Source: an uncultured Bacilli bacterium
GTDB lineage: Bacteria > Bacillota_I > Bacilli_A > RF39 > UBA660
DNA: 46,351 nucleotides
Reading direction: 5' to 3'
Assembly: GCA_944372455.1 (NCBI GenBank)
Contig: CALVZF010000007.1
Coordinates: 1 to 46,351, forward strand
In this document: piece by piece, positions 1 through 46,351 of the stretch
Layout: every line of letters starts with the position of its first letter
Position numbering within the stretch: the first letter of the stretch is position 1
Notes under the pieces: model-generated
Seen by the model: only the letters and a program-made list of their open reading frames with translations
The model's database searches: none
What the model was told of the DNA's origin: nothing
Translations under genes and position numbers: made by a program

Positions 1-39
1 ATAGAAATCCTTTATTTCTATGGTCAAAATATATATTTA

Positions 40-57
40 CTCCAAATAATTTTGGAG
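40..57 (-). terminator. Possible terminator hairpin after tRNA-Trp
   Basis: A perfect 7-bp stem (CTCCAAA with TTTGGAG) and a 4-nt loop lie 11 nt beyond the CCA end of the tRNA. The minus-strand tract after it is only a mixed A/T run, so this is a weak call. A second hairpin (ATAGAAAT with ATTTCTAT, 1-21) follows it. Confidence 0.35.
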
Positions 58-68
58 CTATTAACATA

Positions 69-142
69 TGGCAGGGGTAGCAGGAGTTGAACCCACATTA
101 ACGGTTTTGGAGACCGTCGCTCTACCATTAAACTATACCCCT
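69..142 (-). tRNA. tRNA-Trp (anticodon CCA)
   Basis: A complete 74-nt cloverleaf reads on the minus strand. The acceptor arms AGGGGTA and TACCCCT pair fully, the discriminator is G, and the CCA tail is encoded. The anticodon stem ACGGT/ACCGT encloses the loop CTCCAAA, giving anticodon CCA for UGG. The T loop is TTCAACT. A C at the first anticodon position reads UGG only, which fits a standard genetic code with UGA as stop. Confidence 0.97.
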
Positions 143-171
143 ATAAAATATTAATATATAAACACGAATAA

Positions 172-200
172 ATTATAACACATTCAATTTATAAAAACAA
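172..200 (-). promoter_or_regulatory. Promoter for tRNA-Trp
   Basis: On the minus strand TTGTTT (200-195), a 17-nt spacer and TATAAT (177-172) form a sigma-A type promoter. A TG one base before the -10 makes it an extended -10. Transcription would start about 22-25 nt before the tRNA. Confidence 0.7.
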
Positions 201-253
201 TAATATATCATAAAAAATAATATGACAACATAGATTTTAATAGGTGATTTTAC

Positions 254-685
254 ATGGGTGGCATTATTGCATATACTGAAAAAGATGTTGATTTACTTGC
301 AAGACTTATGAGAGCTGAAGCTGTTGGTGAAGGAGATTTAGGTATGCTTATGGTTGGAAATGTAGTAGTTAATAGAGCATTAGTTAATTGCTTAGATTTT
401 CAAAACGTAAATTCAATTTCACAAGTTATATATCAAAATCCTGGAGGATTCTCAGGTATTAATAGTCCATTATTTCAAAGTGCAGCAACTGATAGAGAAA
501 AAGAACTAGCTAGACGTATATTAAGAGGAGAATACTATCACCCTGCTACTAATGCACTTTGGTTTTATTCTCCAGCGGATGGTGAAGATTGTGTATCTAT
601 TTGGTATAATCAAAGATTTGCAGGTAGATATAAAAATCATTGCTTTTATGAACCATATCCTGGAGTATGTCCTGATTTACATTAA
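254..685 (+). CDS. SleB/CwlJ-like cell wall hydrolase
   Basis: This 143-residue protein matches the Hydrolase_2 (SleB/CwlJ) catalytic domain over nearly its whole length. The N-terminal helix contains RLMRAEAVGEG, where Glu22 is the likely catalytic acid, followed by the NVVVNRA segment. The C-terminal half has TNALWFYSP and an aromatic end (HCFYEP), as is usual in the family. The family comprises peptidoglycan-cleaving lytic enzymes, several of them acting in spore germination. No signal peptide or membrane segment is visible, as in CwlJ, so export is unexplained. The ATG follows AGGTGAT at good spacing. The gene stands alone and converges on its neighbour at a shared terminator. A sporulation role is not shown by anything else in the window. 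Confidence 0.85.
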   Translation: MGGIIAYTEKDVDLLARLMRAEAVGEGDLGMLMVGNVVVNRALVNCLDFQNVNSISQVIYQNPGGFSGINSPLFQSAATDREKELARRILRGEYYHPATNALWFYSPADGEDCVSIWYNQRFAGRYKNHCFYEPYPGVCPDLH

Positions 686-711
686 AAAATGTTAGCACGC
701 TAACATTTTTT
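684..711. terminator. Bidirectional terminator
   Basis: A perfect 12-bp stem (AAAAAATGTTAG with CTAACATTTTTT) and loop CACG sit between two converging genes. A-tracts and T-tracts flank it on both sides, so it can serve the SleB-like gene (+) and the 714-1415 gene (-). Confidence 0.85.
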
Positions 712-713
712 AG

Positions 714-1415
714 TTAAATTAAATGTTTATTTTCCAGTTCTAATTTTAATTCTTTATTAAAAACTAAATAAGTTTTGTCATCTAAATCTAATATATTTTT
801 AGTAAATTCATAATAATCTTTTTGATTTTTTAAATCTTTACTATCTATACTATTTATTATTTTAGCGCTAGTTAATTCATAAAAACCTTCTTTATTAAAA
901 ATCATATTTTTTAAATAATCTATAACATAATCTTGTTTTTCTATCCAAAAATAAAGTTCTTTAGTCTTATTGGTATGTCCCATTATATATCCAATAACAA
1001 TTTTAGAGTTTTTATTCTTAATAACATAGTTTATCATTTGTTTAATTAAACTATTATTATTTAAATATTTAAATCTTTTAAATAACTGACTTACTTTAAT
1101 TTTAGTATCTAAATAATTAAAATTAATACTATCCTCAGTAATATTTATATTATTAATATTTTCACTTTGGTCTAAATATGTAATAATTTTTTCTTTACGG
1201 TTTGAAAAGCCTAAATCTATCTCTTCCCACATTCTTATATAGATTTCTCTTTTATCATAGTCTTTTATATTTTGGGTAGTAGGATTAACAAATTTAATTA
1301 ATTCTTCCGTATTTCCAGAATAGTATGCCATAGCAGCTAATTTCATAACTTGTTTTTCCCAAAGTTCTAACTTGTTTCTATCTATTTCATAAAGAAAAGA
1401 ATTATTAAAAACCAT
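714..1415 (-). CDS. Protein of unknown function (233 aa)
   Basis: I do not recognise this family. The protein is soluble in character, rich in Lys, Asn and Ile, with no signal peptide or membrane helix. It appears largely helical, with aromatic patches near the N-terminus (LELWEKQVMKLAAMAYYSG) and a charged C-terminus. It lies downstream of the membrane XRE regulator gene on the same strand, 55 bp away. Its ribosome binding site (AAAGGGGG, 7 nt before ATG) is the 3' arm of a strong hairpin with a short T tract. Expression may therefore depend on readthrough and on opening that hairpin. It could be an effector partner of the regulator, but this is inferred from position only. Confidence 0.7.
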   Translation of the reverse strand: MVFNNSFLYEIDRNKLELWEKQVMKLAAMAYYSGNTEELIKFVNPTTQNIKDYDKREIYIRMWEEIDLGFSNRKEKIITYLDQSENINNINITEDSINFNYLDTKIKVSQLFKRFKYLNNNSLIKQMINYVIKNKNSKIVIGYIMGHTNKTKELYFWIEKQDYVIDYLKNMIFNKEGFYELTSAKIINSIDSKDLKNQKDYYEFTKNILDLDDKTYLVFNKELKLELENKHLI

Positions 1416-1420
1416 TTAAA

Positions 1421-1440
1421 AACCCCCTTTTATGGGGGTT
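1421..1440 (-). promoter_or_regulatory. Hairpin combining terminator and sequestered RBS
   Basis: On the minus strand AACCCCC (1440-1434), loop ATAAAA and GGGGGTT (1427-1421) form a perfect 7-bp stem followed by TTT. This is a plausible terminator for the XRE regulator gene ending at 1471. The GGGGG arm is also the only Shine-Dalgarno-like sequence for the gene starting at 1415, pairing with CCUCC through one G-U. Folding would block both elongation and initiation. Confidence 0.65.
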
Positions 1441-1470
1441 ATTATATCATTTTAATGCTTGTTGGTCAAA

Positions 1471-2997
1471 TTACTCTAAAACTTCTTTAATACGGTCTTT
1501 ATATTCAGTAATATTATTTTTTAATTCTTCATTCTCATATTTTAGTTCCTCATTTTTAGATTCCAATTCTCTCTTTTCAGTTTCTAATCTTGAAATTTCA
1601 GTTTCATAATACTCCATTTCTGATTGTATATTATATTGTTCTTCAATTTGTTTTTGATAGTTATCTTTAAGTTTATTAATATTATTAGAAGAAGCATAAA
1701 CTTTTATAGAAACTTCATAAAGATTATTATAATTATGTATTTCTTTGTTTGCTAAATCTTTTATTATATAATTTAATATTTTTTTATAGTTTAGATTATC
1801 GGGATTAGTTTTACTAACAATAACATAATTATTATTGTTATCCACAATTACCTGTTGATAATCTTTATAATAACTTGTTTCAACTACTATACTATTGTTT
1901 AAATCTTCATTAACAACATATTCAATATTTTCATAATGAGAATTTATAATTAATTGATCATTCATTTCAAAAGTATTTTTTATAACTTCTTTCTTTTCAT
2001 TATTTGGCACATCATTAATGAAAGCAGTGTTTGCAATTTCAAATAAAGCAATACCTAAAGAAAAGCCAATACCAACAATACTTACAAGAAAAGATATAAG
2101 CATTCTTTTAAAAGCTACCCTTTTATTAAAAATAAAATCAAAAACTAGTTCAATAATTATAATATTTAACGTTACAGCAAAAATCACACCTAAAGTTATT
2201 CCAATATAAAGAACACCTTTAAACATCAAAATTATAGAAATTATAAAGATAGAACACAAAAATAATAAACTTCCAATAAAAGGCAAAGTAAAAAAAGCAA
2301 TAACTGATTTAATTAAAATCATGACTATTTTCCCTAGTACATCTATAAAGACTGAACTACGTTTTTCCACATTTGTTGTTTTAATAGTGTTACTATAAGC
2401 ATTATTATCATTATTAGTGTTATTATTTATATTATTAGTATTTTTTGTATACATTTTATAGTTATCTAAATATCTAAATTTATAAATATATACAAAAATA
2501 ATAATACTTAAAACAAAATAAGCTATACTGATAACAAAGTTAAAAATATTTGATAATGTGATTCCTATTTTCAAACCAAAACTCATAAACATATCTGTCA
2601 CTAAAGAACTAATATAGTGAATAGGTAATTGTAATATTAATAATAATATAAAAACAATAAACATTTCTATAATCATTTTGATAATTTGTTTACCATTCAT
2701 ATTTCTAACCATATTATATGTCTTTTTTATTAAATCTAGTAGTTCGTCAATCCAGTTGCTTAAACTATTTTTTGATTTAACATTTGAAGAAATTTCAGTA
2801 ACTTCATCATTAGTTAGATCATCTAAACTACACTTAAATATTTTACACATTGAAATTAGTTTATCCATTTCTGGATATGTTTGTCCACTTTCCCATTTTG
2901 ACACAGATTGTCTTGAAACATCAAGCATATCAGCTAATTGTTCCTGAGATAAATTGTTTTCCTTTCTTAACTTTTGCAGTTTTTCACTAAATTTCAT
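1471..2997 (-). CDS. XRE-family regulator with membrane domain
   Basis: Residues 1-65 are a typical Cro/C1-type helix-turn-helix, with LSQEQLADMLDVSRQSVSKW as the recognition core. After a linker come hydrophobic segments at about 105-129 and 147-175. An Asn-rich stretch follows (about 187-210), then another block of several membrane helices at about 216-325. The C-terminal 180 residues are polar and end in a Glu/Lys-rich coiled coil from about residue 445. This layout suggests a DNA-binding domain tethered to the membrane that senses something through its outer or C-terminal part. The ligand is unknown. The start is clear (GTGAGGTGAT just before ATG). Downstream is the unknown gene at 714-1415, which may be its target. 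Confidence 0.85.
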   Translation of the reverse strand: MKFSEKLQKLRKENNLSQEQLADMLDVSRQSVSKWESGQTYPEMDKLISMCKIFKCSLDDLTNDEVTEISSNVKSKNSLSNWIDELLDLIKKTYNMVRNMNGKQIIKMIIEMFIVFILLLILQLPIHYISSLVTDMFMSFGLKIGITLSNIFNFVISIAYFVLSIIIFVYIYKFRYLDNYKMYTKNTNNINNNTNNDNNAYSNTIKTTNVEKRSSVFIDVLGKIVMILIKSVIAFFTLPFIGSLLFLCSIFIISIILMFKGVLYIGITLGVIFAVTLNIIIIELVFDFIFNKRVAFKRMLISFLVSIVGIGFSLGIALFEIANTAFINDVPNNEKKEVIKNTFEMNDQLIINSHYENIEYVVNEDLNNSIVVETSYYKDYQQVIVDNNNNYVIVSKTNPDNLNYKKILNYIIKDLANKEIHNYNNLYEVSIKVYASSNNINKLKDNYQKQIEEQYNIQSEMEYYETEISRLETEKRELESKNEELKYENEELKNNITEYKDRIKEVLE

Positions 2998-3000
2998 TTT

Positions 3001-3227
3001 ATCACCTCACATTTAAAATCTTATAATAGTTGATAATTATATTCTACCAATTTTAAGTTGTTTTTTGTAAACTTTGGGTTGCGTCTAATATCTTTCTTAA
3101 TTAAATAATACTATTATCACTTTATAAGTAATAAAAAAAATCACACTCATTCAATAGAACAAGTGTATAATGCAATGTATATTAAATTTATTTTTTCAAA
3201 CCTTATAGAGTTTGTAACATTTCAATA
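3001..3227. other. Intergenic region, XRE gene promoter to ssrA
   Basis: No gene is visible in these 227 bases. On the minus strand TTGGTA, a 16-nt spacer and TATTAT at about 3023-3050 are a plausible promoter for the XRE regulator. A 6-bp hairpin (CAAACT with GGTTTG) lies just past the ssrA 3' end, but it lacks a T tract. Confidence 0.4.
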
Positions 3228-3586
3228 TGGTGGAGCTGGGGAGTAGCGAACTCCCGTCCAAAAATAAATTACCAGTACATCTACAAGTTTAGTCAGTTTT
3301 TAAATTTCCCAATAAGTAAAACAAACTAACAAACCTACTTATTGGTAAGTCTTTAAATATTCATTATTCTACCAAGACAATAGGATAATATAGTTCACTT
3401 TATATGAGCCCCTAATATTTCTCGTGAACAAAGAAATAAGAGAAGCACGTACCTGCCCTAATTAATTAGGCAAAGCAAGGTGCGTAATTATAATTTTCTT
3501 TTCCGTTTATTTAACGAATTGGATTTAACGCATACCTACGACTTGCAGTAACAAGCTTTTTATTTCTGTCGAAACAATACAGCCCC
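3228..3586 (-). ncRNA. ssrA: tmRNA (ssrA)
   Basis: The 359-nt RNA begins GGGGCTGTATTGTTTCGACAG and ends with a tRNA-like T arm, GTTCG loop and CAGCTCC ACCA. The two ends pair as a 7-bp acceptor stem (GGGGCTG with CAGCTCC, one G-U). The tag reading frame ends GCA CCT TGC TTT GCC TAA, with the stop at 3468-3466. The tag is about NGKENYNYAPCFA, counted from AAC at 3507. The stop codon lies in the helix GCCTAATTAATTAGGGC, as is usual in tmRNA. The resume codon cannot be fixed by eye, because the in-frame codon before AAC is ATA. tmRNA with SmpB rescues stalled ribosomes and tags the nascent chain for proteolysis. smpB lies immediately upstream. Confidence 0.96.
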
Positions 3587-3596
3587 ATATACGGTT

Positions 3597-3624
3597 ATTA
3601 TAACATATTAATTAAAAATGTAAA
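3597..3624 (-). promoter_or_regulatory. Promoter for ssrA
   Basis: TTTACA (3624-3619), a 16-nt spacer and TATAAT (3602-3597) with an upstream TG lie about 11 nt before the tmRNA 5' end. ssrA can thus be made separately from the smpB operon. Confidence 0.75.
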
Positions 3625-3642
3625 ACAAAAATAAAAAAATGA

Positions 3643-4077
3643 TTAATATTTAACCATCTTTCTAATTTCTCTTTCTTGATCTCTTTTTTTAATACTTTCT
3701 CTTTTGTCGTATAATTTTTTACCTTTTCCAATACCTAACAATAATTTAGCCTTATTATTTTTAATATATAATTTAATTGGAAATAAAGCATATCCTTCAA
3801 TATCAAGTTTATTTTTAATTTTATTTATTTCTTTTTTATGTAATAGCAACTTTCTAGTTCTTGTTTCTTCATGATTAAATATATTACCTTCTTTATATTG
3901 TGCAATATACATATTTAAAATATATGCTTCACCATTTTTAATAATAGCGTAACTATCTTTTAAGTTAGCACTACCTTTTCTAATAGATTTAATCTCAGTT
4001 CCTTTAAGTACTATCCCTGCTTCTATTTCTTCATCTATAAAATAATCAAATTTTGCTTTTTTATTTAATATTTCCAT
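3643..4077 (-). CDS. smpB: SsrA-binding protein SmpB
   Basis: At 144 residues this has the usual SmpB length. It has the family hallmarks: a start rich in LNKKAKFDYFI, the central VLKGTEIKSIRKGSANLKDSY segment, the GKGKKLYDKRE motif and a basic C-terminal tail. SmpB binds the tRNA-like part of tmRNA and places it in the empty A site of stalled ribosomes. The ATG follows GGAGGGATGAT and begins one base after the upstream stop codon, so it is cotranslated with the capA-like gene. It lies just before ssrA, as in Bacillus. Confidence 0.97.
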   Translation of the reverse strand: MEILNKKAKFDYFIDEEIEAGIVLKGTEIKSIRKGSANLKDSYAIIKNGEAYILNMYIAQYKEGNIFNHEETRTRKLLLHKKEINKIKNKLDIEGYALFPIKLYIKNNKAKLLLGIGKGKKLYDKRESIKKRDQEREIRKMVKY

Positions 4078-4078
4078 A

Positions 4079-5242
4079 TCATCCCTCCAACGGAGTTATA
4101 GGTATTGTATTATCATACATTCTTATTATATTAGAATATTTTTCATAGTGGCTTTTATAATTTGGTAATTCATTTTCAGTAAGTTCGTTATATGGAATAA
4201 CCTGATAATTAGACCAATTTCTATAATATGTATGTATTAAATTTACATTTAAATTACTTAGACTGATACTTGACGTTTGATCTTCATTTACTGTTTTAGT
4301 TATATCAACTGATACTAAAGCTCCAGTAAGTCTTTCTATTCCGATTTGTGCAGAAATAAAATTACCTAATGAATAAATAACTAAAGTATCGCCAATATAT
4401 TCAATTGGTTCTAATACATGAGGATGGGTGCCTATAATTATATTAACTCCTAAATCAGCTAAATACTTAGCTACTCTTTTTTGTTCTGCACTCGCACTTT
4501 GTTGATATTCATTACCCCAGTGCATTGACACTAAAATTAGATCTACTTTATCTTTAACTCTTTCAATATCTTCTTTTACCTTTTCATCTGAATAAGTAAC
4601 TGCATAATAATTTTTGCCACCTGGATGAACCAATCCATTAGTACTAGTAGTATAAGAAAGTAGTGTATATTTTATATTGTTTTTTTCCATAATTCTAGGA
4701 GTAATTCTATCTTCTTCAGATTCATAAGAGCCTGCTGTTAAAACTCCTTCTTTTTGTTTCCAATAATTTAAAGAATGAAGAACACCTTTTTCTCCTTTAT
4801 CTAGTGTATGATTACTTGCTAAATTTACAAGATTAAACCCCATACCTACCATACAATCTCCAATTTCATCAGGTGAATTAAATAAAGGATATGATGACAT
4901 TCCTAAATCTTTACCACCAATTATAGTTTCTTGATTATAAAAAGCTAAATCATAATTTTTAATAATAGGAGCAATATGTGTCATTTGCTTAGTAAAATCA
5001 TAATTGTTATTACCAATATATGCATCTTTATAAACTGTTGTATGTATTAAAGCATCACCTGTCATAATCATACTTAAATCATAGGTTTTAGGATAAACTT
5101 CTTTTGGCTTTTCTTCTTTTTTTACCTCAGTTTTTTTTACTTTTTCCTCTTTTAAAATATATTTTTTAGCCACATACACATTAGTTGACAAAATAATAAT
5201 TGCAACTAATACTAAACTAATACCTTTTAATATATTTTTCAT
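4079..5242 (-). CDS. CapA/PgsA-family protein (PGA_cap fold)
   Basis: A signal anchor (about residues 5-25) is followed by a Lys/Glu linker and a calcineurin-like CapA domain. Recognisable pieces are IMTGDALIHTTVY, FYNQETIIGG, VNLASNHTLDKGEKG, ILVSMHWGNEY, IIGTHPHVLEP and VIYSLGNFISAQ. These contain the Asp, Asn and His residues expected for a metallophosphatase-like metal site. CapA/PgsA proteins act outside the cell in poly-gamma-glutamate capsule synthesis, but many homologues occur without the other cap genes. None of those genes is nearby here, so a wall- or polymer-related hydrolase role is as likely. It sits between rnr and smpB, 14 bp after rnr. This position is unusual. Confidence 0.85.
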   Translation of the reverse strand: MKNILKGISLVLVAIIILSTNVYVAKKYILKEEKVKKTEVKKEEKPKEVYPKTYDLSMIMTGDALIHTTVYKDAYIGNNNYDFTKQMTHIAPIIKNYDLAFYNQETIIGGKDLGMSSYPLFNSPDEIGDCMVGMGFNLVNLASNHTLDKGEKGVLHSLNYWKQKEGVLTAGSYESEEDRITPRIMEKNNIKYTLLSYTTSTNGLVHPGGKNYYAVTYSDEKVKEDIERVKDKVDLILVSMHWGNEYQQSASAEQKRVAKYLADLGVNIIIGTHPHVLEPIEYIGDTLVIYSLGNFISAQIGIERLTGALVSVDITKTVNEDQTSSISLSNLNVNLIHTYYRNWSNYQVIPYNELTENELPNYKSHYEKYSNIIRMYDNTIPITPLEG

Positions 5243-5256
5243 TTTACTTCCAACTC

Positions 5257-7344
5257 CTAAATTATTTCAAAATCAATAGTTTTTTCTTCTTTTGAAGCAC
5301 TAATAACCCTTACTTTAACTGTGTCACCAAGCTTATATTCTTTTCCCGTTCTTTCTCCTTTAAGCATTTCTGTTAATTCATCATATATATAATAATCGTC
5401 TTTTAAATCGTTAATATGAACTAAGCCTTCTATCATGTTATCTAATTCTACAAATAATCCAAAATTCATTACAGAAGAAATCATACCTTCATATTCTTCT
5501 CCTATATGGTTTTCCATATATTCAGCCATTTTCATATCATCTACTTCACGTTCACACTCAATACTTTCCCTTTCTTTAGTAGAAGAATGTTCAGTGATAT
5601 ATATTAACATTTGATTCCAATATGCAATTTCTCTATTATTCATTTTTCCGTTTATAATTTCTTTTAATATAGTATGTACTTTAAGATCTGGATACCTTCT
5701 AATTGGAGAAGTAAAATGAGTGTAGATTTTACTAGCTAATCCATAATGACCTACATTTTCTTTTGAATAAATTGCCTTTTTCATACATCTTAAAAGTTTT
5801 CTAGAAAGAATTTTATATTCTTTTTTATCTTTTAGTTCTAAAAGAATTTCTTGCATTCTTTTAGGGCTTAAATCTTTTCTTTTACCTGTCAAAGTGTATC
5901 CCAATAAACTTACATATCTTAAAAATTCACTTATTTTTTCTTCATCAGGATATTCATGTATACGATAGATAAACGGTAAATCCATATAAAATACATGAGA
6001 GGCAACTGTTTCATTAGCGATTATCATAAAATCTTCTATTAGATTTTCTCCAATACCTCTTTCTCTTAATTTAATATCTATTGCTTTGCCACTTTCATCA
6101 GTTATAATTTTTGGTTCATTTTGATCAAAATCAATGTATCCTCTTTCAATTTTGTTTTTTCTAAGAATACTAGAACATTCTTTCATCATAAAAAGTTTAT
6201 CTTTAAAATCTTCATAACCTTCAGGTATTATATTTTCTTCTAAAATTTTATTGACATTTTTATAAGTCATTTGTTTTTTAGATTTAATTACACTTTCTCT
6301 TATATCATAATTTTCTACAATTCCTTTTTGATTAATTTCCATAATACAAGAAATAGTTAATCTATCAACATTAGGATTCAATGAGCATATTCCATTGGAT
6401 AAGTAATGAGGTAACATAGGGATAACAGTATTAGCTAAATATACACTAGTTCCTCTATCTAAAGCCTCTTTGTCTAATTCACTTTCATTAGTAACATAAT
6501 GACTAACATCTGCTATATGAACACCTAACTTATAATTACCATTTTCTAATTTTTCTATACTAATCGCATCATCTATATCTTTAGTATCATCACCATCAAT
6601 TGTAAATATCATTTCATCGCGTAAATCAAGTCTATTTTCATATTCTTCTACTAATACTTCATTAGGAATTGTTTTTAATTCTTCTAATGCTTCTTTACTA
6701 AATTCTGCATTTATACCATGTTTATAAGCTATTGATAAAATGTCAATTCCTGGATCATCTTTGTGTCCAATTATTTTATCAATAGTAGCTTTATATAAAT
6801 GATTATTTACTCTTTTAGTTATAGTAATTAATACCTTATGTCCATTAACTACATTTTTACAATCTTTTTTATCTATTTCAATATCAATTTTTAATTTAGA
6901 ATCATCTAGTTTTACATGACCTTTTCCTCTTTTATAAAAGAACTCTCCTACTTGTTTATCAAGTTCTCTCTTTACAATTTTTACAACTTTACCTTCTAAT
7001 TTTGGATTATCTTTTTCACTAATAATTTCTACATTTACAATGTCATTATTTAAAGCACCATTCATATTTTTTTGATCAATATAAATATCTCCATCATTAG
7101 TAATGACAAATCCAAAACCTTTTTTATTTACATCAATTTTACCTTGTTTTAAATGACAGTATGGAAAATACATGAATTTATCTCTTTTAGTTCTATATAC
7201 AGTTCCATCATTTTCTAATTCATTTAAAAGTTCTATTACTTCCTTAATAGATTTATTATCATTAATTTTTAATCTATCTATAATAGTCCTAAATTCAAAA
7301 GAAGTTTCTTCACTTTTTAAGACCTCTAATATTCTTTCTTTCAT
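5257..7344 (-). CDS. rnr: Ribonuclease R
   Basis: The 695-residue exoribonuclease has the full RNase R architecture. It has an N-terminal winged-helix region (1-60), cold-shock domains (about 65-190, with KGFGFVITNDGDIYID), the RNB catalytic domain (about 235-560) and a C-terminal S1 domain (about 615-695, with GMISSVMNFGLFVELD). The RNB active-site acidic residues lie in TIDGDDTKDIDDAIS at Asp250, 256, 258 and 259. The enzyme degrades structured RNA 3' to 5' and is required for turnover of non-stop mRNA during trans-translation, which fits its operon with smpB and ssrA. It follows secG after a hairpin at 7381-7404 that may reduce readthrough. Confidence 0.97.
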   Translation of the reverse strand: MKERILEVLKSEETSFEFRTIIDRLKINDNKSIKEVIELLNELENDGTVYRTKRDKFMYFPYCHLKQGKIDVNKKGFGFVITNDGDIYIDQKNMNGALNNDIVNVEIISEKDNPKLEGKVVKIVKRELDKQVGEFFYKRGKGHVKLDDSKLKIDIEIDKKDCKNVVNGHKVLITITKRVNNHLYKATIDKIIGHKDDPGIDILSIAYKHGINAEFSKEALEELKTIPNEVLVEEYENRLDLRDEMIFTIDGDDTKDIDDAISIEKLENGNYKLGVHIADVSHYVTNESELDKEALDRGTSVYLANTVIPMLPHYLSNGICSLNPNVDRLTISCIMEINQKGIVENYDIRESVIKSKKQMTYKNVNKILEENIIPEGYEDFKDKLFMMKECSSILRKNKIERGYIDFDQNEPKIITDESGKAIDIKLRERGIGENLIEDFMIIANETVASHVFYMDLPFIYRIHEYPDEEKISEFLRYVSLLGYTLTGKRKDLSPKRMQEILLELKDKKEYKILSRKLLRCMKKAIYSKENVGHYGLASKIYTHFTSPIRRYPDLKVHTILKEIINGKMNNREIAYWNQMLIYITEHSSTKERESIECEREVDDMKMAEYMENHIGEEYEGMISSVMNFGLFVELDNMIEGLVHINDLKDDYYIYDELTEMLKGERTGKEYKLGDTVKVRVISASKEEKTIDFEII

Positions 7345-7380
7345 ATAATCACCCTTAATCTTACTTCTATTATAAAATAA

Positions 7381-7404
7381 AAAAGACTAAATATATAGTC
7401 TTTT
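7381..7404 (-). terminator. Terminator or attenuator between secG and rnr
   Basis: AAAAGACTA pairs perfectly with TAGTCTTTT over 9 bp around a 6-nt loop, and TTTTTATTT follows on the minus strand. As rnr starts only 37 bp later, it probably lets part of the transcription through or marks a new transcript. Confidence 0.75.
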
Positions 7405-7415
7405 TATTAATTTTA

Positions 7416-7640
7416 TTAATTTATAATACCACTAGATAATAGAAATGATAGTAAGAAAAATACTATACCAAGTATAAAAGTAATTCTACTGATTAATAAT
7501 TCTCCCCCACGTTCTTTTCTATTTGCAAAAAGATCAGATGAACCTCCAGATATTACTCCAGAAGCACTTTCTGCTTTTCCACTTTGTAATAATCCTAGGG
7601 CAATTAATAATATTGAAACAATCATAAGTGCTATTTCCAT
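7416..7640 (-). CDS. secG: Preprotein translocase subunit SecG
   Basis: The 74-residue protein has two membrane helices (about 2-18 and 51-70) joined by a Gly/Ser-rich cytoplasmic loop. The loop contains ASGVISGGSSDLFANRKERGGE, matching the SecG signature around GxxxxLF. SecG joins SecYE in the export channel and speeds SecA-driven translocation. The ATG is preceded by GAGGGAT. The gene lies between eno and rnr, and secG next to rnr is the usual Bacilli order. Its sequence diverges quickly in general, but the size, topology and loop make the call secure. Confidence 0.92.
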   Translation of the reverse strand: MEIALMIVSILLIALGLLQSGKAESASGVISGGSSDLFANRKERGGELLISRITFILGIVFFLLSFLLSSGIIN

Positions 7641-7686
7641 GTAAATCCCTCATTTCATGTAATATACTATCATAAAAAGTAAATAT

Positions 7687-10276
<2,590 letters not shown>

Positions 10277-10341
10277 ATTTTATTTTGCCTCCTTATACAT
10301 TAATAATTATACTACTAAAACTTTTATTTGTTAACTTTTTG

Positions 10342-10350
10342 TGTTATAAT
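10342..10350 (+). promoter_or_regulatory. Extended -10 promoter for the FemAB-type gene
   Basis: TG, one base and TATAAT form an extended -10. The matching -35 region (TTTTAT at 10322-10327) is weak. AAAGGAGGTG follows 15 nt after the -10 and sits just before the start codon. Confidence 0.55.
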
Positions 10351-10377
10351 ATTTTAATTATTTAAAGGAGGTGTCTT

Positions 10378-11646
10378 ATGAGATTATATGAAATTCCTAA
10401 AAATGTTTTTGATGAATTCTCTGCTAAAAATAAAATAAGAAATTTTTATCAAACAAGTGAATATGGAGACTGGATGGAAAAACGTAGTTATAAGTGTATG
10501 TATTTAGCATTTATGGATGAAGCTAGAACTATTCATGCTGCTACACTTATTATATATAAAAATGTTTTCTCAAGTTATAAATATGGATACGCTCCTAGAG
10601 GTTTTTTAATTAATTACACTGATGAGGAATTATTTAAAGAATTTACTAAGCATTTAAAGATGTTTTTAAAAGCTAAAAATTTTGCTTATTTAAAAATTGA
10701 TCCTCCTATTATATATAAAACTAGAGATAAAAATGGAAAAGAGATTAAAGGTGGAAAAGATAATACTCCTTTAATTGAACGTATGAAAGGGTTAGGTTAT
10801 ATTCATTTAGGATTTAATGATTATTTTGAAGCACTAAAACCTAGATGGAATGCAGTTATAAAATTAGATAAAAATGAAAATGATATGTTTAAATCTTTTT
10901 CTAAAGATACTAGAAATAAAATTCATAATTCTATGAGAAAAGGATTAGAAGTTATTACTGGTTCTAGAGATGATATACCTATTTTTTATGAATTTATTAG
11001 AAAAAATTATAATAGACCAATTAGTTATTATTATGATTATTATGATATTTTTAAAAGAAGAGATATGATTGATTTTTATCTTGTTAAATTAAATACTGTT
11101 AAATATCTTGAAACTTCTAAATATTTATATGAAAGTGAAGTTGAAAATAATAATAAAATTTTACATGAAATGATGGGTAAAAGAAAAAATAAAAGAATTA
11201 CTAACAAAAAAATGGAATCTGATAAATTAATCAATATTTATAAAAAGGATGTTGTAAAAGCTACTAAACTTTTAGCTAAATATCCAGAAGGATTAATAAT
11301 TGGTGGATCTATGATAATTAAATATAACAAGCAATTACAATTTTTAATAGATGGTATATCAGATGATTTTAAAACTTTTAATCCTAATCATCTATTAAAA
11401 TGGACTGTTATAAAAGAATATTTAAATTCTAAATTTTATTATGTAGATCTTAATGGTATTGTTGGAAATTTTTCTAAAGAAAATAATAATTATTATGGAC
11501 TTAATAAATTTAAATTAGGTTTTAATAGCGATGTTATTGAATATATCGGAGAATTTAACTTACCTATTAATTCTACTATTTATCATATAGTACAAAGATC
11601 TAGTGCTTTAGGACTTACAAATAATATCGGTACTAACAAAAAATAA
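10378..11646 (+). CDS. FemAB-family peptidoglycan bridge peptidyltransferase
   Basis: The 422-residue protein has the pattern of the Fem/MurM aminoacyl-tRNA-dependent transferases. The first lobe starts with FYQTSEYGDWMEKRSYK and contains YGYAPRGFLINY and YLKIDPPI. A substrate-facing part contains FSKDTRNKIHNSMRKGLEV. A long charged helical segment (about 240-290) corresponds to the coiled-coil arm. The second lobe contains IIGGSMIIKY and YYVDLNGI. These enzymes add the first or later residues of the interpeptide bridge to lipid II at the inner membrane face. Which amino acid is used cannot be read from the sequence. AAAGGAGGTG lies just before the ATG. It is single in its transcript and ends in a strong terminator. 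Confidence 0.88.
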   Translation: MRLYEIPKNVFDEFSAKNKIRNFYQTSEYGDWMEKRSYKCMYLAFMDEARTIHAATLIIYKNVFSSYKYGYAPRGFLINYTDEELFKEFTKHLKMFLKAKNFAYLKIDPPIIYKTRDKNGKEIKGGKDNTPLIERMKGLGYIHLGFNDYFEALKPRWNAVIKLDKNENDMFKSFSKDTRNKIHNSMRKGLEVITGSRDDIPIFYEFIRKNYNRPISYYYDYYDIFKRRDMIDFYLVKLNTVKYLETSKYLYESEVENNNKILHEMMGKRKNKRITNKKMESDKLINIYKKDVVKATKLLAKYPEGLIIGGSMIIKYNKQLQFLIDGISDDFKTFNPNHLLKWTVIKEYLNSKFYYVDLNGIVGNFSKENNNYYGLNKFKLGFNSDVIEYIGEFNLPINSTIYHIVQRSSALGLTNNIGTNKK

Positions 11647-11669
11647 GAACACTAAGTGTTCTTATTTTT
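11639..11669. terminator. Bidirectional terminator
   Basis: A 14-bp perfect stem (arms containing AAGAACAC and GTGTTCTT) with loop TAA is bordered by A and T runs. It covers the last codon of the FemAB-type gene and the stop codon of the converging signal peptidase gene. Confidence 0.9.
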
Positions 11670-12248
11670 TATGGCTTTTTTAGCCTTTTGTTTTTGATTT
11701 GTAAGTTTAGCAATTTTTACTATATCATAAGCTATAACTGATAAACATGGTATTAAAATTATTAATAACCAACCACCTTTAGAAGCAACAAAGAATTGTA
11801 ATCTTCCTAATTGAGGAATTCTTAGCCATACTTTACCAACAATATTTTCCTTCATTGTTAATGCTTCATCTGCTATATTGTTGGCATCTCCTTGTGTTCT
11901 AAATATCCCTTTTTCAGCATCTATAACCTCTATTATTCTATGTGTAACTGTTACTCCATAAAATCTGTTATCATTTGAGTAAAATGTTATAACGTCACCT
12001 TTTTTTAATGTAGAAGTATCCACTCTTTTAGAAACTATTACATCATAAACGTGTATATTGGGTTCCATACTTCCACTTATGATTACATAAGCGCCAAATA
12101 ATGGCTTTGCATTTCCACCTTTTGCTTTTTGTATTTTCATATCTACTAAGTATACGATAAACATTAATGCTATAAAAATTAATAAAACTAAGGCAGAATA
12201 TGAAATTATTGTAGTAACCCTCTTTAATATTCTCTTAAATTTATCCAT
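11652..12248 (-). CDS. sipW: SipW-type (ER-type) signal peptidase I
   Basis: An N-terminal membrane helix (about 10-35) precedes SGSMEP, with catalytic Ser60. VTHRI supplies His103 in place of the lysine of ordinary bacterial enzymes, and TQGDANN supplies Asp121. This Ser-His-Asp set defines the SipW/Sec11 class. A second hydrophobic helix lies near the C-terminus. SipW enzymes process TasA/camelysin-like surface proteins, and such a gene lies two positions upstream. I chose the ATG at 12248, because AAAGGAG sits 8 nt before it. An ATG at 12272 would overlap the upstream stop and lacks this site. The product is 198 residues. Confidence 0.93.
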   Translation of the reverse strand: MDKFKRILKRVTTIISYSALVLLIFIALMFIVYLVDMKIQKAKGGNAKPLFGAYVIISGSMEPNIHVYDVIVSKRVDTSTLKKGDVITFYSNDNRFYGVTVTHRIIEVIDAEKGIFRTQGDANNIADEALTMKENIVGKVWLRIPQLGRLQFFVASKGGWLLIILIPCLSVIAYDIVKIAKLTNQKQKAKKAIKNKNT

Positions 12249-12264
12249 GGTGGATTCTCCTTTG

Positions 12265-12954
12265 CTAATCATCTAATTGATTCATTTCTAGAACTAACCT
12301 TCCCGCATAGAATTTATTTTGAGCTTCATTAGAAGCACTTTCATCAATCCAAACTCTAAAAGTAAAATCTCTTAAACTTGAAGCATCTAATTTTTCTTGA
12401 AGTAATATTTCATTTTCAAGATCTGAAACTAGTCCCGTTTTAATTATTTTACCTTTTTCAAGATCAGTTAGTGAGTATTTAACAAAAGTATTATTAATTC
12501 TGTCTTTTCCTTTTATTTCTTTAACATTAACTAATTCTTTAAGTGGAACATTAATTAGTTTTAAACGATATTCAACTTTATATGTACCGGTATTTTCAAT
12601 TTTAAAATGAAAAGGATCTAAAGTAGCAGCTTTTTCATCACTCATAGGATAAGAATCAATTAATCTTATTAGAGTGTCGTTTTGTCCAACTAATTTCATT
12701 GATAGAGTACCAACTTTAATTTTATCTGGATCAACTTTATTAATGTTGAAAATTGATGATATTGTGAAAGATCCTGATATGATTAATACTATAATTGTTA
12801 ACGAATATAAAAATAATAAAATAAATGGTTTTTTTGTTTTTTCTTCTTCTACGAACGCTTCTTTAGGGGCATCACATTTTGGACATCTATAATTTTCAGG
12901 TAGTTCATCAAAAGAAACTTTAAAATTACAATTTACACATTTAAATTTTTTCAT
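12265..12954 (-). CDS. Rubredoxin-like zinc-ribbon membrane protein, TasA-like exterior
   Basis: Residues 1-35 form a rubredoxin-like metal site with Cys6, Cys9, Cys24 and Cys27; YRCPKCDAPKEAF matches the second rubredoxin knuckle. A single membrane helix follows at about 44-68. The outer 160 residues have a beta-rich pattern: VGTLSMKL, then YPMSDEKAATLDPFHFKIENTGTYK. This resembles the TL-L ... sD ... F-F--NtGt layout of TasA/camelysin-type domains. It lies between the TasA-like gene and sipW on the same strand, 17 bp before the sipW start. It may anchor, nucleate or redox-regulate the surface fibre. The domain assignment is by pattern only. Confidence 0.75.
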   Translation of the reverse strand: MKKFKCVNCNFKVSFDELPENYRCPKCDAPKEAFVEEEKTKKPFILLFLYSLTIIVLIISGSFTISSIFNINKVDPDKIKVGTLSMKLVGQNDTLIRLIDSYPMSDEKAATLDPFHFKIENTGTYKVEYRLKLINVPLKELVNVKEIKGKDRINNTFVKYSLTDLEKGKIIKTGLVSDLENEILLQEKLDASSLRDFTFRVWIDESASNEAQNKFYAGRLVLEMNQLDD

Positions 12955-12994
12955 AATAACACTCTCCTATGTTATCAAAGTTATTATATAATAA

Positions 12995-13020
12995 AAACTT
13001 GCATTGTTCAATGCAAGTTT
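12995..13020 (-). terminator. Terminator after the TasA-like gene
   Basis: An 11-bp perfect stem (AAACTTGCATT with AATGCAAGTTT) and a 4-nt loop are followed by TTATT on the minus strand, while the stem itself ends in three T. It lies between the TasA-like gene and the two downstream genes. It probably keeps most transcription on the first gene while letting some through. Confidence 0.8.
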
Positions 13021-13056
13021 GAAATTTTTTTTATTATCGTTAAAATTTTAAGTAAA

Positions 13057-13662
13057 CTAAACTTGTGCTTCTTGAGCAGCATCTACTACTAATTTAGCAG
13101 TAATTGTTAAACCTTGTAATTGATCTTGTTGGCTATCTTTATTTTCAATCCAAATATATAAAGTATAATTATCAGTGTTAGTACCAGCAGGGATTGCCAC
13201 ATTTTTTATAAGTTCTAGGTTAGTTGCATTACCACTAGTAAAATCACCTGTTGCTTTTTCAGTTTCACCTTCATACAATGCCCATTTAACATCTGATAAA
13301 GCACCACCTGTTTTTCCATCTGTATCATTTAATGCAATACCAGTAGTTGTTAAACTTACTTTATATACTCCTGTACTAATTGTAGTACCATCAGTTACAA
13401 CAGATAATCCAACTTTTGCAATATCAGCATTCGCATCATTTTCAGTAATGGTACTTGACCAAACTGTTGGTTTAATTGATTTTCCTTGTGTTAATGATGA
13501 TGTAGCTGCTACTTTTAATTCACCAGTTTGAACATTTTGAGTTGCAGTCCCACCTGTTGCTGAGAAATATGCAAATGTTGCACCTATTGTAGCTACAACT
13601 AATACTGCAATTCCAATTACAGTTAACAATACCTTATTAGCGTTATTTCCTCTTTCTTCCAT
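13057..13662 (-). CDS. TasA/camelysin-like SipW-dependent surface protein
   Basis: The 201-residue protein starts with a short charged stretch and one hydrophobic segment (about 10-28) ending in GATFAYFSATGG. This is the SipW-dependent signal pattern, with cleavage expected near the Ala/Phe residues. The remaining 165 residues are Thr/Ala/Gly-rich, poor in Lys, cysteine-free and beta-like, starting with VQTGELKV. TasA and camelysin polymerise into matrix fibres or act as surface proteases, but which applies here cannot be told. Codon and residue use is less AT-driven than that of neighbours, as in highly expressed genes. A near-consensus promoter, GAGGAGG and its own terminator support high expression. 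Two downstream genes supply the peptidase and a membrane partner. Confidence 0.82.
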   Translation of the reverse strand: MEERGNNANKVLLTVIGIAVLVVATIGATFAYFSATGGTATQNVQTGELKVAATSSLTQGKSIKPTVWSSTITENDANADIAKVGLSVVTDGTTISTGVYKVSLTTTGIALNDTDGKTGGALSDVKWALYEGETEKATGDFTSGNATNLELIKNVAIPAGTNTDNYTLYIWIENKDSQQDQLQGLTITAKLVVDAAQEAQV

Positions 13663-13689
13663 TCCTTTCTTTACCTCCTCTACTATTAG

Positions 13690-13718
13690 ATAATATCATA
13701 TTTTTTTTCTTTGTACAA
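13690..13718 (-). promoter_or_regulatory. Promoter for the TasA-like operon
   Basis: TTGTAC (13718-13713), a 17-nt spacer with eight A residues and TATTAT (13695-13690) form a good sigma-A promoter. The leader would be only about 20 nt and includes GAGGAGGT. Confidence 0.75.
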
Positions 13719-13765
13719 TAGCAAAAATCAAAAATGTAGTAAATTAAATATTTAAACTGTAAATA

Positions 13766-13797
13766 AAAAAACATTGAAAAAATAATTCAATGTTTTT
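13766..13797 (-). terminator. Terminator of tuf
   Basis: A 12-bp perfect stem (AAAAACATTGAA with TTCAATGTTTTT) with an 8-nt loop is followed by TATTT on the minus strand. It ends the long ribosomal/elongation factor run. Confidence 0.85.
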
Positions 13798-13806
13798 CTT
13801 ATTTTA

Positions 13807-14991
13807 TTATTCAATTATTTCAGAAACTTTACCAGCACCAACTGTTCTTCCACCTTCACGGATTGAGAATTCAGTACCATTTTCTACTGCGATTGGAGCG
13901 ATTAATTCAACAGTCATACTTACATTATCTCCTGGCATAACCATTTCTACACCTTCAGGTAAAGTAATTACACCTGTAACGTCAGTAGTTCTGAAATAGA
14001 ATTGAGGTCTATAGTTTGAGAAGAATGGAGTATGTCTTCCACCTTCTTCTTTAGAAAGAACATAAACTTCTGCTTTGAATTTTTTATGTGGATGAACACT
14101 TCCTGGTTTAGCAAGTACTTGACCACGTTCTACTTCTTCACGAGCAATACCACGTAATAATACACCAGCATTATCTCCTGCTTCAGCATAGTCTAATTGT
14201 TTTCTAAACATTTCAATTCCAGTAACAACTGTTTTTTTAGTATCTTTTAAACCAACTATTTCTACTTCATCATTTAATTTTAATTGTCCACGTTCTACAC
14301 GTCCAGTAACAACTGTTCCACGACCTGTAATTGTAAATACGTCTTCAATTGACATTAAGAATGGTTTATCAGTATCTCTTTCTGGAGTTGGAATCCATTC
14401 ATCTACTGCATCCATTAATTCTCCAATAGCTTTTTCAGCTTCTGGATCTCCTTCAAGTGCTTTTAATGCAGATCCACGAATAATTGGAGTATCGTCTCCT
14501 TCATATCCATATTCATTTAATAATTCACGAATTTCCATTTCTACTAAATCTAGTAATTCTGGATCATCAACTTGGTCACATTTATTCATAAATACAACCA
14601 TTCTTGGAACACCAACTTGACGTGATAATAAGATATGTTCACGAGTTTGTGCCATTGGTCCATCACTAGCTGCAATAACTAGGATAGCTCCATCCATTTG
14701 AGCTGCACCAGTAATCATGTTTTTTACATAGTCAGCATGTCCTGGACAGTCAACGTGAGCATAGTGACGTTTATCAGTTTCATACTCAACGTGTGAAGTA
14801 TTAATTGTAATACCTCTTTCTCTTTCTTCAGGTGCTTTATCGATATTTGCATAATCTGTAAATTCAGCTTGACCTTTTGACGCTAAATATTTAGTAATAG
14901 CAGCGGTAAGTGTTGTTTTACCATGGTCTACGTGTCCAATTGTACCAATGTTAACATGTGGTTTTGAACGATCAAATTTTTGTTTTGCCAT
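13807..14991 (-). CDS. tuf: Elongation factor Tu
   Basis: The 394-residue GTPase carries aminoacyl-tRNA to the ribosome. The G motifs are all present: GHVDHGKTT near residue 19, [14 protein letters not shown] (switch I), [12 protein letters not shown] and GSALKALEG. Domains 2 and 3 have [21 protein letters not shown] and the C-terminal [15 protein letters not shown]. It is the last gene of the rpsL-rpsG-fusA-tuf run, with its own candidate promoter after fusA. The sequence has more GC and tighter codon use than its neighbours, as expected for one of the most abundant proteins. Confidence 0.99.
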
Positions 14992-15026
14992 ATTAATATT
15001 TCCTCCTTTTTCTTATGTACATTAAT

Positions 15027-15054
15027 ATTTTATCAAACCTTGAAAATAATTCAA
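15027..15054 (-). promoter_or_regulatory. Candidate tuf promoter
   Basis: TTGAAT (15054-15049), a 16-nt spacer and TAAAAT (15032-15027) lie in the fusA-tuf gap. The same bases form an imperfect hairpin with one bulge (15035-15059), which could be a weak terminator after fusA. Confidence 0.5.
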
Positions 15055-15064
15055 GTGTTTTTAA

Positions 15065-17137
15065 TTAGTTTCCACCATTTTTCTTAATGATTTCTTCGCT
15101 AATATTTTTAGGAACTTGTTCGTAATGATCAAATGTCATTATAAATGCTCCTCTACCTTGTGTATTAGAACGTAAGCTAGTTGCATATCCAAACATTTCA
15201 GAAAGTGGTACCATTGCATCTAATACAATTGCATTACCTCTTGTTTCTTGTCCAAGTGGTTTACCACGTCTTGAAGTGATATCTCCCATAACATTACCAA
15301 AATATTCTTCTGGAGTTGTTACTTCTACTTTCATTATTGGTTCTAATAGTACAGGTTTACATTTATTTTTAGCTTCTTTTAAAGCTAGTGATGCAGCAAT
15401 TTTAAATGCCATTTCACTTGAGTCAACATCATGATAAGAACCATCAAATAATGTTGCTTTAACATCTATCATAGGATATCCTGCAAGAACTCCTGTTTCC
15501 ATTGCTTCTTGTAAACCTTTATCAGTTACTGGAATATATTCACGAGGAACGACCCCACCAACTATTGCATCTACAAATTCATAACCTTTATCTGTATTAG
15601 GTTCAAATTTAATCCATACATGTCCATATTGACCTCTACCACCAGATTGTTTAATATATTTACCTTCACAATCAGCAGCTTGTGTTAAAGTTTCACGATA
15701 AGCTACTTGTGGTTTACCAATATTTGCTTCTACATCAAATTCTCTTCTCATTCTGTCAACTAAAACATCTAAGTGAAGTTCACCCATACCTGCGATAACT
15801 GTTTGACCAGTTTCATGATCTGTATGTACTTTAAATGTTGGATCTTCTTCAGCTAATTTTTGTAATGCAATTCCCATTTTATCTTGATCTGCTTTTGATT
15901 TTGGTTCAACAGCAAGTTCAATAACTGGTTCTGGGAATACCATTGATTCTAGAATAACTGGTTTCTTTTCGTCACATAGTGTATCACCAGTTGTAGTATT
16001 TTTAAGTCCTACTGCAGCTGCAATATCTCCTGTATATACTTCAGAAATTTCAGTTCTTGTATTGGCGTGCATCCTTAAAATACGTCCAACTCTTTCTTTA
16101 GAGTTTTTAGTAGAGTTTAATACATAAGATCCACTAGTCATTTTTCCAGAGTAAACTCTAAAGAAAGTTAATCTACCGACATAAGGGTCAGTCATAACTT
16201 TAAATGCTAATGCACTAAATGGTTCACTATCAGATGGATGTCTTTCTGTTTCATTTCCGTTCATATCAGTACATTTAATAGCAGGTATATCTAATGGAGA
16301 TGGCATATAATCAATTACTGCATCTAACATTAATTTAATACCTTTATTTCCTAATGCGGTACCACACATTACTGGGAAGAATTCTACTGAAAGAACTCCT
16401 TTTCTAATTGCTTTTTTAATTAATTCAACACTAATTTCTTCACCTTCTAGGTATTTTTCCATTAGTTCATCGTCAAATTCTGCAATTGCTTCTAATAGTT
16501 CTGCTCTTTTTTCTTCTGCTGTTGCTTTTAATTCTTCAGGTATTTCTATTTCTTTTGCATTTTCTTCTGGTTGACCATCGTATTCATAAGCTTTCATTGT
16601 AACTAAATCAATTACACCACGAAATTCATGTTCAGCACCGATTGGCCATTCTATAGCTTTAGCGTTAACGCCTAATCTATTTTCAATAGAATTTAAACTG
16701 TATTCAAAGTTAGCTCCCATTTTATCCATTTTATTAACAAAAATGATTCTTGGTACTTTGAATTCAGTTGCTTGACGCCATACTGTTTCTGTTTGTGGTT
16801 CTACACCAGCTTGTGCATCTAACAAAGCGACTGAACCATCAAGTACACGTAAACTACGTGATACTTCTATTGTAAAGTCTACGTGTCCTGGAGTATCAAT
16901 TATATTATATCTATAACCTTTCCAGAATGCTGTTGTAGCAGCTGAAGTAATTGTTATACCACGTTCTTGTTCTTGTTCCATCCAATCCATTTGCGATTCA
17001 CCATCATGTGTTTCACCAATTTTGTGGATTTTACCAGTGTGGTATAGTATACGTTCAGTACATGTAGTTTTACCAGCATCAATATGGGCCATGATTCCTA
17101 TATTACGTGTTTTTTCTAATGAACTTTCACGAGCCAT
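15065..17137 (-). CDS. fusA: Elongation factor G
   Basis: The 690-residue translocase shows the GTP-binding motifs [32 protein letters not shown] and NKMD. These are followed by domain II ([20 protein letters not shown]), domain III, domain IV ([15 protein letters not shown]) and domain V ([17 protein letters not shown]-like). EF-G moves tRNA and mRNA through the ribosome after peptide bond formation and acts in recycling. It sits in the classical str order between rpsG and tuf, 21 bp after rpsG. Length and all domains are normal. Confidence 0.99.
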
Positions 17138-17158
17138 AAATTATTTTCCTTTCTTATT

Positions 17159-17626
17159 TTACCAACGATAATGTGCAAAGGCTTTATTAGCTTCTGCCAT
17201 TTTATGTGTGTCTTCACGTTTTTTTACTGCTGCACCTACTCCATTTGATGCATCAATAATTTCATTAGCTAGGTTTTCTGCCATTCCTTTTCCATGTCTT
17301 AATCTAGCATATTGTGTTAACCATCTAAAAGCTAAGGCTTGACTTCTATCCGGTTTAACTTCAATAGGCACTTGGTAGTTAGAACCACCTACACGTCTTG
17401 ATTTAACCTCTAATTGTGGTTTAATATTTGCCATAGCACGTTCAAATACAGTTAGTGCATCTTCATTTGTTTTTTCATTAACGATTTTAAATGCATCGTA
17501 AACTATTCTTTGAGCTGTACCTTTTTTACCATCTTTCATTACTTGGTTAATTAACTTTGTAACTATTTTTGAATTATATATTGAATCAGGAAGTACATCC
17601 CTTTTAACTGCACGTCTTTTACGCAT
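17159..17626 (-). CDS. rpsG: Ribosomal protein S7
   Basis: At 155 residues this is the normal length for S7, which organises the 3' domain of 16S rRNA in the small subunit head. It has [19 protein letters not shown] at the start, the [13 protein letters not shown] segment and [11 protein letters not shown] ribosome binding site (AAAGGAGG) precedes the ATG. In many bacteria S7 controls this operon by binding the rpsL-rpsG gap, but here the gap is only 37 bp and shows no clear structured site. Confidence 0.98.
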
Positions 17627-17663
17627 AATATCCTCCTTTCACTATTATGTTTTAAAACTTAAA

Positions 17664-18077
17664 TTATTTTTTAGGTTTTTTTGCACCGTATTTACTTCTG
17701 CCTTGTGCACGATTTTGAACACCTTGAGTATCCATTGTACCACGAATAATATGATAACGAACCCCGATAAGGTCTTTAACACGTCCACCACGAATTAATA
17801 CTGCGCTATGTTCTTGTAAATTGTGACCAATTCCTGGAATGTAAGCTGTTACTTCATATCCATTACTTAAACGAACACGAGCATATTTGCGAAGTGCTGA
17901 GTTTGGTTTTTTAGGTGTCATTGTTCCTACACGAGTACATACCCCACGTTTTTGTGGTGAATTAGTTTTTGTTGTTTTTCTTTTTATTGTATCTAAACGA
18001 ATTCCTAACACTGGAGATTTACTTTTAAATTGTTTCTTTTGTCTTCTTTTTCTAACTAATTGATTTACTGTAGGCAT
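17664..18077 (-). CDS. rpsL: Ribosomal protein S12
   Basis: The 137-residue S12 starts at [12 protein letters not shown], 10 nt after GGAGG. A longer frame from 18107 would add ten residues with no family match. The decoding-centre loop [10 protein letters not shown] and the GVRYHIIRG segment are intact. The lysine positions linked to streptomycin resistance are unchanged, so streptomycin sensitivity at this locus is expected. It opens the str operon behind a strong promoter and a roughly 95-nt leader with a hairpin. Confidence 0.98.
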
Positions 18078-18137
18078 TGTATTTGCTCCTCCTCTCTTTA
18101 CACACATCCTGGTGTTTCTTTTATTGTATAAATATAA

Positions 18138-18159
18138 GTTTTACCCATAAGGATAAAAC
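18138..18159 (-). promoter_or_regulatory. Hairpin in the rpsL leader
   Basis: On the minus strand GTTTTATCC, loop TTAT and GGGTAAAAC form a 9-bp stem with one G-U. No T tract follows, so it is not a typical terminator. It may be an autoregulatory or stabilising element of the str mRNA. Confidence 0.5.
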
Positions 18160-18179
18160 TATAAAATTTATGCATAATT

Positions 18180-18208
18180 AATATAACACTTTATTATATG
18201 TATGTCAA
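18180..18208 (-). promoter_or_regulatory. Strong promoter of the rpsL operon
   Basis: TTGACA (18208-18203), a 17-nt spacer and TATATT (18185-18180), with TG one base before the -10, give an almost consensus extended promoter. It drives rpsL-rpsG-fusA. Confidence 0.85.
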
Positions 18209-18249
18209 TTATTTTTTTTACACTTTTTAAAAAGCATTTGCTATTCTTT

Positions 18250-18738
18250 TTAGTTATATATATCCAAATACCCTTCACTTTTATAATTATTACAACTTAT
18301 ATATGGAGTATAACTAATTGTTTCTGTTTCTTTTTTTATTATAACATATCCCTTACAGCTATCTTTTTCCATTTCATTTTTAATACTACTATCTAAATCT
18401 ATGATATGTTGATTATCTACAATTATAGTTCCATTATTTATGTTACCTTTATAATTTAACTCAACATATTTTTCTCCTATGGTTATTAGTTTATTTTCTA
18501 ATGATTTGTAATCAATTTCTTTATTTTCTATTTCCTCTTTATCTAAAGCAGAAGAATCGTTATTATTTTCAATTATATTTGTAGGTTCCTCATTTTCTAT
18601 TTCTGTATTAAAATTTTTATTTAAATTTTTAGTTAAATGAATTATTAATAAACTGGCAATTATTAAAGCAGCAATAATTGCTGTAACTATTATAAGATAA
18701 TCACTTAAGCCCCATCCTCTATTGTTTAATTTTTTCAT
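18250..18738 (-). CDS. Small membrane-anchored protein of unknown function
   Basis: The 162-residue protein starts MKKLNNRGWGLSDYLI and has one hydrophobic helix at about 13-34. An acidic, Asn-rich linker (about 40-70) and a C-terminal outer part containing two cysteines (KDSCKGY and YISCNNY) follow, and a disulphide is possible. I do not recognise the family. The NNRGWG start followed directly by the helix is vaguely pilin-like, but the prepilin cleavage pattern is absent. It fills the place between rpoC and rpsL where Bacillus has ybxF. It has its own promoter (18762-18790) and a weak GAAGGG ribosome site. Confidence 0.7.
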   Translation of the reverse strand: MKKLNNRGWGLSDYLIIVTAIIAALIIASLLIIHLTKNLNKNFNTEIENEEPTNIIENNNDSSALDKEEIENKEIDYKSLENKLITIGEKYVELNYKGNINNGTIIVDNQHIIDLDSSIKNEMEKDSCKGYVIIKKETETISYTPYISCNNYKSEGYLDIYN

Positions 18739-18761
18739 TATAATCCCTTCTTCTTATAGGT

Positions 18762-18790
18762 ATTTTACTACAATTTTATAATTTTTACAA
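18762..18790 (-). promoter_or_regulatory. Promoter for the small membrane protein
   Basis: TTGTAA (18790-18785), a 17-nt spacer and TAAAAT (18767-18762) lie between the rpoC terminator and the gene start at 18738. Confidence 0.6.
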
Positions 18791-18802
18791 TTTCAAAGTA
18801 AA

Positions 18803-18834
18803 AAAACGAAGAAGTTAATTTTGTTCTTCGTTTT
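18803..18834 (-). terminator. Terminator of rpoBC
   Basis: An 11-bp stem (AAAACGAAGAA with TTCTTCGTTTT) and a 10-nt loop are followed by TTT on the minus strand. The upstream arm lies in the last codons of rpoC and the loop holds the stop codon. Confidence 0.82.
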
Positions 18835-21800
18835 CATTAGTGTTAATTTCTACTTGATCTTCATCACTATCAGCAAGTAATTGTTCTTCCAAAGCTTCTA
18901 TTGGTTCATCATCATTGTAATTAGTTGTTAAATCAAAATCAACTTCTTTATATTGTTTTGCACCAGTTCCTGCTGGAATTAATTTACCAATGATAACATT
19001 TTCTTTTAATCCTTGTAGAGTATCTACTTTTCCTCTAATTGAAGCATCTGTTAAGATTCTTGTTGTTTCTTGGAATGAAGCAGCTGATAAGAATGAATCT
19101 GTTTCAAGCGAAGCTTTAGTTATACCAAGTAAAATTGGTCTACCAGTAGCTGGTTTTTTACCTTGTAATATAACTTCTTTATTTGCTTCTGTAAATTCAC
19201 TTATTGAAATTAATGATCCTGGTAAGATTTCGGTATCTCCACCTTCATTTATTCTTATTTTTGATATCATTCTACGTGCTATTATTTCAATGTGTTTATC
19301 ACTAATATCAACACCTTGTGAACGATATACTTTTTGAATTTCTTTTAGAATATAGTCTTGAACTGTTAGTGGATCTGTAACTGCAAGTAATTCTTTTGGA
19401 CTAATTGCACCTTCCGTAAGTTGGTCTCCAGCAGATACAATATCTCCTTTAGCTACTCTTAGTTTTGAACCATATAATGTAACATGTTCTCTTGTTTCTA
19501 CATCATTTTTAATATAAATTTTCCATTTACCATTTGCATCATCAATTTTAGTAATTTTACCTGAAATTTCAGCGATTGTAGCTTTACCTTTAGGATTTCT
19601 AGCTTCAAATAATTCTTGAACACGTGGTAACCCTTGAGTAATATCATCTCCGGCAACCCCACCTGTATGGAAGGTTCTCATGGTTAACTGAGTTCCTGGT
19701 TCACCGATTGATTGAGCAGCCATTATACCAACAGCTTCTCCCGTTTCAACCATGTTTCCAGTTGCAAGATTTTTACCATAACATTTTCTACATACTCCGT
19801 GTTTTGTTTTACATGTAAGAATTGTTCTTATTTCAACAGCTTCTATTCCAGCTTTAATAATTTTATCTGCAATATTTTCTGTAATAAGTTCATTTTTATC
19901 AATAATCATTTCTTTAGTTTCTGGATTTAATACTTTTTTATTTGTATATCTTCCAACAATTCTATCATATAATGATTCAATTACAGTATTTGATTTTTCA
20001 TCAATGAATGCTTTTACTACTTGACCTTGAATTGTACCACAATCATCTTCTTTTACGATTACATCTTGAGCTACATCAACAAGACGACGAGTTAAGTATC
20101 CAGAATCTGCTGTTTTTAATGCAGTATCTGCACTACCTTTTCTAGCTCCATGTGTTGATAAGAAGAATTCTGATACTGATAATCCTTCTCTAAATGAAGA
20201 AGTAACTGGTATTTCTACTGGCTCACCGTTTGGCTTTTGCATTAAACCACGCATACCGGCAAGTTGTGTAAAGTTAGAAATATTACCACGTGCTTTAGAG
20301 TTCATCATCATAAATATTGAATTATCAACATTTTTAGGATCTTTAGCGATTTCTTCAAGTTCATCAGAAATAACTTTTTTAGCATCATTCCATGTAGCAA
20401 TTACTTTATTGAATCTTTCTTGTTCAGTAATTAACCCTCTTTGAAACTGTTTATTGATTTTTTTAACCATATCATTGCTTTCTTTTAGTACTTCTTCTTT
20501 CTTGCTACTTGTAACTATATCAGTGACTGCAATTGAAATACCTGCTTTAGTAGAATATTTGAATCCTTGATCCTTAAGTTTATCTAGCATAATAGAAGTT
20601 TCAGTAGTTTTATATCTTTTGTATATTTGAGCAATTATACTTTCAAGAGTACCTTTAACAAATGGTTTAGTTATAGGCATTTTAGCAATTTCTTCTGGAA
20701 TATTTTTACCTTTTTCAATAAAGAATTTATTAGGAGTAAATTTTTCTATATTTGCATCTGTTGGTTCATTAATGAAAGCAAATGAATCAGGTAAAATTTC
20801 ATTAAATATTAATTTTCCAACTGTAGTTACTAAATATTTACCTTTTTGAGATTCAGTAAATACTTTATGTTTAAATGAATCAACTGGTACTGCAATTCTA
20901 GCATGAAGTGTTAATTCTCTTCTCTCATAAGCCATTAAAGCTTCGTTAGCATTTCTAAAGATTCTTCCTTCACCAGTAATTCCAGGTTTTTCTATACTTA
21001 AATAATAATTACCTAGGATCATATCTTGAGACGGCGTAACTATTGGTTTACCGTCTTTTGGACTTAGAATGTTATTTGCACCAAGCATTAAAATTCTTGC
21101 TTCTGCTTGTGCTTCTTCAGATAGTGGAACGTGTACAGCCATTTGGTCTCCATCAAAGTCGGCATTAAATGCTGGTGTAACTAATGGGTGAAGACGAATT
21201 GCTTTTCCACCAATTAATACTGGTTCAAATGCTTGAATTCCAAGTCTATGTAATGTAGGAGCACGATTTAATAGTACTGGATGTTCTTTAATTACTTCTT
21301 CAACTATATCCCATACTCTTTCATCTTTATTTTCAATCATTTTTTTAGCTGCTTTAATATTATTCGCTATTTCTTTTTCAACAAGTCCATGAATAACATG
21401 TGGTTTAAATAATTCTAGTGCCATATCTTTTGGAATACCACATTGATACATTTTTAGACTTGGTCCTACTACGATAACACTACGTCCTGAATAGTCAACA
21501 CGTTTACCTAGTAAGTTTTGTCTAAATCTTCCTTGTTTACCTTTAAGCATACTTGATAATGATTTTAATGGTCTATTACCTGCACCTGTTACATTTCTTC
21601 CACGTCTACCATTATCAAATAATGCATCAACAGCTTCTTGTAACATACGTTTTTCATTTTGAATAATGATAGAAGGAGCTCCTAGATCTATTAATTTCTT
21701 TAAACGATTATTTCTATTAATGATACGTCTATATAAATCATTTAAGTCACTAGTTGCAAATCTTCCACCATCTAATTGGATCATAGGTCTAAGTTCTGGT

Positions 21801-22504
21801 GGAATAACTGGTAATGCTTCTATTATCATCCATTCAGGTTTGTTTCCTGATTGATAAAAAGCATCTAATACATCTAATCTTTTGATTAAACGTACTCTTT
21901 TTTGACCTTGAGCGTCTTTTAATTCTTTTCTAAGTTCTGCAAGTTCTTTTTCAACATCAACTTCTTGTAGTAATTTTTTGATTGCTTCTGCACCCATTCC
22001 AACTTCGAATCCATCACCGTATTTTTCATAATATGCTCTGTATTCTTTGTCTGATAATGTTTGCTTCTTTTCTAGTGGTGCAATTCCTGGATTAATTACT
22101 ACATAAGATACGAAATATAATACTTCTTCTAAGTCTCTTGGTGACATATCAAGAACTAATCCCATACGAGATGGAACTCCTTTAAAGTACCAAATATGTG
22201 ATACTGGAGTTGCAAGTTCTATATGTCCCATTCTTTCACGTCTAACTTTGGAACGAGTAACTTCTACACCACAACGATCACAAATAATATTTTTGTAACG
22301 TAATCTTTTATATTTTCCACAAGAACATTCAAAATCTCTTGTAGGTCCAAAGATTTTTTCACAAAATAATCCATCACGTTCTGGTTTTAATGTTCTATAA
22401 TTTATAGTTTCTGGTTTTTTTACTTCCCCATAAGACCAAGATCTGATTTTTTCAGGAGATGCAAGGGAAATTTTTAATGCTTCAAAATTATTAACTTCAA
22501 ACAT
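18815..22504 (-). CDS. rpoC: RNA polymerase subunit beta'
   Basis: The 1229-residue beta' subunit has the N-terminal zinc site ([22 protein letters not shown]), the catalytic [15 protein letters not shown] that holds Mg2+, and the rudder and lid region. It also has the trigger-loop neighbourhood ([21 protein letters not shown]) and the second zinc site ([15 protein letters not shown]). The C-terminus is acidic. Its start codon overlaps the rpoB stop by one base (TAATG), giving coupled translation and balanced subunits. Length is normal for Bacilli. Confidence 0.99.
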
Positions 22505-25500
22505 TAAAAATCACTCCCTTCTAATAAATCTTCTTCATTAATATCATCTAAGTCTTCTTCTATCTCTTCTTCATCACCATCATCGTAATCATCTTCTAAT
22601 GGTTCAGATAGATCATCAACATCTTTATCTTTTTTGTTTTCAATTGCAAGCTTGTCAATAAGTGCTAATTTTTCTCTTAATTCATTATCCTCTAATTCAT
22701 CAATTGATAAACTATTGTCTTCTTTTTCTTCCATAGCTTCTAATTCTTTTAAGTCTAGTTCTTCGTTGTTTTTATTAATAATTGAAATATCAAGACCTAA
22801 TGCTTGGAATTCTTTAATTAATACTCTAAATGATTCAGGTACTCCTGCTTGGTTAATTGGTTTACCTTTTACAATTGATTCATATACTTTTACACGACCA
22901 ACAACATCGTCTGATTTGACGGTGATAAGTTCTTGTAAAGTATGAGCTGCACCATAAGCTTCTAGTGCCCAAACTTCCATTTCTCCAAATCTTTGTCCAC
23001 CAAATTGTGCTTTACCACCTAATGGTTGTTGAGTAACTAATGAATAAGGTCCTGTTGAACGTCCATGTAACTTGTCATCAACCATGTGTGCAAGTTTAAT
23101 CATGTACATTACTCCAACACTGATTCTGTTATCAAATTTTTCACCAGTTCTACCATCATATAGTTCAGTTTTATAATCATCGTCAATTTGGGCTTCTTTC
23201 ATCATTTCATCAATATCAGAAGTTTTAGCTCCATCAAATACTGGAGTTGCAACATAGCAATTTAATTTTTTAGCTGCCATTCCTAAGTGTAATTCTAGGA
23301 TTTGTCCGATATTCATACGTGATGGAACCCCTTGTGGGTTAAGCATAATGTCTACTGGGGTACCATCTGGTAAATATGGCATATCTTCTGATGGTAATAT
23401 AAGTGAAATAACCCCTTTATTACCATGACGCCCAGCCATTTTATCTCCAACTTGAATTTTACGTTTTTGAGCAATGTAAACTCTTACTACTTTACTTACT
23501 CCTGCTGGTAATTCATCGTTATCTTTTCTTGTATAAACTTTTATATCATGAACAATACCATCACCACCATGTGGAACACGTAATGATGTATCTCTTACTT
23601 CTCTAGTTTTTTCACCAAAAATTGCATGTAGTAATTTTTCTTCTGAAGTAAGTTCTGCCATTCCTTTTGGTGTAACTTTTCCTACAAGAATATCTCCTTC
23701 TTTAACTTCAGTACCTATTTTTATAATACCTTCAGAATCAAGATTTTTCCTTGCATCTTCTCCTACATTAGGAATATCTTTTGTAATTTCTTCTGGTCCT
23801 AATTTGGTTTCTCTACATTGAATTTCATAATCTTCTATATGAATTGATGTATAAACATCATCTTTTACTAATCTTTCATTCATTATAACTGCATCTTCAT
23901 AGTTGTAACCATTGAATGTCATAAATGCAACTACTACATTTTTACCAAGCGCTAATTCACCACAATTTGTACTTGGACCATCTGCAATAGTCATTCCACG
24001 TGTTACTTTTTCCCCAACACTAACAAATGGTCTTTGATGATAACATGTACCTTGGTTCGAACCTTCAAATGTTGATAAATAGTAAGTGTCTTTTCCACCT
24101 TTATTCTTAACAATTATTTTATTAGCGTCTACATATTCTACAACACCATCTGCTTTTGCTACTACTACTGATCCAGAGTCTCTTGCTGCTATATATTCAA
24201 CACCAGTACCAACTATTGGTGCTTCTGTTTTAATTAGTGGAACTGCTTGACGTTGCATGTTTGCACCCATCAATGCACGAGTAGCATCATCGTGTTCTAG
24301 GAATGGAATACAACTTGTTGTTACTGATACAACTTGTTGTGGGGATACATCTATGTAATCAATTTGTTCTTTATTAACTAATACATTTTCTTCTCTATAA
24401 CGAGCTGTTAATGTTTTATCAGTTATATTTCCATCATCGTCTATATTAATGGTTGCTTGAGAAATGTAGAAATCTTTTTCTTCATCTGCTGTTAAATAAT
24501 CAACTTGATCAGTTAATTTAGCATTTTCTACTTTTCTATATGGAGTCATTATAAATCCATAATCATTTATTTTGGCATAACTTGCTAGTGAAGTAATAAG
24601 TCCAATATTTTGCCCTTCTGGTGATTCAATCGGACAAATACGTCCATAGTGACTTGCATTAACGTCACGAACTTCCATACCAGCTCTTTCTCTTGATAAA
24701 CCACCAGGTCCTAAAGCTGATAAACGTCTTTTATTTGTAAGTTCTGCGATTGGATTTTGTTGATCCATGAATTGTGATAGTTGGCTTGATCCAAAAAATT
24801 CTTTAATTGCAGCAGTTACTGGTCTAATGTTAATTAAAGTTTTTGGAGTAACTGTATCTAATTCTTGAGTAGTCATTCTTTCACGAATAACTCTTTCCAT
24901 ACGTGCAACACCAATTCTAAATTGATTTTGTAATAATTCTCCAACTTGTCTTACACGACGATTTCCTAAATGATCTATTTCATCAGTAAATCCTATACCA
25001 TCTAATAAATTTAAATAGTATGAAGTTGCTGCATAAAAGTCTGGAATTGTAAGTCTTTTTATTGTTGTTGATTGATCATTTCCAATAATAAGAATTTCTT
25101 TTTCTTTGTCTATTGGCGAATAAACTTTGATTGTTTGAATTATATTATGTTGATCTAATTCATCATTAATTAATACTTCTTTATTATTATATCCAGCATT
25201 TAATACTGGTTTTAAGTTTTCTAGTACTTCTTTAGTCATTAGAGTACCTTTACTAGCAACTACTTCTCCATTAACAATAATATCTTCTGCAATTACATTG
25301 TTTATTAATCTATCACAAATATCTAATTTACGATTAAATTTGTAACGACCTACTTTTGCTAAATCATATCTAAATTCATCAAAGAATCTAGTTATTAATT
25401 GGTTTTTAGCACTGTCTAAAGTAGCTGGTTCACCTGGTCTTAGTTTTTCGTAAATTTCAATTAATGCCTCATCTGTATTTTTGGTTGAATCTTTTGCAAG

Positions 25501-26160
25501 TGTATTTAATATATATTGGTTTTCACCAAACACTTTAACAATTTCTTCTGATGTTGAAAGTCCGAATGCACGTAAAAGTGTTGTAAGTGGAACCTTTCTA
25601 GTTCTATCTATTCTTACGTAAATTACGTCTCTAGCATCTAATTCAAACTCTAACCATGTACCACGTGTTGGTATGATTTGTGAAGTAAATACACTCCTAC
25701 CATTTTTATCTATTGTTTTTGAAAAATAAACACTTGGAGAACGTACTAATTGTGATACTATAACTCTTTCTGCACCGTTAATTATAAATGTACCGCTATC
25801 TGTCATAACTGGCATATCACCTAGGAAAATTTCTTGCTCTTTAACTTCACCAGTTTCATGATTAAAAAGACGTGCTTGTACTTTTAATGGAGCCGCATAA
25901 GTAGTTTCTCTATATTTTGCTTCTTTAATAGAATATCTTGGTTCATCAAAAGAATAATCGGTAAATTCTAATGCTAATTCACCAGAAAAACTTTCTACAG
26001 GAAATAAATCATCAAATACTTCTTTTATTCCATCTGTTATAAACCATTGATAAGATTTCTTTTGGATTTCCAATAAATCTTGAAGTTCATAGGTGTTTTT
26101 AATTCTTGAAAAATTTCTTCTTTCTCTTTTGCTATTTACTTTTTTAATTTTATATGCCAC
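22504..26160 (-). CDS. rpoB: RNA polymerase subunit beta
   Basis: The beta subunit (1218 residues) is intact. Conserved parts include the rifampicin pocket [45 protein letters not shown], and the C-terminal KLNHMVDDK-like and [19 protein letters not shown] segments. The residue matching E. coli His526 is Asn (24733-24735), as in naturally rifampicin-resistant Mollicutes. I place the start at GTG 26160 ([15 protein letters not shown]), 6 nt after GGGGTG. The ATG at 26238 would add a 26-residue hydrophobic leader unlike any beta subunit, upstream of the ribosome site. The C-terminal tail is long and acidic. Confidence 0.98.
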
Positions 26161-26244
26161 TTGATTCACCCCTATAACTAAACATATTATTAAATTATTC
26201 AAAGAACATAAACTTGTAAAAAAAGAATATGCCGCCAATTTATA

Positions 26245-26273
26245 ATGTTATCAGACTAACATCAAATTGTCAA
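26245..26273 (-). promoter_or_regulatory. Promoter of rpoBC
   Basis: TTGACA (26273-26268), a 17-nt spacer and TAACAT (26250-26245) overlap the end of the methyltransferase gene. rpoBC can thus be transcribed apart from the rplJL genes, with a leader of about 80 nt. Confidence 0.7.
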
Positions 26274-26860
26274 TTGTTTTTTGCTCTTATTACCAAAAAA
26301 TTTTTGCTTTTACTCACCACTTCAACATTATACACACTAGCCATGTCTAAAGATAGCGACTTAGCTCCTTGATGTTTATTCACAACAAACCATAATTCTC
26401 CATTTTTTTTCAAATGAGATTTAGCTTCAATTAAAATTTTATACAAGATTTCTTTTCCAACTCTTATTGGAGGATTAGTTATTATAAAATCATATTCTTC
26501 TTTTACATTTTCATATCTATCAGATTCAAAAGCTCTGATATTTTTAGCGTTATTTAATTTAATATTTTTTTTTGCAAGTTCTATTGCTCTATTATTTATA
26601 TCAATCATGTCAATCTCACACTTGGTATTTTTAGAAAGTATAATACCAATTGGTCCATACCCACACCCAACATCTAATACCTTACCTGTTACACTATTAA
26701 AATCTAAAACCTCTAATAATACTCTCGTACCTTTATCTAATCCGTCTTTAGAAAAAACTCCATTGTCAGTTAAAAAATTATAGCCTTTATTTTTTAATGT
26801 GACTGAAATCTTTTTTTCATTACTTTTTAGATTACTATTTTTTGTAAAATAATGTTCCAT
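26270..26860 (-). CDS. RsmC-like 16S rRNA guanine methyltransferase (YbxB)
   Basis: The 196-residue class I methyltransferase has the SAM loop VLDVGCGYGPIGI, an acidic strand end (IDMIDINNRAIELA) and the base-binding ITNPPIRVGKEI. These are the motifs of the RsmC family, which methylates guanine N2 in 16S rRNA. Bacterial RsmC often has two domains; this single-domain form matches YbxB of Bacillus, whose gene likewise lies between rplL and rpoB. The start (MEHYFTKNSN) typifies the YbxB group. The target base here is inferred, not seen. Confidence 0.9.
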   Translation of the reverse strand: MEHYFTKNSNLKSNEKKISVTLKNKGYNFLTDNGVFSKDGLDKGTRVLLEVLDFNSVTGKVLDVGCGYGPIGIILSKNTKCEIDMIDINNRAIELAKKNIKLNNAKNIRAFESDRYENVKEEYDFIITNPPIRVGKEILYKILIEAKSHLKKNGELWFVVNKHQGAKSLSLDMASVYNVEVVSKSKNFLVIRAKNN

Positions 26861-26886
26861 TTGTTACTCCTTTATAAAACGACTAT

Positions 26887-26912
26887 AAGCCCGCACAAAA
26901 TAGTACGAGCTT
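26887..26912 (-). promoter_or_regulatory. Hairpin after rplL
   Basis: AAGCTCGTAC, loop TATTTT and GTGCGGGCTT form a 10-bp stem with two G-U pairs between rplL and the methyltransferase gene. There is no good T tract after it. It could be a weak terminator or a processing or stabilising hairpin that lowers expression after rplL. Confidence 0.5.
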
Positions 26913-26932
26913 AAAAATTGTCATTAAATAAA

Positions 26933-27301
26933 TTATTTGAATTCAACAGAAGCTCCAGCTTCTTCTAATTTAGCTTTGATTTCATTAGCTTCATCCATAG
27001 ATACATTTTCTTTAACATTACCACCGTTGTCAGCAATATCTTTAGCTTCTTTTAATCCTAAACCAGTAATATCTCTAATAACTTTGATAACTTGAATTTT
27101 GTTAGCACCACAGTTTGATAAAACTACTGTTGCACTTGTTGGCCCTTCATCAACTGCACCTGCAGCTGGTGCAGCAGCTACTGCTACTGCTGATGGATCT
27201 ACACCAAATTCTTCTTTCATTGCATCTACTAAATCTTTAATTTCTAATAAAGTCATTTCTTTTAATGAGCTTATGAATTCATCTCTTGTTAATTTTGCCA
27301 T
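26933..27301 (-). CDS. rplL: Ribosomal protein L7/L12
   Basis: The 122-residue stalk protein has an N-terminal dimerisation helix (LTRDEFISSLKEMTLLEIKD), an Ala/Gly-rich hinge (about 36-55) and the globular C-terminal domain (IQVIKVIRDITGLGLKEAKD). It recruits translation GTPases to the ribosome. It follows rplJ by 23 bp with a GGGAGG-type site. All expected parts are present and the length is standard. Confidence 0.98.
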   Translation of the reverse strand: MAKLTRDEFISSLKEMTLLEIKDLVDAMKEEFGVDPSAVAVAAAPAAGAVDEGPTSATVVLSNCGANKIQVIKVIRDITGLGLKEAKDIADNGGNVKENVSMDEANEIKAKLEEAGASVEFK

Positions 27302-27324
27302 TTTTATATTCCTCCCTTATTTTA

Positions 27325-27822
27325 TTATTCATTGCCTTCTAATTGCTTACCATATAAATCTAAACAAATAGATAAATCTTTGGCGATTCCAATTAAACCA
27401 CCAGCAAGCATTGTAAGTAATCCTTCTCTTGATGGAATTGTTGCTAGTTTGTTTAAAACTTCAGTATCTGAAATTTCTCCATCAATAATTCCTACTTTTA
27501 ATTCTAATGCTTTATGATCTTTTGCAAAGTCAGCTAAGACTTTAATTGGTGCTACTGCATCATCACCAAATGCAACAGCTTTAGGTCCAACTAAATGTTC
27601 ATCAAGTGAAATATTTAAAGTATCTAAAGCTCTTTTAGTAAGAGTGTTTTTATATACTTTAAGCGATGCACCTGCTTCTTTTAGTTTTCTTCTTAAATCA
27701 GTTACTTCTTCAACTGTTAATCCTCTGTAATCAAAAAATACTACTGAAGTTGAATTTTTAACATTTGACTGAATTTCATTAATTACATTTTGTTTTTGTT
27801 CAAGAATTTTAGCACTTGCCAC
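27325..27822 (-). CDS. rplJ: Ribosomal protein L10
   Basis: The 165-residue L10 anchors the L7/L12 stalk to 23S rRNA. Typical segments are VVFFDYRGLTVEEVTDLR, LKVYKNTLTKRAL and VGPKAVAFGDD, with a C-terminal helix for L7/L12 binding. The start codon is GTG (GTG GCA AGT), 7 nt after GGGAGGTG. The upstream region holds an L10 leader with terminator and a consensus promoter, so autogenous control by L10-L12 is expected. Confidence 0.97.
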   Translation of the reverse strand: MASAKILEQKQNVINEIQSNVKNSTSVVFFDYRGLTVEEVTDLRRKLKEAGASLKVYKNTLTKRALDTLNISLDEHLVGPKAVAFGDDAVAPIKVLADFAKDHKALELKVGIIDGEISDTEVLNKLATIPSREGLLTMLAGGLIGIAKDLSICLDLYGKQLEGNE

Positions 27823-27843
27823 TTTTACACCTCCCTATTTTTA

Positions 27844-27955
27844 AAGGCCGTAAAAATTAAAACCTTTGTATGAGTAGACATACAAAGGTCAAAGATCTAT
27901 TCTTTATTCCTCGGTAGGATTATTAAGATTTCTCCCCTACTGTCTACGGCTTTTC
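27844..27955 (-). ncRNA. L10 leader with attenuator-terminator
   Basis: On the minus strand the leader reads GCCGTAGACAGTAGGGGAG, then CTTAATAATCCTACCGAGG, which is the conserved core of the ribosomal protein L10 leader. It is closed by GCCGTA pairing with TACGGC. Inside lies a strong 11-bp hairpin (ACCTTTGTATG with CATACAAAGGT, 27889-27862) followed by TTTAATTTTT, an intrinsic terminator. Binding of L10-L12 to the leader is expected to promote termination and limit rplJL expression. Confidence 0.9.
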
Positions 27956-27967
27956 CAATCAATTTGT

Positions 27968-27996
27968 ATTATATTATATTTTTAATTATTTGTCAA
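27968..27996 (-). promoter_or_regulatory. Consensus promoter of rplJL
   Basis: TTGACA (27996-27991), exactly 17 nt and TATAAT (27973-27968) match the sigma-A consensus in all twelve bases. The -35 lies in the last codons of rplA. Transcription starts about 10 nt before the L10 leader. Confidence 0.92.
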
Positions 27997-28684
27997 AGGA
28001 ATTTATATCAACTTTTATTCCAGGCCCCATTGTAGTTGCTACTGAAATATTTTTAACATATACACCTTTAACTGTTGTAGGTTTTGATTTTAAAATTACA
28101 TCAACGAAAGCATTTAAGTTTTCAATTAATTTTTGATCATCAAATGAAACTTTACCAATTAGTCCATGCACATTACCATAGCTATCTGTTCTATATTCAA
28201 CTCTACCTTTTTTAACATCTTCAATTGCTTTTTTAACATCTGTTGTAACTGTACCAGTTTTAGGATTTGGCATTAACCCTTTAGGTCCTAATACTTTACC
28301 CAACTTTCCTAGTTGAGCCATCATATCAGGTGTTGCTATAATAACATCAAAGTCAAACCAATTTTCTTTTTCTATTTTAGTAAGCATATCTGTGTCACCA
28401 ACATAGTCAGCACCAGCAGCTACTGCTGCCTTAGCATTATCACCTTTAGCTATTACTAGGACTTTTTTACTTTTTCCTGTACCATTAGGTAATACTACTG
28501 CGCCACGTAATTGTTGATCTGCTTTTTTAGTATCTAGATTTAATTTCATTGCTACTTCAACAGAAGCATCAAATTTTGATATACTTGTTTCTTTAGCTAA
28601 TTTAATAGCTTCTTCTTTAGTATATGCTTTGTTTTTTTCTATTTTACTAACAGCTTCGGCATATTTTTTACTTAGTTTTTTCAT
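27986..28684 (-). CDS. rplA: Ribosomal protein L1
   Basis: The 232-residue L1 forms the mobile L1 stalk at the E site. Conserved parts are [67 protein letters not shown] and the C-terminal GPGIKVDI. L1 also commonly represses its own operon by binding the mRNA leader, and two related leader motifs are seen here, before rplK and before rplA. It follows rplK by 66 bp. Confidence 0.98.
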
Positions 28685-28697
28685 TTTCTAACCTCCT

Positions 28698-28731
28698 TAT
28701 GTGGTAATAAGCGGACTTTTCCTCCCACATA
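28698..28731 (-). promoter_or_regulatory. Probable L1-binding leader element, copy 2 (before rplA)
   Basis: The minus strand reads TATGTGGGAGG, then GTCCGC and TTATTACCACATA, closed by TATGTGG with CCACATA. The GUGGGAGG core, internal CGC and closing ACCAC are shared with the element before rplK (29336-29368). A perfect palindrome TAGGTAATTACCTA (28730-28743) lies next to it. The element ends just before the rplA ribosome site AAGGAGG. Confidence 0.65.
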
Positions 28732-28750
28732 GGTAATTACCTATATGTTT

Positions 28751-29308
28751 TTATTCTTCGTTAGTTTCTGGTTCACTAACTTGTTGTGCTTCTTCAGCTT
28801 TTTCTAATTCTGCTTCTCTTTTTGCTGCTTCTTTTTCTTCTTGAATAGCTTCTTCTTCTTGTTTAGCTAATTCTTTATCGTTTAATCCTTTAACTGCAAC
28901 ACCCATATTACGTGCTGTACCTTCTACTATTTTCATAGCTTCTTCTACTGTATAAGCATTTAAATCTGGTAATTTAGTTTCAGCTATTTCTTGTAATTGA
29001 GCTTTAGTTATAGTTGCAACAACATGATTTGCACCTTTTGCTGAACCTTTTTGTATTCCTGCAGCTTTTTTAATTAAGAATGCTGCTGGTGGTGTTTTAA
29101 GAACAAAATCAAATGTTCTATCATCATAAATTGTAATTTCTACTGGAAGAATATCTCCCATTTTATCTCTACTTGCATCATTGAATTTAGTACAGAATTC
29201 TTGTAAATTAATTCCTGCTGGCCCTAACACTGTTCCTACTGGTGGAGCTGGTGTAGCTTTTCCTGCTGGAATTTGTAATTTAATTTTTTTAGCGATTTGT
29301 TTTGCCAC
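28751..29308 (-). CDS. rplK: Ribosomal protein L11 with acidic C-terminal extension
   Basis: Residues 1-141 are a normal L11: [21 protein letters not shown] (thiostrepton-contacting proline region), [17 protein letters not shown], and the RNA-binding domain ending [11 protein letters not shown]. The protein then runs on for about 44 residues rich in Glu, Ala and Lys (from about residue 142), probably a helix, ending in PETNEE. L11 is normally about 141 residues. The start codon is GTG, preceded by GGAAGGAGAGG. L11 lies at the GTPase-associated centre. Confidence 0.97.
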
Positions 29309-29335
29309 GAAAAACCTCTCCTTCCTTTTTCGTTT

Positions 29336-29368
29336 GTGGTTCTAATAGCTTAAATCCGCGCCTCCCAC
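29336..29368 (-). promoter_or_regulatory. Probable L1-binding leader element, copy 1 (before rplK)
   Basis: The minus strand reads GTGGGAGGCGCGGATTTAAG, then CTATTAGAACCAC, closed by GTGG/CCAC. It resembles the rplK leader sites to which L1 binds in other bacteria, and matches a second copy before rplA. An AT hairpin (CTATATA with TATATAG) precedes it. Confidence 0.65.
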
Positions 29369-29406
29369 TTGATATCTATATAAAATAATATATAGCTGCG
29401 TTTAAA

Positions 29407-29435
29407 ATAATAACACACTTTATTTAATATTTCAA
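29407..29435 (-). promoter_or_regulatory. Promoter of rplKA
   Basis: TTGAAA (29435-29430), a 17-nt spacer and TATTAT (29412-29407) with TG one base upstream lie just after nusG. The resulting leader of about 90 nt carries the L1-type element. Confidence 0.8.
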
Positions 29436-29441
29436 TAATTT

Positions 29442-29975
29442 TTAAGCTTTTTCTATTTGTACAAGTTCAACATCTACAGGTGTTTCTTGTCCAAATAAAT
29501 CTATTAATACAGTAAGTTTTTGATTTTTTAAATCTAGTGCTTCCACTTTTCCATACATAGCCTTGAAAGGGCCATCTACTATTTTAACTTTATCTCCGAC
29601 ATTTAATTCGTTACCAATTTCAAGTCTACTTAGTCCCATACTATTTAAAACTTTATCAACTTCATAAGGCATTAGCGGAACTGGTTTTGCTCCTTTTCCC
29701 GATGACCCTATGAATCCGGTAACTCCTGGGGTGTTTCTTACGATATACCAAGCTTCATCACTCATATCCATTTCAACTAATATGTATCCTGGAAACATTT
29801 TTTTAACTTTTTCTTTTTTTACTCCATCTTTAATTTCAATTTCTTTTTGTTCTGGAACTACGACTCTAAAAATATGTTGTTGCATATCCATTGAATTAAT
29901 ACGCATATCTAGTTTTTCTTTTACCTTGTTTTCATGTCCTGAATAAGTATTAACTACATACCATTGTTTATCCAT
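29442..29975 (-). CDS. nusG: Transcription termination/antitermination factor NusG
   Basis: At 177 residues this is a normal NusG. The N-terminal NGN domain starts QWYVVNTYSGHENKVKEKL and contains FPGYILVEMDMSDEAWYIVRNTPGVTGFIG. The C-terminal KOW domain contains NVGDKVKIVDGPFKAMYGKV. NusG binds RNA polymerase, alters pausing and couples transcription to translation or Rho. It follows secE by 20 bp, the standard secE-nusG pair. Confidence 0.98.
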   Translation of the reverse strand: MDKQWYVVNTYSGHENKVKEKLDMRINSMDMQQHIFRVVVPEQKEIEIKDGVKKEKVKKMFPGYILVEMDMSDEAWYIVRNTPGVTGFIGSSGKGAKPVPLMPYEVDKVLNSMGLSRLEIGNELNVGDKVKIVDGPFKAMYGKVEALDLKNQKLTVLIDLFGQETPVDVELVQIEKA

Positions 29976-29995
29976 TATTATTACCCTTTCTTATT

Positions 29996-30175
29996 CTACC
30001 CAAATAATTCCATTAACATTGCCACTATTGCATCAAATCCATAGAAAAATAATGCAAAAAACAAGATAAATATTATTGTTGCGATTGAATATTTAATCAT
30101 TTCTTTTTTATTTGGCCAACGAACACGAGAAATTTCCTTTTTAATTCCCTTAAAAAATTTTACTATTTTTTTCAT
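29996..30175 (-). CDS. secE: Preprotein translocase subunit SecE
   Basis: The 59-residue protein has the amphipathic FFKGIKKEISRVRWPNKKEM segment and one membrane helix (about 30-52), the minimal SecE layout. I chose the ATG at 30175, because the ATG at 30187 lies inside the ribosome site (GAGGTG). SecE clamps SecY in the export channel. rpmG, which usually precedes secE in Bacilli, is absent here. Confidence 0.93.
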   Translation of the reverse strand: MKKIVKFFKGIKKEISRVRWPNKKEMIKYSIATIIFILFFALFFYGFDAIVAMLMELFG

Positions 30176-30210
30176 TTCGCACCTCATTTAAATAAAAATA
30201 AAAAACACTC

Positions 30211-30242
30211 ACTTGTGTTTACAACTATAAATTAACACAAGT
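30211..30242 (-). terminator. Terminator after sigH
   Basis: A 9-bp stem (ACTTGTGTT with AACACAAGT) around a 14-nt loop is followed, after GAG, by TGTTTTTTATTTTT on the minus strand. Confidence 0.7.
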
Positions 30243-30243
30243 T

Positions 30244-30864
30244 CTAATAAAAGTCAATGTTTTCTTTACCTTTTTTCTTTATTCTACTAACTGCGTTTAA
30301 TACTGATTTTATATTAATATTTAATTTGTTAGCAATCTCTATATTTGTATATCCAATTTTTTTTAGATTAAATACTTTTAACTCTATTCCTTTTAACTTA
30401 TTAGTAAAAGTATTAATAATTTCTTTTTGCTGCTCATTATTGATAATTAAATTTAACGGTTCAATACTGTTATCGTCTGCTTTTAAATCCAAATAATTTA
30501 AATCGTTTTGTTCATTTATATCTTCATAATATATTGAATCGTTTAGTATTTTGTTTTTCTGTGCTTTAACTTTTCTAACTAAGTCTTTCATTTGTCTTTC
30601 AAGTGTAAGTACTAAAAAAGAAGAAAAGCTAATATTATCATTTAATAAAGTTTCATATTTTTTAATAGCTTTATCAAGTGCAACATATCCTTCTAAAATA
30701 AAATCGTTAATATCAAGTCCGTATTTTCTATACGTAGAAAAATATTTATTAGCAGTTTTAATTATTATAGGTTTATATTTTTCATAGAGAATATCTAAAG
30801 CTTCTTCACTCATTTCATTAACCATATATAAAAGTTCATAATCATTATATTCTCTATATTTCAC
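30244..30864 (-). CDS. sigH: SigH-like sigma-70 family factor
   Basis: The 206-residue protein has a region 2 with YKPIIIKTANKYF, DINDFILEGYVALDKAIKKYE and SFSSFLVLTLERQMKDLVR. A linker and a region 4 helix-turn-helix, KIGYTNIEIANKLNINIKSV, follow. Size, domain content and position (between rlmB and secE-nusG) match SigH of Bacillus. SigH starts sporulation or competence genes there; here its regulon cannot be inferred, and no spore genes are seen apart from a SleB/CwlJ-like hydrolase. It lies 8 bp after rlmB, with the usual intervening yacP missing. Confidence 0.85.
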   Translation of the reverse strand: MKYREYNDYELLYMVNEMSEEALDILYEKYKPIIIKTANKYFSTYRKYGLDINDFILEGYVALDKAIKKYETLLNDNISFSSFLVLTLERQMKDLVRKVKAQKNKILNDSIYYEDINEQNDLNYLDLKADDNSIEPLNLIINNEQQKEIINTFTNKLKGIELKVFNLKKIGYTNIEIANKLNINIKSVLNAVSRIKKKGKENIDFY

Positions 30865-30871
30865 AATATCA

Positions 30872-31573
30872 CTACTTTCTTTTTTCTAATATTTGATAGA
30901 TCATTATTCCAGTAGCAACAGAGGCATTAAGACTATTTACTTCACCTTTCATTGGTATAGTAGCCAAAAAATCACATTTTTCTTTAATTAATTTGCTAAT
31001 TCCTTTACCTTCGTTTCCAATAATTAAACAAATTGGCATGTTATAATCAATTGTACTATAATCTTGTCCATCTAATGTAGTTCCTACTATCCAGTATCCA
31101 CTTTTTTTAAGTTCCTCAATAGTATTAGCAAGATTTGTAACCATACAAATTTTTACCCTATCAAGAGTTCCTGCGCTTGTTTTCATTACAGTAGAATTGA
31201 CATTAACACTTCTATCTTTTGGAATTATAATACCATCTACTTTAGCTGATTCACAAGTCCTTATAATTGCACCAAAATTATGTGGATCTTCTATATGATC
31301 TAACATTACTAAAAATGGCATATCTCCATTGCTATTTTTAAGGTCTTCTAAAGATGAATATTTAAAATCAGGTATATTTAGTATTATACCTTGGTGATTA
31401 CCATTTTCAACTTCATCAATTTGTTTTTTTGTCATATATTTTATTTTAATATTTCTTTTTTTCAATTCAGATAATATATTTTTGTCTTTAAAATTTTCCC
31501 ATAATATAACATCATATATTTTTTTATTATTTATAAGTAAATCTTTTGCTACATTTTTTCCAAATACATACAT
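30872..31573 (-). CDS. rlmB: 23S rRNA 2'-O-methyltransferase RlmB (TrmH/SpoU family)
   Basis: The 233-residue SPOUT enzyme has the N-terminal L30e-like substrate domain (YVFGKNVAKDLL, HQGIILNIPDFKY) and the knotted methyltransferase domain. Motif 1 is LDHIEDPHNFGAIIRTCESA, motif 2 IIGNEGKGI and motif 3 SLNASVATGIMIYQIL. RlmB methylates a guanosine ribose in the 23S peptidyl transferase region. The start overlaps the last base of mrnC, as part of the cysS-mrnC-rlmB order of Bacillus. Other TrmH relatives are possible, but synteny favours RlmB. Confidence 0.92.
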   Translation of the reverse strand: MYVFGKNVAKDLLINNKKIYDVILWENFKDKNILSELKKRNIKIKYMTKKQIDEVENGNHQGIILNIPDFKYSSLEDLKNSNGDMPFLVMLDHIEDPHNFGAIIRTCESAKVDGIIIPKDRSVNVNSTVMKTSAGTLDRVKICMVTNLANTIEELKKSGYWIVGTTLDGQDYSTIDYNMPICLIIGNEGKGISKLIKEKCDFLATIPMKGEVNSLNASVATGIMIYQILEKRK

Positions 31574-31950
31574 TATTTTTCCTCCAATACTAGTTTTATA
31601 ATTTCATTAATTCGTTCATAATTTTTTTCTAAATATAGTTGACCTATTAAAGCTTCAAAACCAGTAGCATACTTATAGGTTAGAATATCAGTGTGTTTTG
31701 GTTTTGATATACTTTTATAATTTCTTGCACGTTTAACTATTTCTTTTTCTTCACTTGTTAAAACTTCAGTTTCCATAAGAGTATTAAGAATAGCACTTTG
31801 TCCTTTAGCACTCACATATTTTTTAGCTTCTATTTGTAAATTATTTACTTTTCTAATTCCTTTTTGAATTAAATAATTTCTTATTATCACTTCGTATACA
31901 GCATCTCCAATATAAGCAAGTTCTAAGGGATTAATTGAGTTTAAATCCAT
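31573..31950 (-). CDS. mrnC: Mini-ribonuclease 3
   Basis: The 125-residue protein is an RNase III catalytic domain without the double-stranded RNA-binding domain. The motif NPLELAYIGDAVYEVIIRNYL holds the conserved Glu and Asp of the active site, and the second acidic motif lies in ATGFEALIGQLYL. MrnC trims 23S rRNA precursor ends in Bacillus. The gene touches rlmB by one base and lies divergent to dapA. In Bacillus it directly follows cysS; here dapA-dapB and a peptidase gene come between. Confidence 0.95.
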   Translation of the reverse strand: MDLNSINPLELAYIGDAVYEVIIRNYLIQKGIRKVNNLQIEAKKYVSAKGQSAILNTLMETEVLTSEEKEIVKRARNYKSISKPKHTDILTYKYATGFEALIGQLYLEKNYERINEIIKLVLEEK

Positions 31951-31984
31951 ACAATCACTTCCAATAAATATTCTATCATATTAT

Positions 31985-32013
31985 TTCACTTTTTTAATTA
32001 ATTATTATATAAT
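31985..32013 (+). promoter_or_regulatory. Promoter of dapA-dapB
   Basis: TTCACT (31985-31990), 17 nt and TATAAT (32008-32013) form a good promoter. Transcription starts close to the GGAGATGA ribosome site, so the leader is nearly absent and no lysine riboswitch fits. Confidence 0.7.
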
Positions 32014-32031
32014 TGTATTGGAGATGATTAA

Positions 32032-32919
32032 ATGAAAAAAGTTATATTTAAAGGTTGTGGAACTGCAATTTCTACTCCGTTTACTGAAGATGGTATAAAC
32101 TTTGAAGAATTTGGCAAATTAATTGATTATCAAGTTGATAACCATTGTGATGCACTAATTGTATGTGGAACTACTGGTGAATCTTCTACTATGAGTAAAC
32201 AAGAAAAAATGGATACAATCAAATACGCTGTAGATAGAGTAAACAAGAAAATACCGGTAATTGCAGGTACTGGTGGAAATAATACTAAAGAAGTTATTGA
32301 AATGAGTAAATATGCAGAAAGTGTTGGTGTTGATGGTTTATTGGTTGTAACACCTTATTATAATAAGACTACGCAATTAGGATTAATAGAACATTATAAA
32401 ACTATTGCCAAAAATACTAGTTTACCTATTATTATTTATAGTGTGCCAAGTAGAACTGGATTAAATGTTGAACCTTCAACTTGTTTAGAATTATCAAAAA
32501 TAGAAAATATAGTTGCTATTAAAGAAGCAAGTGGAAATTTATCCCAAGTTGCAAAAATTTCTGCTTTATGTGGAGAAAATTTAAAAATATATTCGGGCAA
32601 CGATGATCAAATTTTACCAGTTTTATCATTAGGAGGTATTGGAGTTATTTCGGTATTATCAAATATAGCCCCTAAATTTACTCACGACATGATTCAAAAT
32701 TATTTTGATAATAATTTAAAAGAAGCTACTAAAATGCAATTAGAATGTCTGGACTTAGTAGATGCTTTATTTAAAGAAGTTAACCCAATCCCTATTAAAG
32801 AAGCATTAAATATGCTTGGATATAATTATGGAGTCCCACGATTACCACTTGTTAAAATGACAGAATCTGGAAAACAAATCTTAGAAAAAAGTCTTAAAGA
32901 CTTCGGTTTATTAAAGTAG
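32032..32919 (+). CDS. dapA: 4-hydroxy-tetrahydrodipicolinate synthase
   Basis: The 295-residue enzyme condenses pyruvate with aspartate semialdehyde, the first step of the diaminopimelate and lysine branch. Lys164 in VAIKEASGN forms the Schiff base. Thr47 and Thr48 of GTTGE and Tyr136 in IIIYSVPSRTG match the catalytic residues. The fold is the usual eight-stranded barrel and the length is standard. It is followed by dapB after 7 bp, on the strand opposite to all the surrounding translation genes. Family relatives (N-acetylneuraminate lyase) are less likely given dapB. Confidence 0.95.
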   Translation: MKKVIFKGCGTAISTPFTEDGINFEEFGKLIDYQVDNHCDALIVCGTTGESSTMSKQEKMDTIKYAVDRVNKKIPVIAGTGGNNTKEVIEMSKYAESVGVDGLLVVTPYYNKTTQLGLIEHYKTIAKNTSLPIIIYSVPSRTGLNVEPSTCLELSKIENIVAIKEASGNLSQVAKISALCGENLKIYSGNDDQILPVLSLGGIGVISVLSNIAPKFTHDMIQNYFDNNLKEATKMQLECLDLVDALFKEVNPIPIKEALNMLGYNYGVPRLPLVKMTESGKQILEKSLKDFGLLK

Positions 32920-32926
32920 GTGCAAC

Positions 32927-33673
32927 ATGTTAAGAGTTCTTATAAGTGGAATTAATGGAAAAATGGGGCAAATAGTTAAAAACATAGTTAATAAAGATTT
33001 GGATTCTAAAGTATTTGGAGGCATTGATATAATAGAACAAAGTAGTGAAGAATACAATGTATATTCTGATCCATTTAAATTTGAAGATATACCAGATGTT
33101 ATTATTGACTTTTCACTACCAAATGCTACTATGAATTTGTTAGATTATGCAAAGAAAAAAAGAGTTCCATTGGTAATTGCGACTACGGGATTTAATGAAG
33201 AACAATTAAAAATTATTAAGGATTATTCAAAATATATTCCAATATTTCAATCAGCTAATATGTCTTATGAAATAAATTTATTAGCGCATATTTTAAAACA
33301 AGTTACTCCATTATTGGACGATAGTAATATTGAAATTGTTGAAACACATCATAATAGAAAAATAGATTCTCCAAGTGGAACTGCAATTTTATTGGCTGAT
33401 AAAATTAACGAAAGTGTTGACAATAAACTTTTTTATGAATTTAATAGACACGACAAACATGAAAAAAGAGCTAAAAATGAAATAGGTTTTTCTTCAATTA
33501 GAGGGGGTAATATTGTAGGAGAACATTCTGTTTTATATTTTTCTGAAAATGAAACTTTGGAGTTTAAACATACCGCCTATGATAGAAGTGTATTTGCAAA
33601 AGGAGCTTTAAAAGCAGCTAAATTTATTATTACAAAAGAATCTGGCTTATATAATATGGATGATTTAATGTAG
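32927..33673 (+). CDS. dapB: 4-hydroxy-tetrahydrodipicolinate reductase
   Basis: The 248-residue enzyme reduces the DapA product with NAD(P)H. The nucleotide loop is GINGKMGQ (8-15). The substrate part ETHHNRKIDSPSGTA contains the catalytic His141/His142 and Lys145. IATTGFNEEQ is also typical. With DapA it supplies diaminopimelate or lysine for the peptidoglycan stem. The ribosome site is a weak AGGTG near ATG, which with the 7-bp gap suggests coupled translation. A hairpin terminator follows. Confidence 0.96.
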   Translation: MLRVLISGINGKMGQIVKNIVNKDLDSKVFGGIDIIEQSSEEYNVYSDPFKFEDIPDVIIDFSLPNATMNLLDYAKKKRVPLVIATTGFNEEQLKIIKDYSKYIPIFQSANMSYEINLLAHILKQVTPLLDDSNIEIVETHHNRKIDSPSGTAILLADKINESVDNKLFYEFNRHDKHEKRAKNEIGFSSIRGGNIVGEHSVLYFSENETLEFKHTAYDRSVFAKGALKAAKFIITKESGLYNMDDLM

Positions 33674-33695
33674 AAGGAACATGTTTATGTTCTTT
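33674..33695 (+). terminator. Terminator of dapAB
   Basis: AAGGAACAT, loop GTTT and ATGTTCTTT form a 9-bp stem with one G-U, followed by a T run (TTATTTATT). Confidence 0.75.
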
Positions 33696-33727
33696 TTATT
33701 TATTATATAATAGTTATATGAATATAA

Positions 33728-33772
33728 AAATAACTTGTTTAAAAGATTTAAATCTAATTAAACAAGTTATTT
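33728..33772 (-). terminator. Terminator of the YugP-like gene
   Basis: A 15-bp perfect stem (AAATAACTTGTTTAA with TTAAACAAGTTATTT) encloses a 15-nt loop holding the palindrome AGATTTAAATCT. TTAT follows on the minus strand after the T-rich arm. It lies between the convergent dapB and peptidase genes. Confidence 0.75.
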
Positions 33773-33815
33773 GTTTTATTTATCTTATATATTTTAAATG
33801 TGTATAAGTTATAAA

Positions 33816-34487
33816 TTAATCATTATCTCTTGCAATAAGTATTAATCTTAGAATTTCAAGTATAGCCGTTAAAACACTAGCCACATAAGTCATAGCTGCC
33901 GCTTTTAACATACTAGAAGCTTTAGAAATTTCATTTTTTTCTAGTAAGTTTTCGTTTTCTAACTGTTTTAAAGCTCTACTAGATGCATTAAATTCTACAG
34001 GTAAAGTCAAAAGTTGAAAAAGTAAAATAATTATTTCAAGTGCAATACCTATCCATAACAGTTTAGTAAGACCAAAAATAAATGAAATAACTATTGCAAA
34101 ATAGCCTGCTTGAGAACTGAAATTAACTAGTGGAATAATTGCATTTCTAATTTTTATTGGAGTATAACCTTCTTTATATTGAATTGCATGCCCTACTTCG
34201 TGAGCAGCCACTGCACAAGCTGCAATGCTAGTTCCATGAAATATTTCAGTAGAAAGTCTAATCGTGTTTCTTCTTGGATCATAGTGATCAGTTAAATTAC
34301 CTCTAGTTTCTACTACGTATATATTTTCTAAACCATTTTTAGCTAAAATTTGTTTTGCAGTTTCAAAACCAGTTATTTGTTTTTGATTTCCTATTTTTTT
34401 ATATTTAGCATAAGCTGAGCTAATATATATTTGAGCTGATAAAGTTAAAATCAGGGAAATAATAATAATTATCCAAGTTAACGCCAT
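33816..34487 (-). CDS. YugP-type zinc metallopeptidase (membrane)
   Basis: The 223-residue protein begins with a membrane helix (about 4-22) and has the zinc motif HEVGH at 96-100. Two or more hydrophobic helices lie at about 125-160 and one at the C-terminus. Before the motif come NLTDHYDPRRNTIRLS and IFHGTSIAACAVAAHE; after it comes LPVEFNASSRAL, which carries the likely third zinc ligand. This is the neutral zinc metallopeptidase family 2 (YugP). Its substrates are unknown. The start codon overlaps the cysS stop (TAATG), so it is cotranslated with cysS. Confidence 0.9.
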   Translation of the reverse strand: MALTWIIIIISLILTLSAQIYISSAYAKYKKIGNQKQITGFETAKQILAKNGLENIYVVETRGNLTDHYDPRRNTIRLSTEIFHGTSIAACAVAAHEVGHAIQYKEGYTPIKIRNAIIPLVNFSSQAGYFAIVISFIFGLTKLLWIGIALEIIILLFQLLTLPVEFNASSRALKQLENENLLEKNEISKASSMLKAAAMTYVASVLTAILEILRLILIARDND

Positions 34488-35893
34488 TATTTTTTCACCT
34501 CATATCTAGTACCTTCTCTGGTATCAATTAAAATAATACCTTTCTCTTCTAATTCTTGTCTTATTTTGTCAGCAAGTTCAAAGTTTTTAATTTGTTTTGC
34601 TTCAGTACGTTTTTCAATTAATTTTTCAACTTCTTCTTTTTCTTTCTTATTTAACCAGTTGGCGTTGTCTGATAGAAGTGATAAAGATAATACTTTATCC
34701 ATTTCTTTAATAGTTGAAATTTTTTCTTGTGAACTTATATTTTCTACTTTTAATAATTCATAAAGAACTGTTAAGGCATTAGAAGTATTTAAATCATCTT
34801 CTAATGTGTTTTTAAATTTATTAATATATTCTTTGTTTGACTCTGGTAATTGTGATATATCAACATTTTCTTTAAGTTTATCCACTTTATTTTTTAATTT
34901 ACTATAAGTATTTTGTGCGATATCTAATGCTTCATAACTAAATAATAATTTGTTTCTATAATGAGATTGTAAACATAATAATCTATATGATAATGGGTTA
35001 TATCCCTTCTTTTTTAATAAATCTAAAGTTAAAAATTCTCCTTTTGATTTACTCATTTTACCTGATTTATCGTTTAGATATTCTCCATGAACAAAATAAT
35101 TACACCACTTATGTCCTAAATAACTTTCTGATTGGGCAATTTCGTTAGTATGATGTGGAAATATATTATCTATTCCTCCACAGTGAATATCTAATTTTTC
35201 TCCTAAGTATTTTATAGCAATACATGAACACTCAATATGCCATCCAGGATAGCCAATTCCAAAAGGTGAGTCCCATTTTTGTTCTTGATTTTGAAATTTT
35301 GAATTTGTCATCCACAATGCGAAATCTGCTGGATTCTTTTTATTTTTGTCCAAAGTTACATCTTCTCTAGCGCCTACTAAATTATTTTCATCACTTCTTC
35401 CAGATAATTCATAATAATTTGGATATTTAGTTACATCAAAATAAACATTTCCATTTGATTGATAAGCAATTTCTTTTTCTAAAAGTACTTGTATCATTTT
35501 AATATATTCTTTAATGTGATCCGTAGCCTTTGCAATTATTTCTGGTTTTTTAATGTTTAATTCATTCATATCTTTGAAAAAAGCATCAGTATAAAATTGA
35601 GCAATTTCACTAGCCTTTTTACCTTCTTTTTGACTTGCTAAAGTCATTTTATCCATTCCATCATCTGCATCACTAACTATATGTCCTACATCAGTTATAT
35701 TCATTACTCTTTTTACTTTATATCCGATAAAATTTAAAGTTTTTTCTAATATATCTTCAAAAATATATGTTCTTAAGTTTCCTATATGGGCATAACTGTA
35801 CACTGTAGGTCCACAAGTATATATTGTAACTTCATCTTTATTATTAGGCACAAACTCTTGAATGTTTTTAGTAAGCGTATTATATAATTTCAT
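34487..35893 (-). CDS. cysS: Cysteinyl-tRNA synthetase
   Basis: The 468-residue class I synthetase has zinc ligand Cys27 in YTCGPTVYSYAHIGN, the HIGN signature at 36-39, WHIECSCIA and GGIDNIFPHHTNEIAQ, and the KMSKS loop in GKMSKSKGEFLT. The C-terminal anticodon-binding region is complete (RTEAKQIKNFELADKIRQEL). It charges tRNA-Cys. It follows gltX, and the usual Bacillus gene cysE between the two is missing. It is fused translationally to the peptidase gene behind it. Confidence 0.98.
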   Translation of the reverse strand: MKLYNTLTKNIQEFVPNNKDEVTIYTCGPTVYSYAHIGNLRTYIFEDILEKTLNFIGYKVKRVMNITDVGHIVSDADDGMDKMTLASQKEGKKASEIAQFYTDAFFKDMNELNIKKPEIIAKATDHIKEYIKMIQVLLEKEIAYQSNGNVYFDVTKYPNYYELSGRSDENNLVGAREDVTLDKNKKNPADFALWMTNSKFQNQEQKWDSPFGIGYPGWHIECSCIAIKYLGEKLDIHCGGIDNIFPHHTNEIAQSESYLGHKWCNYFVHGEYLNDKSGKMSKSKGEFLTLDLLKKKGYNPLSYRLLCLQSHYRNKLLFSYEALDIAQNTYSKLKNKVDKLKENVDISQLPESNKEYINKFKNTLEDDLNTSNALTVLYELLKVENISSQEKISTIKEMDKVLSLSLLSDNANWLNKKEKEEVEKLIEKRTEAKQIKNFELADKIRQELEEKGIILIDTREGTRYEVKK

Positions 35894-35940
35894 TAATTCA
35901 CCTCTTTATTAATATACTATCAAATTGTGTGTAAATTATG

Positions 35941-37368
35941 TTATTTTTGTAATCTATTTAATACTGTTTCTTTTCCTAACAAATGAATCGTATCTGGTAG
36001 TTCTGGTCCATGCATTTGATAAGAGACTTTAATTCTAATTGGCATATATAACATTTTACCTTTAGCATTTGCTTTTTCTTTAGTATTCATAATAGCGCTG
36101 TTAATATTTTCTTTAGTCCAATCTTCAATTTTTTCTATTTCACTAGTAAATACTTTTATTGTATTATCTATTCCTTCTTGATTCATAAAATCTTTACATT
36201 CTTGATCAAGTTCTTTTTCATTTTTGAAGAATAAATCAGTTACTTCAACTATTTCTTTTCCATAACTTATATGATTTTGATAAATTGATACTAACTCTTT
36301 AATCCATTCATCAGTTTTATCTTTTAAATCGTATGCATTCTTTAAGTGAGGAACTGTAATTTTTAGTAATTCATCAATTGATAATTTTTTTATATAATGA
36401 GCATTTATCCAATTTAACTTTTTAATATCAAAAACAGATGGTGATTTACTTATTCTTTTTGGATCAAAAATTTTAATTAATTCATCCATAGTAAATATTT
36501 CTTCATTAGTTTCAGGACTCCATCCTAGCATTACCAAATAGTTTACAATTGCTTCAGGAATATATCCATCATTATATAAATCCATAAATGAAGCATCACC
36601 ATTTCGTTTACTTAATTTTTGTCCGTCTTCACCAAGAACCATTGATACATGTATATAGGTTGGCTTTTCCCATCCAAATGCATCATACAATAAATTATAT
36701 TTAGGAGTAGCCATTATGTATTCATTGCCTCTTATAACATGAGTAATACCCATTAAATGATCATCAATAACATTAGCGAAATTATACGTTGGATATCCAT
36801 CAGATTTTAATAATATTTGATCTTCTAGTAATTTATTTTCAACTTTTATTTCACCATAAACTAAATCATTATATACGCTTACTCCCTCTTTAGGCATAAG
36901 TTGGCGAATAACATATTTTTCTCCGTTTTTAATTCTTTCATCTATTTCTTCTTGGCTTAATTTTTTACAATGTCCATCATATAAAAAAGCTACTTTATTT
37001 TCTTCTGCTTCTTTTCTTAATTTTTCTAATCTATCTTCAGTACAAAAACAATAATATGCTTTTCCCATTTTAACTAATTCTTCTGCGTATTTTTGATAAA
37101 TAGGTAATCTTTCACTTTGGATATATGGTCCATATTCTCCGCTATTATTAGGACCCTCATCAATATTTATATTACATAATTTTAAAGTATTATAAATAAA
37201 ATCAATTGCGCCTTCTATTTTTCTTGTTTGATCAGTATCTTCTATTCTTAATATAAAATCTCCATCATTATGCTTAGCTACTAAATATTCAAATATAGCG
37301 GTTCTAAGATTTCCAACATGCATATATCCAGTTGGTGATGGTGCGAATCTAGTTCTTATTTTACTCAT
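35941..37368 (-). CDS. gltX: Glutamyl-tRNA synthetase
   Basis: The 475-residue class Ic synthetase begins RTRFAPSPTGYMHVGN, with the HIGH-type motif at 17-20. It has ILRIEDTDQTR, an acceptor-binding part with the YDGHC region, VIRGNEYIMATPK, and the KLSKR loop in QKLSKRNGDAS. The C-terminal helical anticodon domain is complete. It charges tRNA-Glu, and in most Bacillota also tRNA-Gln for later amidation; gatCAB is not in the window. A clear promoter lies upstream (37393-37421). Confidence 0.97.
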   Translation of the reverse strand: MSKIRTRFAPSPTGYMHVGNLRTAIFEYLVAKHNDGDFILRIEDTDQTRKIEGAIDFIYNTLKLCNINIDEGPNNSGEYGPYIQSERLPIYQKYAEELVKMGKAYYCFCTEDRLEKLRKEAEENKVAFLYDGHCKKLSQEEIDERIKNGEKYVIRQLMPKEGVSVYNDLVYGEIKVENKLLEDQILLKSDGYPTYNFANVIDDHLMGITHVIRGNEYIMATPKYNLLYDAFGWEKPTYIHVSMVLGEDGQKLSKRNGDASFMDLYNDGYIPEAIVNYLVMLGWSPETNEEIFTMDELIKIFDPKRISKSPSVFDIKKLNWINAHYIKKLSIDELLKITVPHLKNAYDLKDKTDEWIKELVSIYQNHISYGKEIVEVTDLFFKNEKELDQECKDFMNQEGIDNTIKVFTSEIEKIEDWTKENINSAIMNTKEKANAKGKMLYMPIRIKVSYQMHGPELPDTIHLLGKETVLNRLQK

Positions 37369-37392
37369 TATTTCACGTCCTTTTTCTCATAT

Positions 37393-37421
37393 ATTTTACC
37401 ATTTATTTATTGATAAGTAAA
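37393..37421 (-). promoter_or_regulatory. Promoter of gltX-cysS
   Basis: TTTACT (37421-37416), a 17-nt spacer and TAAAAT (37398-37393) with TG upstream of the -10 lie 25 bp before the gltX start. No T-box element is visible. Confidence 0.7.
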
Positions 37422-37498
37422 TTATTTCATTATTAATTCATAATATCAACAAAATCCTACAACTAAATATTATAAATTAAATTTGGAAGGTGAAATTT

Positions 37499-38170
37499 AT
37501 GAGTATTAAAAGTTATTTAGATATTAATTCAAAAGATTATTCTAAATTTGATGAAATAAATAATAAAAATATAGAAAATCTTGATATTAGTTCTATTTTT
37601 AAATTAGAAAGCAAAATTAAAAATAATATTTATAATTTAGAAAATTCAAATAAAGATTTAGATATTATATATTTAAATTATCAGAATATCAAATCTAATA
37701 TTAGTAACAAAATTGAAAAAGAAAAGAATATGCTTATAAAAATTGATGATAATAAATATAATTTTGATAAACAAGATTTAAGAAAACATTTATTATTCTT
37801 ATCTAAAGAATACAACTTTCTTTTAGAACAAACAAACACTAAATTTTTAATTGATAAAATAAATAAACTAGAATCTAAAATTGAAATTCTTATGGAAGGA
37901 TTAAAAGATAAAAATATTAATATTAAATATAACAAAATTAAAAAAGAATATGAAAAGATTGTAATATTTATTAATTCTGAAAAATTTGATAAAAAGTCAA
38001 GTATAGTTACTAATAATGTAGATATATCACAAAAGATAGAACGGTATAAATTGGAAATTGAAAATTTAATAGAAAAACAAATGATTTTTGATAAATATAT
38101 TTATTTATTAGAAAATCTTTATAGTGATTTATTAGAAAAAAGAATGTTAGCTTTTACTTGTAGTAAGTAA
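37499..38170 (+). CDS. Coiled-coil protein of unknown function
   Basis: This 223-residue protein is almost wholly helical, with heptad-like runs of Leu/Ile, Glu, Lys and Asn (about 30-60, 100-160 and 175-215). There is no signal peptide or membrane helix. I do not recognise a family. The ATG at 37499 follows GGAAGGTG at 6 nt; a GTG at 37490 lies inside that site and is rejected. Its final 24 bases overlap the 3' end of gatD on the other strand. It may be a structural or partner protein, but nothing ties it to a pathway. Confidence 0.7.
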   Translation: MSIKSYLDINSKDYSKFDEINNKNIENLDISSIFKLESKIKNNIYNLENSNKDLDIIYLNYQNIKSNISNKIEKEKNMLIKIDDNKYNFDKQDLRKHLLFLSKEYNFLLEQTNTKFLIDKINKLESKIEILMEGLKDKNINIKYNKIKKEYEKIVIFINSEKFDKKSSIVTNNVDISQKIERYKLEIENLIEKQMIFDKYIYLLENLYSDLLEKRMLAFTCSK

Positions 38171-38896
38171 TTTATCTAACATTTCTTTTTTTGCTTTTAT
38201 TTCAAATTCATCATCTAATTTTTTAAGAGTTATTTTTTTATTGTATTTTCTTTCCAAACAATATTTAATTATATAGTCTGCTAACTCTGGGTTTTTAGAT
38301 AATAATGGACCGTGTAAATATGTACCAATAACATTTTCTTTCTTTAATCCTTCAAACTTGTTTTTAAAAGTATTTCCATTGCCATATAAAACTTCACCTA
38401 GGGGTGTATCAACATTGTAAGTTTGTCCCCCATGATTTTCAAATCCTAAAATTTCTAAATTGTTATTTTCAATTTGACTTTTTATAACTATATTACCTAT
38501 GCATCTTTCTTTTTTATTTGTTGATGATTCTGTGTAATAATTGAAAATATTTAATCCTTCAATAATATTATTTTCTGAATCTTTATAATATTTTCCAAAT
38601 AGTTGAAATCCACCACAAATTAATAGGTAAAAAATTCCTATATTAATAGATCTTTCTATTTGCTTTTTAAATTTTATAATATCTTTTGCTACTACTTTTT
38701 GTTCTTTATCGGACCCACCACCTAAGAAGACTAAGTCATAATTATAAAAATCTGGATCCTCATCATTTATTGTATATGCATCTATATTTACTTCTATTCC
38801 TCTTTTTAATGCCCTATATTTTATAATTTCTATATTTCCATTATCTCCGTATAGATCCATTATATTAGGATATAAACATAAAATATTTAAATTCAT
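38147..38896 (-). CDS. gatD: Lipid II isoglutaminyl synthase, glutaminase subunit GatD
   Basis: The 249-residue class I glutaminase-like protein begins with MNLNILCLYPNIMDLYGDNG, typical of GatD. The nucleophile Cys94 lies in LLICGGFQLFG, the same number as in Staphylococcus aureus, and His195 in GTYLHGPLLS is the partner. GatD releases ammonia from glutamine for MurT, which amidates D-glutamate of lipid II. The ATG at 38896 comes 4 nt after the murT stop. A TTG at 38914 would overlap murT and lacks a ribosome site. The pair is present in peptidoglycan-producing Gram-positives only. Confidence 0.95.
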   Translation of the reverse strand: MNLNILCLYPNIMDLYGDNGNIEIIKYRALKRGIEVNIDAYTINDEDPDFYNYDLVFLGGGSDKEQKVVAKDIIKFKKQIERSINIGIFYLLICGGFQLFGKYYKDSENNIIEGLNIFNYYTESSTNKKERCIGNIVIKSQIENNNLEILGFENHGGQTYNVDTPLGEVLYGNGNTFKNKFEGLKKENVIGTYLHGPLLSKNPELADYIIKYCLERKYNKKITLKKLDDEFEIKAKKEMLDKLLTTSKS

Positions 38897-38900
38897 TTTA

Positions 38901-40226
38901 TCACTTTCTTTCAAGAGATTCTAATATTTCTTTTACTTCAACTAATGGTGAATAATTTGATATTATGTATTTTTTATTGTTTGTTTCTAATAGTTGTTTA
39001 ATTGCTTTTTCTTTATTGTGTTCCACAACTATTTTTGCTTTTGGAAAATTACTACATTTAATAGTAATAGCCATATCATATGCTCTTGTTCCAGAACAAA
39101 TTATTTTATTAAAGCTTTCAAGGTTATTAAAATCTATATCCCAAATCCAAGAAACATCATGGCCATCATTTTCTTTATCATTTAACACTATTAATAATTC
39201 TTTTTCTTCATCTTTTTGCTTAATGCTTTTTAAAACTACATTAAAACCTGTTGGATTTTTTCCTAAATTTAGTGTACAGACTTTACCATCTATTTTAAAT
39301 GTTTGATGACGTCCATTTTTATCTTCGTAATTATAGAATACTTTTTTTAAAATTTCATCATTTAGATTATAGATTTTTCCTAAAGCTATTATTGATAATA
39401 AATTATAAATATGATAAAGGTTTTCGTTGTTAGTTTCATAAATAGTTTTACCTACATAAAATTGCGACCTATCTATTTTACTTACCTCTATGTCTAGCTT
39501 TATATCCCCATAATTACATTTCTTACACTTAAATTTTCCAATATGAGCATATTGATAATATTCATAATCTAAAGGTATCTTGCAATATGGGCAAATTATA
39601 CCTTCCATTTTATCTTCTGAGTAAGTATGTGAAGTAGATAACTTTTTGATTCCAAAATAGTAATTTTTACCAGTTTCATTTTTATCCCCTATACGTATTA
39701 CGTTAGGATCATTTCCGTTTAATATTAAATTACAATTATAGTTTTGAATGAAATTTTCTAATTTTAAAACAATTGTTTCTATTTCCCCTGCTCTATCAAG
39801 TTGATCTCTAAAAAAATTTAATATAATTAGAGTATCTATCTTTAAATTAGGTTTAGAAAATATAACTGGAACCCAGTGCTCATCTGTTTCTAAGACTAAA
39901 TAATCAGTATCAATAATTCCATTTAATTTACAATTTTTAATTAAGGTTGTAGTTATACCCCATCCAATGTTATTGCCACCTTTATTGTATATTACACGTT
40001 TTTCTGATTTTGTTAAAACTTCGCTTATCATTGTTGTAGTCGTTGTTTTACCATTGGTACCAGTAACAACAATTATCTTACCGTTAACTTTTATATAATC
40101 TCTTATATTTTTATTTAGTTTTAATGCGATTCTACCCGGTATAGTTCCAGCTTTTTTACCGATTAAATTTAACATCCAAATAACAATCTTGGTCAAAATA
40201 ATTGTGCAGACATTTATAAAATTCAT
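38901..40226 (-). CDS. murT: Lipid II isoglutaminyl synthase, Mur ligase-like subunit MurT
   Basis: The protein (441 residues) has an N-terminal hydrophobic stretch, the ATP loop VTGTNGKTTTTT at about 54-65, and NKGGNNIGWGI. The middle domain contains LNFFRDQLDRAGE and a four-cysteine zinc ribbon (CPYC and CKKC), which is special to MurT. The C-terminal DUF1727-type part starts near LNLGKNPTGFN. MurT with GatD converts D-Glu to D-isoGln in lipid II. I place the start at ATG 40226 with GGTGAT before it; an upstream GTG at 40238 is possible. It has its own promoter. Confidence 0.95.
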   Translation of the reverse strand: MNFINVCTIILTKIVIWMLNLIGKKAGTIPGRIALKLNKNIRDYIKVNGKIIVVTGTNGKTTTTTMISEVLTKSEKRVIYNKGGNNIGWGITTTLIKNCKLNGIIDTDYLVLETDEHWVPVIFSKPNLKIDTLIILNFFRDQLDRAGEIETIVLKLENFIQNYNCNLILNGNDPNVIRIGDKNETGKNYYFGIKKLSTSHTYSEDKMEGIICPYCKIPLDYEYYQYAHIGKFKCKKCNYGDIKLDIEVSKIDRSQFYVGKTIYETNNENLYHIYNLLSIIALGKIYNLNDEILKKVFYNYEDKNGRHQTFKIDGKVCTLNLGKNPTGFNVVLKSIKQKDEEKELLIVLNDKENDGHDVSWIWDIDFNNLESFNKIICSGTRAYDMAITIKCSNFPKAKIVVEHNKEKAIKQLLETNNKKYIISNYSPLVEVKEILESLERK

Positions 40227-40247
40227 ACTAATCACCACTACCTATAT

Positions 40248-40275
40248 AGTATATCATAAGTTAAGTATTTGTTAA
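40248..40275 (-). promoter_or_regulatory. Promoter of murT-gatD
   Basis: TTAACA (40275-40270), a 16-nt spacer and TATACT (40253-40248) lie about 22 bp before the murT start and follow the yitT-type gene's terminator. Confidence 0.6.
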
Positions 40276-40299
40276 TAAGAAATGTTTACCAAAATAAAA

Positions 40300-40328
40300 A
40301 AGTATAAAGATTTTAATACTCTATACTT
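40300..40328 (-). terminator. Terminator of the prfB-yitT transcript
   Basis: AAGTATA pairs with TATACTT over a 15-nt loop, and TTTTATTTT follows on the minus strand. The stem encloses the stop codon of the YitT-type gene. Confidence 0.65.
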
Positions 40329-41200
40329 CCTCCAGAAGTCTCATAGGCATCTGTTACTACAAAGAAAGCTGTACTATCAAGATAATTGATACCTTCTTTT
40401 AGTCTAAAATACATACTAGTAGGTATTACACACATAAGCATTTTCTCTTTATCGTTACTAAATCCACCTCTAGCATCTATAATTGTAACTCCATGACTTA
40501 TATTTGTTAAAATAAAATCTTTTACTTCTTCTGGTTTTGAAGTAACTATATAAAAAGCTTTGCTTTGAGAGATGCCTAATACTACTTTATCTGTTAATAC
40601 GCTTATTATATATAAAGCAATTAAGGAATACATAACGGTTTCCCAGCCAAAAACAAATATACCACAAAAAATTATTATTCCATCTGTAAAAAACATTGAA
40701 TTTCCTAAAGAAATTTTAAAATATTTAGAAACTATTTCATTTAAAATATCAGTACCCCCTGTTGTAAAGCCCGCTTTAAATATTAGACCCATTCCAAATC
40801 CAGTTAAAAGTGCTCCAAAAACTGTTAAAATTAATGGGTCTGGATTTCCTAGATCTACATAAGAGATTAAGGGGCTAGTTAACTTAACAAATAATGGATA
40901 CATTAATGATCCAAATACTGTATTTCTTGTTTTTTCTACTCCGAGAAAAATAAAGCTTAAAATAAGTAATAGTGCGGATCCAACAAATATTACCATCGCG
41001 GGATCAGTATTAAATATTCTTTTAAATATAACTGATACCCCACTTATTCCGTAAACAATATCATTTGGAAGAATTAATATGTTGAACGAAATAGCAACTA
41101 TTAAAACTCCTATAAAAAATGTGGTATATCTTTTAATTTTAGATTTTTCATATATAATTTTTAATATATTTTCTCTTTTCTTTTTACCAAAAATAAACAT
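40313..41200 (-). CDS. YitT-family membrane protein
   Basis: The 295-residue protein has five or six membrane helices in the first 195 residues, with the repeated hallmark GFGMGLIFKAGFTTGGTDIL (about 136-155). A C-terminal cytosolic DUF2179 domain follows, containing AFYIVTSKPEEV, ISHGVTIIDARGGFSNDKE and FFVVTDAYETSGG. This is the YitT/DUF161 family, widespread in Bacillota, thought to be a transporter but without an agreed substrate. It begins directly after the prfB stop with no gap, so it is in the same mRNA. Confidence 0.92.
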   Translation of the reverse strand: MFIFGKKKRENILKIIYEKSKIKRYTTFFIGVLIVAISFNILILPNDIVYGISGVSVIFKRIFNTDPAMVIFVGSALLLILSFIFLGVEKTRNTVFGSLMYPLFVKLTSPLISYVDLGNPDPLILTVFGALLTGFGMGLIFKAGFTTGGTDILNEIVSKYFKISLGNSMFFTDGIIIFCGIFVFGWETVMYSLIALYIISVLTDKVVLGISQSKAFYIVTSKPEEVKDFILTNISHGVTIIDARGGFSNDKEKMLMCVIPTSMYFRLKEGINYLDSTAFFVVTDAYETSGGSIEY

Positions 41201-42293
41201 TTATTCTACCTCCATTTTTAAATAAGCGTTAATAAACAAATCTATTTCACCATCTAATACTTTAGATACATTGCTGGTTTCTACATTTGTTCTATGATCT
41301 TTTACTAATGAATATGGGTGCATTACATAACTTCTTATTTGTGATCCAAATTCATTAGCTTGCTTGTTACCATTTATTTTATCTATTTCTTCTTTTTTTT
41401 GTTCAAGCTTCAAAAGTACTAACTTACTTTTTAAGATCTTTAATGCAGTTTCTTTATTTTTGATTTGACTTCTTTCATTTTGGCAAGTAACTACAATTTT
41501 GGTTGGGATATGTGTAATTCTAACTGCACTATCAGTAGTATTAACATGTTGTCCGCCAGCTCCACTACTTCTATATACGTCAATTTTTAAATCTGTTTCT
41601 TTTAAATCAATTTCTATATCGTTATTTATTTCTGGAGTAACTAATACTGAGGCAAAAGAAGTATGTCTTCTTTTATTTGAATCAAATGGGGAGATTCTTA
41701 CTAATCTATGGACACCTTTTTCGCTTTTTAAATAACCATAAGCATTTTCTCCTTTAATAAGTATAGAAATACTTTTTAAACCTGCTTCTTCTCCTTCTAC
41801 TTGATCAATTACTTCAACTTTATAATTTTTTCTTTCGGCATATCTTGTGTACATTCTTAATAACATTGTAACCCAATCACAACTTTCTGTTCCCCCAGCA
41901 CCAGAATGAATTTCTAATATGCAATTATTAGAATCATATTCCCCATTTAAAAGAACTTCTAATTCTAATTCTTTATAATTATTAGAAATTTCAGTTAAAT
42001 CATTACTTATTAACTCTAAAACCTCTGAATCTTCTCCTAAGTCAAGAATTTCTAGGCTACTATTAATTTTATCTTTTAATGTTTCTATTTTACTTACTTT
42101 GGTTTTTAATACATTAATTTCATTTATAACTTTTTCGCTTTCTTTTTGATTGTCCCAAAAATTTGTCTTATTCATTTCATTTGATAATTTTTCTATTTTG
42201 AGTTTTTTAGTATCAACGTCAAAGTGACCTCCATAGTTCGTCAATTTTGACTTTGAATTTTTCAAGTTCATTTTTACATTCTCTATATTCCAT
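41201..42293 (-). CDS. prfB: Peptide chain release factor 2 (programmed +1 frameshift)
   Basis: RF2 recognises UAA and UGA. The SPF codon-recognition tripeptide is in RISPFDSNKRRHTSFAS, and the catalytic GGQ is in SSGAGGQHVN. Translation starts at ATG 42293 (MEYRECKNELEKF), 9 nt after GAGG. It runs 24 codons to CTT and an in-frame TGA (42221-42219), then must shift +1 to continue as DVDTKKLKI. The full product is 363 residues, the normal length. A shorter frame starting at 42271 is artificial. RF2 abundance controls its own synthesis through this site. yitT follows with no gap. Confidence 0.97.
42219..42232 (-). promoter_or_regulatory. prfB +1 frameshift site
   Basis: The minus strand reads GGAGGTCACTTTGA: an internal Shine-Dalgarno-like GGAGG (42232-42228), the slippery CTT codon, and TGA followed by C. 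Spacing matches known prfB sites (SD, three bases, CTT TGA C). The weak UGA C context aids shifting when RF2 is scarce. Confidence 0.95.
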
Positions 42294-42317
42294 TATTTTA
42301 ATCCTCATTTCTTTTAA

Positions 42318-42326
42318 ATTATAACA
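42318..42326 (-). promoter_or_regulatory. Extended -10 promoter of prfB
   Basis: TG, one base and TATAAT lie 25 bp before the prfB start on the minus strand. The -35 region is poorly matched (AT-rich). Confidence 0.5.
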
Positions 42327-42354
42327 TAATAAAATTAAACTTTTAAATAATTTA

Positions 42355-42471
42355 TTATTTAATAGATTTTACTTCGTCTATATTGACAGTACTCGTTTTA
42401 TTTTTCATTAAAATATACAAAATGAATTTAAGATCTGAACTGTTTAGCTCCATTAATTCATTTTGTATCAT
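42355..42471 (-). other. Short reading frame, likely remnant (38 codons)
   Basis: The frame reads MIQNELMELNSSDLKFILYI and ends in VNIDEVKSIK. There is no ribosome site before the ATG. The Leu-Ser-Ser-Asp-Leu-Lys pattern suggests a fragment of a helix-turn-helix or replication-type protein, but this is a guess. It lies in a 370-bp gap between prfB and the KilA-N pseudogene. The rest of that gap (42472-42640) is very AT-rich and shows nothing else. Confidence 0.25.
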
Positions 42472-42640
42472 TTTATAGTAATTTTTATAATTTTTTCTAA
42501 TCAAGCGTAAAATAATATATAATTACTATTACCATAATAATATTATCATATTTTGTTAAATTTATATAGATTTTCAACTTATTATATTTTCTTTGAGTAA
42601 AATACCCATATTATTTGTTCATTTGTTTTTATTTTATATA

Positions 42641-42674
42641 AAAAGTATTAACAATCATATTCGTCAATACTTTT
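42641..42674 (-). terminator. Possible terminator of the KilA-N locus
   Basis: AAAAGTATT pairs with AATACTTTT over 9 bp around a 16-nt loop, and TATAT follows on the minus strand. The stop codon of the KilA-N remnant lies inside it. Confidence 0.5.
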
Positions 42675-43589
42675 CATTAGCTATTAAATTATTATCTTCA
42701 TTAACTTGTTTTTGCAATAATTCTAAATTCTTAATGTTTTTATTATCTTTTAACACTTTCATTTGTCTTCTGGCAGAATTATTAAGCTTAACTAATCTTT
42801 CATTTTGTGGAACTTTGGCTTCTATTAATTCGGCATTTGTATTTTCTAAGTTATTTAATATTACTAAATGAAGTAAATCAGTATAGTCCCTAATATTTCC
42901 ATTTTTAGCAAGTTCTTTATTATTTTCTCTCCATTCTTTTGCTGTCATACCAAATAGTGCAACATTTAAAACATCCGCTTCTTCTGAGTCTACAAATTTC
43001 TTTTGGGCTTCTGTAAGTGTTGGTACGATATAAGTTTTTACCGCATCAGTATGAACTATGTAATTTAAATTTAGATAATAATCTATTGGCTTGCCAATCA
43101 ACTTTTTCTTGGTATGCCTCATTTGTTTTTAATCTTTCAAATTCTTTAATTAAGTATAATTTAAATTCTGGAGATAGCCAACTCGCAAAATCAAATGCAA
43201 TATCAGGATCCTATACTATATCTTCCACCTTTTGAAATAATACCTATAGCGTTAGTTCTTTTTACCCATTGTGTTGGTGACATGGCAAATGAGTTTCTAC
43301 CATACTCAGTTTTAATTTAGTCGAATTCGACCAAATTAAAATCTTGATTATGGATTTCTTCCCACAAACCAATATAATCTATAGTATTAATTCTTCTTAA
43401 CCAGTTCTTTACTGTAAAAGATGGATCACTTGCATTTTGATATCTTGCCAAATCAGTTAATGAAATATAATTAACATTCCCAACCCTTAATATTCCAACT
43501 TTATTTTCTTTAACGACTATTTCTGTTGTTACTAAATTTTTTTCAATAATTATTACCTCTATTCTATTAAATTTAAAAGGTGTCAACAA
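42664..43589 (-). pseudogene. Disrupted KilA-N domain protein
   Basis: Three reading frames together make one KilA-N protein. The N-terminal part has ILRVGNVNYISLTDLARYQN and WEEIHNQDFNLVEFD and ends in TAA (43317-43319). The same frame goes on with IKTEYGRNSFAMSPTQWVKR and GIISKGGRYS. The frame changes near 43210 to DPDIAFDFASWLSPEFKLYL and on to VDWQANRLLSK. It changes again at 43067-43069, where one extra T shifts to LNYIVHTDAVKTYIVPTL and LNVALFGMTAKEWR. The start is also doubtful: GAGGT is followed by ATT codons, with only a TTG upstream. KilA-N proteins are DNA-binding phage or accessory factors. This copy appears inactive. Confidence 0.88.
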
Positions 43590-43877
43590 ATTAAATACTT
43601 GTTCATACTTTCATTTTACTACATATTTTTAATGGTCGGTGAACATTTCATAAAAATCCGAACCAATTCTTAATTTTATTAATATTGAATTTTCACTTTG
43701 TTTATGCATTTTTTCTACAACATTGTTTATATTTTTTTCCAAAACCACATTTTCGTCCCTTTTTAGTATATATAGTACTATGTGTTTTTTATTTTTTACA
43801 CACACATTGTTATTAACAATAATAGTATAATTTTATAAAATTAACAATGTAGTATATCTAAGACTATTTAAAAATTT
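43590..43877. other. Intergenic region without genes
   Basis: These 288 bases between the KilA-N remnant and the PfkB-SIS gene are very AT-rich. They hold an inverted repeat (43804-43850), a short near-palindrome AGTATATATAGTACT (43767-43781) and the TTGACA-like sequence next to the KilA-N start. No reading frame is supported. Confidence 0.5.
43804..43850. repeat. Inverted repeat after the PfkB-SIS gene
   Basis: ACATTGTTA (43804-43812) pairs with TAACAATGT (43842-43850). A third related piece, TTAACAATA, lies in the loop at 43813-43821, so alternative folds are possible. There is no T tract on the minus strand, so it is not a standard terminator. It may still end or stabilise the PfkB-SIS mRNA. 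Confidence 0.45.
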
Positions 43878-45842
43878 CTATAATTCGCCTTTATAAAAAT
43901 AAATTTTCATTGCGTCTTCATTATACGTAGGTTTTGAAATATCTATATTGAGAAAATTTGATATATAATATATTAAATATTGAGATGAAATTAATAAATC
44001 ATATTCACATAATATTCCATCATATCTACTTTCAATTATCAAATTTTGATCTTTTTCTAAATACTCCAATAGCTTTTTCTCATATAAACTTGTAGTTTTT
44101 TGTTTAAAATAAATATTTTTGTGATGACTTAAATGCTCATAATTAATAAATCTTCCATGTGAAAAATTTTTCTTTTCATGGATTAAACAATTATATATAC
44201 CAGACTCAATTATTTTACTTTCTAAATCACTGCCAGCAGATTCAGTAAAATCTCCTGTAAAAATATTAAAACTATTTCCAACGCTCAAAAATTCTTTTAG
44301 CATTTTCTTATTTTCTTTAAAATATTTGTCAAAGTAATTTTTCCAATAATTTATACTATCTCTAATAAACTCTTCAATATCATTTCTTGATTTTTTTTCA
44401 AAATATAATTTTAAAAATAAACTAGCAGGTGCTAAAGCACCTTCAAAAGATAGAAATCCTCTCTCTTTTCCTTTATTAGTTCCTGTTCGATATGAAATAA
44501 CATTATTTTTAGATATTCCAGTTGTTGTTACAACTCTTTGTAATTCACCTTTTGTTATAATATATTTATTATTGTTGTCAATTAAACTTACTCCCACAAG
44601 CAAATCATTTGTAGTTCCTGAGTATGTAAACAAAAATACTGAATCAACACTATTATTGTTTCTATAATAGAAGTCCCTAGGATATAAGGCAATTGTATTT
44701 ATTCCATATAAATCATTAATAAGTTTAGATGAAAATTTTGCGCCTGCAAAAGAACCACCAGTTCCCACAAAAACAATATTATTCAAGTTTTCAAAATCTA
44801 TTTTAGATAACTTATCATAAGCACTACTATTAATAGCATTAATTATTCTTGTCTCTAAATTATTAATATTTATATTACATCTTTTTATTTGTTTTCTTAA
44901 TGAAATATCAAAATTACTGCAAGTACAAGCATCTTTCACTTTTTTAATTTTATATAAATTTTGTATATGACCTCGTGCCCCAAACTTTTTTACAACCTTT
45001 TTTGTAAGTTTAGTTGCCTTTTCAAAAGTTGAATCTATAAATTTACAATCAATAATATAGTTATTTTTTATATATTCACTAATAAACACCCCAAAAAATG
45101 CATCACCAGCTCCTGTTGGATCAACTTCTATCTCAGGATCCCTTAACTCTTTATTGACTTTATTATTATTAAAAACAAAATCGGAACCTTTTTTTCCTCT
45201 AGTAACAATTATCATTTTAGGATGTAATATATTATATATATCTTCCAATGATTTTATAGAAAATTTATTTTTTAAGTATTTTTCAACTCGTTCATTTAAA
45301 TTTATAATATCAAATTTATTTTTAATTTTTGCTAGTATTTCATTATCCTTATAATCTTCTAACTCAAAATATTGTCCCAAATCTAACATTTTTCTATTAT
45401 CACAATTATCTATGATAATTTGATTTTTCTTATTTAAATTGTCAAAAACCAAAACATCATCTTTATTAATTTGTTTCAAAATATCATTTGATTCTATTTT
45501 ACTTTCTTCATACCATCTTTTTATATTACAAAATGGGCATCGTTTTTTTGAAGTAAACTCTAATTTACCATTTAATTCTTGATATGATACATGAAAAGAA
45601 CGTGTATTTATATTTTCAATCATTTTTACATTATCAATATTTGTTCCGACTTCCTTTAAGCTATTAATTGCTATAGTACCTGCCATGTCATTTCCACAAA
45701 CACCATAAACAGATGTTTCTAAACCCAGCTTAGCAATATTAGCAATTATATTATGAGAAGTCATTCCACCATTTACTCCTATCAATTTGCCATTTTTATA
45801 ATAAAAATCTGTAACTAAATCTCCTATACTAATTATTCTCAT
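43878..45842 (-). CDS. PfkB-family kinase fused to SIS sugar isomerase/deglycase
   Basis: Residues 1 to about 295 are a ribokinase-like (PfkB) kinase: IISIGDLVTDFYYKNG, GVNGGMTSHNIIANIAKLG, and DPTGAGDAFFG with catalytic Asp247. A CPFC pair (Cys102, Cys105) is inserted where most family members have none. A linker has DACTC (Cys306, Cys308), so a zinc site is possible. Residues 350-654 resemble a double SIS domain: VFVGTGGSFAGAKFSS, FLFTYSGTTNDLL, ESAGSDLESKIIESG and HGRFINYEHLSHH. The pair would phosphorylate a sugar derivative and then isomerise or deglycate it, as FrlD and FrlB do for fructoselysine. The true substrate is unknown. The ATG overlaps the upstream truncated frame. Confidence 0.85.
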   Translation of the reverse strand: MRIISIGDLVTDFYYKNGKLIGVNGGMTSHNIIANIAKLGLETSVYGVCGNDMAGTIAINSLKEVGTNIDNVKMIENINTRSFHVSYQELNGKLEFTSKKRCPFCNIKRWYEESKIESNDILKQINKDDVLVFDNLNKKNQIIIDNCDNRKMLDLGQYFELEDYKDNEILAKIKNKFDIINLNERVEKYLKNKFSIKSLEDIYNILHPKMIIVTRGKKGSDFVFNNNKVNKELRDPEIEVDPTGAGDAFFGVFISEYIKNNYIIDCKFIDSTFEKATKLTKKVVKKFGARGHIQNLYKIKKVKDACTCSNFDISLRKQIKRCNININNLETRIINAINSSAYDKLSKIDFENLNNIVFVGTGGSFAGAKFSSKLINDLYGINTIALYPRDFYYRNNNSVDSVFLFTYSGTTNDLLVGVSLIDNNNKYIITKGELQRVVTTTGISKNNVISYRTGTNKGKERGFLSFEGALAPASLFLKLYFEKKSRNDIEEFIRDSINYWKNYFDKYFKENKKMLKEFLSVGNSFNIFTGDFTESAGSDLESKIIESGIYNCLIHEKKNFSHGRFINYEHLSHHKNIYFKQKTTSLYEKKLLEYLEKDQNLIIESRYDGILCEYDLLISSQYLIYYISNFLNIDISKPTYNEDAMKIYFYKGEL

Positions 45843-46101
45843 TCTTCATCTTCCTTTTTACATATAATACTTCGCTCTTTTTAGAATAGTCTCCGTTTTT
45901 TACTAAGCATTCTAATATTTTTCTTCTGTTCAAATCAAAAATTCTTAAAGAGTCTTCATATGGGTTTGTACTATATGGATTCTTCCAATTATAAGTTATC
46001 TTGATTAAAGGATTATAGATATTTACAATCTTATAAAGATATGTTTTTTGTGTACAATATCTATATTCGTCTATTAAATTTAAATATATTAAATCTAAAT
46101 G
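45829..46101 (-). pseudogene. N-terminally truncated frame before the PfkB-SIS gene
   Basis: An open frame of 90 codons has no usable start: the only ATG is 8 codons before the end, and a stop (46104-46102) precedes it. The residues look like real protein (YNPLIKITYNWKNPYSTNPY and FDLNRRKILECLVKN), and the stop overlaps the PfkB-SIS ATG by 14 nt, as in an operon. I do not recognise the family. It is most likely the C-terminal remnant of a partner gene whose front was lost. The 60 bp before it carry only a seven-codon ATG frame. Confidence 0.45.
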
Positions 46102-46161
46102 TTATTATTTATTAGATAATTTCAATTAGTCTTCTGCAATTCCATTTTAATGATTAGCTTC

Positions 46162-46351
46162 CTATAATAATTTTAAATATTTATTTAACATTTCTATTTC
46201 CAATTTAGTTATTAATTTAACAAAATCTGTATAATTACCTGTTGTATGGGCTTTATCTAGTGCTTCATAATATTTTAATCTATCTTCTTTTTTTATTATT
46301 ACTGGATTAAACCCATGATTCATTAAATCTAAATTCATGAGTAATCTTGAT
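46162..46351 (-). CDS. Fic-family protein, C-terminal end (partial)
   Basis: Only the last 62 codons lie in the window, and the gene continues beyond the end. The sequence starts SRLLMNLDLMNHGFNPVIIK, which is the part right after the Fic signature HPFxDGNGRTxR. It goes on with EDRLKYYEALDKAHTTGNYT, followed by the usual DFVKLI helix, and ends at TAG 46164-46162. Fic proteins transfer AMP or other groups onto proteins, often as toxins or regulators. The active site itself is outside the window, so activity cannot be judged. No inhibitory partner is seen after it. Confidence 0.85.
   Translation of the reverse strand, partial: SRLLMNLDLMNHGFNPVIIKKEDRLKYYEALDKAHTTGNYTDFVKLITKLEIEMLNKYLKLL

Follow-up and report, generated by a model that had tools for sequence, protein, structure and literature searches.

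In the tapA-sipW-tasA system of Bacillus subtilis, the signal peptidase SipW processes TasA, whose phenylalanine at position P2' hinders LepB (PMC10269814). The TasA fibre assembles by donor strand (PMC9674648), and the proline box at the protomer interface is the most conserved part of the protein (PMC10151520). The stop codon of tapA overlaps the start of sipW (PMC10151520), and TapA has been described both as membrane-associated and as an initiator. In Bacillus cereus, SipW and TasA-like subunits are accompanied by a minor polymerisation helper, CapP, a DUF4047 protein described as being processed by SipW (PMC13082335). In the portions of these sources that were available to us, the way in which a TasA-type fibre is attached to the cell is unsettled. 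Our literature searches, which speak only for the set of papers covered, returned nothing on RF39 with TasA, rubredoxin with SipW, or SipW with metagenome-assembled genomes; other queries turned up chiefly studies of Bacillus, besides papers on unrelated subjects.

Here, we describe a three-gene locus from an uncultured RF39 bacterium of the gut. The window, that is, the whole stretch of DNA analysed, is 46,351 nucleotides long and constitutes contig C7 of a genome of 1.146 Mb in 49 contigs. The three genes, verified at their location and all on the minus strand, encode a TasA-like protein, a transmembrane (TM) protein and SipW. We read them as a compact surface-fibre kit of the TasA/SipW kind in which the middle protein escapes cleavage by SipW and serves as a membrane tether, a reading to which we assign a probability of about 0.6. 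The features on which the argument draws are as follows.

10378-11646, convergent: femAB (FemAB, 254 bits), flanking the module on the sipW side
11652-12248, minus strand: SipW-type (ER-type) signal peptidase, 198 aa from the start supported by a Shine-Dalgarno sequence
12265-12954, minus strand: putative membrane tether, 229 aa, with a tail (residues 1-36), a TM helix (44-71) and an outer domain (79-229)
12983-13011, minus strand: promoter-like TTGAAC-17-TATAAT (10/12) in front of the tether gene, overlapping and following the terminator
12995-13020, minus strand: terminator hairpin between the major-subunit and tether genes, kept in all five orthologous loci
13057-13662, minus strand: candidate TasA-like major subunit, 201 aa, with a SipW-type signal peptide followed by a predicted TasA-like beta-sandwich
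13690-13724, minus strand: weak promoter-like sites of the major-subunit gene (9/12)
13807-14991: tuf, flanking the module on the TasA-like side

The claim of an earlier note on this DNA that the three genes form one module was borne out by their co-occurrence in relatives. The order tuf, TasA-like gene, TM-protein gene, sipW, femAB is kept in five genomes of two genera, namely the window genome (G000) and G001 of the same genus, and G025, G186 and G283 of a second one. Among 386 genomes of the family, strong orthologues of the tether (E < 1e-70) were found in these five only; 112 of the 386 have some match at 1e-10, mostly to paralogues. A draw of 385 genomes at the level of the order listed strong orthologues in four of the same five and in no other genome. 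In G002, a third member of the genus that is 82% complete, neither sipW nor femAB was matched, so that the block cannot be judged there. The named relatives of the locus are metagenome-assembled genomes assigned to Bacilli, Bacillota or Tenericutes. Several of them bear a goat or rabbit ("Lapin") label, and the wider set includes Candidatus Onthousia, which is placed in Bacilli. No Rfam family was found between positions 10200 and 15100.

The last gene is clearly what the earlier note had called it, an ER-type signal peptidase with a Ser-His-Asp arrangement. It scores 99.2 bits against TIGR02228 (cut-off 51.85), and S68, H111, D129 and D135 are invariant in all 12 aligned relatives; its score against the Bacillus SipW equivalog NF046067 (106.4 bits) falls below the cut-off of 190. 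The longest open reading frame (11652-12272) would give 206 aa. The genome encodes one Lep-type peptidase (on contig C28) and this single SipW-type enzyme, so that some 20 surface proteins probably rely on one sipW, a potential bottleneck for the whole surface of the organism. Small cassettes of a sipW-type and a TasA-like gene were also seen in G001 and G024 (L124, L125 and L126), duplicated in G001; two of them (L125 and L126) lie near recombinase- or integrase-like genes, and the two genes of a cassette may be carried together by mobile elements.

The first gene carries the SipW-type signal previously ascribed to it, in textbook form. The signal ends in GATFAYFSA, the predicted cut lies between A31 and Y32, with Ala at P1 and F33 at P2', and the interface proline is P65. 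Cleavage by SipW at this site would release an N-terminal segment to act as donor strand when subunits polymerise, as expected of a major subunit.

Sequence evidence for a kinship of either protein with TasA or camelysin is weak. The major subunit scores 17.1 bits against PF12389, below the curated cut-off of 22.5, and has no NCBIfam match, hence the cut-off of NF046066 is not reached either. Among 74 aligned relatives, four matched PF12389 and four matched NF046066 at 0.01, and TasA, camelysin or SipW-signal models were matched at that threshold by four or five. A PDB sequence search with profiles of both families did not recover TasA. The best PDB match of the tether profile, the archaeal pilin 6nav (E 0.0004), was rejected as homology; the alignment covers mainly the N-terminal helix.

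The predicted structures point more directly to TasA. VIA-align placed the TasA fibre structure 8aur first for both proteins, with Z scores of 7.3 for the major subunit (147 residues; the next match at 6.7, a narrow lead) and 8.1 for the outer domain of the tether (rmsd 3.3 over 134 residues; next row 6.7), Z scores of 7 to 8 being in the range that the tool calls common for arbitrary models. Each score alone is middling, and the assignment is supported mainly because both models pick 8aur. The major-subunit model is only of moderate confidence (pLDDT 76.7), and the tether model, built with 87 related sequences, reaches 93.6 and consists of strands in the tail, the helix at 44-71 and then nine strands. 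In Foldseek searches, 8aur ranked sixth for the tether model (E 0.0055), surrounded by subunits of other donor-strand pili; for the major-subunit model, the Pyrobaculum bundling pili structure 7ueg led the best 50 rows, from which 8aur was absent. The TapA structure 6hqc was not among the VIA-align matches listed for the tether, an absence that excludes nothing. As the earlier note had suspected, then, the outer domain of the middle protein did not prove unlike TasA or camelysin, and the models support a TasA-like fold for the outer domains of both proteins.

The clearest difference between the two proteins lies at the cleavage site. Two genome searches combined gave 23 places in the window genome that encode TasA-domain proteins; 22 could be assessed, a contig-end fragment without the region being left out. 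Ala at P1 together with Phe at P2' is present in 20 of the 22, and a proline equivalent to P65 in every one. The two exceptions are the window tether, which has T at P1 and S at P2', and a paralogue (L075:3034-3606) that is the last gene of an array on contig C6. This array (L075:3034-6496; G000:C6:40033-43495) comprises four short TasA-like genes followed by the tether-like gene without a SipW site, and both array and tether are conserved in G001 (L255). All five orthologous tethers read F-T-x-S at the aligned cleavage position. Since both Ala at P1 and Phe at P2' are lost, the tether should remain in the membrane uncleaved, and we consider it probable that it persists there as a signal-anchor that displays its TasA-like domain on the outer side; that the loss of the site is conserved agrees with the role of anchor that the earlier note had offered for this protein. 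A cut after S67 (followed by I68-F69) is conceivable in the window tether, at a site that is unconserved in the orthologues. In the model, the TM helix extends to residue 71 and the first outer strand begins at 84, leaving little of a donor strand. Because the conserved proline is kept and the TM helix takes up most of the segment that would serve as donor, we infer that the tether can accept a donor strand but cannot give one.

The same counts bear on whether there is a filament at all. The TasA-like proteins might instead make up a monomeric surface layer or adhesin coat, with the tether as one more membrane-displayed member. In this genome, the domain also stands at the start of proteins of about 460-710 aa that continue into dockerin and other C-terminal parts, an arrangement suggestive of display as a function besides the fibre. 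Nevertheless, Ala-x-Phe around the cut in 20 of 22 proteins and the proline in 22 of 22 speak against a coat without fibres, the equivalents in TasA lying at the protomer interface, and we regard such a coat as quite improbable. Among the long surface proteins that begin with a TasA-like domain (L076:2745-4790, L079:3387-5396, L091:2336-4456, L080, L082 and L088), some carry a dockerin after that domain (Pfam Dockerin_1, up to 37.1 bits); by eye, their C-terminal region resembles a formylglycine-generating-enzyme or C-type-lectin fold, with no Pfam match at 0.01. We also observed that the assembly breaks inside members of the TasA-domain family at the ends of contigs C2, C10, C15, C20, C34, C36, C37 and C48 and at the start of C13. 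These breaks, together with several near-identical N-terminal parts, suggest that surface genes have recently duplicated or recombined with one another.

To place the tether among its relatives, sipW loci were collected through a SipW alignment, after a contig scan with the tether as single query had given no match. The 103 loci include some counted under two names, as do the TasA-domain loci (e.g. L163 and L093), and identical proteins were counted once in the sipW-locus survey, the tail and site counts and the tree. TasA-domain genes usually precede sipW, and a small TasA-domain gene often follows it (about 180 aa, with the helix at residue 5). In a tree made with FastTree only (274 of 276 sequences, two being dropped for gaps), the window tether and its orthologues fall in a clade of 64 that contains all 49 of these small sipW-downstream proteins present in the tree (support 0.83). 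Ala plus an aromatic residue is found in 11 of the 59 assessable members of this clade, in contrast to 140 of 200 outside it, a comparison that ignores relatedness; two long window-genome proteins in the clade (L079 and L091) have intact sites. A TasA-fold protein without the SipW mark beside sipW thus appears to be a family-wide feature. In most relatives the gene of this clade sits just downstream of sipW, and in this genus it lies before it. The sipW clusters of many relatives (e.g. L199, L200 and L210) often have a gene of 250-270 aa on their upstream side. On the downstream side there are a tether-like gene, genes for a one-TM protein of 229 aa and a multi-TM protein of 150 aa, and one that resembles ksgA; the 229-aa and 150-aa proteins may belong to the system.

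The position directly before sipW, which is that of tapA, raises the possibility that the tether is a TapA-like initiator, cut by SipW or another protease so that the N-terminus thus released supplies the first donor strand. In relatives, a TasA-like protein often fills this slot, and its cytoplasmic tail tends to exceed those encoded by the TasA-like genes further upstream: the tail is longer by at least 3 residues in 40 of 60 paired loci, shorter in 9 and alike in 11 (Wilcoxon p 1.6e-6, uncorrected for relatedness). Moreover, 41 of 73 proteins in the slot keep Ala and an aromatic residue. However, the window tether and its four orthologues have lost both marks, and the tether domain groups with the sipW-downstream class and not with the other upstream-slot proteins. 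We therefore think an initiator of this kind unlikely and favor the uncut tether.

The tail of the tether bears the four-cysteine, rubredoxin-like site (C6-x2-C9 ... C24-x2-C27) that had been noticed earlier, and the match to Pfam Rubredoxin PF00301 stands at 23.9 bits, above the cut-off of 23.0; that to RUBY_RBDX (25.1 bits) is below its cut-off of 26.5. Basic residues precede the TM helix, which places the tail on the cytoplasmic side. The tail is modelled confidently (pLDDT about 96 for residues 1-30), and the orthologue in G001 keeps all four cysteines (6, 9, 24 and 27) at 50% identity, with no Pfam family matched by its tail at 0.01. One could therefore imagine a sensor in which iron or zinc bound at the four cysteines gates fibre assembly through the TM helix. 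Against this, the tails of the tethers in G025, G186 and G283, three of the five orthologues, are short and charged and lack the site, which occurs in only 2 of 290 distinct TasA-domain proteins at the loci examined, both of this genus; the first knuckle lacks the CGY found in rubredoxin-type proteins of relatives; and no flavoprotein or signalling gene was recognised inside the block. Where other matches of the tether N-terminus in relatives involve a four-cysteine protein, it is a rubrerythrin-like or hydrogenase protein, and these matches were set aside. The redox or metal sensing suggested in the earlier note thus went unsupported, and we hold it to be highly improbable. Given its distribution, we treat the tail as a genus-level decoration and not as a defining part of the system. 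A still more speculative version, in which the tether of one genus gained a cytoplasmic rubredoxin-like switch and the internal metal or redox state gates the start of the fibre at the membrane, is a very long shot; if true, it would mean inside-out control of an extracellular fibre.

Between the first gene and the other two lies a perfect hairpin of 11 pairs. Three terminator-like sites were found against 0.6 expected, so the separate terminator attributed to the first gene is well supported; it is also conserved in the orthologous loci. The block CTTGCATTGAA...GTTTTTATTATATAAT is invariant in the five loci save for a few stem and loop positions, unlike the tether proteins of these loci, which differ from the window tether at half of their positions or more. 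The TATAAT of the promoter-like site in front of the tether gene is likewise invariant in all five. The array on C6 and its counterpart in G001 each have a hairpin of another sequence at the equivalent place, followed by TATAAT. The window hairpin has a single copy in the genome, even with up to 2 mismatches allowed, and the idea of a shared operator was rejected on that ground. The near-consensus promoter once proposed for the first gene did not hold up, as its sites reach only 9/12 and such matches (14 found, 15.1 expected) do not exceed those in shuffles. Because hairpin and TATAAT, conserved in 5/5 loci, split the first gene from the tether-sipW pair, the dosage of the two parts may be unequal; judging from the DNA, the tether and the peptidase are presumably expressed separately from the major subunit and at a lower level.

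If the main reading is right, the first gene would supply subunits that polymerise once cut, and the uncut tether, able to accept a donor strand, would secure either the fibre base or, at SipW, its subunits to the cell surface. The terminator and promoter would keep the dosage of major subunit apart from that of tether and peptidase. A membrane-fixed member of the same fold beside its peptidase across gut Bacilli would then answer directly, and in a way open to testing, how such fibres are attached in a large uncultured group.

The locus shares with B. subtilis tapA-sipW-tasA a single ER-type signal peptidase, a TasA-fold subunit, abundant there and presumably here, with Phe at P2', and a minor accessory protein whose gene immediately precedes sipW. 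The earlier note had placed this combination of genes outside the tapA-sipW-tasA system, which is correct for the rubredoxin-like tail and not for the tapA-like slot before sipW. Unlike TapA, the accessory protein here has a predicted TasA fold, a TM tether and a rubredoxin-like tail, and lacks a SipW site; the gene order is tasA-like, tether, sipW, and neither curated TasA nor TapA models are matched by sequence. The sipW-tasA-capP-calY system of B. cereus resembles the locus in combining SipW and TasA-like subunits with a minor polymerisation helper, but CapP is a SipW-processed DUF4047 protein, whereas the helper here would have the TasA fold and no site. Finally, the archaeal donor-strand fibres (Pyrobaculum bundling pili, 7ueg; Sulfolobus threads, 7pnb; cannulae, CanA) are likewise built of beta-sandwich subunits and appear among the Foldseek and VIA-align matches.

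Follow-up and report, generated by a model that had tools for sequence, protein, structure and literature searches.

The window, that is the whole stretch of DNA analysed, is a contig of 46,351 bases from a genome of 1.15 Mb, and the gene discussed here lies close to one of its ends. On the reverse strand, the ORF at positions 43878-45842 is open across 654 codons, and its product was confirmed to be a PfkB kinase joined to a double-SIS domain in a single chain of 654 amino acids, referred to below as kinase-SIS (KS). The same architecture had been proposed in an earlier, sequence-only reading and is upheld by Pfam, a profile search of the PDB and conservation. The features of the locus are as follows:

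43878..45842, reverse strand: KS fusion gene, 654 aa; full-length conservation in about 70 loci, dN/dS of 0.11 against the nearest homologue
44913..45842, reverse strand: PfkB-family kinase half, residues about 1-310; Pfam PfkB match and fold matches of the AlphaFold2 model
45528..45539, reverse strand: first cysteine pair CPFC, C102/C105; in 43/43 homologues, four stand-alone kinases and a divergent fusion
45102..45113, reverse strand: kinase catalytic motif GAGD, residues 244-247; G244, G246 and D247 invariant in 43 homologues
44919..44927, reverse strand: second cysteine pair CTC ("DACTC"), C306/C308, at the end of the kinase; in 43/43 homologues
43881..44885, reverse strand: double-SIS half, residues 320-654; alignment of relatives, PDB profile search and hhalign with FrlB
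44751..44765, reverse strand: phosphosugar loop GTGGS of SIS-1, residues 360-364; G360, G362, G363 and S364 invariant
44610..44621, reverse strand: SIS-1 loop SGTT, residues 408-411; S408, G409 and T411 invariant in the fusions
44205..44207, reverse strand: Glu546, predicted catalytic base (FrlB Glu233, GlmS Glu489); alignments and motif spacing
44157..44159, reverse strand: His562 of HGRF, predicted ring-opening/acid residue (FrlB His249, GlmS His505); alignments and motif spacing
45829..46002, reverse strand: C-terminal remnant (last 50-odd codons) of a HAD-phosphoribosyltransferase gene; 87% identical to the gene end in locus L033
42664..43122 and 43317..43589, reverse strand: KilA-N/antirepressor-like gene in two fragments; phrog_2657 and KilA-N matches
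46162..46351: C-terminus of a Fic gene, cut by the contig end

The kinase half matched the Pfam PfkB model over residues 30-265 (E 3e-17) and carries both the N-terminal GG signature and the C-terminal GAGD with the catalytic Asp, by which membership of the PfkB (ribokinase) family is judged. In the alignment of 43 fusion homologues, on which all counts of invariant residues are based, G25, G26, G244, G246 and D247 do not vary. The AlphaFold2 model of KS has a mean pLDDT of 88, and a fold search with the whole model returned kinase matches throughout, so that its scope is the kinase half. Residues 1-294 match sugar and nucleoside kinases with Z up to 28.9 (275 residues, rmsd 2.6); fructokinase, KDG kinase, ribokinase and nucleoside kinases are found at Z 26-29 over about 270 residues, and aminoimidazole-riboside kinases are also among the matches. 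Since they range from fructokinase to nucleoside kinases, the modelled fold does not pick the substrate.

Curated models (TIGR02128, GlmS) give only a weak SIS signal for the C-terminal half, and the best of these weak matches include phosphoglucose/phosphomannose isomerase and NagB-II. Twenty-seven relatives, both fused and stand-alone, were aligned, and the resulting profile, run against the PDB sequences, found the SIS protein 2AML, GlmS, glucosamine-6-P deaminase and the fructose-amino-acid-6-P deglycase 3EUA, and two alpha/beta units are present in the AlphaFold2 secondary structure. Using hhalign, E. coli FrlB aligned near end-to-end, with its "TLMEFTW...FRHGP" placed over "SKIIESG...FSHGR"; as this match to a single sequence is statistically weak (E 0.03), the class membership is based on the profile search and the motif. 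With AgaS and GlmS, the first SIS unit alone was matched, where GlmS scored above FrlB. A Glu/His pair provides catalytic residues in GlmS and FrlB-type enzymes. In KS, Glu546 and His562 are 16 positions apart, the same spacing as in FrlB (Glu233/His249) and in the encoded GlmS (Glu489/His505), and together with Lys557 they are invariant even among stand-alone SIS relatives of 23-32% identity. The Glu-x15-HG pattern was not shown by the AgaS record compared, and the motif test therefore refers to FrlB and GlmS. Judged by profile and motif, the SIS half is a double SIS of the GlmS/FrlB/amine type, not of the heptose (GmhA) kind. A loss of catalytic residues in homologues, which the sequence-only reading had named as an argument against itself, did not occur in either half of the 43 fusions. 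A Pfam match to CNF1 in the SIS half (E 0.004, below the cut-off) was rejected as chance, because the stretch aligns to SIS and the match appeared in 3 of the 27 relatives.

C102, C105, C306 and C308 are present in all 43 fusions. They had been taken for a structural zinc site joining the two halves; however, both pairs sit in the kinase and also occur in the stand-alone kinases L108, L113, L114 and L021, which carry CPxC (CLYC in L114) as well as CxC and terminate within about 12 residues after the second pair, so that a zinc bridge between the halves is not supported. The divergent fusion L109 has CPKC and CQLC at these positions, and the stand-alone kinase L112 has neither pair. The four cysteines thus appear to be gained or lost as a set, which suggests a metal site inside the kinase rather than between the halves. 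In the stand-alone relative L021 (8017-8949), GANA replaces GAGD, so that the catalytic Asp is gone while the four cysteines are kept.

A protein search of 98 relatives revealed the full-length fusion in five other genomes at 57-79% identity, and a scan of the GTDB species genomes revealed it on about 70 contigs at 55-92% identity; a fusion kept at full length on so many contigs cannot be explained as a chance ORF or as genes merged at this locus alone. All hosts are MAGs, either of uncultured Bacilli, Tenericutes or Mycoplasmatota (Candidatus Faecisoma and Caccenecus among them) or with no more than "bacterium" or "Firmicutes" as their title. Across the phylum (344 genomes), matches to the fusion profile were confined to the family of the source genome, in which 57 of 291 genomes gave a match of any kind and the full fusion is present in about 18-20. 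Between the window and L033, the fusion differs by a dN of 0.043 and a dS of 0.38, and a dN/dS of about 0.11 was obtained for the kinase half and the SIS half separately when the window was compared with its nearest homologue. Pfam, NCBIfam and PADLOC hold no name for the fusion, the cysteine-bearing kinase, the SIS subfamily or the operon described below, and nothing relevant on a PfkB-SIS fusion or this operon was found in the openly accessible literature.

The search for the same domain order and its neighbourhoods, as recommended in the sequence-only reading, also uncovered a conserved operon. Sixty loci with at least 2.5 kb of upstream DNA were testable, including L057, where the upstream DNA is masked and the absence of the HAD-phosphoribosyltransferase (HAD-PRTase) gene is unproven. 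The gene order WYL regulator, small HAD phosphatase (160 aa), HAD-PRTase (770 aa; HAD-IIB phosphatase at the N-terminus, phosphoribosyltransferase at the C-terminus) and kinase-SIS was found in 35 of them, and the HAD-PRTase gene lies upstream of the fusion in 41. In many loci its end overlaps the start of the fusion by 4 or 14 nt, and as a rule kinase-SIS closes this small operon. Some loci have a CAT-like acyltransferase and an alpha/beta hydrolase inserted between HAD-PRTase and the fusion, others a DHH phosphoesterase and an APH-type kinase; these accessory genes were named by inspecting their sequences, with Pfam matches in relatives as a further basis for CAT and APH. The fold search with HAD-PRTase was filled by matches to its HAD domain, whose model resembles, among others, IMP-nucleotidase (ISN1). 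No transporter, PTS or glycosidase recurs next to KS in the about 70 neighbourhoods. WYL is the gene most regularly found with the SIS part, although it is not adjacent in many fusion loci. In L108 and L114, WYL is followed by SIS and then by a separate kinase gene, and from such linked genes behind the same regulator it follows that the two activities belong together without fusion. Farther relatives show WYL-SIS-Ham1 or WYL-SIS alone; Ham1/XTPase-like genes stand directly behind stand-alone SIS relatives and ahead of KS in L071/L073.

Some relatives of these proteins occur in other settings. HAD-less relatives of HAD-PRTase with 554-568 aa are encoded in genomes without kinase-SIS, at L110 (767-2431), adjoining an APH kinase and RelA/SpoT-like genes, and at L111 (8435-10141), adjoining CAT, GNAT and the small HAD gene. 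At L112 (3833-12155), the cysteine-less stand-alone PfkB kinase is part of a cluster that also encodes two radical-SAM/SPASM proteins, a glutamine-synthetase-like enzyme, a RelA/SpoT protein, an HD protein and an APH kinase, an arrangement resembling a small-molecule biosynthesis cluster.

In the window, this operon has been lost, which is why it was missed when the DNA was read on its own. KilA-N and Fic genes do flank KS there, but the immediate upstream feature is the HAD-PRTase remnant, which overlaps the start of kinase-SIS by 14 nt. L033 has the complete gene set, its HAD-PRTase being divided into two ORFs. On the fusion tree, the presence of HAD-PRTase changes 17 times, at least 12 of them forced by well-supported branches; as this is a quick tree, 17 should be read as many times, and parsimony by itself is blind to gain versus loss, but the leftover gene stubs indicate losses. 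Such stubs, from the last few to about 150 codons, precede the KS start in L034, L041, L078, L079, L080, L083 and L093, and what looks like a short EID-coding repeat marks the deletion ends in L080 and L083. Across 52 codons, the window's own stub has kept a dN/dS of about 0.11. In pairs without HAD-PRTase, e.g. L039/L040 and L071/L073, the dN/dS of the fusion is 0.11-0.16; this persistence of purifying selection where the HAD-PRTase gene is gone indicates that the fusion is useful without it.

Elsewhere on the contig, prfB (release factor 2; 41201-42293, reverse strand) has an in-frame UGA at codon 25 (42219-42221, AGG TCA CTT TGA C), which is the classical autoregulatory +1 frameshift; its entry in the ORF list uses a later, second-frame ATG as start. 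No Pfam SIS domain scored above the threshold anywhere in the 95%-complete source genome, and GlmS was accordingly not found there, despite which the MurT/GatD genes at 38147-40238 suggest peptidoglycan synthesis.

On the observed fusion, its conservation, residues, selection and operon we base a proposal for activity, step order and substrate class. KS may be a bifunctional enzyme that phosphorylates and then opens or deglycates an intracellular sugar-amine or ribosyl adduct, a reading to which we give an even chance. With ATP as donor, the PfkB half would place a phosphate on the primary hydroxyl of a sugar derivative; the double-SIS half would bind the phosphosugar product, open the ring and shift a proton at C1/C2 via Glu546 and His562. 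This step would remove or rearrange the amine to yield an aldose or ketose phosphate and the amine, as FrlD and then FrlB do with fructoselysine. The substrate would most likely be a ketosamine or an N-ribosyl or N-glycosyl adduct made within the cell and handled in repair or salvage, since no transporter is linked to KS and the gene can survive alone. In the full operon, the WYL regulator would control KS, and the two HAD phosphatases and the phosphoribosyltransferase would share the same pool. More tentatively, and with somewhat less than even confidence, we regard WYL, small HAD, HAD-PRTase and kinase-SIS as an undescribed pathway for the repair or production of a ribosylated or glycated metabolite, confined to a single family of host-associated Bacilli with small genomes, in which KS would be the indispensable member. 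Genomes near 1.1 Mb hold few dispensable enzymes, yet the fusion outlasts the repeated loss of its operon partners and stays under strong purifying selection. Knowing its substrate would reveal a sugar-amine or ribosyl by-product with which these gut bacteria have to cope, and would assign a first function to HAD-PRTase, the small HAD, the SIS and the cysteine-bearing PfkB families, all unnamed in public family models.

To our knowledge, none of the known fructosamine pathways involves a phosphoribosyltransferase, which counts against a reading like FrlD/FrlB. The strongest rival explanation starts from this enzyme: the phosphoribosyltransferase would make a ribosylated base, the HAD enzymes would dephosphorylate it, and KS would act as a PfkB nucleoside kinase with an SIS half that isomerises or cleaves the ribosyl phosphate, in order to make or salvage a nucleoside-like metabolite or to clear damaged nucleotides. 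The combination of HAD-IIB and PRTase in the operon partner, the likeness of the HAD model to ISN1, the Ham1/XTPase-like genes near SIS relatives and KS, and kinase fold matches that cover nucleoside, aminoimidazole-riboside and sugar kinases alike speak for it. However, SIS enzymes of the GlmS/FrlB class work on open-chain phosphosugars, a nucleosidase was not found in the analysis, and KS stays under purifying selection after HAD-PRTase is lost, so that the PRTase is dispensable for its use; we therefore consider this explanation unlikely, at roughly one chance in four. Rather less probable still is a plain catabolic pair of a kinase and an aldose/ketose isomerase, or an aminosugar-phosphate deaminase like AgaS/NagB-II, feeding a sugar into glycolysis. 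Phosphoglucose/phosphomannose isomerase and NagB-II among the best weak curated SIS matches would fit this, but transporter, PTS and glycosidase genes do not recur beside KS, and Glu-x15-His is an arrangement of the amine/deglycase type.

Two further readings dispense with such a metabolic role, and we consider both very improbable. A sensor or regulator of the GckR type, with a ligand-binding SIS and a kinase scaffold working with the WYL regulator and little catalysis, would explain why the SIS part is accompanied most constantly by WYL and why the stand-alone kinase L021 can lack the catalytic Asp; it is hard to reconcile with catalytic residues that are invariant in both halves of 43 fusions and with WYL not being adjacent in many fusion loci. 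The sequence-only reading had also considered a role in an anti-phage or nucleotide-modifying defence system, for which the KilA-N and Fic genes near KS, the patchy distribution and the accessory genes that vary between HAD-PRTase and KS (CAT, alpha/beta hydrolase, DHH, APH) could be cited. This idea found no support in PADLOC, phage or viral-contig searches, and the neighbours proved inconsistent. KilA-N recurs in just one other genome, G029, where a related gene lies near KS (L020), and about half a dozen further loci have a Fic gene, in no fixed position; the KilA-N/antirepressor-like gene of the window is apparently broken by a frameshift or stops. None of KS, HAD-PRTase, the small HAD and the accessory DHH and APH proteins has a PADLOC family, and WYL is matched there only as a generic regulator. 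The phage records and viral contigs searched contain no matching KS homologue, and the plasmid records only distant generic sugar kinases (about 24% identity) and no closely related homologue. A mobile-element origin of the locus would fit the flanking genes, which vary between KS loci, but no constant integrase was found among them.

Compared with known systems, the component folds and the two-step logic of a kinase and an SIS enzyme are familiar, while the fusion and the operon are uncharacterised. HldE and GmhA likewise combine a PfkB kinase and an SIS isomerase as successive steps; however, GmhA is a single-SIS protein, whereas the second half of KS (335 aa) is a double SIS of the amine type, and a nucleotidyltransferase domain as in HldE was not found in the KS chain. 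The heptose analogy drawn earlier is thus not supported, the SIS half being of the GlmS/FrlB type. The AgaS/NagB-II deaminases belong to the same SIS class, and the alignment with 8EOL matches the HG motif region, but KS has no adjoining aminosugar pathway genes. The isomerase domain of GlmS shares with KS the double SIS, Glu-x15-His and, in the fusions, an equivalently placed C-terminal lysine (Lys646, in 42 of 43 fusions, aligned with GlmS Lys603); KS differs in being fused to a kinase, in lacking a glutaminase domain according to Pfam, and in the loss of this lysine in some stand-alone relatives. In E. coli, FrlD is the fructoselysine 6-kinase and FrlB the fructoselysine-6-phosphate deglycase. 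Of the analogies drawn earlier, this one fits the SIS half best, with Glu546/His562 on Glu233/His249, and the sequence is compatible with a kinase and a deglycase for an Amadori compound. KS resembles the pair in the succession of PfkB kinase and double SIS and in a Glu/His pair of the same spacing and aligned position. It differs in joining in one chain what are two chains there, in its distant sequence similarity, in having no transporter (FrlA or FrlMNO), epimerase or FrlR-type regulator, and in a kinase that bears the four-cysteine set and is linked to WYL, HAD and HAD-PRTase genes.
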